Shown: one piece after another, positions 1-64,000 of the stretch
Numbering within the stretch: position 1 is the stretch's first letter
How the letters are laid out: every line of letters starts with the position of its first letter
From: Paramecium tetraurelia
Lineage: Eukaryota; Ciliophora; Oligohymenophorea; Peniculida; Parameciidae
Direction: 5' to 3'
Assembly: GCF_000165425.1 (NCBI RefSeq)
Contig: NW_001799637.1
Coordinates: 186,001 to 250,000 of the forward strand
Length of the DNA: 64,000 bases
Notes under the pieces: generated by a model
Seen by the model: the letters and a program-made list of their open reading frames with translations, nothing else
Told to the model about the DNA's origin: nothing
Database searches by the model: none
Position numbers and translations under genes: made by a program

Positions 1-1
1 A

Positions 2-940
2 GAGAATCTATATCTAATCATCGATCTCTTGACCGGTGGAGATTTACGTTTCCATTTAGGTAAGATGAGAAAATTCAGTGAAGCTTAAACAAGTACTTAT
101 TGATCATCTAAGTTGTTTAGAATTCTTCGTTGCCTGCATTCTCCTCTCTCTAACATATCTACATCAACACGGCATCATCCATCGAGATCTAAAGCCAGAG
201 AATCTCGTCTTGGAAGAAGATGGCTACATGAGATTGACTGATCTTGGAATTGCACGCATAAACAAGGGCAATAATGCTGGAGATACTTCTGGTACTCCAG
301 GATATATGGCACCTGAAGTGATGTGTAGAATGGATCACTCCATTGTGGCTGACTATTATGCATTAGGTGTCATTACATATGAATTAATGCTTGGACGTAG
401 ACCATATAATGGTAGAACCAGACAAGACATTCGTGAATAGATCTTGGCTAAATAAGTCTAAGTAAGGAGAGAAGAAATGCCTAATTATTGGAGTGAGAGT
501 GCTATGGATTTTGTTAATACAGTATAGATTCAATCATATACAGTTAATCTAACGGAAACCGGAGAGAAGATTGGGAGCCAATGGCATTGAAGAAATTCTT
601 CATCATCCCTGGCTCAAAGGATTTCCATGGGATGATCTCTTAAAAAAGAAATTGACAGCTCTCTATATTCCTGGAGTATGTTAATATATGTAAAGTAGGC
701 TGTGGACAACAATTTTGATTTCCAAAACTAGATATCGGAGGAGACATAATTGAATGATGAGTAATAACTGGAGAATCAGGTTATGTTGCGTCGAGACACA
801 GTTCAAGGTAATGTCATAGCAATATTTCAATAGCATTATTTGATGGGTATCAATATGATGTTGATCTCTCAAAACTTTAACATTAATAAACTCAAAAAAA
901 CACATAGAGAAGACTCTAACAATCACCAGACAAAAAATGA
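2..940 (+). CDS. AGC-like Ser/Thr protein kinase, 3' part (5' end outside window)
   Basis: Protein kinase catalytic domain lacking its N-lobe because the window begins inside the gene. With TAA/TAG read as Gln and four mini-introns (93-120, 522-543, 676-698, 808-833) it gives 279 residues ending at TGA 938-940. Visible motifs: the hinge-to-helix stretch IDLLTGGDLRFH, catalytic loop HRDLKPEN, DLG in place of the usual DFG, a T-loop with TSGTPGYMAPEV, and subdomain XI Arg. The tail after the domain (HPWLKGFPWDDL, then TALYIP) is of the kind that follows AGC kinases, and a Gln-rich end follows. Substrate and regulation cannot be read from the sequence. The kinase call is secure; the AGC-like subgroup is an inference from the tail. 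Confidence 0.9.
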
Positions 941-1001
941 AATCTATAGATATATATATATATGATTAGTTAATATTAATCTTTATCTTTTGAATATTGT
1001 C

Positions 1002-2274
1002 TCATTATCCTTTTCTTGCTGAAACTGATTACTATTTGGAGACTGCATGTTCCTCAATCAAAGAGTCACCAACATATTCATTTACTCGTTTCTTGAGATA
1101 TTCATTAACAGTTGCAATCTTCTCTCTGTAAATCAACAACGATTCCTCTAATAATTGATTCTCCTCGTGTCTTTTATCCTTCTCTGAGTTGTACAACTTC
1201 TTTTTATAGTTGTATTCCTCTAAAATAGTAATGAATAAATGTAATACCTTGAGTCAAACTGAGAATTCTCATGCTTTGATCTTACAACTCCTTCTTTTTG
1301 GTTAAGATATCAGATGCCAATTCTTTGTCATTCTATAAGGAATTCAAGAACTTGGCTTTAGCATCATACTCTTATTTCAAAGATTCCTATTCAGCCAAGA
1401 GATTGGTTTTGAAATCAGCGAAATCGTTGGCAGATTGGATTTCTTACTCTTCCAATCCCTTGATTGTGTCTCTCAATTTTTCAATCAATTATTAAATTAC
1501 TCCTACAACATCCTTTGTCATCAATTACACTAATTATTCACCATTTCCTCTCTGTCCTATTGAATAAATGATGAGATTTACTGGTTTGTGAGAATGAAGC
1601 CTCATCATCTCCTAATTTCACAAAGTCTTAGACTGCTTGTTCTTCGAAAAGGTTGGCATACTTGCTCAATTTCTCAGCATAATCTCCAACGTGACTTTTT
1701 TCAACCAAATTAGTTTATTTGCTTTGAGCATCACTTCTAACCCAATCGAGTACTGAAAGTGCATTTTTGTACTCTCTAAGGGTGTCAATGAACAAAGCAT
1801 TGGCTTCACAACGTTATCTAGAGTTTAATAAAAAAGAGATTTACTCTGCCAAGTTTTCTAATTTAAGTTCATTTGCCTTATATCTCTTATTATTCCAATT
1901 CAAGTAATCTGTAGTTTGTTGTATCTTCAAACTTAATTAAGTAAGATAAAGAATTACTCAACAGCTTCGAGGTCTTGTGAAGCAGCGGCAGCACTCTTTG
2001 AGTTGACATTCACAATCCCTGAGAATTCATTGATATCTTATAAGATGGCATTCTCGAATCTCTAGAAGGTGAGATCAGCCTTGTCTTGAGCTTCGACATT
2101 GGCACCTTATAAATCTTCCAAGAGTGTCAAAACAGATTATATGGCATCCTAGGAACTCATCACATTTGTCTTAGAACTAAGCAAATTCAAAAAATCTGTG
2201 TTGATCTTCTTTGGACTACACAAAACACTTTGACTCAATAGTAAAATCACTAGCACTCCTGTTACACTCTTCAT
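1002..2274 (-). CDS. Trichocyst matrix protein family member
   Basis: 397-residue secretory protein. The N-terminus MKSVTGVLVILLLSQSVLC is a clear signal peptide. The rest is acidic, Ala/Glu/Gln-rich and predicted coiled coil with few Cys, the make-up of Paramecium trichocyst matrix proteins, which are proteolysed and crystallised in the exocytotic trichocyst core. Introns at 1932-1957, 1557-1581 and 1220-1247 restore one frame from ATG 2274 to TGA 1002. The sequence resembles the two other genes of this type in the window (6166-7315 and 39139-40281) in layout: signal peptide, long helices, and a mid-protein stretch ending near an acidic C-terminal half. Family assignment is by composition and architecture, not alignment. 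Confidence 0.75.
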
Positions 2275-2324
2275 TATTTAATTTATTATTACTACAAATA
2301 CCGTTTTTATTAATATTAATTAAA

Positions 2325-3698
2325 TCACTATTGCTATAATCGTTATTCCTTCTATTCCCCATCACTATCTTGATCACTCTCTGAATCATCATCCGATTCC
2401 ACTTGATCTCCACTTTATAACTTTGCTATTGTCTCATGAAAATCATCATCTTGAGGATCTCCAAACAACAAAATCTTACTCTGGATCAATTTGTACTTAG
2501 GATATTCCTATAAATTAAATAGTATCTTAATACATTCATTATTTAATACACTAAACTCCAAGAATTAAATTCTGATTGCATCTCCTGTTGACAATTTTAA
2601 CATTTCTATTGAAATTGTTACCTCTGATTACACACTTCACAAACGTCCTGAAATTACAATCTCACTTAGAATTCCTTACTAAACTTCTTGTTCTTGAAGG
2701 TTGAATCTGGATCCAAATTTTGTAAGTAAAATAACAATTGGCTAACCTAAATTTACACACTACTTAGATTCGTCTATCATGCATGTATTGAATGCCAATC
2801 TAAACATGAACTTCTATCTCAAACTACCATAATGGTAAAATTTGATTAGAATATCTCCATAAATCACAGGGTTCAACTATAATACTAATTCATTCCCTTT
2901 GTATTCGTAATTCTTCATTTATGCCTCAGATAATCCACTGTATATTCTATTCCATAAAAATAAACCAATTACTTCCTCATATCCTTCACTGTGTATATAT
3001 CTACATAAGGTTTGCTTGTATTTCCAGACATCTTCGGAGAGGGTCTATATCAAATATATATCATATGGTACCCAACAAATGTGATTGCTGATAACCTTTT
3101 TAATTAAGCACAATAATCTGGTGACTTGAAGATCTGGTTAAAGTATTCTATGTATCTGATTTAAGAGGGTTAAGTCACTCCAGATTTTGCCTTGTTGAAT
3201 CTCTTCTTGGAATAGTAGAGTCTTGCTTCGTCTGGATTACTAGCTCTGCCACTGTATAACATGTAACAACAAATCAATGTCCCTGTCCTCCCTTTTCCAG
3301 CTTAACAGTGGATGATTGCCACATGATTGATGTCTTCATTCAGAAACTAATCCACTTTCTTGCACACATCGAAAAGCATGTCGATTGGAGGTGAATGATG
3401 ATCTTCCCATGCAAACTCAAGAATCTCAGATTAATATCACGCTACTTACTCTGTTCTCTCCAAACTTCTCATAATTGTACTTCCTATTACTCAAGTTATA
3501 CAGCATATATTTGTCCCCATGATGTTCTTACAAAAATTTGACTACATCATCAATGTTGTTTCTAAAGGTGCTTTCAAATCCAGAGGCTGGAAATGACATT
3601 GCAATAACCCGATTGGTAATGTAGGTGAGATCTAAGTTATATTGTCCATTGATAAATCTAACTTTTTATCCAGAGACTAATTCTCTAAAGAAATTCAT
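2325..3698 (-). CDS. PTEN-type phosphoinositide/dual-specificity phosphatase
   Basis: 416-residue PTEN homologue with five introns (3425-3449, 3045-3071, 2947-2972, 2742-2760, 2508-2533). The N-terminus carries the PTEN-like pattern DLDLTYI...NRVIAMSFPA...RNNIDDVVKFL. The equivalent of the WPD loop is WEDHHSPP. The active-site P-loop near residue 122 reads HCQAGKGRTG, followed by LICCYML. A C2 domain follows (GNELVLQLNPVIYGDILIKFYH, split here by naming only its start and end, and FRLAFNTC), then an acidic Asp/Ser tail. Human PTEN has Lys at the third P-loop position (HCKAGKGRTG); here it is Gln encoded by TAA, while the second P-loop Lys is kept. The 19-nt intron at 2742-2760 has a GTG donor and is the least certain splice. 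The gene ends 50 bases from the start of the neighbouring trichocyst gene. Confidence 0.9.
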
Positions 3699-3755
3699 GT
3701 ATAATTAATAATATAATTGATATTGAGTACATACAATATATTAAATTAAATTAAA

Positions 3756-4249
3756 ATGTACATTAGTCTTTCCTCTCAGAATAAGACATGGTGGACTCAT
3801 ACTTCTTTAGTCCAATCTGAAACTCATCAGAAGGTCTCCAATGTTATTAATGGAGTGAACAGCTTCCAAAACAAAGCCTCATTGATCTCCACTTATTTAA
3901 GTTTGGAAGCAGTCAACAGGATTCCTGTGGCCAAGAAACTAGCCATTTATTTCAAGGCTGCTATAGTTGGGGCTACATTCTTTGGATCAAGGTATTGAGA
4001 GTGGGTAAATAGAGAATTGCAGCAGGATCCTTTTATGAAAGAAGCACATAATCAGAAATTGGCAAATTATTGGATGGTGCACCAATTTGGGAAAATAAGT
4101 TTGACGTACCTGAGTTGGATAAGAAATTCTTCTTCATTGACGACGATAATAATTTTGAACCCTCTTTATGGCATCACGGAATGTATGAAATTATTAATTG
4201 TAAAAAAAAGCAATTCGATCGAGAAGCCCAAGGTATTCTACAAGCATGA
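3756..4249 (+). CDS. Hypothetical protein, 156 residues
   Basis: Not recognised. One intron (3992-4014, ending in GAG) joins two exons into a 156-residue frame from ATG 3756 to TGA 4247-4249. The protein is basic to neutral with a Tyr/Trp/Phe-rich C-terminal half (LDKKFFFIDDDNNFEPSLW, then HHGMYEI) and a modestly hydrophobic central segment around VAKKLAIYFKAAIVGATFF, which could be a membrane helix or an amphipathic anchor. There is no signal peptide. It sits 58 bases upstream of the ribosomal protein S13 gene and shares a short divergent intergenic region with the PTEN-type gene. A small mitochondrial subunit is one possibility but nothing in the sequence proves it. Confidence 0.7.
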
Positions 4250-4307
4250 GTGATTTTAAACATTTAATGGATAAAATTTAAAATAAAATTAAATCTTTAA
4301 ATAAATT

Positions 4308-4845
4308 ATGGGACGTATGCAAGCTAAGGGAAAAGGAAAGGGTATCTCCGGATCTGCCCTTCCATACAAGAGAAAAGCACCAAAGTGGTTGACACTCTCA
4401 TCAAAGTCCATCGTTGATTAGATTGTAAATTTGGCAAAGAAGGGTACAAGAATAATGTAAATTCAGGACTTAATGGATCATAAATCGGTGTTTACTTGAG
4501 AGATCAATAAGGAATCCCATAAACCAGATTCTTGACTGGTCAAAAGATCTTGAGAATCTTGAAGAAGAGAGGTAAGGATCAGCTATTTAATAAAGGTTGT
4601 GCACCAAAAATCCCTGAAGACTTATATGCTTTGATCAAAAAGGCTGTCCAAATCAGAAAGCATTTAGAAAAGAACAGAGGAGATATTACAAGCAAATTCA
4701 GATTGATTTTGGTTGAAAGCAGAATTCATAGACTCAGCAGATATTATAGAAGAACCCAAAAGTTGCCATCCAATTGGAAATAGTAAACATAAATCTCTAA
4801 ACATATAGTGTATCAAAGACTGCATCTGCCTTAATCGGTTAATGA
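4308..4845 (+). CDS. RPS13: 40S ribosomal protein S13 (uS15)
   Basis: 154-residue uS15 family protein of the small cytosolic ribosomal subunit. It begins [20 protein letters not shown], matching the eukaryotic S13 N-terminus, and continues through [39 protein letters not shown] and [17 protein letters not shown], ending [15 protein letters not shown]. Three introns: 4444-4466, 4572-4595 and 4783-4808. The last removes what would otherwise be a run-on past NWK and produces the conserved TASAL end, so it is well supported. The second is 24 nt, a multiple of three, and contains no in-frame TGA, so its retention would only add eight residues. Length is normal for the family. Confidence 0.97.
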
Positions 4846-4898
4846 GCAAACAATTTAATCAATATAGTACATTATTAATAATACAAATAAATCAACCC

Positions 4899-5533
4899 TC
4901 ATGTAAAAAGAGAGTGTTTTTTTTTCTGTTGCTGTGTTCCACTCAAAAGCGGTTCAAATTGCTTCTTGAATAGCCAAAATTAATCGGAAACATTAGCCAA
5001 GCCCTGCCATTGAGATTCCATCCGAGCTTCTTTCAATTTTATATCAATACCATCAAACGATTTAATCTGCTCTTGCAATTCGTCCCTATTCATTTTAATG
5101 GTCCCTACTTTGTTACTGAGTTAATCGATTTTATTCACTAAACTTTTTTCGATCTCCTAAACATTCAGACCTATTTAGTCTATTCTTTCATTCACCATCA
5201 TCTCGCCAGTCTTCACAAGAGGGATTTATTATAAATTTTTAGATTGAAACTCAATCTAAATGGCTTCTAAATCGCATTGCAATTATTCTCGAATAGCTTC
5301 GAAACTCTGTTTTAAATATTAAAGAATGCTCCTTTTGATAATGGCTTATTTGATACAATTTTACATCAACCAACTGACTTTGCAAGTAATCCAATTTTTA
5401 ATTAATCTCTTTCCAATTATGTTCGCCTTCATCTGGGATATGTAAGAACTAATGTATTCAGAATGACATAGATTACATTTCTAATTATCAGTTCTACTCT
5501 CTAGGTGAATTAGTCTGAGTGCTCGAAATCCAT
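4899..5533 (-). CDS. Coiled-coil protein, 193 residues
   Basis: Not recognised. ATG 5533 to TGA 4899-4901, with introns 5449-5476 and 5332-5356, gives 193 residues. Nearly the whole chain is heptad-like and Gln/Lys/Glu/Leu-rich (for example KEINQKLDYLQSQL, YLKQSFEAIREQLQ, EIEKSLVNKIDQL), so an extended helical coiled coil is likely. There is no signal peptide or membrane segment, suggesting a cytoplasmic or cytoskeletal role. The C-terminus is QQQKKKHSLFT. It lies 54 bases beyond the S13 stop on the opposite strand, and its start is 34 bases from the stop of the RING gene. Confidence 0.75.
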
Positions 5534-5566
5534 AATAAAAATAATTAAACAAAATTAATAATTGAT

Positions 5567-6137
5567 TCATTTCTGTGAACTGAATTATAGGAAAAGTTAT
5601 TCTTTAAATGAATCTATCAATTCAGCCTCATTTGGTACAACATAAGATTCACTTTTCATTTTTTGTTTGGTTAGTTGGGCTCTACACATTGGACATGAAT
5701 CTTATTCTTTGACTGTGAACCACCCTTCGATGCAATCTTGGCAATAACTATGTCCACAAGGTAGTAGCTTGTCTATCTTTTTCTCAAAACATATTTAACA
5801 AGTTCCTTCTTCCTTTTGTGGATCAACCATTAAAATAGATGAAAAATCCTCTAATAATTGTTTGCAATAGTAGAATTTCTGCTAAGTAATTTAAAAATAT
5901 TCTTTCTCCACAAATATCCCTATGCATAGGTCATCCTACTTTTTAACAAATGGGATTGAATCAAATAAATCTTATTTCCTTTTGGTCACTTCTGCAAGTA
6001 ATTATTTGCCCAAGCTCGACTTTATGGTTGGGGATCTTGAATTACACATTAGAGTACTTAGCCAACAGATTAAATGTAGCCACATCTTTGATTAAGTCGT
6101 TTAAGGGTCTTTGTTCCTAACTTTGTTGTTGTCCCAT
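5567..6137 (-). CDS. RING-finger protein, RNF141-like, probable E3 ubiquitin ligase
   Basis: 182-residue protein with a C3HC4 RING near its C-terminus: CQICFEKKIDKLLPCGHSY, then CQDC, a spacer containing EGWF, and CPMC. The spacing C-x2-C-x10-C-x1-H-x2-C-x2-C-x14-C-x2-C fits a zinc-binding RING, which recruits ubiquitin-charged E2 enzymes. The arrangement with a ~100-residue helical N-terminal region and a short tail after the RING resembles RNF141. One intron is needed; I chose 6036-6057 (22 nt, GTA...AAG) because it restores frame to the RING; a 28-nt alternative with a GTG donor overlaps it. The protein is probably soluble. Confidence 0.88.
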
Positions 6138-6165
6138 AATAATATTTAATATTTATGTATTAATC

Positions 6166-7315
6166 TCAGAATCTGCCACCAAGGTATTGGGATGTTGCAG
6201 TTAATTTCTCAGTCAAGTGTTCCAATATTCTCTCGACGATTTCCTATTGTCTTGTTCTCTCTGAAGATTAAACACTGTAAGTGTTCTCTTGGAGGTCACA
6301 CCATTCATGTTCAGCATCTAAGGTTTCTTGGGCTTACTCTAATTCCAACTAGAATTTTATAAATGATTCACTTACTTGATGAACCTCATGGAAATGAGTG
6401 GCAGTATCAATATTGGTCTTGAAAGTTTGAATTGCTTATTCCAATTGATTCTTTCTATCAACCAATCTATTGTGCTCATTGCTCAAATGAGTGGAAAATT
6501 CAACCCATCTTTAAGCTTATCTGTTTTCGGTTTCCTACAATTATGACATCTAATTACTTCTAAAACAGATCTGGCTTCTACCAATTGTTATCTGAGTTGT
6601 GAAAGCAATTAAAGAATTCTTTGGATGGCCTTTTAATCAACCTTTGTGGCTAATTCAGTCAAAGCAGTGACGATGGGTTAAAAGAGAGCACCGTGACTTT
6701 CGTTTTCGATTAATCTCTTTTATACAGCTTCGAATTTGGGTTTAAGCTCAGCAAATGTGGCACCCAAAGAAAGATGTTAGACTAATTTGGTAGCTTCATC
6801 AACAGCTGCAATGGCATCATCATGTTCTCCATTCTTTCTAACCCATGTTTCATGAGCCTTATTTCTGTTGGCTTCCTCTTAAGCATAGGTTCTTTCGTTG
6901 CTTTCTATGTCCTTTCATTATATTAGATTATTACTTAGATAGTTTATCTGACATCAGTTTCAGCTTCAGCCAAAGCCTTTTCATTATCTTCTCTCATTTG
7001 AGCATTGGCAGCTACTTAGGCTGTATGATAAGCGATAGAGTTTTCTAAATCTGTAATAATACGAGTGCAGGCTGATCTGTCAACTCTGATAACGTTGTCG
7101 TGTTTGTTTTAATCGTCAACCAATCCAGCCAAGACTTAATTAAGTAGCACTAAGATTTCTTCAGCATTTCCTTTTGATTGTAAATACATTTGGACAGTTG
7201 AGAGAATAGTGTTACCAAAGTTGTCAGCGTCTATTTCTGCTAAAATTGTTTTGGTGTCCTTTTGAACAGCAAATACAGATGAAACAATCAATGCCAAAGC
7301 GATGAGTTTGTACAT
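6166..7315 (-). CDS. Trichocyst matrix protein family member
   Basis: 358-residue secretory protein starting MYKLIALALIVSSVFAVQKD, a typical signal peptide with an Ala-rich cleavage region. The mature part is an acidic, mostly helical coiled coil with very few Cys, including DLENSIAYHTAQVAANAQ, LTELATKVDQKAIQ and a C-terminal HEWCDLQENTYSVQ. This layout fits Paramecium trichocyst matrix proteins, stored in dense-core trichocysts after proteolytic maturation. Introns at 6912-6934, 6535-6557 and 6349-6375; the last is 27 nt without an in-frame TGA, and removing it joins EVHQ to LELEQAQETL, which reads better than the retained form. The stop at 6166 is only 29 bases from the start of the RING gene. 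Confidence 0.8.
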
Positions 7316-7510
7316 TAATAATAAAAATAATGAAAACGGATCACTAATTTTATATATTTATAATAATGAAGGATTACTTGATATCCATAAGTGTATGCTA
7401 ATGGAGAAGCCGGCTCTTTTGAATGATAAAAACTCTTATCAAGAATAACAAGCCATCTTTTAATAATAAAATGAAATTGTTTAATTTATTGACTAAATTG
7501 AATTGTACAT

Positions 7511-8417
7511 TCATTTCTTAATTGTTGTTCCTAAAAGATCATCTAAATAGGTGAATGTTGATGAGTAATTTCCAGTATTCAAACTATGATGTTTCGAATG
7601 GAATTCAGAATGGGTTGTTAAAGGTAAATATTGGTACACATCCCACTCAAAATTGAACCCTGAATGATCCGATAGCGTTTTGTGAGTAGCCAATCCAACA
7701 AATACAAGGACTGTTATCATATGAGTCTAAGATCCTAACAAAATTGGACCAGAGATCACTGGAATTAAATTGCCTAGAATGTATTCTAAAGGATGAGCGA
7801 ATTCTGCTGACCAAGATACTTTTCATAGAATTTAATATAAATTTACCTGTTATATTATAAATATGATGTACTTTATGCACTTTTCCATAGAAGTATGGAG
7901 TATGCAGTAATCGGTGACTGAAATAAAACAATACATCTTCTATTATACCAAACACCATTATTTGCCAACTTATTTCGAATACTGTTGGAAAGCTTTGATC
8001 GAATCGAGTGTCTAATTTGATACAACTAGCTGCATATGCCACTCCAACCATGATAAATTGATTGATGAGCACATTCTTCCAAAATAGACGTTTCATCTCT
8101 TGCCAAACCTTGGATTCTTTTCCATCCCAAGGCCATGGTTTCTAATTCTTATTGCATTTCATACTTATTCAATTTTGGCTTGGCTTATATATTTGCTCTT
8201 GCTCTAATAGCAAGCAAAGTAAAATGCATTCACAATTGTGTATGTGATCAAATGAGCTAAGTATAATGATACAACAAAGAAACATTGTTCTAATATTAAT
8301 TCAATACTTACTTTCTTCAATTTTATCCGGCCAAACCCACATAAAACATTATTTACCTATAAAAAAATATACAAATAATCCTGTGATGCTGCACACCTTC
8401 ATTATTGAGAATTCCAT
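7511..8417 (-). CDS. Sterol desaturase/fatty acid hydroxylase family, C4-methylsterol oxidase-like
   Basis: 277-residue integral membrane di-iron oxygenase. Histidine clusters that bind the two irons are intact: HRLLH (about residue 153), HKVHH just after it, and a C-terminal HSEFHSKHH. The context NITVSWSAEFAHPLEY and NTGNYSSTFTYLDDLLGT matches C4-methylsterol monooxygenases (ERG25/SMO), which act in the endoplasmic reticulum on 4-methyl sterols; other desaturase-family substrates remain possible. Membrane helices flank the first box. Introns 8290-8311, 8142-8164 and 7819-7846; the second restores the KPWPWDGK stretch and the third joins HHIYNIT to VSWSAEFAHP. The start at 8417 is the first ATG of the frame; another Met lies five codons on. 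Confidence 0.87.
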
Positions 8418-8505
8418 TTTAAATATATATATATATCTTATTTATAATTGTTCGCAATGTAAACGTAAGTTAATTTATTAATTCTGTATAATAAAATATA
8501 ATAAA

Positions 8506-9950
8506 ATGTACTCCTCAATGGAGGAGAGTTGGAACTTTGATGAATAAGAACCCAAATCTCCTTCTCAAGATTTATTAGACAAATATAATTACCGTCTTCA
8601 AGAAATTGAAAACTCAAAAGGCAAAATTAAGGTATGAAACTGATTCACTTTCAAGAAATTTTAGTTTGAATAACAGTTAGATCGATTAAGGAATTGGTAT
8701 GAAATTAAAGGGCATCTACTTGAGATTACTAAAGAAGCTAATCTATTATAAAGTGAGAATGTAGATAGAAGACAACAACTCATTCTTCAAATTAGGAATA
8801 GAGAATCACAATTGAAGGAACTTAGAAGACTTCAAATTTAAGGGATCAAAAAATAGAAACAAATTGGGTTGTTTATTAAAGAATAGAGAACCTCTAAGAG
8901 ACAAGAAATCACCATCCAAGAAATAGATGAATTATTAAATGGAATATAAGCAATGAAAGACAACCTATAATAGAAATATGGGTGGCAATTCCCTAAAAAG
9001 CAGATCTTTGATTTCTCTTCTGACGAGTTTCTCGAGGAAATAGATGTTCTTAAGACTGATCGCATTAAATTCGATTTCATTGAAAATAACATATACCATT
9101 TGGACAACAGTTAATAAATGCATTATGATATGCAAAAGTATTTAAACCCCGCATTAATAGATTCAAGAAGAAGCATCTAAACAGTGTCCTTGATTAATCT
9201 GTGAGGTCTTACCAATCTCTGTCAAGTTCATCCAAGAAGGAAATGCTGAGTTTGAGATTTGATAAAGTAACTACGAGACTTCCTCCAATACCAAAGGAAA
9301 CATAATCTTAATCCCAGACCACACAATAGTAGTTAAAGAGTGGTATTGGCTTATCAAAAATGCTTAGATATCCTTTAAATTCTTAGAATCTTGCTTCGCC
9401 TAAGAGAAGATAACAATTTGGTTTCATTGAAGATATTATAGCAAACTCAGTTTCAAGCAGAGTACTGACTAGGAAATAGACTACTAATTTAACACATTAA
9501 TCCGAGGGAGAGAGTTAAAGAAAGGATAGAAGAAAATAGGATCTTTCTGTTCATTCATCTTAAGATAGAATGCTAAAAATGAAAAATGTTCAGAAAATGT
9601 ATTATCCAGATGTAAAATTTGACATAATCAGAGAAGTGGATGCTCCTTAAAAGCAAAAGAAATTACCAAGAAGAGGATTAAATTAACAGCAGGAAATCTA
9701 ACGCATTTTAAACAATGTTAATGAGACTTTTTCACATGTTATTAATAATAAAGCCTACTCTGAACATAAATTCACTAAAATTAGAGATTTACAAAAATAA
9801 TATGTAAAAGATGCAAATAGTTCTTTGTCAAAAATCAGTAAGTATCAGCTGGAAGAAAAGCTTGATGATGTTTGGTAAACTCTAGTAAAGGATCAAAAAA
9901 AGAAATAACCAAAACTTTTGGACTATTATAAAAAAAAGTTTAAAATATGA
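8506..9950 (+). CDS. Coiled-coil protein, 463 residues, unknown
   Basis: Not recognised. ATG 8506 to TGA 9948-9950, introns 8632-8664 (33 nt) and 9186-9205 (20 nt, GTC donor, least certain). The first 180 residues are charged and heptad-like (YRLQEIENSKGKIK, RRQQLILQIRNRESQLKELR, KRQEITIQEIDELL), then a low-complexity, Ser/Lys/Arg/Gln-rich region leads into a basic C-terminus ending in LLDYYKKKFKI. There is no signal peptide or membrane segment, so a cytosolic or cytoskeletal protein is likely. The stop codon TGA overlaps an ATG (ATGA) that can serve as the start of the next gene. Confidence 0.7.
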
Positions 9951-12302
9951 ATTAATAACAATATACTTATTCTTCTCACTTATCTACAGAAATTGAGGAT
10001 GGAAAAATGCATCTGCATAAAGATAAACTGGTGTAAAAGATAGTGGACCAAATTCAATTGTTGATCTCAAATCCAAATTAAGTATAAATTTCTTGTTGCC
10101 ATAAAATAGCCAAACGAAGGGGATCAACAGTTCTACGATTGCTTTAAATATGGAATTGCTCAATAATACTTAAGTACTAAGAAAAGTATAAATTTAAGCT
10201 GAGATAATGCAATAAGTTTAAGCAAGTTCGAATATTGATCAACCTAGAAAGGCATTCTCGTATTCAGTTTTCACTAAGATGTCTTCTATCCTATTGAATT
10301 ACTAAACTCAATAGTATACGGTTGCGATAAGAATCAATTAATAATTACACTTTTTGGCAAGAGATACCATTAGAATAATATAAGAGATTTTTGAAGCACT
10401 TTAATATGTCGATAAAGTGCAATTGTGCGGCAAGGATGCTTCCTTAAAATCGTATGATAAATATATGAGATAACTGGATTAATTGGTTTTTTTTTGGGAA
10501 TAAATACACATATTAGAAAATAGACCCATATCGTTTAATAAGGAGGATATATCATCTCAAATTTCCCAGTAATTAGATCAATTGTTGGACACTTTAGTAA
10601 AGAGACTCGATTTTTAGTAGAAATCATAGAGGCTGAAACAGGCAGAATCATCAAAACCAGTTTAAGCGACTAATAGCTAACCACAAGTAGACCATAGATT
10701 AAGAATTGCCCATGAAATGTTTGCAGGACTTGGCAGAGAAAAGGACTAAATAGCAGCTGTGTAATTGTATACGAAATTGGCAGAAGAAAATGATGCTACA
10801 GGCTAAGCGATTATGGGACAAATTTATTTAGAAGGGATTGGCTGTCCAAAAGATTATGATTAAGTTAACATTTTATTAATCATCTAGGCTTTCAATTACT
10901 TTAAGAAGAGTGCTGATCAATAAAATGCCTTCAGTTTATATCATGCTTCTAAATTAGTTTTAGTATTTATTAAACTTAATATTAAGGAAGCTAAAGTCTT
11001 TGATAAATTTTATGAAAAGGATTATAATAACACAATAACCAGCAAAAATTCAAGCGAAACATATAGTAGAAATTCTGACTGCTCTTTTGCCTTGACTCTC
11101 CTAAAACGAGCTGCAGAATTAGACCATTCAGAATCCATGATATACTTGGGAGATTTGTATAGCAATGGACTCCAATTATAAGATTGTATAATTTCAATAT
11201 AATTTCATTAGATACTTTAGAGAAGGATTATTCCAATGCTGAATTTTATTACAAATAAGCTTAAAATAAAAATTCAGCTAAAGCAATGCATAAATTGGCT
11301 CTTCTTTATTTAACAATGTGCATATAACCACTATATAAAGTAATGTATTTAATGATTGGCAGAATCGTAGTCGATTGATTTACCCTCTGTTGAATCAGGC
11401 CAAGAATTAAGATTATTTGCCTGCCTTTTATGATTTGGGATTACTATTATATTAGGGATTACAAGATGATATAGAATAGAACCTAGTTATGGCTGAATTA
11501 ATATTTGAGCAGGGGTGCATGAAAGGTGATCTTAAATGTGCTTAGAAGTTGCTCAATTTAAGATTTCAAGCATTAAGAAAAAATGAAGTTTCTATAGAAG
11601 ATTACTTTGGTTTACTCGATCAAATAGAATAAGGTAACAAGGATTGGACCATTACCTATTATATAAGAGGAAAGGTCTATGAAAAAGGTCTTTAAGTAGA
11701 GAAAAATTAAAAGAAGGCTTAAGAATAATATAGATTAGGCTATATGAAGGGATGTCAAAAATGCAGAGTTTAGTTAGATAAAAATCAAAAAGAGACTATG
11801 CCAACAGACAATAATCCAACAAATTCTTAACAATCTTCATTATATTAAAGGCAAACCATCAACGGGTTCATTGAACAAATTAGATAATCTGAATGCAGGA
11901 AACCCTTTTAAAACTAGAGATAAGTTTCTAATGGGAATGTCTAATCAATATTTAACAATGCTGAGAATGATATATAATCCACTATGTAAGCAATATTTTG
12001 ATATACTCCTTAGTCAAGATGGACATACACGAATGACTATAAGTATTACTAGACCTAAAAATCAAACTGATGATAGAAAGAGAGGAGTATCTGCTTCTGA
12101 CTTACCACTCTAAGATATTGGAGGAAGTATCCTGCTTTCACAGATTAAATTTCCTGAAAAAACTCATAACCATTCTGTATTTTGGTCACCTAGATAAACA
12201 TCTTAGTAATCTTAAACTGGATTACAAATCACTAATTCTATTTCTAAAAAACGATTTAACCTTAATAAAATTAGGCTTCAAAGCAATATTCCTGAGAATT
12301 GA
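9947..12302 (+). CDS. Sel1-like repeat protein
   Basis: 739-residue soluble protein with helical Sel1/TPR-type repeats over about residues 240-560: for example QLYTKLAEENDATGQAIMG followed by QIYLEGIGCPKDYDQ, then FNYFKKSADQQNAFSLYHAS, LLKRAAELDHSESMIYLGDL, and AEFYYKQAQNKNSAKAMHKL. Such repeats are protein-interaction scaffolds. Introns: 10082-10109, 10186-10216, 11186-11211, one 23-nt intron that could be either 11340-11362 (GTA donor, preferred) or 11318-11340 (GTG donor), and 11986-12013. The last carries the frame past an apparent TGA to the true end at 12300-12302. The start is either 9947, overlapping the upstream stop, or the in-frame ATG at 10007. The N-terminal 200 residues are Gln-rich and unassigned. 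Confidence 0.78.
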
Positions 12303-12574
12303 GTTATTTGGAACTAATAGCGTTATGTGATTATGAAAATTATTTTTTGTTATTCATCATATTGATATAATTATAAAAGATATTTCTAGTAGTGTATATA
12401 ATCGATTAAAAATTAAAATTGATTAGAATTATAACAGTAATTTTATTAATTCAATAATTGTAATGGGTTTTCACTCTTAATCAATATTTAGGGGCTGTAA
12501 AGTAATAATAATTTGTTGGGTATAATATTGCCAACCTTCTAATATCATATTTTTAATGTGTAGTAAATATTAAA

Positions 12575-15500
12575 ATGAATATAATTTTAGTTTTAATTAC
12601 CATTCTAACTTTCTGCCTCTAATCACTGTAAAAATCACAAACTTGGATGCTATTAAATGATGATTTAAAACCTATCGTCGAAAACAAAGCAATATATGAA
12701 AACTTGATTTATAAGTTAAACAAAATTGAATACCAAACTATATACAATATCTCAACACCTAATATTGGGTATACCTAAGCAAGAATAATTATCGACATAA
12801 AAATGAAAAGTAATTCTTCTCACCTAGATGAATAAATAATAAAGCAAGTATTAGTCAATGACAATTTTTCTAATATTAATTGCTAAAATCTGCCTTAGGA
12901 TACAATATATTATATTTGTTCTTTAGATCTGCTAACAACACAATAAAACTTCATTGAGATAATAATTTAACCAAGTCTTTAGTTTTTTTATAGAAATCTG
13001 CAAATTTTTGTGTTACAGTGTGCCTAAAATTGTGCACTATGTCAATAGTCAACGAACGCGTGCTTAAAATGCGAAGACTAATATTAGCTTATATAAGAAA
13101 AATGCCTAAAGGTGGATGATTAAATTCACGTTCACCATTATAGTATTAATTATTTGGGAAATTCATATGAAGGGCATAAGTAATATAAAAATAAGAAGCA
13201 TTTATTGACCACCTCTATAGGAGATGCCAATAATATTATCCTAGATTACAATACAACCAATACAACTAAAGAGATTCTCATAAATAATTAGACCTAAATA
13301 GGACCATTTATATAAAATGAAGGAATAGAATACTATAACCTTAGTATTCATGATGAACCTATGAATATAAGAATAGATTACACAATCTATCTTCTTTATA
13401 GTGATTTGCCTATAGCCCTCTTTTTTTTTTAAATAAATGGATTTGAAAATAAATAGTTTTTGTCTTTCAGATAATTTGACAATTTTGAAGATTGCTACTC
13501 TTCCTAATATGCAAATTGCAAAATCCACAAATTCTCATAATTTTATTTTAATATAACACAAATAGATAATCTTAAAATAATAGGTGCATTTCCACTACAA
13601 CAGAAAATTTCAGCTTGGGCTTTAGGCAATATTAAATTTACTTAATTTGAATTATTGAAATGCCAATATAAATAGTATCAATTAGGATGTTTTAAATAAT
13701 GCCCATCTGGGACCAAAGAAGTTAATAATGTTTGTTTGAGTAAAATTTAAGAGAAATTTGTTTCTGTTGTTCAATTTTTGTTCTTTTAAACCCAAAATTT
13801 TGAGTTTTTCTCTAATAATCATATATATATTGATTCCAATGACACTTATTTTAAATATGATAATATTGTGTATCACAATATTAAGAAAAGTCTTCAAATA
13901 GATGTTAAAATTAAGAAAGTAATGAAACTTTATGTAAAGTTGATCATATTAGATGCAAATTTAACTGAAAACATATCAATCAACCTAGCCAATTTTAGCT
14001 TAACTTATAATATATCTGATATGGAACCTTTAAACGTGTCTTTAGGAAGTGATGAAGTACAGGATTATGCTTTAGAAATTGAGAATGTTAAGATTGAATT
14101 TGATAATCCTAAGGGAAATTCTAAACTGCAAATTATACGTAAAGGTTGTTTCTATAATCGCTGTAATATTTTAATATCAGAACTCTTAATATTATCTCCA
14201 AAATGTAATAATTTTTGTCATGAATGTAATGTGGAATCCGGATGCATTGAACCAACATCAGAAAGCTAGTATTGCCCATAAGGTTATTTTTATAATGACT
14301 TCTAGTGCAGTAACTGTCCTAAAAATTGCAGTAGATGCAGTTAATATAATTATTGTATAGAATGCTATGAAGGGTTTGTTCTTTTCTCTGGTGAGTGCTA
14401 TTTAAAGGAAAAAGATAAATATTCTTCTGAAGATATGGCTTCACTTACCAATCCCGTTCTTGGTAAATTCTCAAATTAAGCTTACACTTAGTGTAAGAGT
14501 TAACATTAAGTAAGAAATGTAGAGAAATGTGCTTGTTAAGATGGATATATTTTCAATGAAGCATATGAATGCCTTCATTGCGATGAGCTATGCGAAACTT
14601 GCATTTAAACTGTAAGCCATTGTTAATCATGCAGATCTACTTAACATAGAAAATTGGAATCGGGATAGTGCCTTTGTTAGGAGGGATATTTTGAAGAACT
14701 TCAAAAATAGTTTTGCTAATAATGCTTGCCCAAATGCAAACAATGCTAATACAAAGAATTCATATGTACTGAATGTCATTTGTCTTAACATAGAGTTCTT
14801 AGTTTGAATGATTGCATATGTTAGGATGGGTATTATCATGATTTTATCTAAGATAGATGTTTAAGTAAATATTATTGTTATTGTAGAATGTAAAAACACA
14901 TGTAAAAATTGTAAAGATTATGATACTTGTATTGTTTGCGATGAATTGTAATTCAGAACATTGACATTCTAAAATCAATGTATATGCAAATAAGGTTATT
15001 TCTTAAACAATTAAATTTGTGAACCTTGTCATTACTCCTGTCTTGAATGCAGAGATTCTTCAGAATTTAATAAATGTACTAAATGTACATTAGAAAGGAA
15101 AAGAAAAAGTATCCAAATGGATTATTTTGAATGTCTTTGTTAAATTGGATTCTATGATGTTGGATAATAAGAATGTTATGATTGTTAGCTCTTTGATAAT
15201 CCTCCAATTGATCATTATTGTTATGCTAATTGTGGTGATGGAATCATTTAATGGAATGAAGAATGCGATAATGGAGTATAAACTCAATCTAAAGGATGTC
15301 ATAAATGTAAATTATCTTAATCTAAATGTTAAAATGAGATTTGTTAGATTTGTAACTTGAAAGAATGTGTATAATGTTAAGATGGATATTATTTAAAAAG
15401 TGACTATACCTGTGATAAGTGTTCTCCTATTTGCAAGACTTGTAAAATAAATCCATATAATTGCATTATTTGTGCTGATAACAACCTTCAATGTTCTAAT

Positions 15501-17200
15501 TGTCTGCCAGATTAAGGATACATATATCTTGAAAATTAATGTCAAAGTATTTGTGGAGATGGTTATATTACATTGGAAGAACAATGTGATGATGGTAATC
15601 TACTCGATAATGATGGATGCAATTCTAATTGTCTAATAGAACATTATTTTATATGCGGTAACACTTGTACTAATAAACCTTCTTGGCATTTTTAAATTTA
15701 ATAGAACAAATTTGATAAGTATTATTCAGATCAAAGACAATATCATATCACCATTAAAAATTACGAATCCAATATAGATAAGGAACAATTATAATTATCT
15801 TATGTAAAAACGAATCAATTATATCCATCTAATTGTGGTTAGTTTAATTATACAATAAGTAAATCATCAATCTCAAAAATTGGCTATCAATAATTCATAA
15901 TCAAACTTCACCTTTATCAATAATGCATTGATTAATAGCTAAGTATAATGCTATTTAATGATAGCAAAATAATCTATGAAAAATAGATTTAAATTATAAA
16001 TTATTTTACCCTCTAAAATCAATTCACAACTGTATTTGATTATTTATTATAGTCATTTAATCTGTTGTTGTATTTGTATGCAATAATCTTCACTGTCAAC
16101 TTCCTATTTATTCAATCACACAAATATATTGAAATCTTGTTTATATTTTAAATGATAGCATATCATAACCATTTTGAAATTTTAACTCCAAAATACTTTG
16201 AATCCTTTGTAGAACTATTTTCCCCCTATTAAATGATTATATCTTAACAGCTCGGAATTTAAAATATACAAAAAAGTTAATAAGAAACAAATTAATTCTA
16301 ATTATAAGATAATATTGTCAGATAACTCATCTTCACAATTATTTTGATTGTTGCTTCTTCCTCATTGCGTTTAATAGTTTATATTCTCATTAGAATTAAT
16401 TAAAATAGACGCCATAAATTTAATAAGAAATTATCTTAGAAACTTTAAAGATAATTAACCTATTAATTAGTTTACTTCCTTAATTATTTTAGTTATTAAC
16501 TTTATGGATGGATAATACTCAATTAATTTAATAGTTAGATCTCAGTATATATTATTTTTATTATTTTTTGTCATATCAAAATTTATTAGTATTTTAGAAA
16601 TTAATAACCAATTCGTTTTGTTGTTCTATTAAATGCTGCTTACATTTTTATTTTAATGATGATGAAAACGAATTAGATATTTTAATTGTTATTGACCTCT
16701 TTGATTGTTGGAGTATTATTGATATCATCAATAATTGAGAAAAACTGTTTTGATTTAAAATATAAGTTATTATTAGGAAATCTTTGGGGAACTCACTTCA
16801 TTTATCTAATCTTTGAACTTTATACTTCAACAGTCTAGAAATATGAACGACTGAATTAAATTTTGGGAGGAGTGCTAATAATCAATTATTTTATACTACT
16901 TTTATTATAGATGTTTGATATTTTAAGAACTTCTGTTATAATCACAAGTATTATTATTGCAATTTATATATAGAAAAATACTATTCAAACTTCAAGGAAA
17001 GGAATAAACATAAAACTTATGACTAACAATATTTTGGTGCAATTACTTTCCCAAGCTTGTCTCAAATATGACATAAGTTTAAAAGCTGAATACCTTAAAT
17101 ACTTTAACTTGATTGAATATTATAAAAGAAAATTTAGTAAGTAAATTTGTATAATTAAATATAGACAGAATTTCATATTAATTAAAATATAAATAAATGA
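12575..17200 (+). CDS. Large Cys-rich, multi-pass membrane protein
   Basis: About 1523 residues. It begins with a signal peptide (MNIILVLITILTFCLQ). Roughly residues 130-1020 are extracellular and rich in short Cys pairs (C-x2-C) of furin/growth-factor-receptor type, for example CAQNCALCQQSTNACLKC and CEPCHYSCLEC. Two copies of the CGDG...E.CD.G...GC repeat are visible (CGDGIIQWNEECDNG and CGDGYITLEEQCDDGN). The last ~430 residues hold seven or eight hydrophobic helices. This architecture is common in large ciliate surface proteins; ligand and function are unknown. One secure intron at 14865-14886 and a second near 17137-17168. The 3' end is uncertain: a 32-nt intron ends the frame at TGA 17198-17200, whereas a more canonical 28-nt intron (17137-17164) would read on into the next gene. 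Confidence 0.8.
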
Positions 17201-18419
17201 TTATTTTCATTAGTGCAATCTTGTATGTTGTAAATTCTTTTGTTGGAGATCTTACATGTTCAAGTTAACTTACTCAAACCACTTGCGAGAATCTTGGATA
17301 CTGCTTTTGGGATGGTTCACTTTGTTAAATCGAAGACTGCTATAAAATAGATGAAATAGCAGCATGTAGAGCAACCGGGATTCTACACACCCCTCCAACA
17401 GTTATATGCAATGCAATTGAAATGGATTCATATAACTATCAAATATATGCAAATGTTTGTAATGAACTGAGTGATGAACCTAATGAATTGGTTTAACATT
17501 ATATTAGATACTAAGAACCCAAAAGTGGATATCCTGACAAAAGTTCTGATGGAGTCACTTTGGCTTTATGGAATACACTTTTCCCACAATTTGGATATAT
17601 AGGATAAATCTACACAATTTAAATATTAAAACAAACCATGTTGTAATTGGATTAGACTCTGGACTTATACGTCAGATATAGATCTTTGTTTTTATACGAT
17701 ACTCAATGGACATACGATCAAGAGAAAGCCATATCTTATATGTTTTAGCAATTGAGAGTAATTTATGATTGATATTATGAAAGGATGACACAACTTTAAT
17801 AAACACAAATAAAAAACCGATGATTACAAAATTATGGTCTGTTGTAGATAACTTGTTAGAAAGATTTAGAATAATTGGTAATAATTATACAGCTATTTAC
17901 CCTCTGTATAGTATAAGTTAAGTGTCCTTGTCAAGACTGCAAGCGGAATTGTCGGGTCGCAAACATCTAGCCACTTTCAAATGGTCACAATATATATAGA
18001 ATGGATACGTCCAGCTATTGGGTTATGACTTACATTAGTTTGGGTTTGAAGGTTAGTTGACTTAAGTTTACGAATTCAATGTGTATGATTCAGGGCACAA
18101 CCCATTAGCTTTGACTTATGGAATCATCTACACCTTTTCTTTTGATGTATCTACCTTACCTACCCTATACCTCTATTCATTCAATAAAGCCACTCTTCAA
18201 GAAACTTAAATAAGAGCATTGATAATAGGAGCCTTTGATGATTGTAGTTATGATTCAATTACTTTAAAATCTACTTGCAGGATTTATCCTTTAACATCAA
18301 ACACCTAATATTTCATAGGTCCATCGCTAACCGCTTGTGGGAGTATTAGTAAGAGATACCAATGTAAATAGCCTCGTTGTTTATGGACAGGCTCAATCTG
18401 CACAAATAATCCACCATGA
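17197..18419 (+). CDS. Secreted Cys-containing protein A, paralogue of 18936-20271
   Basis: 398 residues with a signal peptide (MIIFISAILYVVNSFVG) and one intron (17758-17783). The N-terminal Cys motif GYCFWD...CQIEDCYKIDEIAACRA has a counterpart in the next gene (GWCYWD...CYLIDEVAACRA), so the two are tandem paralogues. A C-terminal Cys group follows (CGSISKRYQCKQPRCLW). No membrane helix is seen after the signal peptide, so the protein is probably secreted or surface-associated. The function is unknown and I recognise no named domain. ATG 17197 overlaps the proposed stop of the large membrane protein as ATGA. Confidence 0.72.
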
Positions 18420-18935
18420 TTATTTAGATAATATAATATTTCATATCATTTTTATTTTTTATGATCTCTGTTATAAGAGGAAGGACTCCAGTTGGGAATG
18501 GTGCTGATTGAGAACTATATAATAACGCTTAAATTTGTATACCCAATACTTAATAATCAAGTCTATTGGATGAAAATAAGGACAATAATCTATGAACATA
18601 TTTTGATGTTCGATGTAGTCTAAATTTGTTATTAGGATTACTTAATCCAACACTGAAGTTTGCAGCAGGTAGATAGATTAGATATAAGTCTGAGAATACT
18701 CTATTTAAATGATGAAGTGTCCTTCTAATAGAAATTAATTGAAATCAAGTAGGAATATTTGAATAATCTTCTTTATAAAAGCCGAAAAATTACTATTAAT
18801 ATGTAAATTCCAAAATATAGTGCTACTTTTTTCTCTTCATCAACTTTTAGAAATGGAGTGATCTTTTTAATTACAATTGTAAAATCAACTTTATATATAT
18901 AACTCTTTAATAGAACAATTAATTATTATGTATAT
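18420..18935. other. 516-base stretch without a confident gene
   Basis: No gene model is convincing. On the plus strand the longest protein-like frame (with stretches such as LLGLLNPTLKFAAGRQIRY near 18615-18680) is broken by several TGA codons. On the minus strand, an ATG at 18840 followed by a possible 34-nt intron opens a frame without TGA down to about 18450, encoding a hydrophobic ~130-residue chain. Both may be chance in AT-rich DNA where only one codon stops translation, or one may be a relic of a gene. The stretch also contains the promoter of the following secreted-protein gene. Confidence 0.5.
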
Positions 18936-20271
18936 ATGGTGATGATTAATAAAATTATGTTTGTTTTGATATTTATCTTCATCATAACGTTATAAGCTTC
19001 AACATACGTTGGATAAAGTCCCTGCTCAACATTAACAATAGCAAATTGTGGAGCGAATGCACATAATGGAGAAGGTTGGTGTTATTGGGATAGGTAGAAC
19101 GTGAGAATAATAAATTAGCCTTCTTACTCCTCCTGCTTGCGTAACTTTACCTTGCTATCTAATTGATGAAGTAGCTGCCTGTAGAGCAGGAGGATCTTTA
19201 ATAACAGGTGGTGCATTTACAGAATGTGATTCTCTGGACACAATTAGTTTAGAATATGATAATGTTTGTTGTGATAAGGGTCTTGGTAAATTGAGTCACG
19301 GTTTAGTAAGATTCCCCATGAATTTTGATGGGTATGTTGATTCAACTAATAATGATATTCCTACTCCTATTTCAGTCTTGGATATAACTATCAGCGTCAA
19401 AGAAATGTTCAAATTGTATACTATCAACCCTTGGCTGGCATATAAAGAACTAAGTGAGTCTTAATTTGAAAGCAAGCTCAAAGCTATCTTAGAAAAATAC
19501 TTAGAGCAATCTACAAGAGACGTTCTACTAACAGAACCAAAATCTCATCCCTTCTACATTGAGCGAACAGTCTACTAGTGTCTATAACTACTAAGAGATT
19601 GGACTGTCATTCACAAGTCTTCTGATTCCCTTAGGTATGCTATCCTACCTAAGATTTGGAGTCTTGCTCTTATTGCTTTAACTAGAATGACTAAATTTCA
19701 ACCCAATTACTATCAATCCCACCATTATATTATCAACTTTGCCATAATTCCGTATTTCAAAAACTATATCAAAATACTTGGCTAAGGACATACTTTGACT
19801 ATTGATTGGAGTTCTTTCTTTTACAATAGTAATGGTTTTATGATGGTGTATTCATATCCTCCTGAGCAATTTGGAATTATCAACACTTATACTGATGTAT
19901 TTTGTATTCGTCCATTCCAAGGATCAACTGTTACATATATAGAATCAGAAAATAATTATGATAGTTCCTTCTCCTAAATTAAATTTACTTACTATTGGTT
20001 AGAAGGCACATACTCAAGTATAGACGAAACAAAGGTCAAACTATTTTAAATCACTGATGATACTTCAACTATCACAGATACCTTAGTGGTTTTTACGTGC
20101 AATTAATCTCAAAGAATATGCACAAATACTGGTAATTTTCAACCTGCACCTCCGTTGGATGGTAAAGGATAAAATTATTTTCTTGCTCCCGATACTTACA
20201 ATTCATTAAGTGATTTCAAAAGAGCATAATGTATATTAGCCTATAAAACCTGGACAACTGTTTGCACTTGA
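18936..20271 (+). CDS. Secreted Cys-containing protein B, paralogue of 17197-18419
   Basis: 436 residues. The signal peptide is around MFVLIFIFIITLQAS; the start may be ATG 18936, 18942 or 18957, all in frame, and the third gives the most usual signal peptide. One intron (19094-19118) restores the N-terminal Cys motif GWCYWD...CYLIDEVAACRAGG shared with the upstream gene. The body is rich in Tyr, Thr, Ile and Phe, with a C-terminal Cys group (CNQSQRICTNTG, CILAYKTWTTVCT). No later membrane helix is evident. Secretion is inferred; function is unknown. Tandem duplication with 17197-18419 followed by strong divergence is the simplest explanation. Confidence 0.75.
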
Positions 20272-20908
20272 ATTTTGTGGAGAGAATTTAAATTTATAAA
20301 TAATTATATTCATTGCTTCCATTTATTATGATAATACAAATAAAGATTCAAAAATATTATATGTATATTAATTAGAACATTCTTAGAAAATATTCCTATT
20401 AAAATGATTTAAAAATGTTAATTTCTCTTACTAAAAATCAAAATTTTTTTTATGTTTTTAATTAATCGATTTGGATTCAAAAGAAGTTCTTAAAGAATTT
20501 TATTATTAAAATTTCTAAATATAAAACATATATAATTTAGATTTTAAATCTAAAAATCTTTTTTAGTTAATTAAATTACGTATCCCTAAAAGTAAAATAT
20601 TTATTAACAAATATCAATTTTTTTTTTAACTTGATTTGAGTAAAATAACAAAAAAAACTTACTTACACATTTTTTCTAGTTATCAATAATTATAGATGAT
20701 TAAATCACAAAAATCCTTATTATTGATAATATAAAATGCATAACATCATTAAGATACAAATTAAAAAATATATGTCCGTGAGTAAAGAGGTTCGATCATA
20801 TGAAGATAATTTCGGTTGATTATTATTATAAATGTTGAAAAATTATTGGATTCATGATATAATTTAAGTATTATAAAAATTTAATAAGAAGTTATTATTT
20901 TTATATTA
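20272..20908. other. 637-base AT-rich intergenic region, no gene seen
   Basis: Dominated by A/T runs, poly-T and poly-A tracts of eight to ten bases, and dense TGA in most frames. I find no open frame with protein-like composition, no splice-consistent model and no RNA gene. It separates two plus-strand genes and must hold the terminator of one and the promoter of the next. Confidence 0.6.
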
Positions 20909-22759
20909 ATGAATAAGTTCACACTGTCATTTAATGCTAAGGAGTTAGAATTAAAATACTAAGAGAATAGATACAATTTTACCATTCCTGTTTTTAAAGG
21001 AATTAGTTTGATCAGCTTTATCATTTGTGTTCTCAGAACTATACTATCATTCATCTTTGAAGAATATTTAACTCTCTATATTTTTCTAGGTTTAGGGATC
21101 TTAGTACTCATTACAACTTTTGTTATACTCTATTATAAAAAATCATGGATTGATAATTACCTCATATTTATAAATCACATACTTATGGTATACTAATACT
21201 CAGTTAATACTGGGTATGATGCTCAGGAAGCCTATCTTTTTGGATAAATGATGATGACTCTACATATAGTGATTATGCTGATATCAGATTTCAAGTGTGC
21301 CTTACTCCAATTAATCAATAACCTTATAATAAAAATTTTGATTGCAGAAATCAGCAATGGTAATATTTCACTATAAACGTATTTGTATACATTTTTTATT
21401 GCGTTTATGGCCATCTTTGTATTGTAGAGAACAAACAAGTAGTATAGATAATCGTTTCTATTTACTATCACAGATAATTCCTAAGGTAGTTTAATTATTA
21501 TCATTAGAATCCAAGAAATGTTTATTCCTTTATTGCTTGATAACCCCTTCGCTTACTTTACATTCGACCAGAATCACTTATCATTTTAAGTTCGACTCTC
21601 GAATTTTTCAGAATTTCCCTAATTCAATCAATATTAGTAGAGTTAAACTAACTTAAAGGCTCTGCTAAGAAAATATGTGATATTTGGAACTACCTTAGAG
21701 GATTTCATTTTTAATAGAGTTAACACTCATAATAACAAACTACTTGTAAACAAAATCCTTGAATTGAATAATCAAAAAAAGCCTAATGAAAAATTAATTG
21801 TAAAATATTCTGAGTTCTATATTACAGAATTGATGTTTATGATAGTAATTGATTAGAAACAATAAATTATTTTATCTTAAAATCAAAAAATAAATAAGCT
21901 AGAGAAAGGAATTAAAGTTTTTATTGGCGGCATAAATAAATTTTTGTAAGCTCAACTCCATTTAATCAATAAAGCAAATTATGACAGAAACTCTTTCTAT
22001 AAAATGTAAACTAAATTAATGTACATTCTAACTAAATTTTCTATCTCCAAAGATATTGCCCTCTCCTCCTGTGACATTAATTCAAAAATTAGTTACTTTA
22101 TTAAATTGTACCAAAAAGCCTACAATATTTAAATTTAATATAGACATCATCATGCTGATCATGATTTTTGTATAATTACAATGAAATAAATGCTTAATTA
22201 ATTACTCATCAAATTAATGACCTTTTTGTCTAAACATAATGAAGATTAAATTTCAATTGAAATTTTCTCTGAATAAAACTTTATTGATTTAATAATTTAT
22301 ACAAAATCTATAGCTGCATTACATGTATAACTCTAAAAAAAGACGAATTTTAGAAAAATCCTTAAAAAAATAGGACCATTTGATAAATTAATAGTTAATT
22401 AGGAAAGTAATTTTATCTTATTATTCAAGGTATAATTATTCGTTTATACAAAAATATGGGACATTTGGAAGATATGAATCCATTTGAATTATCTTGATTC
22501 ATCTGATATGATTATATTTGATAAATATTGTTTTAATTTACAATTATAATTTGTATAAATAGCCTATCATTAGATGATTTAATTTCGTAGTTGGAAGAAC
22601 TTAGGACTGAAGATTTACTTCAGATCTAAAAGTTTAGGTTTATATTTTTAAATTAAGGCCAAAAAAACTTAGTATGAAAATATATTTTAAATTCCAATAT
22701 CTACTATTTTTTAAATCATTAATCTCCTGAGCTCTTCTACTTTTAAGTTTAATAATTGA
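20909..22759 (+). pseudogene. Histidine-kinase-like membrane sensor with an in-frame TGA
   Basis: A single frame of 617 codons from ATG 20909 to TGA 22757-22759, interrupted by one in-frame TGA at 22475-22477. No GT-AG intron of usual size removes that TGA. The N-terminal ~190 residues contain several hydrophobic helices (GILVLITTFVILYY, MMMTLHIVIMLI, TFFIAFMAIFVLQ). A central soluble part follows, then a stretch resembling the N-box of a histidine-kinase ATPase domain (MKQMLNQLLIKLMTFL). After the TGA a Gly-Leu motif occurs (NLGLKIYF...SLGLYFQIK), in the position of a G-box. No phosphorylatable H-box is obvious. I read it as a degenerate sensor kinase: either a pseudogene, or a gene truncated to 522 residues. 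The family call is weak. Confidence 0.45.
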
Positions 22760-23052
22760 TAATCTTACTATTTTAGATAAATAGAGTCAGATAGTAGAAT
22801 CAAAAAATAATCATAATTATAATAAAAATTATATAAAAAAAATAACTTTATAATTTTAACTCTATTAGAATGATTCAATTATTATTTATTAAGGAAATAA
22901 TCTCAAAATTATTCTATTATGTGATTAGATATGTGCTGTAATAAAAAATATTAATTGTTCCAGAACTTATTTAATTATTTGTTTAATCTTAATTTAGATG
23001 AATAGTTAAAATTTGAGATAAAGTTTGAATTATTTGGAATATTTGAAATATT
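22760..23052. other. Intergenic region, no gene seen
   Basis: About 290 bases of very AT-rich DNA between the sensor-like gene and the minus-strand membrane protein gene, which converge here. TGA occurs in all plus frames. No further part of a response-regulator or kinase domain could be followed after 22759. Confidence 0.5.
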
Positions 23053-23355
23053 TCATATTTTTTTACATTCATCATCATTTTGAGATTCAATATTGTCATG
23101 AATACCAGCTCCAATTAGTAGTATCATTGACAAAAATAATGTAAATATTCCCATAATATATGTACCGATTACATATACAAGAGAATCTGGCGGCCAATAT
23201 ATCAAGTAAATAACACAGCAGATTGAATAGAACAAACATGAAATTCCTTTTATAATACAACGTTCACAACAACAGTCTTTTTTCTTTTTACATAAAGAAC
23301 AGACTTTAATCATCATTGGTTGATAGTCTTCAATTGAAAGTGTTTGATTAATCAT
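23053..23355 (-). CDS. Small two-helix membrane protein with Cys-rich N-terminus (paralogue A)
   Basis: 100 residues, no intron, ATG 23355 to TGA 23053-23055. The N-terminal third holds a Cys cluster (CSLCKKKKDCCCERC) that could bind metal or be lipidated. Two hydrophobic helices follow (CLFYSICCVIYLIYW and LVYVIGTYIMGIFTLFLSM), then an acidic tail. The adjacent gene 23517-23825 shares the order DYQ...VC.LC...CC..C.IKG then two helices, so these are tandem paralogues in the same orientation. Function unknown. Confidence 0.72.
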   Translation of the reverse strand: MINQTLSIEDYQPMMIKVCSLCKKKKDCCCERCIIKGISCLFYSICCVIYLIYWPPDSLVYVIGTYIMGIFTLFLSMILLIGAGIHDNIESQNDDECKKI

Positions 23356-23516
23356 AAAAAAATTATATTATTTTTAATGAATTATTATAAACTTTGATAA
23401 ATATTAACTATTAAAAGTCTCCAAACTTATCTCATAAACTAAATTTAATTAACTCTAATTGGAATGTACGTTTAGAAATTGAAGATATGGAACAAATAAT
23501 ATTTCTTAAATAATTT

Positions 23517-23825
23517 TCATTATTCTTATTATTCTTTGAATTCGATATTTAAGCCTTAGTTGTTATCCTTTCCTAATACTTTTATTGTATTCGTCCTAGC
23601 AGCTCCAATCATATATACAAGACCAGTAATTAAAAAGACTAATGCAACAAAGCTTATAACTGTTATGCTTGCCACAGTCAAATCTATAATAAATGACAGT
23701 AAAATGCATAAACCGAAGCACAACAACGATGCAAATCCTTTTATGGCACAATCTATACAACATGAATTCGAAAATTTTTCACATAATTAACAGACCTTAT
23801 AATTTATAGACTAATAGTCATTCAT
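23517..23825 (-). CDS. Small two-helix membrane protein with Cys-rich N-terminus (paralogue B)
   Basis: 102 residues, no intron, ATG 23825 to TGA 23517-23519; an ORF scan with the standard code misses it because of TAA/TAG Gln codons. It begins MNDYQSINYKVCQLCEKF, then CCIDCAIKGFASLLCFGLC and two hydrophobic helices (ILLSFIIDLTVASITVI and ALVFLITGLVYMIGAA), ending Gln-rich. The Cys pattern C-x2-C...CC-x2-C and the IKG turn match paralogue A 161 bases downstream. Probably a membrane protein of unknown role. Confidence 0.7.
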
Positions 23826-24238
23826 TTAATTTTTTTATTAATTCTATAAAAATTCTATAATTCCAAAGAGATCCTAAATTTTAATGATGTTATTTTTAGA
23901 ACATAAATTTTATATTCATATTTCACTGTGATATATTGATATACATCGCCTAGGCTAATCTTAAAGCTAATATAAACCATCAATTAATTATTTTGGCTAA
24001 TTATAAGGATGGAGATCATGAATAAGTTATTAATCATTGAAAATTATTGTGAGAAGGTCCATATTTAGAGTATATTGATTTTTAATTTAAATTTTAGTTA
24101 AAATAATTTTTTAGGAAGCTGATGAAGATTTATGTATGTTAATAGAATTATAAATTAAGATTGATATGATATATTTTGAAAAGTTTTGATGCATTTTTTC
24201 AATCTTGAGTTTAACGTTATATAATTTAAATATAAAAT
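23826..24238. other. 413-base divergent intergenic region, no gene seen
   Basis: Lies between a minus-strand and a plus-strand gene, so it should carry both promoters. It is AT-rich with many TGA and no protein-like frame that joins through plausible introns. No RNA gene or repeat was recognised. Confidence 0.5.
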
Positions 24239-25393
24239 ATGAAAATGTAAACAATTCGGACTATTGATTTTAGCAAGGCAAATAAATAGATAAAGGATCT
24301 GTCCAATAGATTTCTGTAGAGCAAAATGCTTAGGAAGAACAAAGAGAATTGCAATCCAAATACGGGGTCTTTAGAGAGTGCAGCGAAATTACTCTTAGAG
24401 GCCTTGCAAAAACCTATCTTAAGAAATCTGAGAGATTTAATTAGGATTAAGGAATCAATGGTTTGCGAGAGAAATATTTTCGATGAAGTTTGTTCGATGG
24501 GTTACAGTGAGAATTCAGATGTGGGAGAAGGGTTCAAGATTTCTTTTGCCAACCTCAGTATCAAGTAGGAGAGCATTGTTGATTGTGAGAGCATTTAACC
24601 AACCAATGCTCCGATTCTATTGTTTATGGTGTTATAAAACATCCGAAAGAAGAAGATGATTATCTCATTTCAAGAAATCAAATATTTTATTCTTTAAAGG
24701 AACTTAAAATCAGTTAATAAGAGATTGCAGTATGCAAAGAGAGAACAATTAAGAAAGATACTAATAAATAAGAGGAAACAGGAGGAGTTATTGATGTAGG
24801 TGTACTTGAAATATTGGTCTCAGCAAACATAACTTTTGATATTTTTTGATCACTTCGGATCTAAGATTGAGAAGATTTACAAAACCAAACTCAATCAGCA
24901 TTTTAATACAATGAAATGTTAAATTCAAAGGAGAGAGGGATTTATTCGATTAACAAGGTTTGTAAATATTAAATTATTTGAATATGGATAATGTTTGAAT
25001 AAAGTCTATAAGAATTTGCATTTGCAAAAATGTTTATAGAAGGTATTCAAATAGTAAATTCAATTTTCATTTTAGCAAATTCAATCTGTGAAATAAGGAT
25101 CTCCGATTATATTTGAGTTATTGTATTAATTTCAAAATAAGTTATAGAAATAAAGCATTAAAATATTATTATTACACTCATTGAGGTAGAAGAGGAGATT
25201 GAAGTCTTTTTCATATGGATTGTAGGATTTAGATAAGATTTTTAAGAAAATAAATTGTAGATGGGGATTTAACAAATTACAAAATAAACACCAACATAAA
25301 AGAATGATGTTACCAACAAAATATTTAGTAATGGCCCTCCAAAAACTATAGGATCGATAAAAGCATTGGGTTTTGCGCAAATTAAATTAATGA
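24239..25393 (+). CDS. Basic helical protein, 384 residues, unknown
   Basis: Not recognised. Single exon from ATG 24239 to TGA 25391-25393. The protein is strongly basic (Lys/Arg/Gln-rich) with repeated aromatic-hydrophobic helical segments such as QVYLKYWSQQTQLLIFF, KLFEYGQCLNKVYKNLHLQK and RRLKSFSYGLQDLDKIF. This pattern recalls centrin- or calmodulin-binding helices (IQ/SFI1-type), but no exact IQ consensus was confirmed, so it is only a suggestion. There is no signal peptide or membrane segment. The next plus-strand gene starts 19 bases after its stop. Confidence 0.65.
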
Positions 25394-25412
25394 AATATTA
25401 TAAATATATTTA

Positions 25413-27670
25413 ATGTCTAAAAAGCAAAATTCTTAGTCAACTCCAGAGATTCTACAATATAAAGTCCGACCACAAAACCATTATTAAATCGAGTAGTTGG
25501 TTTTAAATGACATGAAAAAAAAAATACTAAATGATGAGATGAATTCCATCTAATTCTATGATATTATACAGCCAGATATGGTATTCCTGATTCATATTTA
25601 GAATGAAATTGTGGCCACTAATCCAAAGGATCTAACGAAAAAGCCAATCAAATTGCATAAAAAAGTAAAACGCTCAGATTTAGAATCAAATCTCAGAAAC
25701 AAATTAATAAATGAACCTGGTGGTAAATTGTTACTCTAAGAAATGTAACTACTCTATTTATTCTAGTTATGAAATTTTGGATGAAGACGATATGACTCAA
25801 TAAGTAAAACCTGTACTTCACAAAGAAGAGTAATTCAAGGGAAATACATAGTATAAGTAAGAAAGTGATGATTTGATGGTGGCCAATTTGGACTAATGGT
25901 GGAAGTAAGTGAAAGTGAAGAAATAGTAAGAATTTGAGAAGAAGTAATTAGAGCTTGAGAAAGAAAGTATTTAGCAATTTTCTTAATGTAGAATAGGTAA
26001 TAGCCTAAATCTAAAAGGCAGTATCAATCTCATCACTGAGGAGAGGTGCTGTAGATAAAAGAACCAATACCACGATCTTGCCAGCCTTCCCCAAATTGAT
26101 GTAATCTCAATCATCTGATGATAAATCTCCAAAAACTGAAAGCTAAACTCTTTTTCAGGCTAAAATCAAAGGTTCTTTGGCCAAATTATCAAATTAAAAG
26201 AAGGCTGAATTGTTACATCAAGATATTGGTTTGGTCAAATAATTAGATAAGTATCATTAATAAGGATCGACCTTAACTTAATAAGAATTAATTAATATTG
26301 AATAGGCTAGGCAGAAGTAATCACATGAAGAGAAATAGACAGATACACTGATTTTTGATTACACTGTAGAGGGGCTCAAAAATAGTTTACATACAAGAAT
26401 CAAAATGAATTTAACCCATTTCCTAAATGCAAATGAGAGAGCTGTTTTTTATGAAAAATAGACCCAATCAATTTTACAATAGATAAATTCGAAATTAGAT
26501 AAATAAAAAAAGATTGTGGGTAAAAATGAACGTGATCTCGAAAATTTGAGGATGGAAAATCATGAGATCTACAATAGACTTAGGTCTATTGAAAATATAT
26601 AAAAACAATTAAAAGAAGAGCTGGGCAATGTTGGAAACAACAACAATAATTAAGTCTAAAAATCCAACAAATCATCAAATGTGGATTTTTATATGGCCTC
26701 AGTTGGAAAATAAAATGAAATAGACTCTTAATTAGAAACTATGAAAGATAGTTATAAGAAATACAAAATACAAATTTAACTCAATTTTAAATAAATAGAA
26801 AAATTAGAAGCTGAAAACTCTAAATTAAATAAAAATAATAAAGAATTATTAAAATCTATTTAAGGATTTCTTTAGGAATTGCTTAAAATTGGTCTCGATT
26901 GTAGAAAATAAGGATTAAGTTGGATTATTAAGGCTATTTGGGATACAAATGAAAAATTAAGGGATGAGAATTTTCCTTCTTATTTAGATTCTAAAGGAAG
27001 AGAATTCCTAATATTAAAAGCCAAAAAAATGGTTGAATTAAATGATTTATTTATTAGAGCTCATCAACTATTTGGAAGCTACCATGGAAGGTTAGAAACC
27101 TCATAAGATAATTTAAACAATTCGATATTATCCATTTTATCTAAAAATCATTTTTCGTAAATTGATTCCGAAGAAATTAAAAACAAGACATTAAGAGAAA
27201 GAAGAATGAAATCTAGTGGAGAGATCAATCTGTTACTTAAAGGATTAAATAGGGAAGAAAAGTAATGTGTCTAAGGAACTCTTACATCGATTTTTTAAAG
27301 TAAACAAACTTTAAATGACATAATTTACACTGAAGCACAAAAAAAGATTTAGAAAATGTTTAAGACTGAAACAAGCATGGCATTAGAGTAATCGTTTATA
27401 GCTGAAGATAAAGAGAGATTAATAAGAGAATATTAATAAATTTAACAAGATATTGAAGCGAAGGAGATTATGTTTAAGAAATTTGAAGATTTAGAACTGT
27501 AGAGGATTGTGAAAGAAATAGATTACAAAAAGTATTTACATAGGTAATATATATCATATAATTTGAGATTTTCTGTGGAACCCTTATAAGTATTATCTGC
27601 ATTATTTGGATACGTGAAGGCAGAAAGAGAATTGATTAAATAAGGTATGATGCATATATCTAATAATTGA
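25413..27670 (+). CDS. Long coiled-coil protein, 736 residues
   Basis: Not recognised. Introns 25745-25766 and 25997-26021; the second must be read as 25 nt (ending GCAG), since the 21-nt alternative leaves the wrong frame. The N-terminal ~200 residues are polar. Residues ~220-620 contain long heptads (for example QILQQINSKLDKQKKIV, MENHEIYNRLRSIENIQK, QIEKLEAENSKLNKNNKELL). The end is also helical (KERLIREYQQIQQDIEAKE). A flagellar/basal-body or cytoskeletal role would be usual for such ciliate proteins but is not shown. A further 27-nt intron at the very 3' end is possible. Confidence 0.72.
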
Positions 27671-27684
27671 GTTATTAAAATTGA

Positions 27685-30600
27685 TCATTTATTTATGGTT
27701 GTCTTCTTTTGACAAGGCATCATCTATATCTGTACATTTTTCTTTATAGAGATTTTTGATGCTTATTACTACTATTATTATTTCTGTAATTATTGTAAGG
27801 ATGTATTTGTAGGATCCTCTTCTTATTATGCATTTTCTACAATTTCATTTAGCTATTTGTAAATAGGAGGTTTCTGAGTTTTATTAAATCTTTTCAAAGT
27901 GGCTGTACTGCTACTTGAACTAGTTGGTTTTGCATTACCCCCAGTTGAGGGTTTGACTTCAATGTCATCTATTTTTTTTGTATTTTTTTTATAATTAGTA
28001 ATAGGATTTTATTCAACAACTCTCAGAATGCTCATAATATCTTTTTATTTTGAATCTTCAATAGTGGCTATCTCCATAAATATGGATAATGTATCACCTA
28101 ACCATCTTAAGATAAAGACTCCTCCTTTATGTTTTTTTTAGATGAGATTATCAACTTTAATTCCCTTTTTGAATTCTTGTTTAAGATTTTCTATCAACAT
28201 CTTTTCCTATTATATGTGTTTGGCCCTATCATTTTTGAGACTTGAAATTTTATTTTTTACTAAGAGTAGCCATCTATTTAAAAAGTGTTTTCCAAAATCA
28301 TGATTCAATTATTCATAAAACTAAAGGGCATTTTCAAAATTAATTTTGGCCTAGAGTAAACTTCGTTCTTAGAGTGAAATGTAACCACTAGCAGCTTCAC
28401 AACATGCCACACCTAAAGTACAACCCTTTTTAATGAACATCTCCTTGGCCTATTTAAATGCTTATTGTGATTTCTTAGGTTCCTTAAGCATATAGTACAC
28501 ACATGCTTTCGTTTTGATAATATTGGCAGTGAATAATAAATCTCCATAAAAATATTAATATGCCCAATTAATAAATTTAAGACATTCATTATATCTTCTT
28601 TGAAGTAATAAGATTTAACAATAATACAAGATTAGTTTCTGAATTTTATCTTTTTTATTTGGTTATTGAGCCGATGAAGTAGATTCTTCTTTGGCCTTGC
28701 CTGATTTGGCTCTGTCTCCCATTTTAGGAATGATTTATCTTTTAGATAAAGGTTGGTGTTGCTTCTCATCATCATCGTATTTTTACTTTTTCACATCTTA
28801 AGTAATAGGTTTAATTTGTTAATCTAGAAAAGTAACTCTCTGAGTTAAGGGATTGGGATTAGGAGAAGATTTAATAAATTTAGGATCGATTGCTTTCTGG
28901 ACTTAAGTTTAATCACTTTGAATAGCTTAAGGTATTTGAGATTATTAAAATATTTATTGGTTTTAGGATTCTTAAGGATTGCTAGAGTCATCTATTAGAT
29001 CAGGTTTAACATTGTTGGAGTTGATCTTAAAGAGTTTTGATTCAACATAATTGATGCTCATTCCATTATCCGAATAATCCTTATTAGATTATAATTCATC
29101 CTCTTCACTAATTGTAACACCAACTTTGGCAATGGAAAAAGATTTTCTTTTTGGACCATTAGTCATATAATCATCAGAGATTTAATCATATTTAAAGCTG
29201 GATATAACAGAACCAGTGAAACCAACTTTGGAACTTAGATGGGATTTTTGACTATTGTTTTCGTATTTCTTTTGCATCATTTCCAAGTTTTCTTTGGTTA
29301 AAGGGAGATTGAATGTTTCATCATCGTTTTCATCGTCTTTTTTTTCTTATTTTAAAGGTTCAATCTCAAATTAACCATTAGATATGACCTCGAATTCTCT
29401 GAAGATAGCATTCTTTATATTTTATTCAATTGCCAAGAATTCATCATTTGGTTGGTTGTTAATGTCGTGTGCTTATGTACCTATTTAATTATAATACGTA
29501 TATGACTTTTTTAGTAACAATTTAACAATATTATGATGATAAATCCTTTTCCATTTTTAGTCCAATTTACTTTCTGCAAATTTAACCGTGAAATTATATA
29601 AACAATAATGAGTTTTGGTATTTTTCTTTGCTTGCAATAACAACGAGCTCTTAATCAATTGAGTTGCCAACTTTTCCCATCCTGGACCCCAAACATCGTT
29701 TAATTCATCATTATAAATTCCACAAGGTAATAATCCTAACATACCAAAAAAGATTGCTGCCTTCTCATATCTTTCCACTAAGTTAGCCCAACTTAAATTC
29801 AATGCCACTCTCAATGATCTTCTTTCCTCTTCAGTCACTCTACTTGAAATAGGTAAGTCCATCAACTATTTATATGATAATTATTAGTATAATTCTTTTA
29901 GAGTATAATTCTCCAATAGTCCTGAAGATAAGATTATACCTTGAGGATGGCCGTCTAAAATTTGAAACAAAGCATGATTGGAGAATTTCGAGATCAATAA
30001 TTTATCATTCAAAGTATATTTATTTAGTAGATCATTGCAACCTAACAATTCTTCGACTTCCTAAATAGTAATTTCTCGAGAGGATGAATTAATGAATAAT
30101 TAAGCACTTTCTTCTTGAGGCAATCCTTCAATCTTGATTACTCTTCCTTATTAAAGAATTTCACTTCTATTTGTGATACATAAATGACATTTACAATTTG
30201 CCAAAATTAATTCAAGAAAATCCACAAATACATCCCGATCGTTAGAATGCATAATTAGATCACAATTATCAAGGATGAGAAGGAATTCCTAATTTTTAAT
30301 TGTTTAAATGATTTAAGTAACCATCAATTATTTAATTTCATAATTACTCTACAATGCTAAATTTGGCATGAAGATTTAAGCGAATCTACTAGCTACACTA
30401 TCAAAACTATCACATTAATTTAGTTAGATGTAAACAACTCCATTTTTGAAAATATTCCTTTATGCTATATAAATACTAATTTCCTTAATTAAAGCACTTT
30501 TACCGATTCCTAAAACTCCTTTGATATTAATAAGTTGATTTTAAATGATTTTATCAATGACTTCTTACATCTGTTAAGATCTTCCAGTGAAATTGGATAC

Positions 30601-31842
30601 AAGAGAAGGGAGATTATTTTAGTTCTATTGAGGAGTGAGATCCTTAAACTCCCCTTCTCTCAATAACCATGTAGAACATTGATGATGTTACTTTGTAAGC
30701 AAAAGGAATTTATTTTCCTCAGCAAAAGGGAATCTCCCTTCAACTTTGACTTAGGTTTTGGCAGCTAGAAAGGCTTAACACACGGTCTATTGTCCTTTGA
30801 TTAAGCCATGATAGAATGACCTCGCAAAGACACAGCAGGCTTCATCCATTATTTGTTCCTTTGTATGTACACAAATAACATGTTCAGCTCCTGCCTAATG
30901 GAAGACTTCGCCTATGAGTTTGGAATGACAGCTGGCTACAAATACAAAGAGGATTGGAGATTTGAGTTTTTGGAGGCACAAGAGGATTTGATTTGCTGAA
31001 ACTAATTGCGCTACTCCATGCAATTACTCAAATAAGAGGTAGGACTATTGATTTGATTCCATGTAGATTCCATGTCCTGCGTAATGCAATGCTTTTGGGT
31101 TCAGATCGAGGGCTTCTCCAAATCTATCCATTCTTGCTGGAGTTGACATAAATTTGATTTCTGCTTTGACATCTATAAATACTTCTTTGATTGAATTCAA
31201 CTCCTTGTTTATTTCCAATTTCTACAACACTTTCTTGGTGGAATTATTGGTGATTTGTAGGAGTGGTTGGGAGTACAAAAATAAAAAATCAATCTAAGTT
31301 TGTTTTGTGGGAGAGAGGGAAGATTTCAAGGGAATCAGAGACATGAGGAAAGTTCGTAAAGGGTCACTGGATGTGGTATCTGTAATGGTAGTCATGGTGT
31401 CAGAAGAACATTCTGATGTTTTCGGTTTGAGTAATTATTCAAAATCATACTCCAATGCACTTTCGAATTCTTCCTTGAGGTTTGGACTGAATTTGTCTAT
31501 CATTTAATAGGTTTTAGAGAACAACTATTTTTAAACGTTGTTGGGCTTTGTTTATGAATCGATTGTAATATTTGATACAACTTCCTGTTCAATGAATTAA
31601 TCCAAATCTGGCAATGGTTCATCGAAGAACAGGTCGTTCACAAAATCATTTGGCTTCGGTGTTATGTAATCTATGTCTTATTAGCTTTTGCTGATTTGTG
31701 GAATATCAACTTTGTTGTGTGAAATCATAGTCGTATTATTTCTTTTAGGTTCTTATTGCTATATAACAAAATTTCCAATTTTAATTTCCCCCTAATCCTT
31801 CATCAAATTTTGGAGGATTTTCATCAATGCTTCTTAGTCCAT
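27685..31842 (-). CDS. CHAT protease-like domain - STAND (NB-ARC/NACHT-like) NTPase - TPR-like protein
   Basis: A single uninterrupted frame of 1386 codons (1385 residues), no introns. Around residues 250-350 it shows a CHAT/caspase-fold signature: HYAGHG with the putative catalytic His (~257), then FVFVASCHSK with the putative catalytic Cys (~305). A STAND-type NTPase follows: FTGRSQ, Walker A GVLGIGKSAL (~438-447), Walker B FLLILDNCD (~526), and a GxP-like motif (DGHPQGIIL). A low-complexity Ser/Asp/Gln linker spans ~720-880. Residues ~890-1100 hold helical TPR-like pairs (RRYNECLKFINWAYQ, QQAFKQAKEMFIKKG, LLQAKINFENALQFYEQ). Known bacterial and fungal proteins with this order are NLR-like sensors whose protease is released by ligand binding; an analogous role here is inference. 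It shares a ~46-base divergent promoter with 31889. Confidence 0.85.
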
Positions 31843-31888
31843 TTAATAGTAAATATAAATAAAAAAAAAAAAGATTTAATTTCCATCT

Positions 31889-32943
31889 ATGGTTCGACTA
31901 GAGAAACTCGTCTAGTGAACAATTAGTCAACATACGTGCCCTCAATAGACAAAGAATAATTGGGTCTCCCAGGAAATGGTACTCAGAACCACGAACACCT
32001 GCCATGACCCTATCTGCAATGAAATTATTCACCTAAGGATGGACTGGTCTCATCTACAAGATGGTTGAGCCCTTATTTGCTAGGTATTCAACGATCGCTT
32101 CATCTCAAAGATTCCTCTACCGATGGATGAGAAACATTGGCTTGGATCGAGGATTGGCATTAGAAGATTTAGTCCTATTTTAGGATAGAGAATTAAGAAG
32201 AGATCCCCTCTTCGAACATATCCAAAGAGAAGGATTCCATCCCTACACTTGGATTCTCTTCAATAAAAGAAGAGCAAGATTCTCAAAAGTTGAAAGAGGT
32301 GTCAGAGGATCAACAGCTCCAGAATGGTTATAAGCAGAAGCAAGAGAGCGAATATTGGCTGATAGCGTTTAAAACATATACGAATGGGATAATTATGTCT
32401 ACCAAAATTACATGAGCGATATGACACCTACTGCAAGAGGAACCATCCTTTAAAAGCTATTGCCTCTTGAATGGTTCCTCTTTTTCGGTCTCCTCAGAGT
32501 CGACTCTTGGGACAGATACTTTTATAACGAAGTTATGTACAAGGGTCTTGAATACTCAAAAGAAGAATTGGCCAACATTCCAAAACCATTCAAAGCTCAA
32601 TTAAGTAAGCAATCTTCCAATCCCTTTAGCTACTGAAGAAGGCAGAAGACAATTTGAAATCAATGTCAATAGATTCATCGACCTCTATCCTGGATCAATC
32701 GTTAAAGAAGGGTAATTATTAAATTCAATAGTTTTTAGTGAAAAATTTGACTTCCAACGATTCTATGCTCTTGAAGCCATCAATAATAATAGAGACTTGA
32801 GCAAATTCGATTCTTCCTTGGTTTCTCAACTCAAATCTGAACTTACACAATAAGTTGAAAAGAAATCAGCAACCAAGGTCAAGAAAGTTAAACCATCATT
32901 CCCTAATTGGTTACATTCTGAAGGGAAAGGACTCTTAGCATGA
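31889..32943 (+). CDS. Hypothetical protein, 322 residues
   Basis: Not recognised. The body is secure: a long Arg/Trp/Tyr-rich soluble protein with motifs such as GSPRKWYSEPRTPAM, RFLYRWMRNIGLDRGLALED, RILADSVQNIYEWDNYVYQ and LPLEWFLFFGLLRVDSWDR, and a basic C-terminus. The start ATG 31889 requires a 34-nt intron (31915-31948, GTG donor) to join MVRLEKLV to the body; the other introns are 32605-32629 and 32712-32738 (27 nt, no in-frame TGA). The amphipathic basic N-terminus and composition resemble ciliate-specific mitochondrial subunits, but I cannot demonstrate this. It is divergently transcribed from the CHAT-STAND gene. Confidence 0.68.
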
Positions 32944-33014
32944 TAATAATGCATTACATTAAATATATAATATATTATTATTTAACCAATTCATTTAAGT
33001 CATTATTAAATCAT

Positions 33015-34232
33015 ATGAATCAACTGATTACCATTCACATTGGAGGAGCAGGATCTAACATTGGATCAAAACTATGGTATAATTTATCGTAACATCGTTA
33101 AGAAGATCTCTCCTCAATTTTTTAAGAAAATTCTCACTAATCCTATAAACCTCGATCTATTTTTGTGAATACCATAGACGATTAAGTCCCAAAATATGAT
33201 GAACCTCAATTCTCTCCTAATCAGTTCTTTTATACCAAAGAAGATACTGGAAATATATATACTGTGGGTCATTATTGTGTAGCAAAAGATTTAATTCCAA
33301 AAATATAGGACGAAATTAGAAGATAAGTAGAAAATTGCGATCATTTTTCTGGATTTCTATTTACTCATTCCATAAGTGGAGGCTTTGGCTCTGGATATAC
33401 TACTCTTCTTTCAAGTTTATTAAAGAATGAATACTAAAAGTCCATGAGCTTCAGTTTTTGTTTGATGCCATCTCCAAATTATAGAAACAACGTTATTGAA
33501 TCTTATAATTCCATAATGAGTTTGAATTCTATGGTTGAAGCATTTGATGGTGTAATATTATTACAAAATGAAGCTATCTATTAGATTATTGAAAACCAAT
33601 TAGATATTGAGTTTCCTTCATATAATGAAGTTAATTAGGTTATTACTCAGCCAATAATTTCTTTATTAAAATTCAATTAACAGTAGTCATTGCAAATGCT
33701 TAAATTGAATTTATGGAATAAAAATAAATTAAATATTTGGTCATGTTCCTTTGGACCACTAATCAATTATGATTAAAAGCACTTCTCTAAAAAAATCACT
33801 TCAAACTCTCTAAAAGATATTATATCTCAAAATTCATACATTTGTAATAAAAGTAAGCCAAACTATAAGTAAGCTTTTCTGTATGCAGAATAAATAAATT
33901 AGACTTTATTGTCGAAAACTTTATCTGAACTAGTAGAAAATAAATAGTACTCAATTTATTAGTAAGGATAAGAAGGATAGATAAAATAATTTAAAGAACC
34001 GTTTTAGTAGATCAATAGTTAGAAAGAGAATTTGGTCTTTATACATAAAAGCACAGGAATAGCAGAACAACTAAATTAATTACATAAGAATGCTTAAATT
34101 CTCTATTAGAAAAGGGCGTTCATGCATTGGTATGTTGGGATAGGAATAGAAGATCAAAGTATTAGATGGGAGTTTTCTTCGTTTGAAGAAATGTAAAATA
34201 ACTATGCAATTGATGTTAGTAATAATGAATGA
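33015..34232 (+). CDS. Divergent tubulin, alpha-like (kappa/iota-type)
   Basis: 405 residues, no introns. Tubulin landmarks are all present in order but altered: N-terminal IHIGGAGSNIGSKLW (canonical IHIGQAG...GN..W), the GTP-binding Gly loop SGGFGSGYTTLLSSLL (canonical GGTGSG), the region SFCLMPSPNY, and near the end KRAFMHWYVGIGIEDQ (canonical KRAF.HWY.GEGM). The M-loop and C-terminal acidic tail are poorly conserved and the protein is ~45 residues shorter than canonical tubulins. KRAF.HWYVG favours an alpha-type ancestor. Ciliates are known to encode rare divergent tubulins (eta, theta, iota, kappa) linked to basal bodies; which of these this is cannot be settled by eye. Confidence 0.85.
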
Positions 34233-34266
34233 AGATAAAGGGATATTGATATATTTATATATTAAA

Positions 34267-36737
34267 TCAAGAAAACCTCTCTAGCCTTTTGATTTTAGTC
34301 TTGATTGTTTTTCTTCTCCTATTGAGTTGTTTAATAATGTTTTCATAATTGTACTACTTGAAGTATTTAGTAAAAGTTTTCATAACATCAAGATTGTACA
34401 ATTTATCCCTTGAGTTTGGAGTGCAATTATTGTTATGAGGAGTATCCACTTCTTCAATTTTCTAAAGATTGATTTGCATGGCATCTTGTGTCTTCTTTCT
34501 TAAAAATCCAAGAATAGTCTATCGTTTATTGGGGGTTTGTCTTTTTTATAAGGTGACTTTTGGTTTGAATTGATTTTCATCATTATTATTAGTAATCTTT
34601 TGTTCATCCATTTAGGATTCATCAAATTACCAAGATTGGGAGGATTAGAGTTCTAAGCTTTCAGGTTCTTCTTCTGCATCATCTGAATCAAAGATGGTCT
34701 TATATTTGATTTTCATGAGATCCCTTCTATCATTGATGAATTGACAGGTTTCTATTTGCATTTCTTTGTAGTTCCTCAAGATTTATTGTTTGACAAAGAA
34801 ACGCTTATGTTTCTATCTGTCTTAAACAGTTTATCTATTGGACTTAGCAATAGCAATAGCTCTATTAGGCTTATAGATAATATCTTAACAAATGAGATGA
34901 CCTTCACGTCTACAAAGTGGACAAAATAGATAGAGATTTGAATAATTTTCATAAATTACTTAATCATGAATCATACAAAAGATTTCTTTATCATTGTTCT
35001 TCAAGACTTATTTGAATATCTAAGTTGGTATGAAATAGAAGATTGAGAAATCCGAGGTTTTGAGAAAATATTTTGGTTAATCTGCGTTAAATAAGTTTAG
35101 GAGTCCATAATGATCTCCTTAGAATATATTACATATGCATTTAGGATTGGTTTTGGATCCCCAGCAGACTTCTGCTTATCCTTTATACAGTAAATATACT
35201 CCATCCTAAGGGTTAATAAATTCACCAGGTTAGAAGTACACTTCCTGAATGTGCTACATCAATTCCTTAATGCATTCTATATTAAAATTGTTGACTAAGA
35301 ATGGTAGTTTGAGTAACATTTGTCCCTTATCCTGCAAATTGATTTCTTATTATAGAGGCAGACTGAGTTTAGAGAATACCCTTTCTTCATTTTGTTTCTA
35401 CTCACCCAAACCCCACTTCCACAGAGATTTCAAATATTATTACACTCTCCTTTACAGATCTGTATCGCAACCTTTTTTTACTAAGTAATTCTATATAATT
35501 CTGGCCTCTTAATTAAACTAGCTCTTATTCTAATCGATATCTTTGAGAACTGTGGTGATTGTGTTAAGAGTGTATGCGAAAATGGCACTGGAAAGCAGTA
35601 CAATCATGATACAAGCCATCAATTCATTTTCATTAACTGGAACTATATCCCCATAACCGACAGTAGTCATTGTAAGGATGGCAAAATAAAATGCCCATAG
35701 ATATTGGATATACCATTGATCTTCTTTTAAATTATTATTACTTATCCAACTGGGTTCTTTATCGCCTGCAACTATCCATAAACATGCCTATAATTTGATT
35801 ATATTAGTTTACTATGATATGGGCCAATAGGAATATGGTCACAAAGAGAGTAATCAATTTGATGTGATTGTTGTATTTGTTTTATGGATCTAATTCATAT
35901 CTCAAGAATTTGATGAACTTCTTGATTTCAGATATCTTGAAAAAATAGATGTATTTGATGTAGAGTATGTCCTGAAAGAGAAACAATGAAAATCCAACTA
36001 TTCCCAAGGCATCCAAAAAGAATCCACTCTTCAAATATTACAATGCCAAATATTAGTGTTATTTTATCAATTATCCATTCTTGTAAATTTGAACATTAAA
36101 TCTTAATACTATATCAAATAACTTGGTTAATATTTATATATACATACTAGAAATAACCATTCCATTAGAAAAATTTATTATTATTGGACTATCATTGATT
36201 CTAATTTCACACCAAAAGCATCTATTAAGGGAAATAAAATGAAGATGTGAATCATGAAAAATAATTTGAACATATTCCAAACAATAATGAAGGGGTGACT
36301 TGGTTTTATTGACCATTCTTGATTTTTGTTATGTTTCTCAAGAAATCTAAGTACTAATCCTCTGAGCTTACCCATCTGAGACTTTGATTCATAATAAATT
36401 GATTCAAACTGGGTTTCCTGCTTTTTAACTTGTTTGCTAGCAGTGCCTTTGGAATGTCCAGACCCAAAGTCATCGATGACATTCAATTGCTTTTCTGTCA
36501 AGGTGTGAAACTGTTTGACCTACCACTACTAACCAATTTTACTTGTGTCGATTATCTCATCCTATTTATACACTTCATCAGCACCTCTCTCTTCTCAGCC
36601 TTGTTTCTAATGGTCTACAACATGAATGCACTCTTCCAATCGGCATCCAATTTACGCCGTTTCTCCACCAAAGTAGCTCTTGAATTGTCAGGGGAATATA
36701 TGTTTATTAAATTTTCAGAAGCATTCATAATACTCAT
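34267..36737 (-). CDS. Voltage-gated type K+ channel with cyclic-nucleotide-binding-like tail
   Basis: 795 residues, introns 36511-36542, 36122-36147 and 35788-35812. A soluble Lys-rich N-terminus precedes about six membrane helices starting at FIIVWNMFKLFFMIHIFI. The pore near residue 330 has the K+ selectivity filter TMTTVGYGD, preceded by QYLWAFYFAI and followed by the inner helix LMACIMIVLLSSAIFAYT. After a linker, residues ~470-590 resemble a cNMP-binding beta-roll (QVYFQPGEFI, GVYLLYKGQAEV, GDHYGLLNLF). A zinc-binding-like CPLCRREGH and a basic tail follow. The presumed S4 (FFKISEIKKFIKFLRYE) has fewer regular positive charges than classic EAG channels, so voltage dependence is uncertain. 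Paramecium has many such K+ channels in its ciliary and cell membranes. Confidence 0.93.
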
Positions 36738-36904
36738 GTGTCGACAAAATTACTTGTTTAAATAACACTTTAAAAATAATAAAGAAACACTAATTAAATT
36801 TGAAAATTGATTAAAGCAATTTCCTATTTACTAAAATCAACATATCTTTTATATTGTATAATTAATTCAATAGCTCTACTTTTATATAATATAATTATTT
36901 TATA

Positions 36905-37842
36905 ATGAAGTATCAAATTTCATCCTTTCTAATTTTGCTCCTCATCGCCCCTTCTTATTCTTCGTGTCTAAAGGCTCTCTCCTGTTAAAATGAATAATCA
37001 TATGAATATTAACAATTTGCTGTTCTTCAAATGATGAAATGCTACTATCAGATGCACAATAAATCGCTTCATCAAAATGTGGAATCCTTGAGTGATCATG
37101 ATTGGTATGTCCGCAACCCCTATCTAGGATGATATTCACCATGTTTTCGAACCAATTCAGCCTGCTCTGCAACTATCATAGCATCCTCAATGATATCAAT
37201 TAGATCACCAACTCCATCAATGGCATCAAATAGCAATAAGAATATGATGAGTAACTTGTCTAACAGTTGACTCATAACTTTAAAAAGATGAGTCAATACA
37301 GTATTAATTTTACTTCGGCAATTGAAGTGTTTCAGAACACACTAAAAAATGAGAAGGTATATAATTTAAACTATTATTTTTAGGTTAGATTAGATAAATA
37401 CAATAATATTTCTAACCATTTATCATTTATTTAAAATCAAACACAACTTAATCAGACCACTTCATTCAGTAATCTCAATTATTTATTGCAATTAACCAAC
37501 AGTCTCCAACTGATATCTGATAATCAAATGCAGGACTCTATTAAGTTTTACTTAATTTCCTCCTTTGCCCTTTACTTAATTACGAGAAGAAGCCCTTTGA
37601 AGGAGAAGCAACAGATTATCTTAGCGCAAGTAAGTATTTTACTTCTTGTTGAATGCCTCATATCTGTGGTGTTGACTCAACTCTTAGTTAAATATGTTAG
37701 GTTATTATTAAGTCTATATAGATTTGGTGCAATGCTGTTTATCCAATATTCGATAATCAAAGCATTGTTATATAGTTCATAAAGTGAAAATGAAATAAGT
37801 GTAGTCATCAATTAAATCAAGAACAAATATAGAGTGGAATGA
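36905..37842 (+). CDS. Secretory-pathway coiled-coil membrane protein, KAR5/GEX1-like candidate
   Basis: 295 residues, introns 37105-37127 and 37357-37383 (the latter 27 nt with no in-frame TGA). Signal peptide MKYQISSFLILLLIAPSYS is followed by a short Cys-containing segment (CLKALSCQNEQ...MMKCYYQM), a long Gln/Asn-rich helical region (QLVQQLTHNFKKMSQYS, FQNTLKNE), and two C-terminal hydrophobic helices (IILAQVSILLLVECLISVVL and VRLLLSLYRFGAMLF). This order (signal peptide, Cys segment, coiled coil, C-terminal membrane helices) is that of the KAR5/GEX1/Brambleberry nuclear-fusion family, which a Tetrahymena protein also belongs to. The match is architectural only, so the name is a hypothesis. 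Confidence 0.6.
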
Positions 37843-38042
37843 ATGGGATAATTTAAATGATTGAGAATTGAACTTCAAATAAATATTTCCATCTAGATAT
37901 AGATTTACATTCTCACTAACGTCAGGAGGGAAATTATTAAAATTTTATAATATAATAAAATTTGACTGAAATTGGACTGAAAAATTAGCTCAAATCCTCG
38001 CTATATAAAAAAGTTCCAGACAACAAAAAAATTAATATATAA

Positions 38043-39078
38043 ATGAGTAGAAAGCAACACTTTATTGAGAGAGATGATATGGAGGAATATTCAGATATTT
38101 CTTATCGAGCTTATTAATTTACACCGAAAAAGGGGTTTGAAATGGGCCTTATTTGCGGTTCATATAAAAATCTTCAATCAAGTTCTAGATAATAGAGATC
38201 AAATTTTTCAAGACAGAGTCAGTAATTTTATAACAATTCTTCAAAGTAAACGAAGGCAAACAATCAAGTTCAAGCATTTGATGAATTGCTCTAATAGAAG
38301 GATTACAGTTCTAAGAAACAAAAGCCAATGCCCTATTTCGGGTCTTTCAATTAGGTTCAACCGCAGGAGAGTTTCTGCAAGGAAGATGAGGACGAAAAAA
38401 TATTCTACAATTAGTTAGGGAACATCCAACAATAGATGATTCATTTGGATTAGATAATAGAGAAGATGGAACAGAAGATGCAAGACATAAAGATTCAGTA
38501 GTTAAATTTCTTGAATAATAAGAACAACATATTGGAAGTTGAGCAGGAAGGCAGCGATAGATAACAATAAAAATGCTCAAATAATAATGGCAGTTAATGG
38601 AAGGTTTTCAGTTTGAAGAAAGAGATCCAAAATGATTAAATAGGTATCGCCTTTCATTCATTGTAGTTGAATTGGGGAAAGCTGATGATTTCGAGAAATA
38701 CTAGATAGTTTACATACAACAAAACATAAATGGATTGGTGGGCAGATTGAGTCATTTGCTCTAAAACCAATCCCAAAAGAGATTGAGTTTTAGAAATTCT
38801 GAAAATGATGAAGGGGGGGAGAGTTGTTTCTCCTTCAATCGAAACTCGAATCAGTTTGTAAAGATCTATAAATGCAAATTCTGTTCTCAGAAGTTTCAAA
38901 AGGCCTGTTCTTTGGGGTATAAATTTAATCTAATTTTAGTGGCCACATTTCGAGATCTCACAAGGAAGAGTCTTAGCAAAGTAAGAAGGAGGCTTAGCCG
39001 ATAAAAAAGACGAGCATCTAGAAATAAAAGAAAGCCTCTTTGTAAAAATCAATAGGAATGTAGCTCATGAGATTATGA
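38043..39078 (+). CDS. C2H2 zinc-finger protein
   Basis: 329 residues, introns 38644-38666 and 38917-38939. The N-terminal ~230 residues are Gln/Ser/Asn-rich with a short heptad region (QMIHLDQIIEKMEQKMQD). Near residue 275 lies a single C2H2 finger: YKCKFCSQKFQKACSLGGH then ISRSH, with spacing C-x2-C-x12-H-x4-H. The second intron falls between the Cys pair and the His pair; without it the finger is broken. A Lys-rich tail follows. One finger plus a basic tail suggests nucleic-acid binding or a nuclear adaptor; targets are unknown. The first intron rescues the frame between QNDQI and VELGKADDFEKY. Confidence 0.85.
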
Positions 39079-39138
39079 ACAAACATTAATATAATTGAAT
39101 AATTCATAAAAATTGAATATATGCATATGATGTATTGA

Positions 39139-40281
39139 TCATTCTGATAGTTTTTGGTTGATATATTCAATTAATCTATCTACGATATCGATTTCAGTTT
39201 ATCTACAATAGGAATCATAAAATACCTGCTAACTTTTTGGTTGCTGTATTCTTAATCCTCTAATTCGTTGATTCTGGTGGCATCCTAGATGTTCAATTGG
39301 GTGACTTCAACAATAGCATTGGAAATATTGATTAAACCATCTAATTCGTTCAATCTTGATTGGATTTCCTTGAGTCTATTGTTGGCAGTGGCTAAAGAGA
39401 CTTGAAGAGTTTGTTTTTCATTTCTCAAATCATCTCCCAATCTACTGAGATTGTCTACTTGAGTCTTGTGATTAGCTTCCAATTAATCTTGTCCTTCTTG
39501 TAAGGCAGTAATCAATCTGGCAACTAAGCTCAAGACATTATTCAAAGTTTCTGGATTCACTTTGGTGGTCATTTCAGCCAAACCTTCGATGATTGGTTGG
39601 AAGAGAGTGAGTGAACTCTTCTTGGTGTGAGCTTCAAGAATCTCCTTGATCTTTTAGAAGTTCTCCTTAGTTTGAATAAGATTGGTTTTGGTGTCTTAGC
39701 TAGATGAATAGAGATGATAAGGAATACGTCAATTGGATAAGTGATGCTCCTTCTCCTCTCAAATTAAGCAATAATCTTTAGGCTTCTTTGCATGCTAAGA
39801 TGGCATCATTGTAATCAGAGAATTTGGTAGCAAAATCTGCATTTTCAGCATCAAGTCTAGATTGAGCATCAGAGCTGCCTCTGCCATTTCTGTCAAGAGC
39901 TGCTTAATCTTCTTTAACTCTGGTTTAGAGTGTAGTCAATTCATTACTAAGACTGGATTGTTCTTATCTCTAATTATCAAGATCTTATTAGGCTTATTCT
40001 AATGTGGCTTGAAGTTTGGCGAGGTCAACTTGAGATCTTCTAGTGAAAGTGGCATTTTCTGAATCTTGCAATTGTGTGAGTGCAATCAATTCATCCTTGA
40101 TTTGTTGGAGAAGTTGTTTAAGCTCGTTGAGGGATCCACCAGTTTTCATGTTAACACTGACCAAGTTAATCATGGATGATCCAAAAGGATGTTCGGCATA
40201 ATTTGACAATCTCTATGTGAGGTCACCAACTGTTGAAGCTGTTGCCAGAGCAATGACTAAAAGAAGCAATGCTGATTTCAT
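39139..40281 (-). CDS. Trichocyst matrix protein family member
   Basis: 363 residues. Signal peptide MKSALLLLVIALATASTVG, then a nearly continuous acidic coiled coil (LKQLLQQIKDELIALTQLQ, QRQEQSSLSNELTTLQ, RLGDDLRNEKQTLQVSL) with a single Cys. Introns 39700-39727 and 39203-39225; the latter gives the C-terminus VDRLIEYINQKLSE. Composition, signal peptide and size match Paramecium trichocyst matrix proteins, as for the two genes at 1002-2274 and 6166-7315. It is transcribed divergently from the dephospho-CoA kinase gene across about 120 bases. Confidence 0.82.
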
Positions 40282-40401
40282 AATATATTAATAAAAACAA
40301 AAAACGAATACCTTAATGGAATAATTAAATAGTGAAGAATAAGTAATTATTGAAGAGATTAATCATTCTGAACACACTGAAATACATATCATAGAATATA
40401 T

Positions 40402-41320
40402 ATGTTACCCCTTCTACCTGGCCTTGTTATGTCTCTTATGCATACTAATCAACCTCAACAAGCGTAAATTTAGAAGAAGGTAACATCTTGTCACTTATAA
40501 ATTATAGATATCGAGTAGATGAGATATTCCTCTTCATTGCAGTTTATTTGTTCAATGTGTTGATTACTTGGAATTTCTTTGATTTCTTTGACAAAATAGT
40601 GAGATTCATAATAACCCTAATCATAATATTTGGCATTCAGCATTACATCGGAAGAGTGCAAATTGTAGGCGTCACAGGAGGAATTGGTTGTGGCAAATCC
40701 ACAGTGGCCAAATACTTCAATGAATTCCTTAAAGTCCAAGTAATAGATTGCGATCAAATTGCCAGAGACATTGTAGAACCTGGAAAACCTGCTTATAAAC
40801 TTATCGTTCAGAGATTTGGACTCTCCATTCTAGCAGGTCAGCAAGATGGACAGCCTATTGAGAGATAGAAGCTAGCAGATGTGGGTAATGAGTATTGATT
40901 AGCATTTTCAGTATTTCAAGACAACCAAAAAAGGAAATAATTACAAGCAATTACAAATAAATTCATTTTTAAAGAAATCGCTAAATCCATATGGAAAATC
41001 TGCTTCGTCCAAAAGGATCAATATGTAGTCATTGATGCTCCCCTCCTCTTCGAAAGCAAAGTCTTAGAGTATTTCTGTTTCCCCATTATCACGATTGTTG
41101 TGACTAGTCAAGAAGAAATTATCAAAAGGTGAATCTGCATTGTAATTATAGAGTCAAAGAAAGAAGTGGTTTAACTGAAGAACAAATATTGCAAAGAATT
41201 GAATCACAAATGAAGGCAGAAATCAAAATCAAAAAATCAGATATCGTTATTACGAATGATAAGTCTGAGAAATCATTGATAAGACAGGTTCAAGAGAAAG
41301 TATTTGAGTACTTAATTTGA
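40402..41320 (+). CDS. Dephospho-CoA kinase with N-terminal membrane helices
   Basis: 280 residues. Catalyses the last step of CoA synthesis, ATP-dependent 3'-phosphorylation of dephospho-CoA. The P-loop is [13 protein letters not shown], followed by [24 protein letters not shown]-equivalent [36 protein letters not shown] and DIVITND, all family landmarks. Introns 40490-40515, 40885-40911 and 41129-41151. The first (GTC donor) is the weakest and sets the start at ATG 40402. Before the kinase domain are two hydrophobic helices ([19 protein letters not shown] and [15 protein letters not shown]), so the enzyme is probably anchored to a membrane; eukaryotic DCAKD-type enzymes usually have at most one anchor. 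Confidence 0.9.
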
Positions 41321-41648
41321 TTTTTGAAGTAATATTTTGATATTTCATGCAAACGTATAATAATGTGTAATCAACATAATTCTTACTTATTAAATATCAA
41401 TCACAAGGGTGGACATGCATAATATAATATATAGAGTATCCAATTAAAAATTCTTAACGAAAACTATAATGATATAATACATAATATTATTTCTATTTAA
41501 TTTACACTTTTTATTTCATTTTTACATCCTCAATAAAACTTCTTGATTTCTGTCACTTACATTTAACTACCTTATTCAATGGTAGTAATTGGACCTTTAA
41601 GTTAATTCCAATGAGAATATTATATAAATATTATAATTATTTAATTGA
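41321..41648. other. 328-base convergent intergenic region
   Basis: Between the converging dephospho-CoA kinase and DUF1295-type genes. Very AT-rich, with no open frame worth calling and no recognisable RNA. Presumably contains both 3' ends and polyadenylation signals. Confidence 0.5.
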
Positions 41649-42438
41649 TCAAAGAATTATGACGATTATAAATACAATCATCATATTGTATAATCCGATA
41701 TTAATAATATCTGATTAACTAAATTTCCAAAAGGCCAGATAACTTTGTTTGTAGTACTCAGTCCAACCCTCCTTCTAACTCAATGAAATTTCTTTCCTCA
41801 GCATAAAAGGAACAAACATAAAAATCCATGACATAAAAACAATCAAGTAACTTAAAACATTGTTCGTAACCATTGCAAATGAAAGATATATCAATATCTC
41901 TCCAGTATAATTTGGATTCCGATTCACCTTGAATAATCCTTCCTTTATTAAACCTTTCTTATATTTTAAAGTATAATATTTTTAGCAATCGCTTGACATC
42001 ATTAAAACAATGCCAATTACATACAATACAATTATTAAACTTACATAACTGGGTTTGATTTCATTCTAACCAAACCCAGTCACTTATATAATTGGCATAA
42101 TCCAATAGGCTATCAAAATTAGACAACCGCCAATTGCAGATGGAATTGTTGTGTATTTCTAGAAATTTTGATCTGGAAAAGTCAAATCCTTTATTATCCA
42201 GAGTATGCCATAGCTTCCGTGTAAGGCTAACTAAAGGATTAATCAAACAATAAACTACATAAAGATAAGTTCCGAATTCTAAGTTTTATGTGTAATACAT
42301 CAGCAACAGAATATAGGGCAGAGTTAGTGCTTTGAAAACATTGACTATCCATCTTATCTAAATAGGTTTCGGTCCTCCCAAAAAATCATACATACAATAA
42401 TCTAAGAAATTTACATATTGTAATAAATATTTATTCAT
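41649..42438 (-). CDS. Steroid 5-alpha-reductase-like / DUF1295 integral membrane protein
   Basis: 253 residues with one intron (42231-42258) that joins GTYLY to LALHGSYGILW. The conserved family core is visible: HGSYGILWIIKDLTFPD in the first half and KKGLIKEGLFKVNRNPNYTG in the second, with five or six membrane helices. The RNPNY-type motif with a following helix is typical of the NADPH-binding C-terminal part of steroid 5-alpha-reductase/DUF1295 proteins. Substrate unknown; lipid or sterol reduction is the family expectation. Its ATG lies just 10 bases after the stop of the GST gene on the same strand. Confidence 0.8.
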
Positions 42439-42448
42439 AATAATAATA

Positions 42449-43164
42449 TCATCCTTGAGAGTCTGGATGCTCATATCCAAATTCTGGCAGTTGATCCAAG
42501 TTCTCAACAACTTTTTTGAGGGCTGGGTATTTATCCAAATTGACCAAATAAGATACATCGTCCCCTCTAAATGCTGGGTACAAGAAAGCATCGGCTATTG
42601 TCACTTAGTTTCCGAATGCGTAATCTCCGCCATGTTTTTCCACCAGAGTGTTTAATGCTATTATGTATTATACTCAATATACCTGTAAAACCTCTCTCCA
42701 AGAAAGGTTCTGAAATTTCCTATCTATTTATATCACTCACATAATTGTGAACGTATTTGTAGAATCTAGATGCATGATATGGGTGAATGCCACTATTCAC
42801 GGTTTCACACATGGATCTAGAGTATTATATGGTATTACCTAACGATGGCTTTCTCTAAGGGAGACTTTGGAAGTAATTTGGTTCTTGGAAACTCTTCCTC
42901 CAGGTATTCTGCAATGGCCATACTCTCATGTAATAATTATCCATTAATTTCTAGAGTAGGAACAATCTATCAATATTTAATGACTTCAATTACTTAAAGT
43001 GGATTGATTTAAGAGTACATATTTGATAATTACTCAGCTTTGGGCAAATTTACAAAAAATGGTTGGAATTGAAGTTACTTCAATTTTAGCATGATGCTAA
43101 CTCTCCAGGGAGCTGAATAGCCTCTGTAGGTATATAATCTAATAGCTAATCTTGATGTTGACAT
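42449..43164 (-). CDS. Glutathione S-transferase, zeta/MAAI-like
   Basis: 213 residues, introns 42967-42993, 42817-42838 and 42658-42682. N-terminal thioredoxin fold: LYTYRGYSAPWRVSIMLK, with the SxxxWR pattern of zeta-class GSTs (maleylacetoacetate isomerase), then INPLQIVPTLEINGQLLHES for the cis-Pro and glutathione Ser contacts (VPTL, ES), AIAEYLEE. The helical C-terminal domain includes FGNQVTIADAFLYPAF, the conserved D of the N-capping box. Zeta GSTs act in Tyr catabolism or detoxification; the exact substrate is inferred. All three introns are needed to keep the family motifs in frame. Confidence 0.9.
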
Positions 43165-43196
43165 TAAAATTAAAATAATATATAAATATACTATAA

Positions 43197-44593
43197 TCAC
43201 TTATATTGATTTGAAACTAAAACACTACAATTGTCAATTGTTTATTTTTCAGCATAATCCAAGTTCAAAGTACCTGTTTGATAATTATTTATGATGATCT
43301 TACGATAAGTTTTCAGGAGAAGTATCATAATCTAAACACCAAAATTAGCTGAATATTACTGCAGAATCTTTTATTATTAAATTAATTCCCTTTCATCTTC
43401 TTTATTATAAATCTATTCAATATTTGCACACACCAATCTTGATCTCTGTTCCGAAAGATATTATTTACATTGATCCAATTTCAATATTGGCAATTTCTCA
43501 AGTTACTTCTCAAGCAACTCAAAAATCTTATAGATCTATTGTTTTTTCTTTATCAATTCAGATAACAATACACTACTGTTGTTTTCATTAGCAATCGTTT
43601 TCGTTCTCTTCGTGCTGATTGATCTTATAGGTGATGATTAAGTGCTACTGGTTCTACAATATTCTTATAAGTTCTATTAAGATTGTTGTTTATGCAATTA
43701 TTATTTTTTTGTGACATAGTACAATTCTTTAGTCAGATTAATGTTAATTATCTGTTATTTCTCACTCCCCTGAACTGCTTTCATCAATTAATCCCATCCC
43801 CATCTATCCTTCTCTTCTTTACCTAAACAACCCAAAATTATTTATCTAGTTAGTAGTTCAATTTATGGCTGAAATGGAAATTTTAATGGTTCTTTGTCTA
43901 ATCTGTTCAATAATTCCACTACATTAGTTGAATGCCAAGGAGTGGTTTTGTAAATCATTTCATACAAAATCAATCCAAGTGACCAAATATCTGATTTACT
44001 TGTATATGGCTATCGCTTCAAGATTTGAGGTGCCATATACAAAGGTGTTCCAACAAGGGATGACATTGTTGAATCCACTTACACTCGTTTTGCAAATCCG
44101 AAATCTGTAATTTTGAATATACCATCCTGCAGTAGAATATTTGCAGGTTTTAAATCTCTATGCACTATTCCATTCCTTAATAATTCTTACAATCCATTCA
44201 AGATTTATTTAAATATTTGAAGGGCTCTCTCCTCACTTAATGTTCTAGATCCTAAATATGTTTTCAAGTCTCCCCCATTACAATATTCTGTCACTATATA
44301 TATATTGTTTGTGCTATGAAATACATCCAATAATTTCACAATATTCTAATGATTAAATGATTTCATTATCTCAACTTCTCTCTTTATTTGTTGAGATGTG
44401 TAATCGCTCTTAATTAAATTGTTGCTAATAATTTTAATTGCCACAGCTATTTTTATCAAATTTAACTACTTGAATCATTATAGATATCCCTTCCCATATA
44501 CACATTCGCATAAGCACCTGAACCAATTTTAGAATCATATAGAAATTCATAGTGCTTAACTCTTTTTTTTGATTTTATTCTCTCACTTTACAT
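43197..44593 (-). CDS. Ser/Thr protein kinase, ULK/ATG1-like
   Basis: 457 residues with one intron (44447-44469). Kinase domain fills residues ~10-270: glycine loop [18 protein letters not shown] Lys, [11 protein letters not shown] (~140), DFGFA, a [11 protein letters not shown] activation segment, and [15 protein letters not shown]. The order of motifs and the [12 protein letters not shown] stretch are those of ULK/ATG1- and NEK-like kinases. The ~190-residue tail is Gln/Lys-rich and helical, with no second domain recognised. The stop is 32 bases from the start of the GST gene, in a tightly packed same-strand run. Confidence 0.9.
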
Positions 44594-45148
44594 ATTTGAA
44601 TAAATTAATAATCAAAATAATAATTGTTCTATTTCACTCATTAAAATATCAATTTCTCTAATCCGTCCAGTCTTTATTATTATGATACTCTCAGATTAAA
44701 ACATCCTTTTTATTCAGGTACAACTATACCAATTATCTCTAGTCTGATATTTCCATTCATATCTATGATCGTCTCTTAAATTGATTATAAAAATAGATAA
44801 AATTGACAGTCTAGGAGATTTATGAAATTACTCTAAAATCTAAATAGATTAAGGGAAGAATTCTACCTAAAGTATATTTTTGATTTTATATCTACAAATA
44901 CTTAGAAATATAATAATAAATTCTAATTACCTATTATTTGATAAATTCAAAATAATTATGAATTATTAACTACTTTACAAAGTACTCCTTATGGATTCTT
45001 TAAGTTAAGATTTATAATCTTTCTTAACAATTAATAATAAATCTAAGAAATACAGTAGAAATATGGCAAAATAGTAATCATATGTATTTCCAACTGATTG
45101 GAGGATAGTTATTTAATTTATTGATATATAATGTAAATTTAAATATCA
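44594..45148. other. 555-base stretch between two minus-strand genes, unresolved
   Basis: The coiled-coil gene upstream ends in tandem TGA codons at about 45146-45151, and the same frame then stays open to TGA 44714-44716, encoding hydrophobic and then polar residues (AIFLLYFLDLLLIV, later HRYEWKYQTRDNW). A second frame is open from about 44930 to 44645. Either could be a 3' exon of an unrecognised gene or noise; no start with supporting context was found. Confidence 0.4.
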
Positions 45149-45712
45149 TCAACTTTGATGGGTTAATCTTGATTTTATATAGCAATTTTTCTATAATTGC
45201 TATAATTTTGTTGTTAATCTGTCAATTTCATTTATATACTATAAAGACAAGGGCTCCTAACCTCTAACTTTTGATAATAATTATTCCATTTATTAAGCTT
45301 TCTTTTGAAAAATTGCATTATCTACTTAATGTTAGTTTAAGGTTTGTTGTAAATCAGACATTTCTTCTTCACAATTTCGTAATTATGATTAAATTTAAAA
45401 TACATTCTCTTAATACCTAATTAACTATTAATTTTATTCATTTAATTTCAAATTCAATTATTGCATCTAATATTATTCATCTTCATCATCGAAGTCTTTT
45501 ATGTTGCTACTATTTAGTTTTTATTATTGTAATTATGAAATTTACTATTATTGAATTAAGATTGTCTTTTCAAGATTGTTTATTTTAGAATCTAATTCAG
45601 GGTCATATTGCGACCTCAAAAATAACCATTTTTCTCTTAGTTCTTTATTTTCATTAGAGGCTAATTAAATAGTTAATTATAATTATCTAATTGTTTTAAT
45701 CTAATCATCCAT
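45149..45712 (-). CDS. Coiled-coil protein, 187 residues
   Basis: Not recognised. Single exon from ATG 45712 to TGA 45149-45151 (a second TGA is directly adjacent). Gln-rich heptads run through the chain (IKTIRQLQLTIQLASNE, INNLEKTILIQQQQISQL, NCEEEMSDLQQTLNQHQ), with Asn/Asp patches. No signal peptide or membrane helix. Likely a cytoskeletal coiled coil. The 3' end may be incomplete, because the frame continues open after the tandem TGA. Confidence 0.6.
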
Positions 45713-45965
45713 TTTATAAAATTAATACTTATAAACTGGCTATATCAAAATTCTATAAAGACATCTGTGAAATAGATTATAAATCATTAGGATATATGAA
45801 TAGAATTTTGAATACGATTTCAATGAGTAATATAGATTGAAAACCCTTTCGATTGAATAATTTATAGTAAAAAATGAATCAAAATAATGTGAGAATCAAT
45901 TAATAAATTATTTGTAAATAATTTGAATATAAAATCTATGTTTATATATATAATAGAAAACAATA
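45713..45965. other. Intergenic region, no gene seen
   Basis: About 250 AT-rich bases between the USP-like gene and the coiled-coil gene on the same strand. No frame with protein-like composition, no RNA gene recognised. Confidence 0.5.
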
Positions 45966-47483
45966 TCAAAATTATTGTCTATTTTCTAAATTACTTCTAT
46001 GAACCTCAAATAAGACATCATTTGGTATTAAGTTTCTTAGATATTTGTTTTAATTTATATCATAATTAATATTTCCTGATACCAAATTACCAATTTCAAT
46101 TAGATTCTCTTAATGTTTTATATATTAGGGTACTGTATTTGCATTAATATAGGTGGCAAAAATAGCGTACTTTTAGGAACTAGTGGAAACTTCTTCTTCT
46201 TCAACAACCTAACATATGCTATTAGAGAACTTCAACCATTTTTTGAATTTAAAATACTAGACATACAGGGTTGAAGAATTACTTTGTGAGTAACCTTTTT
46301 GAATCGTAATTGAGTGAACTTAATACGTATTATTATTATTATTATATGAGGATTATAATGTTTCTTTTTACTTTTAAATGTTTTCAAGATGTTTATTCTA
46401 CTATTTCTCTAAGGTATTTTATTTTGACTGTAATATTTTTATCATATCTTATTGGTTTCCTTCTTCATTTAACATTTCAATAACATAATTAAAGTTACTT
46501 ATGGCCTTCTGTAGTGATTCTAAATCATCAAATTAACTAATCTAAATATCTCCTTATTATCCTTTATAATTTGGTTTCAAGAAATCAAGCTATAGAGTTT
46601 AATTAATTTCAAACGTCTTATCAAGTCCTAAATTTAGAATGGTTATATTACGAATATTATTTTTCTGATTTCTTTTAATCTAAATAGCTATAATCTATGG
46701 GAGTACGGAAACCTTTTATTTGTATTATTCGTATAAGAAACTATAAACACTACATTCTTTCATATCCGAAATATAAAAAAACTCTTTTTCCTATATCAGG
46801 TTTTTTTCAACTGTCGAATAAAACAATTCATTCATAACGATATTATCATTTCTTCCTTACTCATTGTTAACTAATTCTCGGTAGGATTGATCGATTTTTT
46901 ATAAGAGATTGAAAAATATTATTACAGGCTCTTTCTCAAACTCCAAACATTCCTTCTCTTTGTCACTCCAAAGATTAGCATTTAACAATTGTCTTGTGCT
47001 GATAACACTGCAATTAGATGCTGACAATTCTGTCAGCAACAATTAAATGCGCCTTAAAAACTATCCTTATTTCTAAATCAACTTAATACATTTTACATTC
47101 TAATTATTGCTTTGAATTCTTAGGATAAACTAGTAAAGTTGAGGAATTTAATGTAGCAATTGCAACATGATGTTTACGATACTATCGTTCCCTAGATTTT
47201 AAATTCCTACAAATGTATTTTGCTCTCTTGGTGTTTTCTTGATTACTTATAATATGGTATTTGACACTCGCTTGTCAAATAAAGTTGCCTCAAAAAAGTC
47301 CAATCCCTAATTAATTAATTATACCTATTGAGGCTCTTCCTCCTCTGGCTGAAATATTAAATCTTGCATTTTATATTCATTCCCTCCTGATTACTGCCAA
47401 CATTTTTGAATTCTCTCTTTTTTGATCTTCATATCTAAGTAAAAATCCATAACATCTTTCGGAACATTATTTTATTGATTCAT
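45966..47483 (-). CDS. USP-fold protein lacking catalytic residues (pseudo-deubiquitinase)
   Basis: 505 residues, no introns. Around residue 95 the sequence VGIQNLGNDSIVNIMLQLLH aligns with the Cys box of ubiquitin-specific proteases, whose consensus is VGLKNLGNTCYLN; here the catalytic Cys is replaced (GND-S in place of GNTC), shifting NTC to NDS. The His-box region near residue 390 (VHSITIQKG...YVQYF) retains the beta-strand pattern of HA...GHY..Y but lacks the GHY His. USP25/28-like enzymes give the closest order of motifs by eye. Such pseudo-USPs usually act as ubiquitin-binding or scaffold proteins. An alternative is a very divergent unrelated fold, but the two boxes in the right order and spacing argue for USP. 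Confidence 0.7.
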
Positions 47484-47689
47484 ATTTTTTTATTTTATAT
47501 AATATTGATTAATCATTATTTTTTCTTTAATTTTATTTATCAGTATCCAAATCATAAGATTATACTTAATTCTTAGAATATGTAATAAGTCCAATTGATT
47601 TAGAATGTAAAATAACACAAAATACTTGGATTTTTAATTCTATTAATAAATAATAATTTCTAAGAATTTAAATGTATATTCTATGTCTA

Positions 47690-50600
47690 TCAATCATTGT
47701 TGCTTGCTGCATTTTATGTGTTTAAAAAGACTTGGCTTTAGGCACGTTACTGTTTTAATTTGCTTCTTCTTACCAAATAGAATGAGCCAAGTAATATTGC
47801 AGATGTAGTCACGATTTTTGCTTCCTTTGATAACAATACAAATCTTTTAATTATTAATGTGAATTATGATTGGGATAATTAATTCACAGCCGTTATCATA
47901 CAAGTTTCAACGTCATCCAACTCTTCTAGTCTCTAGATTTCGAACCCTATTTATCCTATTTTGAATTGATTGATCTCATTAAAATAAAATAAAAAATGTG
48001 TAGTATTTAAGGGGTATAATTTTAGCGTATTATCATCCATTCTAAAAATATAATCATAAAATGGTTTTTTCTATCGTAAGTCATATAAATAGGAATTTTT
48101 CGATATCGAATTTGATAAGATAAGGGTATTGCTATCATAATATTAAAATGTTAGTATTTCTGAGGTTCTCGGATGCCTTAGTACCTTTTGAACATCATAA
48201 GAGATAATATCAGATTTAATTATAATTGTGCTTATTACAGAAAAACTCAAGGTCAATTGTAAGACCTTAATTTCAATTTGATTATTGACAAGAACTGCCT
48301 CAAGCAATTGATTTTTGAAGTCTTCATCAAATTAATATATAGCAATACTTATGTGTGGAGAAAGAGCACTTACTATTTGGTCAAAATAAATCTTATAGGA
48401 ATTCTAGATGAATAGATTGAAGCTGATTAACTCAAAAACATTGAATAAGAAATAGAATTCATCTATTTTCTTGATAATTCTTATTTCAATATATTAATTA
48501 TCAGAATTTTTGATTAATAGAATATTGGATAAATCAAAATTTTTTCCAATTTCATTAATCATATTTGGAGTTACTTTTAGTAATAATTATGATGAGTTTG
48601 ATTTAATTAAAATTAAGTTATTGGATTAATAAAATTAAGCATACTCCAAGTCTCCATTCTTAAACTCTTTCAATGGCATAGGTTCAAAATATTAATACAA
48701 TTAAGTCTTATTAAATTATAAAATATTAGCAAACACTGTCTTCTCTATTTCATAAAAGCATAATACATAAATATTTCGAAAAATGTAAGCATTTTTTATT
48801 ACGAATTCATCATTCTCCAAATTTTTATTATAATAAAATGGCAGAACCTTATATCTATTATAATACTTTAAACTGTAGAATAATGTTTATTCGTCTTTAT
48901 TCCAAGGTTGTTCTAAACCCATCTTTGTAATGCAAATGTTTTGTAATTCTGTACATTCTTATATTTCTTACTACTATAGAAATGGCCCTACTAATTTTAA
49001 TTTAGGATTATTCAATAACATTAGTTTATCAATTGGGCCTTAGAACATGTCAATATCTTCAATTCGTATAATCTCTTCGTCTTAAACTTAAATTGTTATT
49101 TCATTTTTTTTAGAATTCAATTTTCTACAGTAATTATTGATGCGGATCTCCAAAAATAATTAATTGGGAGAGGCTTCCTCTTCTTGATGCTTAAATAATA
49201 TTGGTATTGTCTCCTACAAAACTATTTATTTTTAATTTTCAGCTAGATTCATATAAGAAATTTTAAAGTACTTGATATCGAAAATCTGATATTCTTCGTT
49301 TTTGTTGTAGTAATATACTAAATGGTTCTGTAAATGAAAATTTAATTTACTTATTTTTAAGATCTTTATCAATTTAATAGGTTATTCAATTGAAAATATA
49401 AACAGATAGTTTTAATCTTATTGATTCAATGCAATTGCTAGATTTTCCTTTGAATTTTAGAATTTAATAGGTCTGATGAAATCATAATCATCTATCTAAT
49501 AATTTTCTAACAGTTTCAGAGAATCATCTAAAATGTATTATTTTATGATGTTATATTAATTGTGTATGCCTATTACACAATATTTATTAGGAATTATTTA
49601 AGAATTTGAAATTCTCTGAGATTCGCCAGAATAAATGATAGTTATATCTTTGATTTCGTAGATGCTGATTTCAAAATACTGATCAATTACCAATTATCTA
49701 TTGATTTAATATATTTGAAAGTAATGAAACTGAGCAAAATAAAATTAAATCTATTTATTTTAATTTTCCTATTTCTTAAATTATTTCAACATAAATTTTA
49801 CCCTTTTTGTAATCTTCTTTTATTTATTATTTGAGAGATCCAAAAAAATTATTTCTGATTCATTTTCAGTCACTAATATCACATATTATTTAAATTAAAG
49901 TATTTCTATGATTTAAGATTATATTTGAATTTAATCTTATTTATTGGACCCAATCGAATAAGAGATTACTTTTGCTGATTATTCCTTTTTCTTTATCAAA
50001 AGAAAACTATCTTAATACTGAATTACTTGGTGGTTTCTAACATCCTTTTAAATGGTGCTTTGGTTAGTGCAATATAGAACTTAGAGTGTATCATTAGATT
50101 TTAGAATAGCATAATTTTCTAGGGTTTTTGAGTGATAGAACAATAAATCAAACTCCTCTAAGTATTATTCAATATCAGGACAAACATCCTTCAAATATAC
50201 ATCCTCGACAATATACTTTAGAGTGTCTTCATATTCTCCCAAATTTGAAAATTCCTAATAAACAGGAAAATCGTAGTCAATTTTTTTAATAATAATTTGC
50301 TCATTTGACTAACATTCATTTTTGAATTCATAAGAGATTGTTTTAGGTTTTGATTAATCGATCTCTTGAATAATCTCATAACATTAGGGTGTATAAGTTC
50401 TTGAATAGGAGTTTGGTATTTCATGTATATAACTTTTGGTAGGCAACAAGTAGTTGACTAATTTATTAATTTAATAAAAACTAATCAATTTATTTTACTC
50501 ATCTATGATATAGAATATCTTATATAAATCTATAAAAACAATACTTGTGGGATAACAAACAATTTCAAATCCTTTATTTTCAAGCAAAATAATTTCTAAT

Positions 50601-51619
50601 TTATCATAGTGTAAAAAAAATAAATAATTAAATGCAAAATAAGACTGCAGGGTTTTTTAATCAATAGATTGTTTATCTTCTAATGAATTTATATATATTT
50701 ATTTTAAATTATCTATTTTAGCTATTAATGTGTAGTATTCTATGCTGCATGATTTTGAAAATAAGACATTTAGAATAATTGATCCCAAAAAGTTTGTGGA
50801 ATATAAAAAATTTAATGATTCTTCTAAAATAAATATATAAGCAGAATCATCTTTTATTAGCACTACTTATTTTCCACAAAAATAAATCGAATTAACTTAT
50901 TCTAAATAGATTGCAGGGACTAAATTTGAGAGGGTGGAATTATCAGCTAATTTGGATATTTGTTTATCTTGATACTTAAGGATTTACCAATCAATACATT
51001 ATACATAGGATATAAGATAGTATCCAGAATCGACTTTGTAAAATTAAAGTTAACAATTTATCCCTCCTTCTAATATATTTTCATATTACCTTTCCATCTT
51101 AAATTCATTAAGTAGATTCACAGAGTATATATTGATAAATTTCTTGGCCCTGCAAAATACTAGAAACTCTAGGTTATCCTCTAAATAAAATTGATAGCAT
51201 TCTTCACTATGAGATGTTTCAATCTTAAGCCTAAAATAGTCTTCTTCATGTTTTTAATAAGTATTTCCTTCCTCATCAATATAAATGCTTACAGTGCAAG
51301 AGATGCAATATTGGTTAATAGTCTAAATTAATTAGCATAACCATTTCTCTGCATCCAAGTTATCATTTGGAGAATCAACAAACTAAGTTGATATTATCTT
51401 CTCATCTTCTTAAATAAGAATTAAAAATGACGATTAAATTTGATTCTCCAAGAAGTTGAATCTCTCTTCAGAGTCGCTTTCAATTAATGCACTATCATTA
51501 TTCTTAGCAAAAAACAAATCATGGCTTGCCAGCTTCCTTTTTTCACATTCAGATTGCACTTACCTTAAATAAAGTCCAATTAGTATTGCACTTAATAAAA
51601 TAAAATGCTATTCAAACAT
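47690..51619 (-). CDS. Large type I membrane/secretory protein, 1309 residues, unknown
   Basis: An uninterrupted frame of 1310 codons from ATG 51619 to TGA 47690-47692, no introns. N-terminal hydrophobic signal sequence (FILLSAILIGLYL) and a single C-terminal helix (TSAILLGSFYLV) followed by a basic cytoplasmic tail (RRSKLKQQRAQ) give a type I topology. The lumenal part is Leu/Ile/Tyr/Asn/Glu-rich with many alternating hydrophobic residues, as in beta-propeller or solenoid ectodomains, and scattered Cys. No named domain was recognised. With no TGA over 3.9 kb it is certainly a real gene. Confidence 0.85.
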
Positions 51620-52133
51620 AATCAATGATAAATTTAATTAACAAAATTGTTTAGGGAGAATGAATTTACTAATCTTACCCTCAATTTTTACATTTTGATC
51701 TAAGACTTTAAAGAAATTATTAGCAATACTGTAATTCTATTTATATTCATATATAGAAATCAAATAGTATTAATTTTAACAAGCATGATGAATAATGAGC
51801 ATTGTTTCAAAAGTTAATAATGAAATAATCAAAGATTATGGATATTATTATTATTATAGAAAAACAGTTGATATGCTAATCTTTTTGATGGAAATAAAAA
51901 GAATCAAAATACTTACTAAGATTTTCCAATATATTTTTTTATCCAAATAGAAAACCAATAATACATAGAATATTATATCATGATAATTTTTTGATTAAGA
52001 ATTTTAGAAAATCTACATGTATAAAATAGTAAGTGGGAACAATAAAAAGAAAGGTAAAGGAAGTATAGATGCAATTCTATACATGATTTATTATTATTTA
52101 CAATTTATAACACACACTTTATTTTTATATAAA
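51620..52133. other. 514-base intergenic region, no gene seen
   Basis: Separates two minus-strand genes and holds the promoter of the 1309-residue protein and the 3' end of the PH-kinase. It has AT-rich tracts and a few short direct repeats of ATTATT, but no sustained frame in either strand. Confidence 0.5.
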
Positions 52134-53819
52134 TCAAATAAACTTTTGGCAGTTTAATGTTTAATAAGAAGTTTGAAGAAATCGAAGATTCTCATAAGGT
52201 ATTGGTTAATCCAAATCAGTTATTGATATATTATCGTCTGATTATTCAATTTTAATCTGATATATGTTTTTTAGTGATGGTTTAAAAGAGGATGATTTCA
52301 AAAGCAGTCCTTTCTTATCTAAGCTTTAACTCTTGTATCTTCTATCCCTTAAGTTTTTAGATGGTTTTTATTAAGACATTTAACTATGGTTTTCAGTGAA
52401 TGAGTTTTAACTATTTTGATAAAATGATTTTAGAGTGTTTTTAGATTGCAAATGGTTAAAGCTTATGCCTACAGAGCCTTCCACAATAGATTGTGTAGAA
52501 GCCATGTTATTTGTTGGGGATAAGATTTAACAAACAGTGAGTTGATTTAAGAGATCTTACAAATTAATTCTATTCTCTGGTTATTTAGACAGCATGGCTT
52601 TTAACAGATACATAGTCTTTTGACTAACATTAGGGAATCTCAATTCTGAAAATTCAATCTGACATTCCTTATTTAACTTAAGCAAGGCATCGTAAGTATT
52701 AGATCTGAATGGAGCCTTACCTGATAACATTGAATAAAATATAACTCCTAAACTAAAAATGTCGCCTACTTCTTGGTAAGGTTATTTCATGAATACTTCT
52801 GGTGCAATGTAACCAGCCGTTCCTTGACCATTGACTAGTCTATCTCTGCATATTTTTTCTGCAAATCCAAAGTCAATTAATTTCAACTAATCTTTATCGA
52901 TAAGTACATTCTCTAATTTAATGTCTCTATGAACGTATCCTAGACTTAATCAATAGGGAAGTTTGAATACTTATGAACTTATTGTAACCCTAGTGCTAAT
53001 TTGAGCAAGATCTGAGTAGATTCTATTTCTGAGAGTCGTTTTCGTTCCTTCAAATACTGGTAGAGGGATCCTCCTTTGATATATTCAGTCACCAATACTA
53101 AAACGATAGAAGTGATTTGGTACTTAGGAGTTCCTCCAGTTGAATGATTTCACATAGTTTAAGCACATACGGAAAATTGATTCTTTTCAGTATATAGCAC
53201 TCACTTCGGATGAAATGATAAAACTTCTTAAGGTCTTTTTTAGATAATAATTCGTTTTTATTATAAACTTTACCAGCATAATTGAAGGGCTGATTCGGTA
53301 GTCTTATATTGGGGGTGAGAGTATACACCTTCGAGAATCCGCCTTTTCCTATGACATCTTGTAATGTGTAGAGTTCATCTAAATTTTGAACAAAACAGAA
53401 TTAACATAAATATTTTAGAAATTGGAAGGTATACTAGCTAAAATTAAGAATGCACTTATAAATTACTAATCGTGATTCCAAATGTAGAGGAAAATGTCTT
53501 TAGTTCTCTTGATTCGAATAACCTTAACAGCATCTGCTTTCTTGTTGGAAATCTTCAGATCGATTAATTTTAAGCTGATGTCCTCATTCAACTAAACATA
53601 TCCCTTCACTTTATTGTTTTTCTTATAAAATAACACTCCTTCTTCACTTAATAAAAATTCATATTCGGTAGGCTTGTTGCTTTTCCAACTAATCCGTTTC
53701 ATTAATTGCTGGTAGGAGATTGTTTATTTGACAAAATTGATGGGTTTCTTATTCCAGAATGTTTTGATCTCATCCTTCTCTGTAAAAATAGGCCAATATT
53801 ATTATTGTTGTTCTGACAT
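52134..53819 (-). CDS. Ser/Thr protein kinase with N-terminal PH-like domain
   Basis: 534 residues, introns 53438-53466, 53098-53123 and 52945-52970. The first ~130 residues look like a PH domain: FLLSEEGVLFYKKNNKVKGY, VIRIKRTKDIFLY, and a final helix with W...FLKYLCQF. The kinase domain starts at YTLQDVIGKGGFSKVY, with HRDIKLENVLID, DFGFAEK, GTAGYIAPEVF and a GDIFSLGVILYSMLSG subdomain IX. The Ser/Asn/Lys-rich C-terminus is unassigned. Membrane recruitment through phosphoinositides is the usual role of a PH domain and would fit, but lipid-binding residues were not verified. The intron at 53438-53466 must be 29 nt to fuse the PH end to the kinase. Confidence 0.87.
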
Positions 53820-53867
53820 TAAGATAATTTTATAAATAAATCATACTTTGATAAATATATTTCAAAT

Positions 53868-55229
53868 TCATATTCTACCTAATCCATAATATAAAAACCC
53901 AAGAGACTTCATCACCTCCCCCTGTAACAAATTCCTGCCATCAAAACAATAGGAAGGTTTGGCCATTTCCTCATAGGCCTGAGCGTAATCTATTTTTGTA
54001 AACCTATCATAAGATATTCTCATTTTTACTCTTCCCATTCAGTCAATATCACTATAGCAGATGCCCCTTTGAAAATGCCATCTAAACTCTAACATTGCTC
54101 CAACTTGTCTATTTTACCTTGGGGATCATAGATCCTTAGTATGGCCTGTTCTTCTTATAACTTTTGGATGATCATCAAAGAAGCACTCTCTCTTGTATCG
54201 TTGGTATTGGCCTTAAATGCTACTCCCAAAATAACAATAATCTTATTTCTCAGAGTGTTGAACATTGAAGTAATGATTAAGTTATAAAATCTCTGCTTTT
54301 GAAACTCATTTAGTAAATAAACTTATCTCCAATATTGTGCCACCTCATCCAACTAGAGTGACTCACATAAGTAAATTAAACAAAGCAGATCCTTTTTTAA
54401 ACATGATCCCCCAAATCCCACCGAAGTCTTCAAAAATTTATTACCAATTCTACTATCGCTCCCTACGCACTAGGAAACTAATAAATTAAGAGAGTCTGAT
54501 CAAATTACTTTCATTAACATCTGCACCAATTTTATCGCAAATTATCGATATACTATTAATTGAAGAAACTCTTTGAGCAAGGAAAGAATTTGCAACAATT
54601 TTGCTTAACTCAGCCGAGTATATGTTGGTGAATATGATTTTCTCTTTTGGTACCCACTACTCATACAAGGATGCCAACTACTAAGCGGATTCTATGGCCC
54701 CACCAATTATCACTCTATCTGGATTAAGAAGATCTTGTATAGCAGTGCCTTCAGCTAGGAATTCTGGATTTGATAGAACACAAATATTCTTATCTCTTAA
54801 AACAGCATTTATATAATCGCAGGTTTTAATCGGAACAGTTGATTTTTCAACCAATATTAGCCTTTTGGTTAAAGGATATTTTTTGATCTGTTGGAGACAG
54901 CTATCTATGTATGATATATCCAATGAAGATTCTGCTCCAAGTCCATACTTTTTACTTGGAGTATTGACAGCTAGAAAGGCGATGTCACAATCCTTTAAAG
55001 CTATATCAATGTCGCATGTGAATATTAAATTGGTATTCAATGTTTAATTTATATATTCGTCTAAATTTTTCTCGTATACTGGATATTGCTTGTTATTCCA
55101 TTTTTCAATTTACTATTCATTAATGTCGTAAACAACGAATGTCTGTTTTGGACATTTGGAGGCCATCACAGCCATTGTTGGTCCTCCCACATAACCTGCT
55201 CCAAAACAACAGACTTTATTTATTTACAT
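53868..55229 (-). CDS. UDP-glucose 6-dehydrogenase
   Basis: 434 residues, introns 54478-54508 and 54004-54029. Oxidises UDP-glucose to UDP-glucuronate with NAD+. N-terminal Rossmann loop [47 protein letters not shown], and the conserved SNPEFLAEG region are all seen. The catalytic Cys lies in [19 protein letters not shown] (about residue 263). The C-terminal NAD-sensing domain ([28 protein letters not shown]) is complete once the last intron is removed. Length is slightly short of human UGDH. UDP-glucuronate feeds polysaccharide or glycan synthesis. Confidence 0.97.
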
Positions 55230-55276
55230 ATTTTTGAAATGTATATTTACTATAAATAAAAATGCATAAAATAGAT

Positions 55277-56689
55277 TCAATTATGTTTACGAATTGTTTT
55301 AAATTTAATTTATATTTAAATAGGATTATACATTAAAAATCCATTTTAGCTTAAACCTCCAAATATAAACAATTTATCTTCATTATAAACACTGCAATGC
55401 TCATATCTAAATGGGTATTCCAAATACCCCTACAATTACACTTTCTACCAAGTGTAATTCTTTAAAAATAACAAATGCAAATCTCCAAAACATTCCATTT
55501 CATTGGTCCCACCAAACAATAACAAGGCACTTATCTTCTCATCATAATTCATGCTATGAGATCTCCTCCCAAGAGGCCTCTAACCAATAGTCTCCACAAC
55601 CTACAATACCGATGGGTACGTATCAATAATTAAATGATACAACTCACAATAAAGATTGTCCTCACTATCCTTCCCTCCAAAAATGTAGATGCCTTCCCTG
55701 GTAAACAATTAATCCACCTACTCCTCCTTTTTGGCATTCGAAGTGAAATCATAATTCATTCTCAAATAAGGATTCCCTACTAAAATTGCACTATGATAAG
55801 CTATCCCCAATTTAAAAGGATGATCATTTTGAATAACCTGTTTCTAATAAAACTTTGGATAAAATTGAGTACAATTCATGTTAGTCAAATTTATCAACTA
55901 AAAGTCACTATAAAATTTTGTATTTAATTCGCTATCATCTAATCCACCAATTATAACTAAATGATTGTGACTATAGCATCCACTGTGATTTCTACGACAC
56001 CCAATTTAAGTTGGATATTATTGCCATTCTAGTCGATCATCTTCTAAGCATATACGAGTGACCATATTAGTGGTCTTTCTGCTATTTGTATTTTTCTCTC
56101 CCCCAAAAGCATATATTGTTTTGTTTTCATCAATATTCAAACTAAAATAGCACCCTAATCTCAAATTTGGGTTTAAAACCTATCTCAATTTCAATTATTC
56201 TATCTAAGATTAACAAAACTCTTGTTTCCTCTTCCATTAACCATTCAGTAATGAAATTGTATGAATTTCAATATTTTCTCTGTGAGAATGTCCTCCAAAT
56301 ACTAATCCAAAATGATCATATTTAACTGCTCGACTGCCTTATCTCGATACTGGAATAGTATATTATTATTCGTTTTAGACAGGAAGTATCACTTATCCCT
56401 TGATTATTGTATTATCTGTGTTGGACAAAACATGTTTAATGCAATCATAAGCTATCGTGTCTTAAATTTTTTACTGTAACGTAAAATGATTGGTTATCAT
56501 CCTTTACTTGATATTTAATGCCCTGTATGGTTCCTTAAGAATTTTCAACGACAATTGTTCATATTTGGTTTTCTGCTGCAATTACATTGAGGTTGTATAA
56601 TTAGTCATACGTAATTTGTTCTATGTCAATGAAGGCAACTCAGAATTTAATGTTTTTCTTTTTTGTAAATTGTCCATTGAAACATCCAT
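55277..56689 (-). CDS. Kelch-repeat protein
   Basis: 470 residues, no intron. At least five kelch-type blades are visible: GLVFGGHSH, TIYAFGGEKN, NHLVIIGGLDD, GIYIFGGKDS, ALLLFGGTNE and KLFIFGGLSQ, each the diglycine strand of a beta-propeller blade, with an intervening Trp/Tyr (for example TWQKVQL). An N-terminal ~130-residue helical Gln/Lys-rich region precedes the propeller. Kelch propellers bind partners; no BTB or other partner domain was found. ATG 56689 is the first of the frame; another Met follows four codons later. Confidence 0.85.
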
Positions 56690-57072
56690 ACGAGTTTTCA
56701 AGATATTAATTGGATCTCTGTTTTATAATGAATATATTCTTCTTCTTTCTTTTTAATTCATTCTCGAAATTTTATATTATTATTTATATAATATATCATA
56801 TTATAATTGATTTTAACCAGGAAATTAAAAACATTCAAATACAATATTTGATTACTAATGACCGTAATTACTATTATAGTGTTCATAGATGATGAAGCTT
56901 CCATTTTGAGGAAGTTGCATCCGAAAATAGAAAATTCTCGATTCCATTTTTGATAGAATCACTGTCCTTCAGAAAATGGGCTTTTTAAGAGGGATTCAGA
57001 AGAAATCATAAAAGTATATATCATTATAGACTTTATTAATAATAAAGAACTATTTATTTACATTTAATTGGA
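56690..57072. other. 383-base intergenic region, no gene seen
   Basis: Between the Kelch gene and the importin gene on the same strand. AT-rich; a 60-codon plus-strand frame near 56710 is highly hydrophobic and looks like chance. No supported gene or RNA. Confidence 0.5.
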
Positions 57073-60000
57073 TCATTTTGTTTATTGATGTTTTCTTTTG
57101 CCAGTCGTCATAACCTTACAATAAATAAGTACTATTACCTTTCTTGCACTTTCGCTGTTGTCGATTCTGACATATTTTAGATAATTGTTTAGTTTTTATT
57201 GAGTAGAAGTATCAAGCTTTTGTTTAATTAATCCAATTATTTCGGGATGTCTACAATATTAGAATGATAAATCTTACTAATATTTGAAACCCAATATGGT
57301 GTTCCTGAAAACTGTGAATTCATCATAGTTTTATAATTCACTTTTGAATTATTCAATTTGTTATTTAGCCTATAGTCTTTCCTCCTCTTCCAGAATGTCG
57401 TCGTTGTCATCGTCGTCCATCATATCATCACTACATAATTGATAAATAGTGTTTACTCAAAATCTGTTTTTTCTGGTTTCTCTTCATTCTCCTAGCTTTC
57501 CAAATTCTGAATTATTATTTAAATCAAGTCGGTAGTCAATAATTGAGGTTCTTATTAGATTAATTTACAAATGGTGAGGATGAATAATTTAATATCATAG
57601 CCTGGGTGATATTGGGTGTTCAATACCTTGTGATACACATTTTGAAAATGTTCACCCAATATTTGGCACGATTGTTAGGGAATATAGTAAAAGGCAACCA
57701 AAAAAATGGCTGTAATTCTAGAACGAATAATCCCAGTGACATTCTCTTTTGCAATTAATTAAAGCACTTATTGGAACACATAAGCCAATAAGGGTTGACT
57801 GATATCAATATTTAACACTTAAATTCCCAACTGGATTAGAAGTGCTCCTTCTGCCAGATCAATGTCTTCGAAGGCTTCCTCTTGCATCAGGGTTTGGAGA
57901 GATAAATTGAAGTAAATGTGTTGTGCCTGTTCTTGTAAGAAATAATTCCTTCCGTAATACATGTACATGTTTAGAGTTTCATACAATTAGAGTAGTCTAT
58001 TAGATTGTCTAGTTATAATGTTAGAGAAGCAAGGCAAGATTTCCCTCTGAAATGGGGATACCTACTGTAGTTTTTAGATGACAGAGGAGATGAACAGCAC
58101 CAATTCTTCATCAAAATTCATTCTGCTTTCATGGATTACGAGTGATTGATAGATGGGTTACATGGCTTATTCAATTTTGAGAAGGAGAGGTGAGAACTCA
58201 TTGATTGTTGGCAACTACCTAATAACATTCCAGCATCTAGTAAAATGAATATATCTATTTGAGTCACTGTTGGTCTTGATCAAGTTCTCCTCTTGTATTA
58301 TTCTTTAGACCAATATTTACACTAGACTAATGATGTAATTTTCGTTTTAAACAAACATCAAAGGGAACTTCTTGAGTAGATTTCCAATCATCTCAAAGTG
58401 TTTTTCATAAGTGCTGAATGCCAAACCAGAAATCAAGGCTGGGAAGACATTGGCCACTAAACCACCAGTTTTATGTTTCAACTCATCATCTTCAAATACA
58501 TCTTTTAAAGCATCAATTGACTGATATAATACAACAGGCTCTTGTGGTTTGGCATATGATATCAATAATTAGATATAATTTAACATAATTTAAAATTGGG
58601 TTTCAACTTTAAACAAATTATCCAAATAGTAACCGAAAAACAAAGCAAATCTAACCTTTATTATTTGCTCAGTAGTATTAGTAAAAAATTGTAAATTCTA
58701 TTATAATAATGATTCCATCAATTAAATGATATCCTATCTTTTTTATACCAAATAGCTAATAATTGTCAAGATCATCAAACTGCTTTCAATTCTATCCACA
58801 GCATTAAATTCCTAGAATAACTTCTTATTGGATATCTTTTATAAGTCTGCCAATATGATTTGCTGTTGTTGATTATTTAATTGAGATTGAGACAACTCTA
58901 GAATGGCAGAGGATATAAGAACTATTGCCATTTAAGCCAAGAAGGATGTTGACCCATCTATATGATCACATAAGGTTTCCAGCAAAGTTGTTGCTGCTGT
59001 CTTTGGTAAATCTGACTCCTGTTTGTCAACAACATCCAATGCAATATTAACGAACTCTTCAGGCTACTCTTTCATTATTTCATATTCACTCTTGGTAGTT
59101 ATCAGAAAGGGGTAGATGATATCAGCGATCAAAGCATTCTTGGAATCTTGGAACTAAGGATACAATTCAGCTTATCCACCTAAATGTGCCAGCAATCTCA
59201 GCATACTACTCAAGATACTAGGCAGAAATTGTTTCCTAATTATAGTTGAGAAATTACTATAATATATCTGAGATTCTCGCTTGTCTGGTGTATGCAAAGA
59301 TGGAGTACAGCAATAACTAAGTCAAATTGGATTGCTAATTATAAAATACACTATTCTTCTAGTCGTTCTTACTTTTGCTTAATAAGGAGTTGATTAATAT
59401 TTGGAGACATTTCAATCCATACATTTTCACTTCATTTATTCTGTTGTCAAATTATTCATTGTTCGTGCAAGAAATTATACAACTTTGGAGAAGATTATTT
59501 TGAGGGGAGTATTTAAAAATAGCAAATAACGTTATTTGAAAGGATGTTAATTTGAACATCAAATTTTAGAGTGGGATCAAGGACTCTTTGTTGTGAGTCT
59601 TCTGTTTGAATAATTTCTCACAGTACTCCAAAACAATCTAGGCGTAATATCTAATTGTGATTATGTATTCTTCAGACAAGTCTCCTGATTGTTCATCCAA
59701 TCTCTTGAATATTGGATATATCAAATCAAAGAAATCTCGGATCCAATCCAATCCCTAATTTATCACTAGATTGTATGATGACAATTCCAAAGAGTCAACC
59801 AATATTTTGAAGAAAAACAACCCTGATTGTATTTCCCACAATTAATCACTCTTCACCAATTACCTCATCTTGTTCTCTATGTCTGGTTTGATTGCTAATC
59901 ATTTATTTTCACGAATGCCTTACTTTTTTTTATTTTAATCAATAAACTCATAGATTTCTACAGCAATTGCTTGCACTTCAATGAAGTCTATTGAGAGGTT

Positions 60001-60311
60001 ATCACATCAAAAACCAATAGTGCATGTTCCAATTATATTTCAACTAAATTTATTAGTGCGAAATATCATACCCTGACTCGATAGCATCTTTAATACTGCA
60101 GAATTCAACAAACTGGCTGCCTAACTTTGCACTTTAATATTTAACTTATTGTTTTACTGCTATCCTAACTCTTAGCAATCTGAGCAATCGATTAGAAATT
60201 TTAGATATTCTCCATCACCACACTCATCAACTAAATTTCAGCATTTTGTCGTTTTGCATTTTCTGTGCTTGTGTATGCTAATACTAGCAACTTATATAGT
60301 TCTTGAGCCAT
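57073..60311 (-). CDS. Importin-beta family karyopherin
   Basis: 1027 residues, six introns (60132-60157, 60044-60071, 59895-59923, 59236-59257, 57431-57456, 57115-57138). The N-terminus has the importin repeat start (MAQELYKLLVLAYTSTENAK then RQNAEIQLM) and AASLLNSAVLK, the conserved AA..LKN-like segment. The rest is all-helical HEAT-type repeats, and near residue 935 there is an acidic loop (DFDDDMMDDDDNDDILEEEE). Importin-7/8/9-type nuclear import receptors show this layout; the family is secure, the exact subtype less so. The final 24-nt intron is a multiple of three and has no in-frame TGA. Acts at nuclear pores with Ran. Confidence 0.85.
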
Positions 60312-60649
60312 TCCCAATAATTTAAATAATTTAAATAATCTAATAATTCCTAATTATGAAGACAATTATATTATTAAAATAATTTGTATTAGTGATTCCC
60401 TAAATTATATCTTGCCATAACCCAGAAAAGGTGGGGACTCCCTATAATAACTATATGGATGTAAGGAAAAACAACTATTATCCCATTATACTGTTAATAA
60501 ATAAAGATGTTTTTGACCTCATCAAATAATAGAATTATATTACATTCAAATGAAGAAATCGATAAGAAAATGGTAAATTATAAAAAGATAAACTCATAAA
60601 TAAATCAAACTTATTTAATTTATTTATTTAAATACGATATTTGAATGGG
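60312..60649. other. AT-rich intergenic region
   Basis: No gene recognised. The region is upstream of the importin gene and downstream of the SLC33-like relic, whose last frame runs on here without a TGA until it enters the importin gene, one sign that the relic has lost its proper end. Confidence 0.4.
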
Positions 60650-61808
60650 CTACATAAACAAATTTCTGTAGGTTTCTGAGTATCTGAAACTATAGAGTAG
60701 ATGGATGGTCCATCCACAACCAATAGTAATTAAATAATTGGCCAATATGAATTTTAAGTAAATGCCAACTTAACTCCAAATTGACTGATACTATTAAGAA
60801 TCATCGTAGTTATTTTCATTTAGAAGTTACCCTCAATTTAAATCGATGGCAATAATACTCTAAAGATAAATGTAATATTGAACTATATCCACCAACACAC
60901 ATTTGAGAAGAATATGGCAATATAACTGTGTGGACTACCTAACTCAAATTTATCAATTAAAAAATAATAATAATGTGGTAATCGCAAAAAATGTTGAAAT
61001 CAATTTCATTTATAAATGTCTCCATAATATCTTGTAGGTTTTGTTGATATTGAATTGGATTAATTTCAATCTAAAAGTTGTATCTAACGTTGATAATGCA
61101 GTTCTAATCTCACTTTGTATATTTACATTTCAAAGAATATTAATAATGAATATGTGATCATGTTTCATTTAAAAGAAGGATCTTATTTTAAATCCTAAAA
61201 GGTGGTTGCGCTTTTTTGTTATCTACCTACTCAAACAGATTTAGATGTAAGATGATAGTCAATATTAAGCCTAGTATTGACAAAATCAAAAAGGAAGTTT
61301 CAAGTGAACGGTGCTGAGATGAATGCAGGGCTATAAATAGGAAACTTCCAAGAAGCGAATTTCCAATAGTAAAACCAATATTCTATATTAATGCAGCAGC
61401 ACTTTCTCCATATAATTTGCACAAATCAGTTGCCAATCCATCAATTGCTATATCTTGTATTCCTAAAAACTAACATAAAATGAATCCAAAATCCATAAAA
61501 TATGATAATTTGTTAAAGCGTCAATTTTGGACAGATACAGAAGTATTACTGAAAAAAAAGATTTATTGGTAAAATATAGCTACGCTTAATAAATTAAAAA
61601 TTATTACCTTTTCCTTTTCCCCAGGAAAAAGTAAAAAATAATTATTGGTGCAAACAATTACTTAAAATAAACGGATAGCTGATCAATCAATACATACCTT
61701 ATTATTCAAATTTATATTCCCTTTCAGCTAATAAAATTAGGATGATGATTGTAATATTGATAATATGGTACTTTAATATATATAAAGCAATATTAATAAA
61801 TAATTCAT
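60650..61808 (-). pseudogene. Decayed SLC33 (acetyl-CoA transporter-like) gene
   Basis: Fragments in different frames align in order with SLC33A1-type transporters: N-terminal NYLLILLYIYQSTILSILQ; GKRK followed by SVAIFYQQ; LLYLSKIDALTN; FLGIQDIAIDGLATDLCKL with the family signature QDIAVDG, then GNSLLGSFLF; SLLIFFEITALSTLDTTF; LPHYYYFLIDKFELGSPHS; and MILNSISQFGVK near the end. The order is right but joining needs frame changes that no GT-AG intron explains: at an A8 run (61552-61559), near 61470-61500 and near 61000, plus an in-frame TGA around 61175. There is no clean terminal TGA. Sequencing error in homopolymers could explain one break but not all. Introns of the usual type (e.g. 23 nt near 61100) do occur between some blocks. 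Confidence 0.6.
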
Positions 61809-61910
61809 TTTATTATCAATTACTCGATAACTCATCATATATACTCAATAATATTGGATAAGCAAAAGGCAAAATCAAAGGTAAATACATTCCCAAACTA
61901 ATTATGTTAA

Positions 61911-63198
61911 TCAATGACTTTACGTGTATTCAAAAGAAAAAGTATCAAGATCAGAAAAGGAATCATCAATCAAAATATTTACTGAATCTGTTCTATTTAC
62001 ATTCTTGCTCTATAATGTATCCTTAATGTATTTAAGCCTGTGTTCAAATTCTTTTTGACTCTTCAGACTAATTTTGTATTCCCCTTCCGATTAGATAAAT
62101 TAGATATATTATAGTTCTTTTATGAAATTTAAAATATGCCTTGAAAATTCTCTCCTTTAGAAATAATCTCTAATTAATTCCAATGATGGTTTAAAATCTT
62201 GATTCTCAATCATAATTTCTTACTGTTCTTCCAATTATAAAACTTATATAAATGCATTGAATATATTTTTGAACAATGTTGATTGTTAATTTACCTAAAT
62301 CATAAAATTTGAAGGTTCTGAATAGAAAAATTATACATTCTCACTGCTATCTATATCTATATTAACATCTTCATCTGTTAATATGGTAAGAATATTCATT
62401 TGGAAGTACTCCTTCCAATTCATATTATTTTGTTATTTTGATTGATCCAAAAAGTTATTAATTGTTTATTTCTACAAGTTAATTTTCTTTTAAATAATTT
62501 AAAAGTCGAAGGAGTCTAAGAACTTATAGTTTATTCTTATATTTTCTGGTGATAATCCAAAGTATTTCTATAATTTAAGTACACTCATTTCAATATCACT
62601 AGTCACATCAATGCACAGGCTATCATTCTATTTTTCTAGAAATTAGTAATAATGTTGATTACCTATAATATAGAAATCAAAAATCAAAAGTCTATTGGTA
62701 TAAAACTATCTACTTTCTAATTGCAATTCTTTTTCGACAAGAGGGTAAAACTTATTTAAATATCTTCTTAAATTTTTAAATATGGAAGGGTCGTTTAAAT
62801 CTTATGTCACGATGGAAATTTTATCCAATTTTTGAATAAATAAAAATGTATATTAAGCTTTCTGTATATTTATAAGCAATCTAATAGTATGATATTAGAT
62901 ACCCATTCTTATCTTGATTTTAATGAATATCCTTGACAATATTAAATTCAATTTCAAATTCAGAATACTTCTAATGAATTGTTTCATTAAATTTATTCAT
63001 CTCTTCCTATGTAAAAATGTTCAGAACATTGAAGGTGATTTGTGGTTTGATTGCATTTTGTAATGCTGAGATGAGATCAGGCAACTCACTAACATTATAC
63101 CCTCCGTGTTTCTTAGATTGTATTGTTAAATGCCAGACACCATACATAATGAATAAGAATGCAATATAGCTGTACAAACTAATATGCCTATTTTTCAT
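61911..63198 (-). CDS. Membrane-anchored coiled-coil protein, 421 residues
   Basis: Not confidently recognised. One intron (62881-62902) restores the frame across NG|LLINIQK. The N-terminus MKNRHISLYSYIAFLFIMYGVW is a signal anchor or uncleaved signal helix; the following luminal-type region (ELPDLISALQNAIKPQITF) and helical, Gln/Glu-rich C-terminal half (QLEEQQEIMIENQDF, LKSQKEFEHRLKYIKD) complete it. The hydrophobic start followed by a Tyr/Trp-rich segment loosely recalls GPI-transamidase subunit PIG-S, but the usual C-terminal helix is not seen, so that is only a possibility. Confidence 0.65.
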
Positions 63199-63409
63199 TA
63201 AATTTATATATAATATATATAATTTCTAATTTCATTCCAGGATGCCAAATTAAAGAGCGTGTCTCTATTTTGAATAAAAATGAATCTTTGATGAGCATAT
63301 AATTATTAGTATAATAAGGATTATTTTTAGAAAGACTATCATGAAATAAATATTGTTTTATTTTATTATCTTACTAATAAAAGCAATCATTAATTATTTG
63401 AGATATTAG
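63199..63409. other. Intergenic region, no gene seen
   Basis: Short AT-rich stretch between diverging genes. Presumed promoter of the minus-strand membrane-anchored protein; no other feature recognised. Confidence 0.5.
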
Positions 63410-63864
63410 ATGACCCATTTAATCTAAAGAGGGCCTTTATTCTAAAATAAGTTCACCAAACAATCTAATCTCAAATCTTAAGATAAAAAAAGAAATAATT
63501 AAATTTATAAGTACTGCTTTGAAAGTATAGAAAACACTATCAACTTCTAAGAGCTAAATTTCATTTGAGTGAACTGCTTTTCATAATAAGTATGATTTTT
63601 TCACTAATACTAATTCAATTGATATAAGAAATCAAAATTTTAAAGAATTGCAAATTCAATTAAAGAAAATCTATGTTTTTGAGAGGCCATATTATGGTTT
63701 AGCTTGTCTATATTGAATTATCGAAATACATTTTAATCATTGGATCATCATAGAAGGATCAGATATTTTAAATTATCTCCTAAATAAAAAATGAGTTGCA
63801 AAATCCAATTTCATATATCTAAATTAATATTTTGATACAGAAATTGTAATTAATATCATAATGA
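63410..63864 (+). CDS. Possible small hypothetical protein, low confidence
   Basis: ATG 63410 with a 29-nt intron (63525-63553, GTA...GAG) gives 141 residues ending at TGA 63862-63864. The N-terminus is basic (RGPLFQNKFTKQSNLKSQ), followed by one or two hydrophobic segments (ELLFIISMIFSLILIQLI) and a Gln/Ile-rich tail. No domain recognised. In this TGA-only code such frames can arise by chance, so the model rests only on the intron joining two open frames. It could also be the start of a longer gene continuing beyond the window. Confidence 0.3.
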
Positions 63865-64000
63865 AACATTAATTAACGTTTGAAAATGTTTATTATTTAA
63901 ATATATCTAACATCATAATTAACTCCATATCATAGATTTCAAAGAATATAATAGAGCTACACTTTTAAGGAGAAATATGTTACATTCTGATCTGAATGAT

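Follow-up and report, generated by a model that had tools for sequence, protein, structure and literature searches.

The question raised by this locus is whether a ciliate carries, in one chain, a CHAT protease, a STAND NTPase and TPR-like helices, and whether such a protein is an immune sensor or serves another end. The window analysed is a stretch of 64,000 nucleotides from Paramecium tetraurelia (contig C218, 186001-250000), and the genome searched comprises 231 contigs and 69.07 Mb. The gene lies on the minus strand at 27685..31842 and encodes 1385 amino acids under code table 6, with 87 TAA/TAG codons decoded as glutamine.

The frame is not a product of chance, because a syntenic duplicate on contig C67, collinear along the full length, has 87% DNA identity with mostly synonymous changes. 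The flanking frame at 25934-27670 and one in 31698-32636 also have look-alikes beside the duplicate, as judged by eye from their translations. Comparison of 1379 codon pairs gives dN 0.036, dS 0.81 and dN/dS 0.045, a pairwise value between two copies in which selection for change at few sites could go unseen. The window gene looks like a conserved, working gene and is under strong purifying selection. Relative to it, the duplicate (locus L026, near 3040) carries a single additional base at about residue 340, which interrupts its frame within the CHAT domain and may be a reading error or decay; dN/dS is low in both pieces. Gaps of 1, 3 and 3 bases are the only length differences between the copies, and identity stays at 75% or more in every in-frame GTA...TAG stretch of 18-36 bases; the comparison supports the claim that the frame is free of introns.

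CHAT, NB-ARC and NACHT models of Pfam all score above cut-off in this frame, bearing out the original prediction of a joined CHAT and STAND core. The CHAT caspase-like protease domain spans residues 180-395 (30658..31305, minus strand, as are all features given here), with the match to PF12770 at residues 204-365 (35 bits against a cut-off of 24). Its motifs HYAGHG and VASCHS start at residues 253 and 302, and the aligned His-Cys pair, H257 and C305, has the anticipated spacing of 48 residues; the pair and the surrounding motifs are retained in the window gene, the duplicate and the aligned bacterial CHATs. This is a CHAT domain with a conserved His-Cys pair in a predicted caspase-like fold, and proteolysis is its putative activity. 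The NTPase domain spans residues 405-590 (30073..30630) and matches NB-ARC at residues 423-588 (28.5 bits, cut-off 23.5) and NACHT at 438-584 (29.1 bits, cut-off 26.7). Walker A (GVLGIGKS, 442-449) and Walker B (ILDNCD, 523-528) were located where expected and, together with the profile match, confirm on sequence criteria an NTPase of the NB-ARC STAND type. Residues 591-800 (29443..30072) hold the GxP-like motif, GHPQG at 631, and a winged-helix-like region, both recognized by alignment to bacterial NB-ARC relatives.

The remaining parts are less easily assigned. An N-terminal extension (residues 1-158; 31369..31842) and a linker (residues 801-1050; 28693..29442) have no known domain in Pfam, and a tail (residues 1231-1385; 27688..28152) closes the protein. 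Of the TPR-like helices that had been proposed for the C-terminal part (residues 1051-1230; 28153..28692), weak signs were found: TPR_12 matches residues 1074-1136 at 18 bits, below its cut-off of 30.1, the NCBIfam model of the HaaT TPR protein gives 25.4 bits on residues 1084-1203, far below its cut-off of 1125, and the structural model of the region is helical with low confidence (pLDDT 58.8).

Between the two copies, dN/dS is lowest of all parts in the TPR-like region (0.013), followed by the NTPase (0.019, residues 405-590), residues 591-800 (0.036), CHAT (0.037, residues 204-365), the linker (0.055), the N-terminal extension (0.065, residues 1-155) and the tail (0.080), which is the least constrained. 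Values lower in the NTPase and TPR-like parts than in CHAT, and a duplicate broken inside CHAT that nevertheless keeps low dN/dS on both sides of the break, would be expected of a scaffold, in which CHAT, inactive or dispensable as a protease, serves for binding while the NTPase-TPR part works in a housekeeping complex. We regard a scaffold of this kind as quite unlikely, however, given the retention of H257, C305 and their motifs in both copies and in bacteria, and the low dN/dS of CHAT itself.

The arrangement of domains within the core is predicted from a low-confidence model (pTM 0.43), in which residues ~562 to 670 are mostly below pLDDT 65. The winged helix that follows the NTPase, and aligns with NB-ARC relatives, is modelled at pLDDT 69-89 across residues ~670-789. 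The nearest solved fold, found with a second structure aligner, is the SAVED-CHAT defence protease; separase is absent among the structure matches listed by both aligners, which is uninformative. For the NTPase part, Foldseek matches Apaf-1 (1.7e-9), CED-4 and plant NLRs with rmsd ~15-20 Å and TM ~0.2, ORC/Cdc6 chains score similarly in the same list, and ORC/Cdc6 chains are the only NTPases among the best 50 rows of the second aligner. Comparison with PDB chains by phmmer gave ADR1 alone (E 0.2). Because the superpositions are poor and ORC/Cdc6 chains are equally listed, it is the sequence on which the NB-ARC assignment rests.

Relatives of the whole core were found in bacteria, in 2 of 386 cyanobacterial and 5 of 400 Chloroflexota genomes, and in 0 of 395 and 0 of 398 genomes in the phyla of Pedobacter and Ectothiorhodospiraceae, respectively, where NTPase matches alone were seen (four genomes each); with two or three candidates scored per genome, these phylum counts are lower bounds. 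In the cyanobacterial sample (the phylum of the Lyngbya genome) 35 of the 386 genomes matched at 1e-5, the two full-core matches (L149 and L150) having E-values of 2.9e-35 and 1.1e-33 and the next best 2.0e-15. Unlike that search, those of the other three phyla used a query extended with the two cyanobacterial members; 113 of the 400 Chloroflexota genomes (the phylum of the Anaerolineales genome) matched at 1e-20, with the five full-core members (L172-L176) at 1e-113 to 1e-118 and the next best, an NTPase-only match, at 5.8e-36. The ciliate protein is 22-26% identical to these seven. Five align by BLAST as one piece across residues ~182-774, and L174 and L175 are aligned to ~491 and 479 by BLAST and to 561 and 733 by phmmer. 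CHAT, NB-ARC and TPR_12 are above cut-off in all three of the Chloroflexota members scanned (L172 and L173, which run into contig ends, were left unscanned), and L149 has an FGE-sulfatase domain in place of TPR, where L150 aligns with it. These alignments show the ciliate protein to be a relative of a rare bacterial CHAT-NB-ARC-winged-helix family, homologous over the core, and it is this match that is new.

More broadly, a search with a CHAT alignment gave at least 175 relatives among the 573 pattern matches listed, and 80 loci were kept; ten loci in which a P-loop follows CHAT were scanned, and two of them (L054 and L075) contain NB-ARC and TPR as well. The bare ciliate protein found no relative in genome contigs or viral contigs, nor did an NB-ARC alignment in viral contigs. 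Phage records gave no match, and 83 plasmid records matched, with the NTPase part alone covered among the 20 listed.

One might suspect a cyanobacterium or a member of the Chloroflexota as donor in a recent transfer, full-core relatives being confined to these two of the four phyla sampled. In a joint-core tree of 11 rows and 578 columns, with flagged long branches and three outside rows (L054, L059 and L075), the ciliate protein and the seven bacterial members separate from the outside rows at 100/100, and the seven group together at 97/96 with the ciliate protein as their deep sister. AU tests disfavour grouping it with just the cyanobacterial pair (p 0.033) or just the five from Chloroflexota (p 0.029), the identity is low, and the gene is older than the duplication at dS 0.81. 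Its GC3 (0.286) and its TAR (TAA/TAG) share (0.67) lie inside the range of 15 other window frames, among which it shows no odd base composition. On these grounds we consider a recent transfer highly improbable; the data support an old connection with bacteria, as read from the sequences, and no recent donor. In an NB-ARC-only tree of 31 rows, five ciliate NACHT domains separate at 100/100, and the ciliate CHAT protein is not resolved among the bacterial NB-ARC groups (a joint clade with the seven is 5.9 log units worse, AU p 0.064). Phylogeny of the NTPase thus agrees with its NB-ARC nature, the joint core places the protein with the seven, and the NB-ARC part by itself does not settle its sister group.

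The original prediction had also taken the missing introns as atypical for long genes here and as a hint of transfer. Among the STAND genes surveyed this is not the case: all 11 other above-cut-off loci, from NB-ARC and NACHT searches of the genome, are single open frames of 1196-2999 aa, some clipped by the retrieved ends, and this count is a lower bound because both searches missed the window gene. Since long intron-free frames are usual among STAND genes of this genome, the intron-based hint fails, and the bacterial connection stands on the other grounds given above. WD40 arrays are present in 8 of the 11 STAND frames scanned. Giant uninterrupted NACHT frames occur on contigs C206, C108, C222, C138, C169 and C90 (L029-L033 and L038), and 126-base tandem units, 80-84% alike, are found in three of the STAND loci. 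For six of the 11 a contig end is no more than 10 kb away, and the six ends examined show no evident telomere repeat, so that repeats breaking the assembly may explain the position. Compared with the window gene, these giant NACHT frames bear a closer resemblance to a diversifying receptor family.

Further CHAT-like loci exist in this genome. The PF12770 search matched solely the window gene and is insensitive, because it missed the copies on C67 and C74. The latter is a second, divergent CHAT frame (L027:4768-6273) that keeps HIIAHG and ACCYAG; it cannot be placed in a CHAT-only tree, which rests on long branches. A search with this frame also matches C114:223295-224035 and C170:270648-271247 over a range including the CHAT part, both being similarity stretches known from the search match alone, and further matches the window gene, its duplicate and a weak stretch on C2 outside CHAT.

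These results bear on the proposal that the protein is an NLR-like immune sensor, whose TPR-like region recognizes pathogen or non-self ligands and whose protease triggers cell death. The identical order of domains in bacteria, the SAVED-CHAT defence protease as nearest solved fold, and the similar domains of bacterial conflict systems and fungal CHAT NLRs (described in the available parts of PMC7159879 and PMC12881547, among other papers) all lend it some weight. Neither a diversifying ligand-binding region nor an expanded family was found, however: constraint is strongest in the TPR-like region, the low dN/dS overall with its minimum there speaks against a diversifying sensor, and one close duplicate is present, further matches being distant. 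The genome has no Pfam match to gasdermin, a weak test in that the model matched one of 14 control genomes, and that below cut-off. The lack of any tie to defence genes by context, already remarked upon, is upheld, none being found among the seven other window frames run against Pfam (of 31 frames of at least 250 aa), and there was no match to PADLOC models. A neighbouring frame at 32940-34232 matches the Tubulin GTPase domain (187.7 bits). We consider the immune role unlikely.

The reading that we favour, and think fairly probable, is that of an old, conserved, nucleotide-switched caspase-like protease fused to a switch of the NLR/Apaf type and a TPR-like C-terminal part. NB-ARC proteins alternate between ADP-closed and ATP-assembled states. 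In the resting state, the NTPase would hold the protease switched off. Binding of a partner or ligand to the TPR-like region would permit exchange of ADP for ATP and assembly, whereupon the CHAT domains could gain activity and cleave one host protein or a few. Given that the domains, the sensor part included, are conserved and no expansion was found, the cue is most likely fixed and internal (stress, damage or a developmental stage) and not a varying set of pathogen ligands. The likely output would be regulated dismantling or a signalling cut.

In all seven of the bacterial loci a small gene lies directly upstream of the CHAT gene (L163:9630-9980, L164:4695-5045 and L189:6178-6519, and likewise in L175, L188, L190 and L192), encoding ~110-120 aa from the likely starts; it overlaps the CHAT gene in six and about abuts it in L188. 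One of the Chloroflexota proteins (L189) shares 30-32% identity with those of the two cyanobacteria. A hydrophobic stretch lies at the centre of each small protein (Kyte-Doolittle maximum 1.41-2.14), which alone is no proof of a membrane helix because the soluble CHAT core of the ciliate protein reaches 1.67. A model of the seven sequences, with E-values up to 10 admitted, found nothing in the six frames of the window or in L026, L027 and L028, and the N-terminal extension gave no useful match to the small protein. Pfam holds an EACC1 model; of the seven small genes, the three scanned with Pfam and NCBIfam matched neither an EACC1 model nor that of any other family. The bacterial neighbourhoods were viewed as ORFs in six stretches, with few neighbours scanned against Pfam; a hypermutation cassette was rejected there, a reverse-transcriptase motif pattern having flagged no ORF of at least 180 aa in L163-L165.

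A bolder and very doubtful possibility is that ciliates acquired a bacterial conflict-system protease long ago and that it then lost the small partner gene and evolved into a conserved 'apoptosome' made of one chain, supplying caspase-like activity for instance in the destruction of the old macronucleus at conjugation. According to the sections of PMC2829475 available, protists have no caspase homologues, the origins of their caspase-like activities remain unknown, and programmed nuclear death in Tetrahymena looks caspase-independent; the available part of PMC4021357 has zVAD-fmk blocking a nuclear degeneration. A partial collection of literature held nothing pairing a ciliate with a CHAT domain, and its passages on Paramecium with NACHT or with NLR/caspase/CHAT named no such ciliate protein. 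With a predicted caspase-type fold and an NLR-type switch in one conserved protein, the ciliate gene is a concrete candidate source of caspase-like activity in protists, and it ties a eukaryotic protein to one particular family of bacterial proteins.

The closest of the known systems is that bacterial family, which shares the domain order, His-Cys motifs, Walker A and winged-helix region, whereas the ciliate protein has in addition the N-terminal 158 residues and a long linker that leads to the TPR-like part. The Lyngbya CHAT-NB-ARC-TPR protein (L054) has the same order in 791 aa, but a tree that pairs the ciliate protein with L054 only is rejected (AU p 0.0017). To our knowledge, the TPR-CHAT protease of Craspase has no NTPase domain. 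It resembles the ciliate protein in its caspase-like His-Cys pair, TPR and allosteric activation, the pair moving from ~7 to ~3 Å upon activation, but is activated by a CRISPR RNA-protein complex (available parts of PMC9729208). The EACC1-caspase two-gene conflict system (System 4 in the available parts of PMC7159879) is like the bacterial relatives in its layout, where a small 5' gene, with a glycine-rich hydrophobic stretch at its centre, precedes a gene of the caspase fold whose C-terminal domains vary; it differs in that the scanned small genes lack EACC1 matches and the NCBIfam EACC1-associated caspase model gives 14.8 on the L149 protein (cut-off 140). CHAT-bearing NLRs of fungi, linked to gasdermin in the available parts of PMC12881547 and likened here by description and not by sequence, share the protease-NLR logic in a eukaryote and show, by analogy, that it can serve cell death, although gasdermin has no Pfam counterpart in this ciliate. 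The NTPase part matches Apaf-1 and CED-4 in Foldseek, with poor superposition, and while Apaf-1 and CED-4 act on caspases in trans, the ciliate protease sits in the same chain as its switch.
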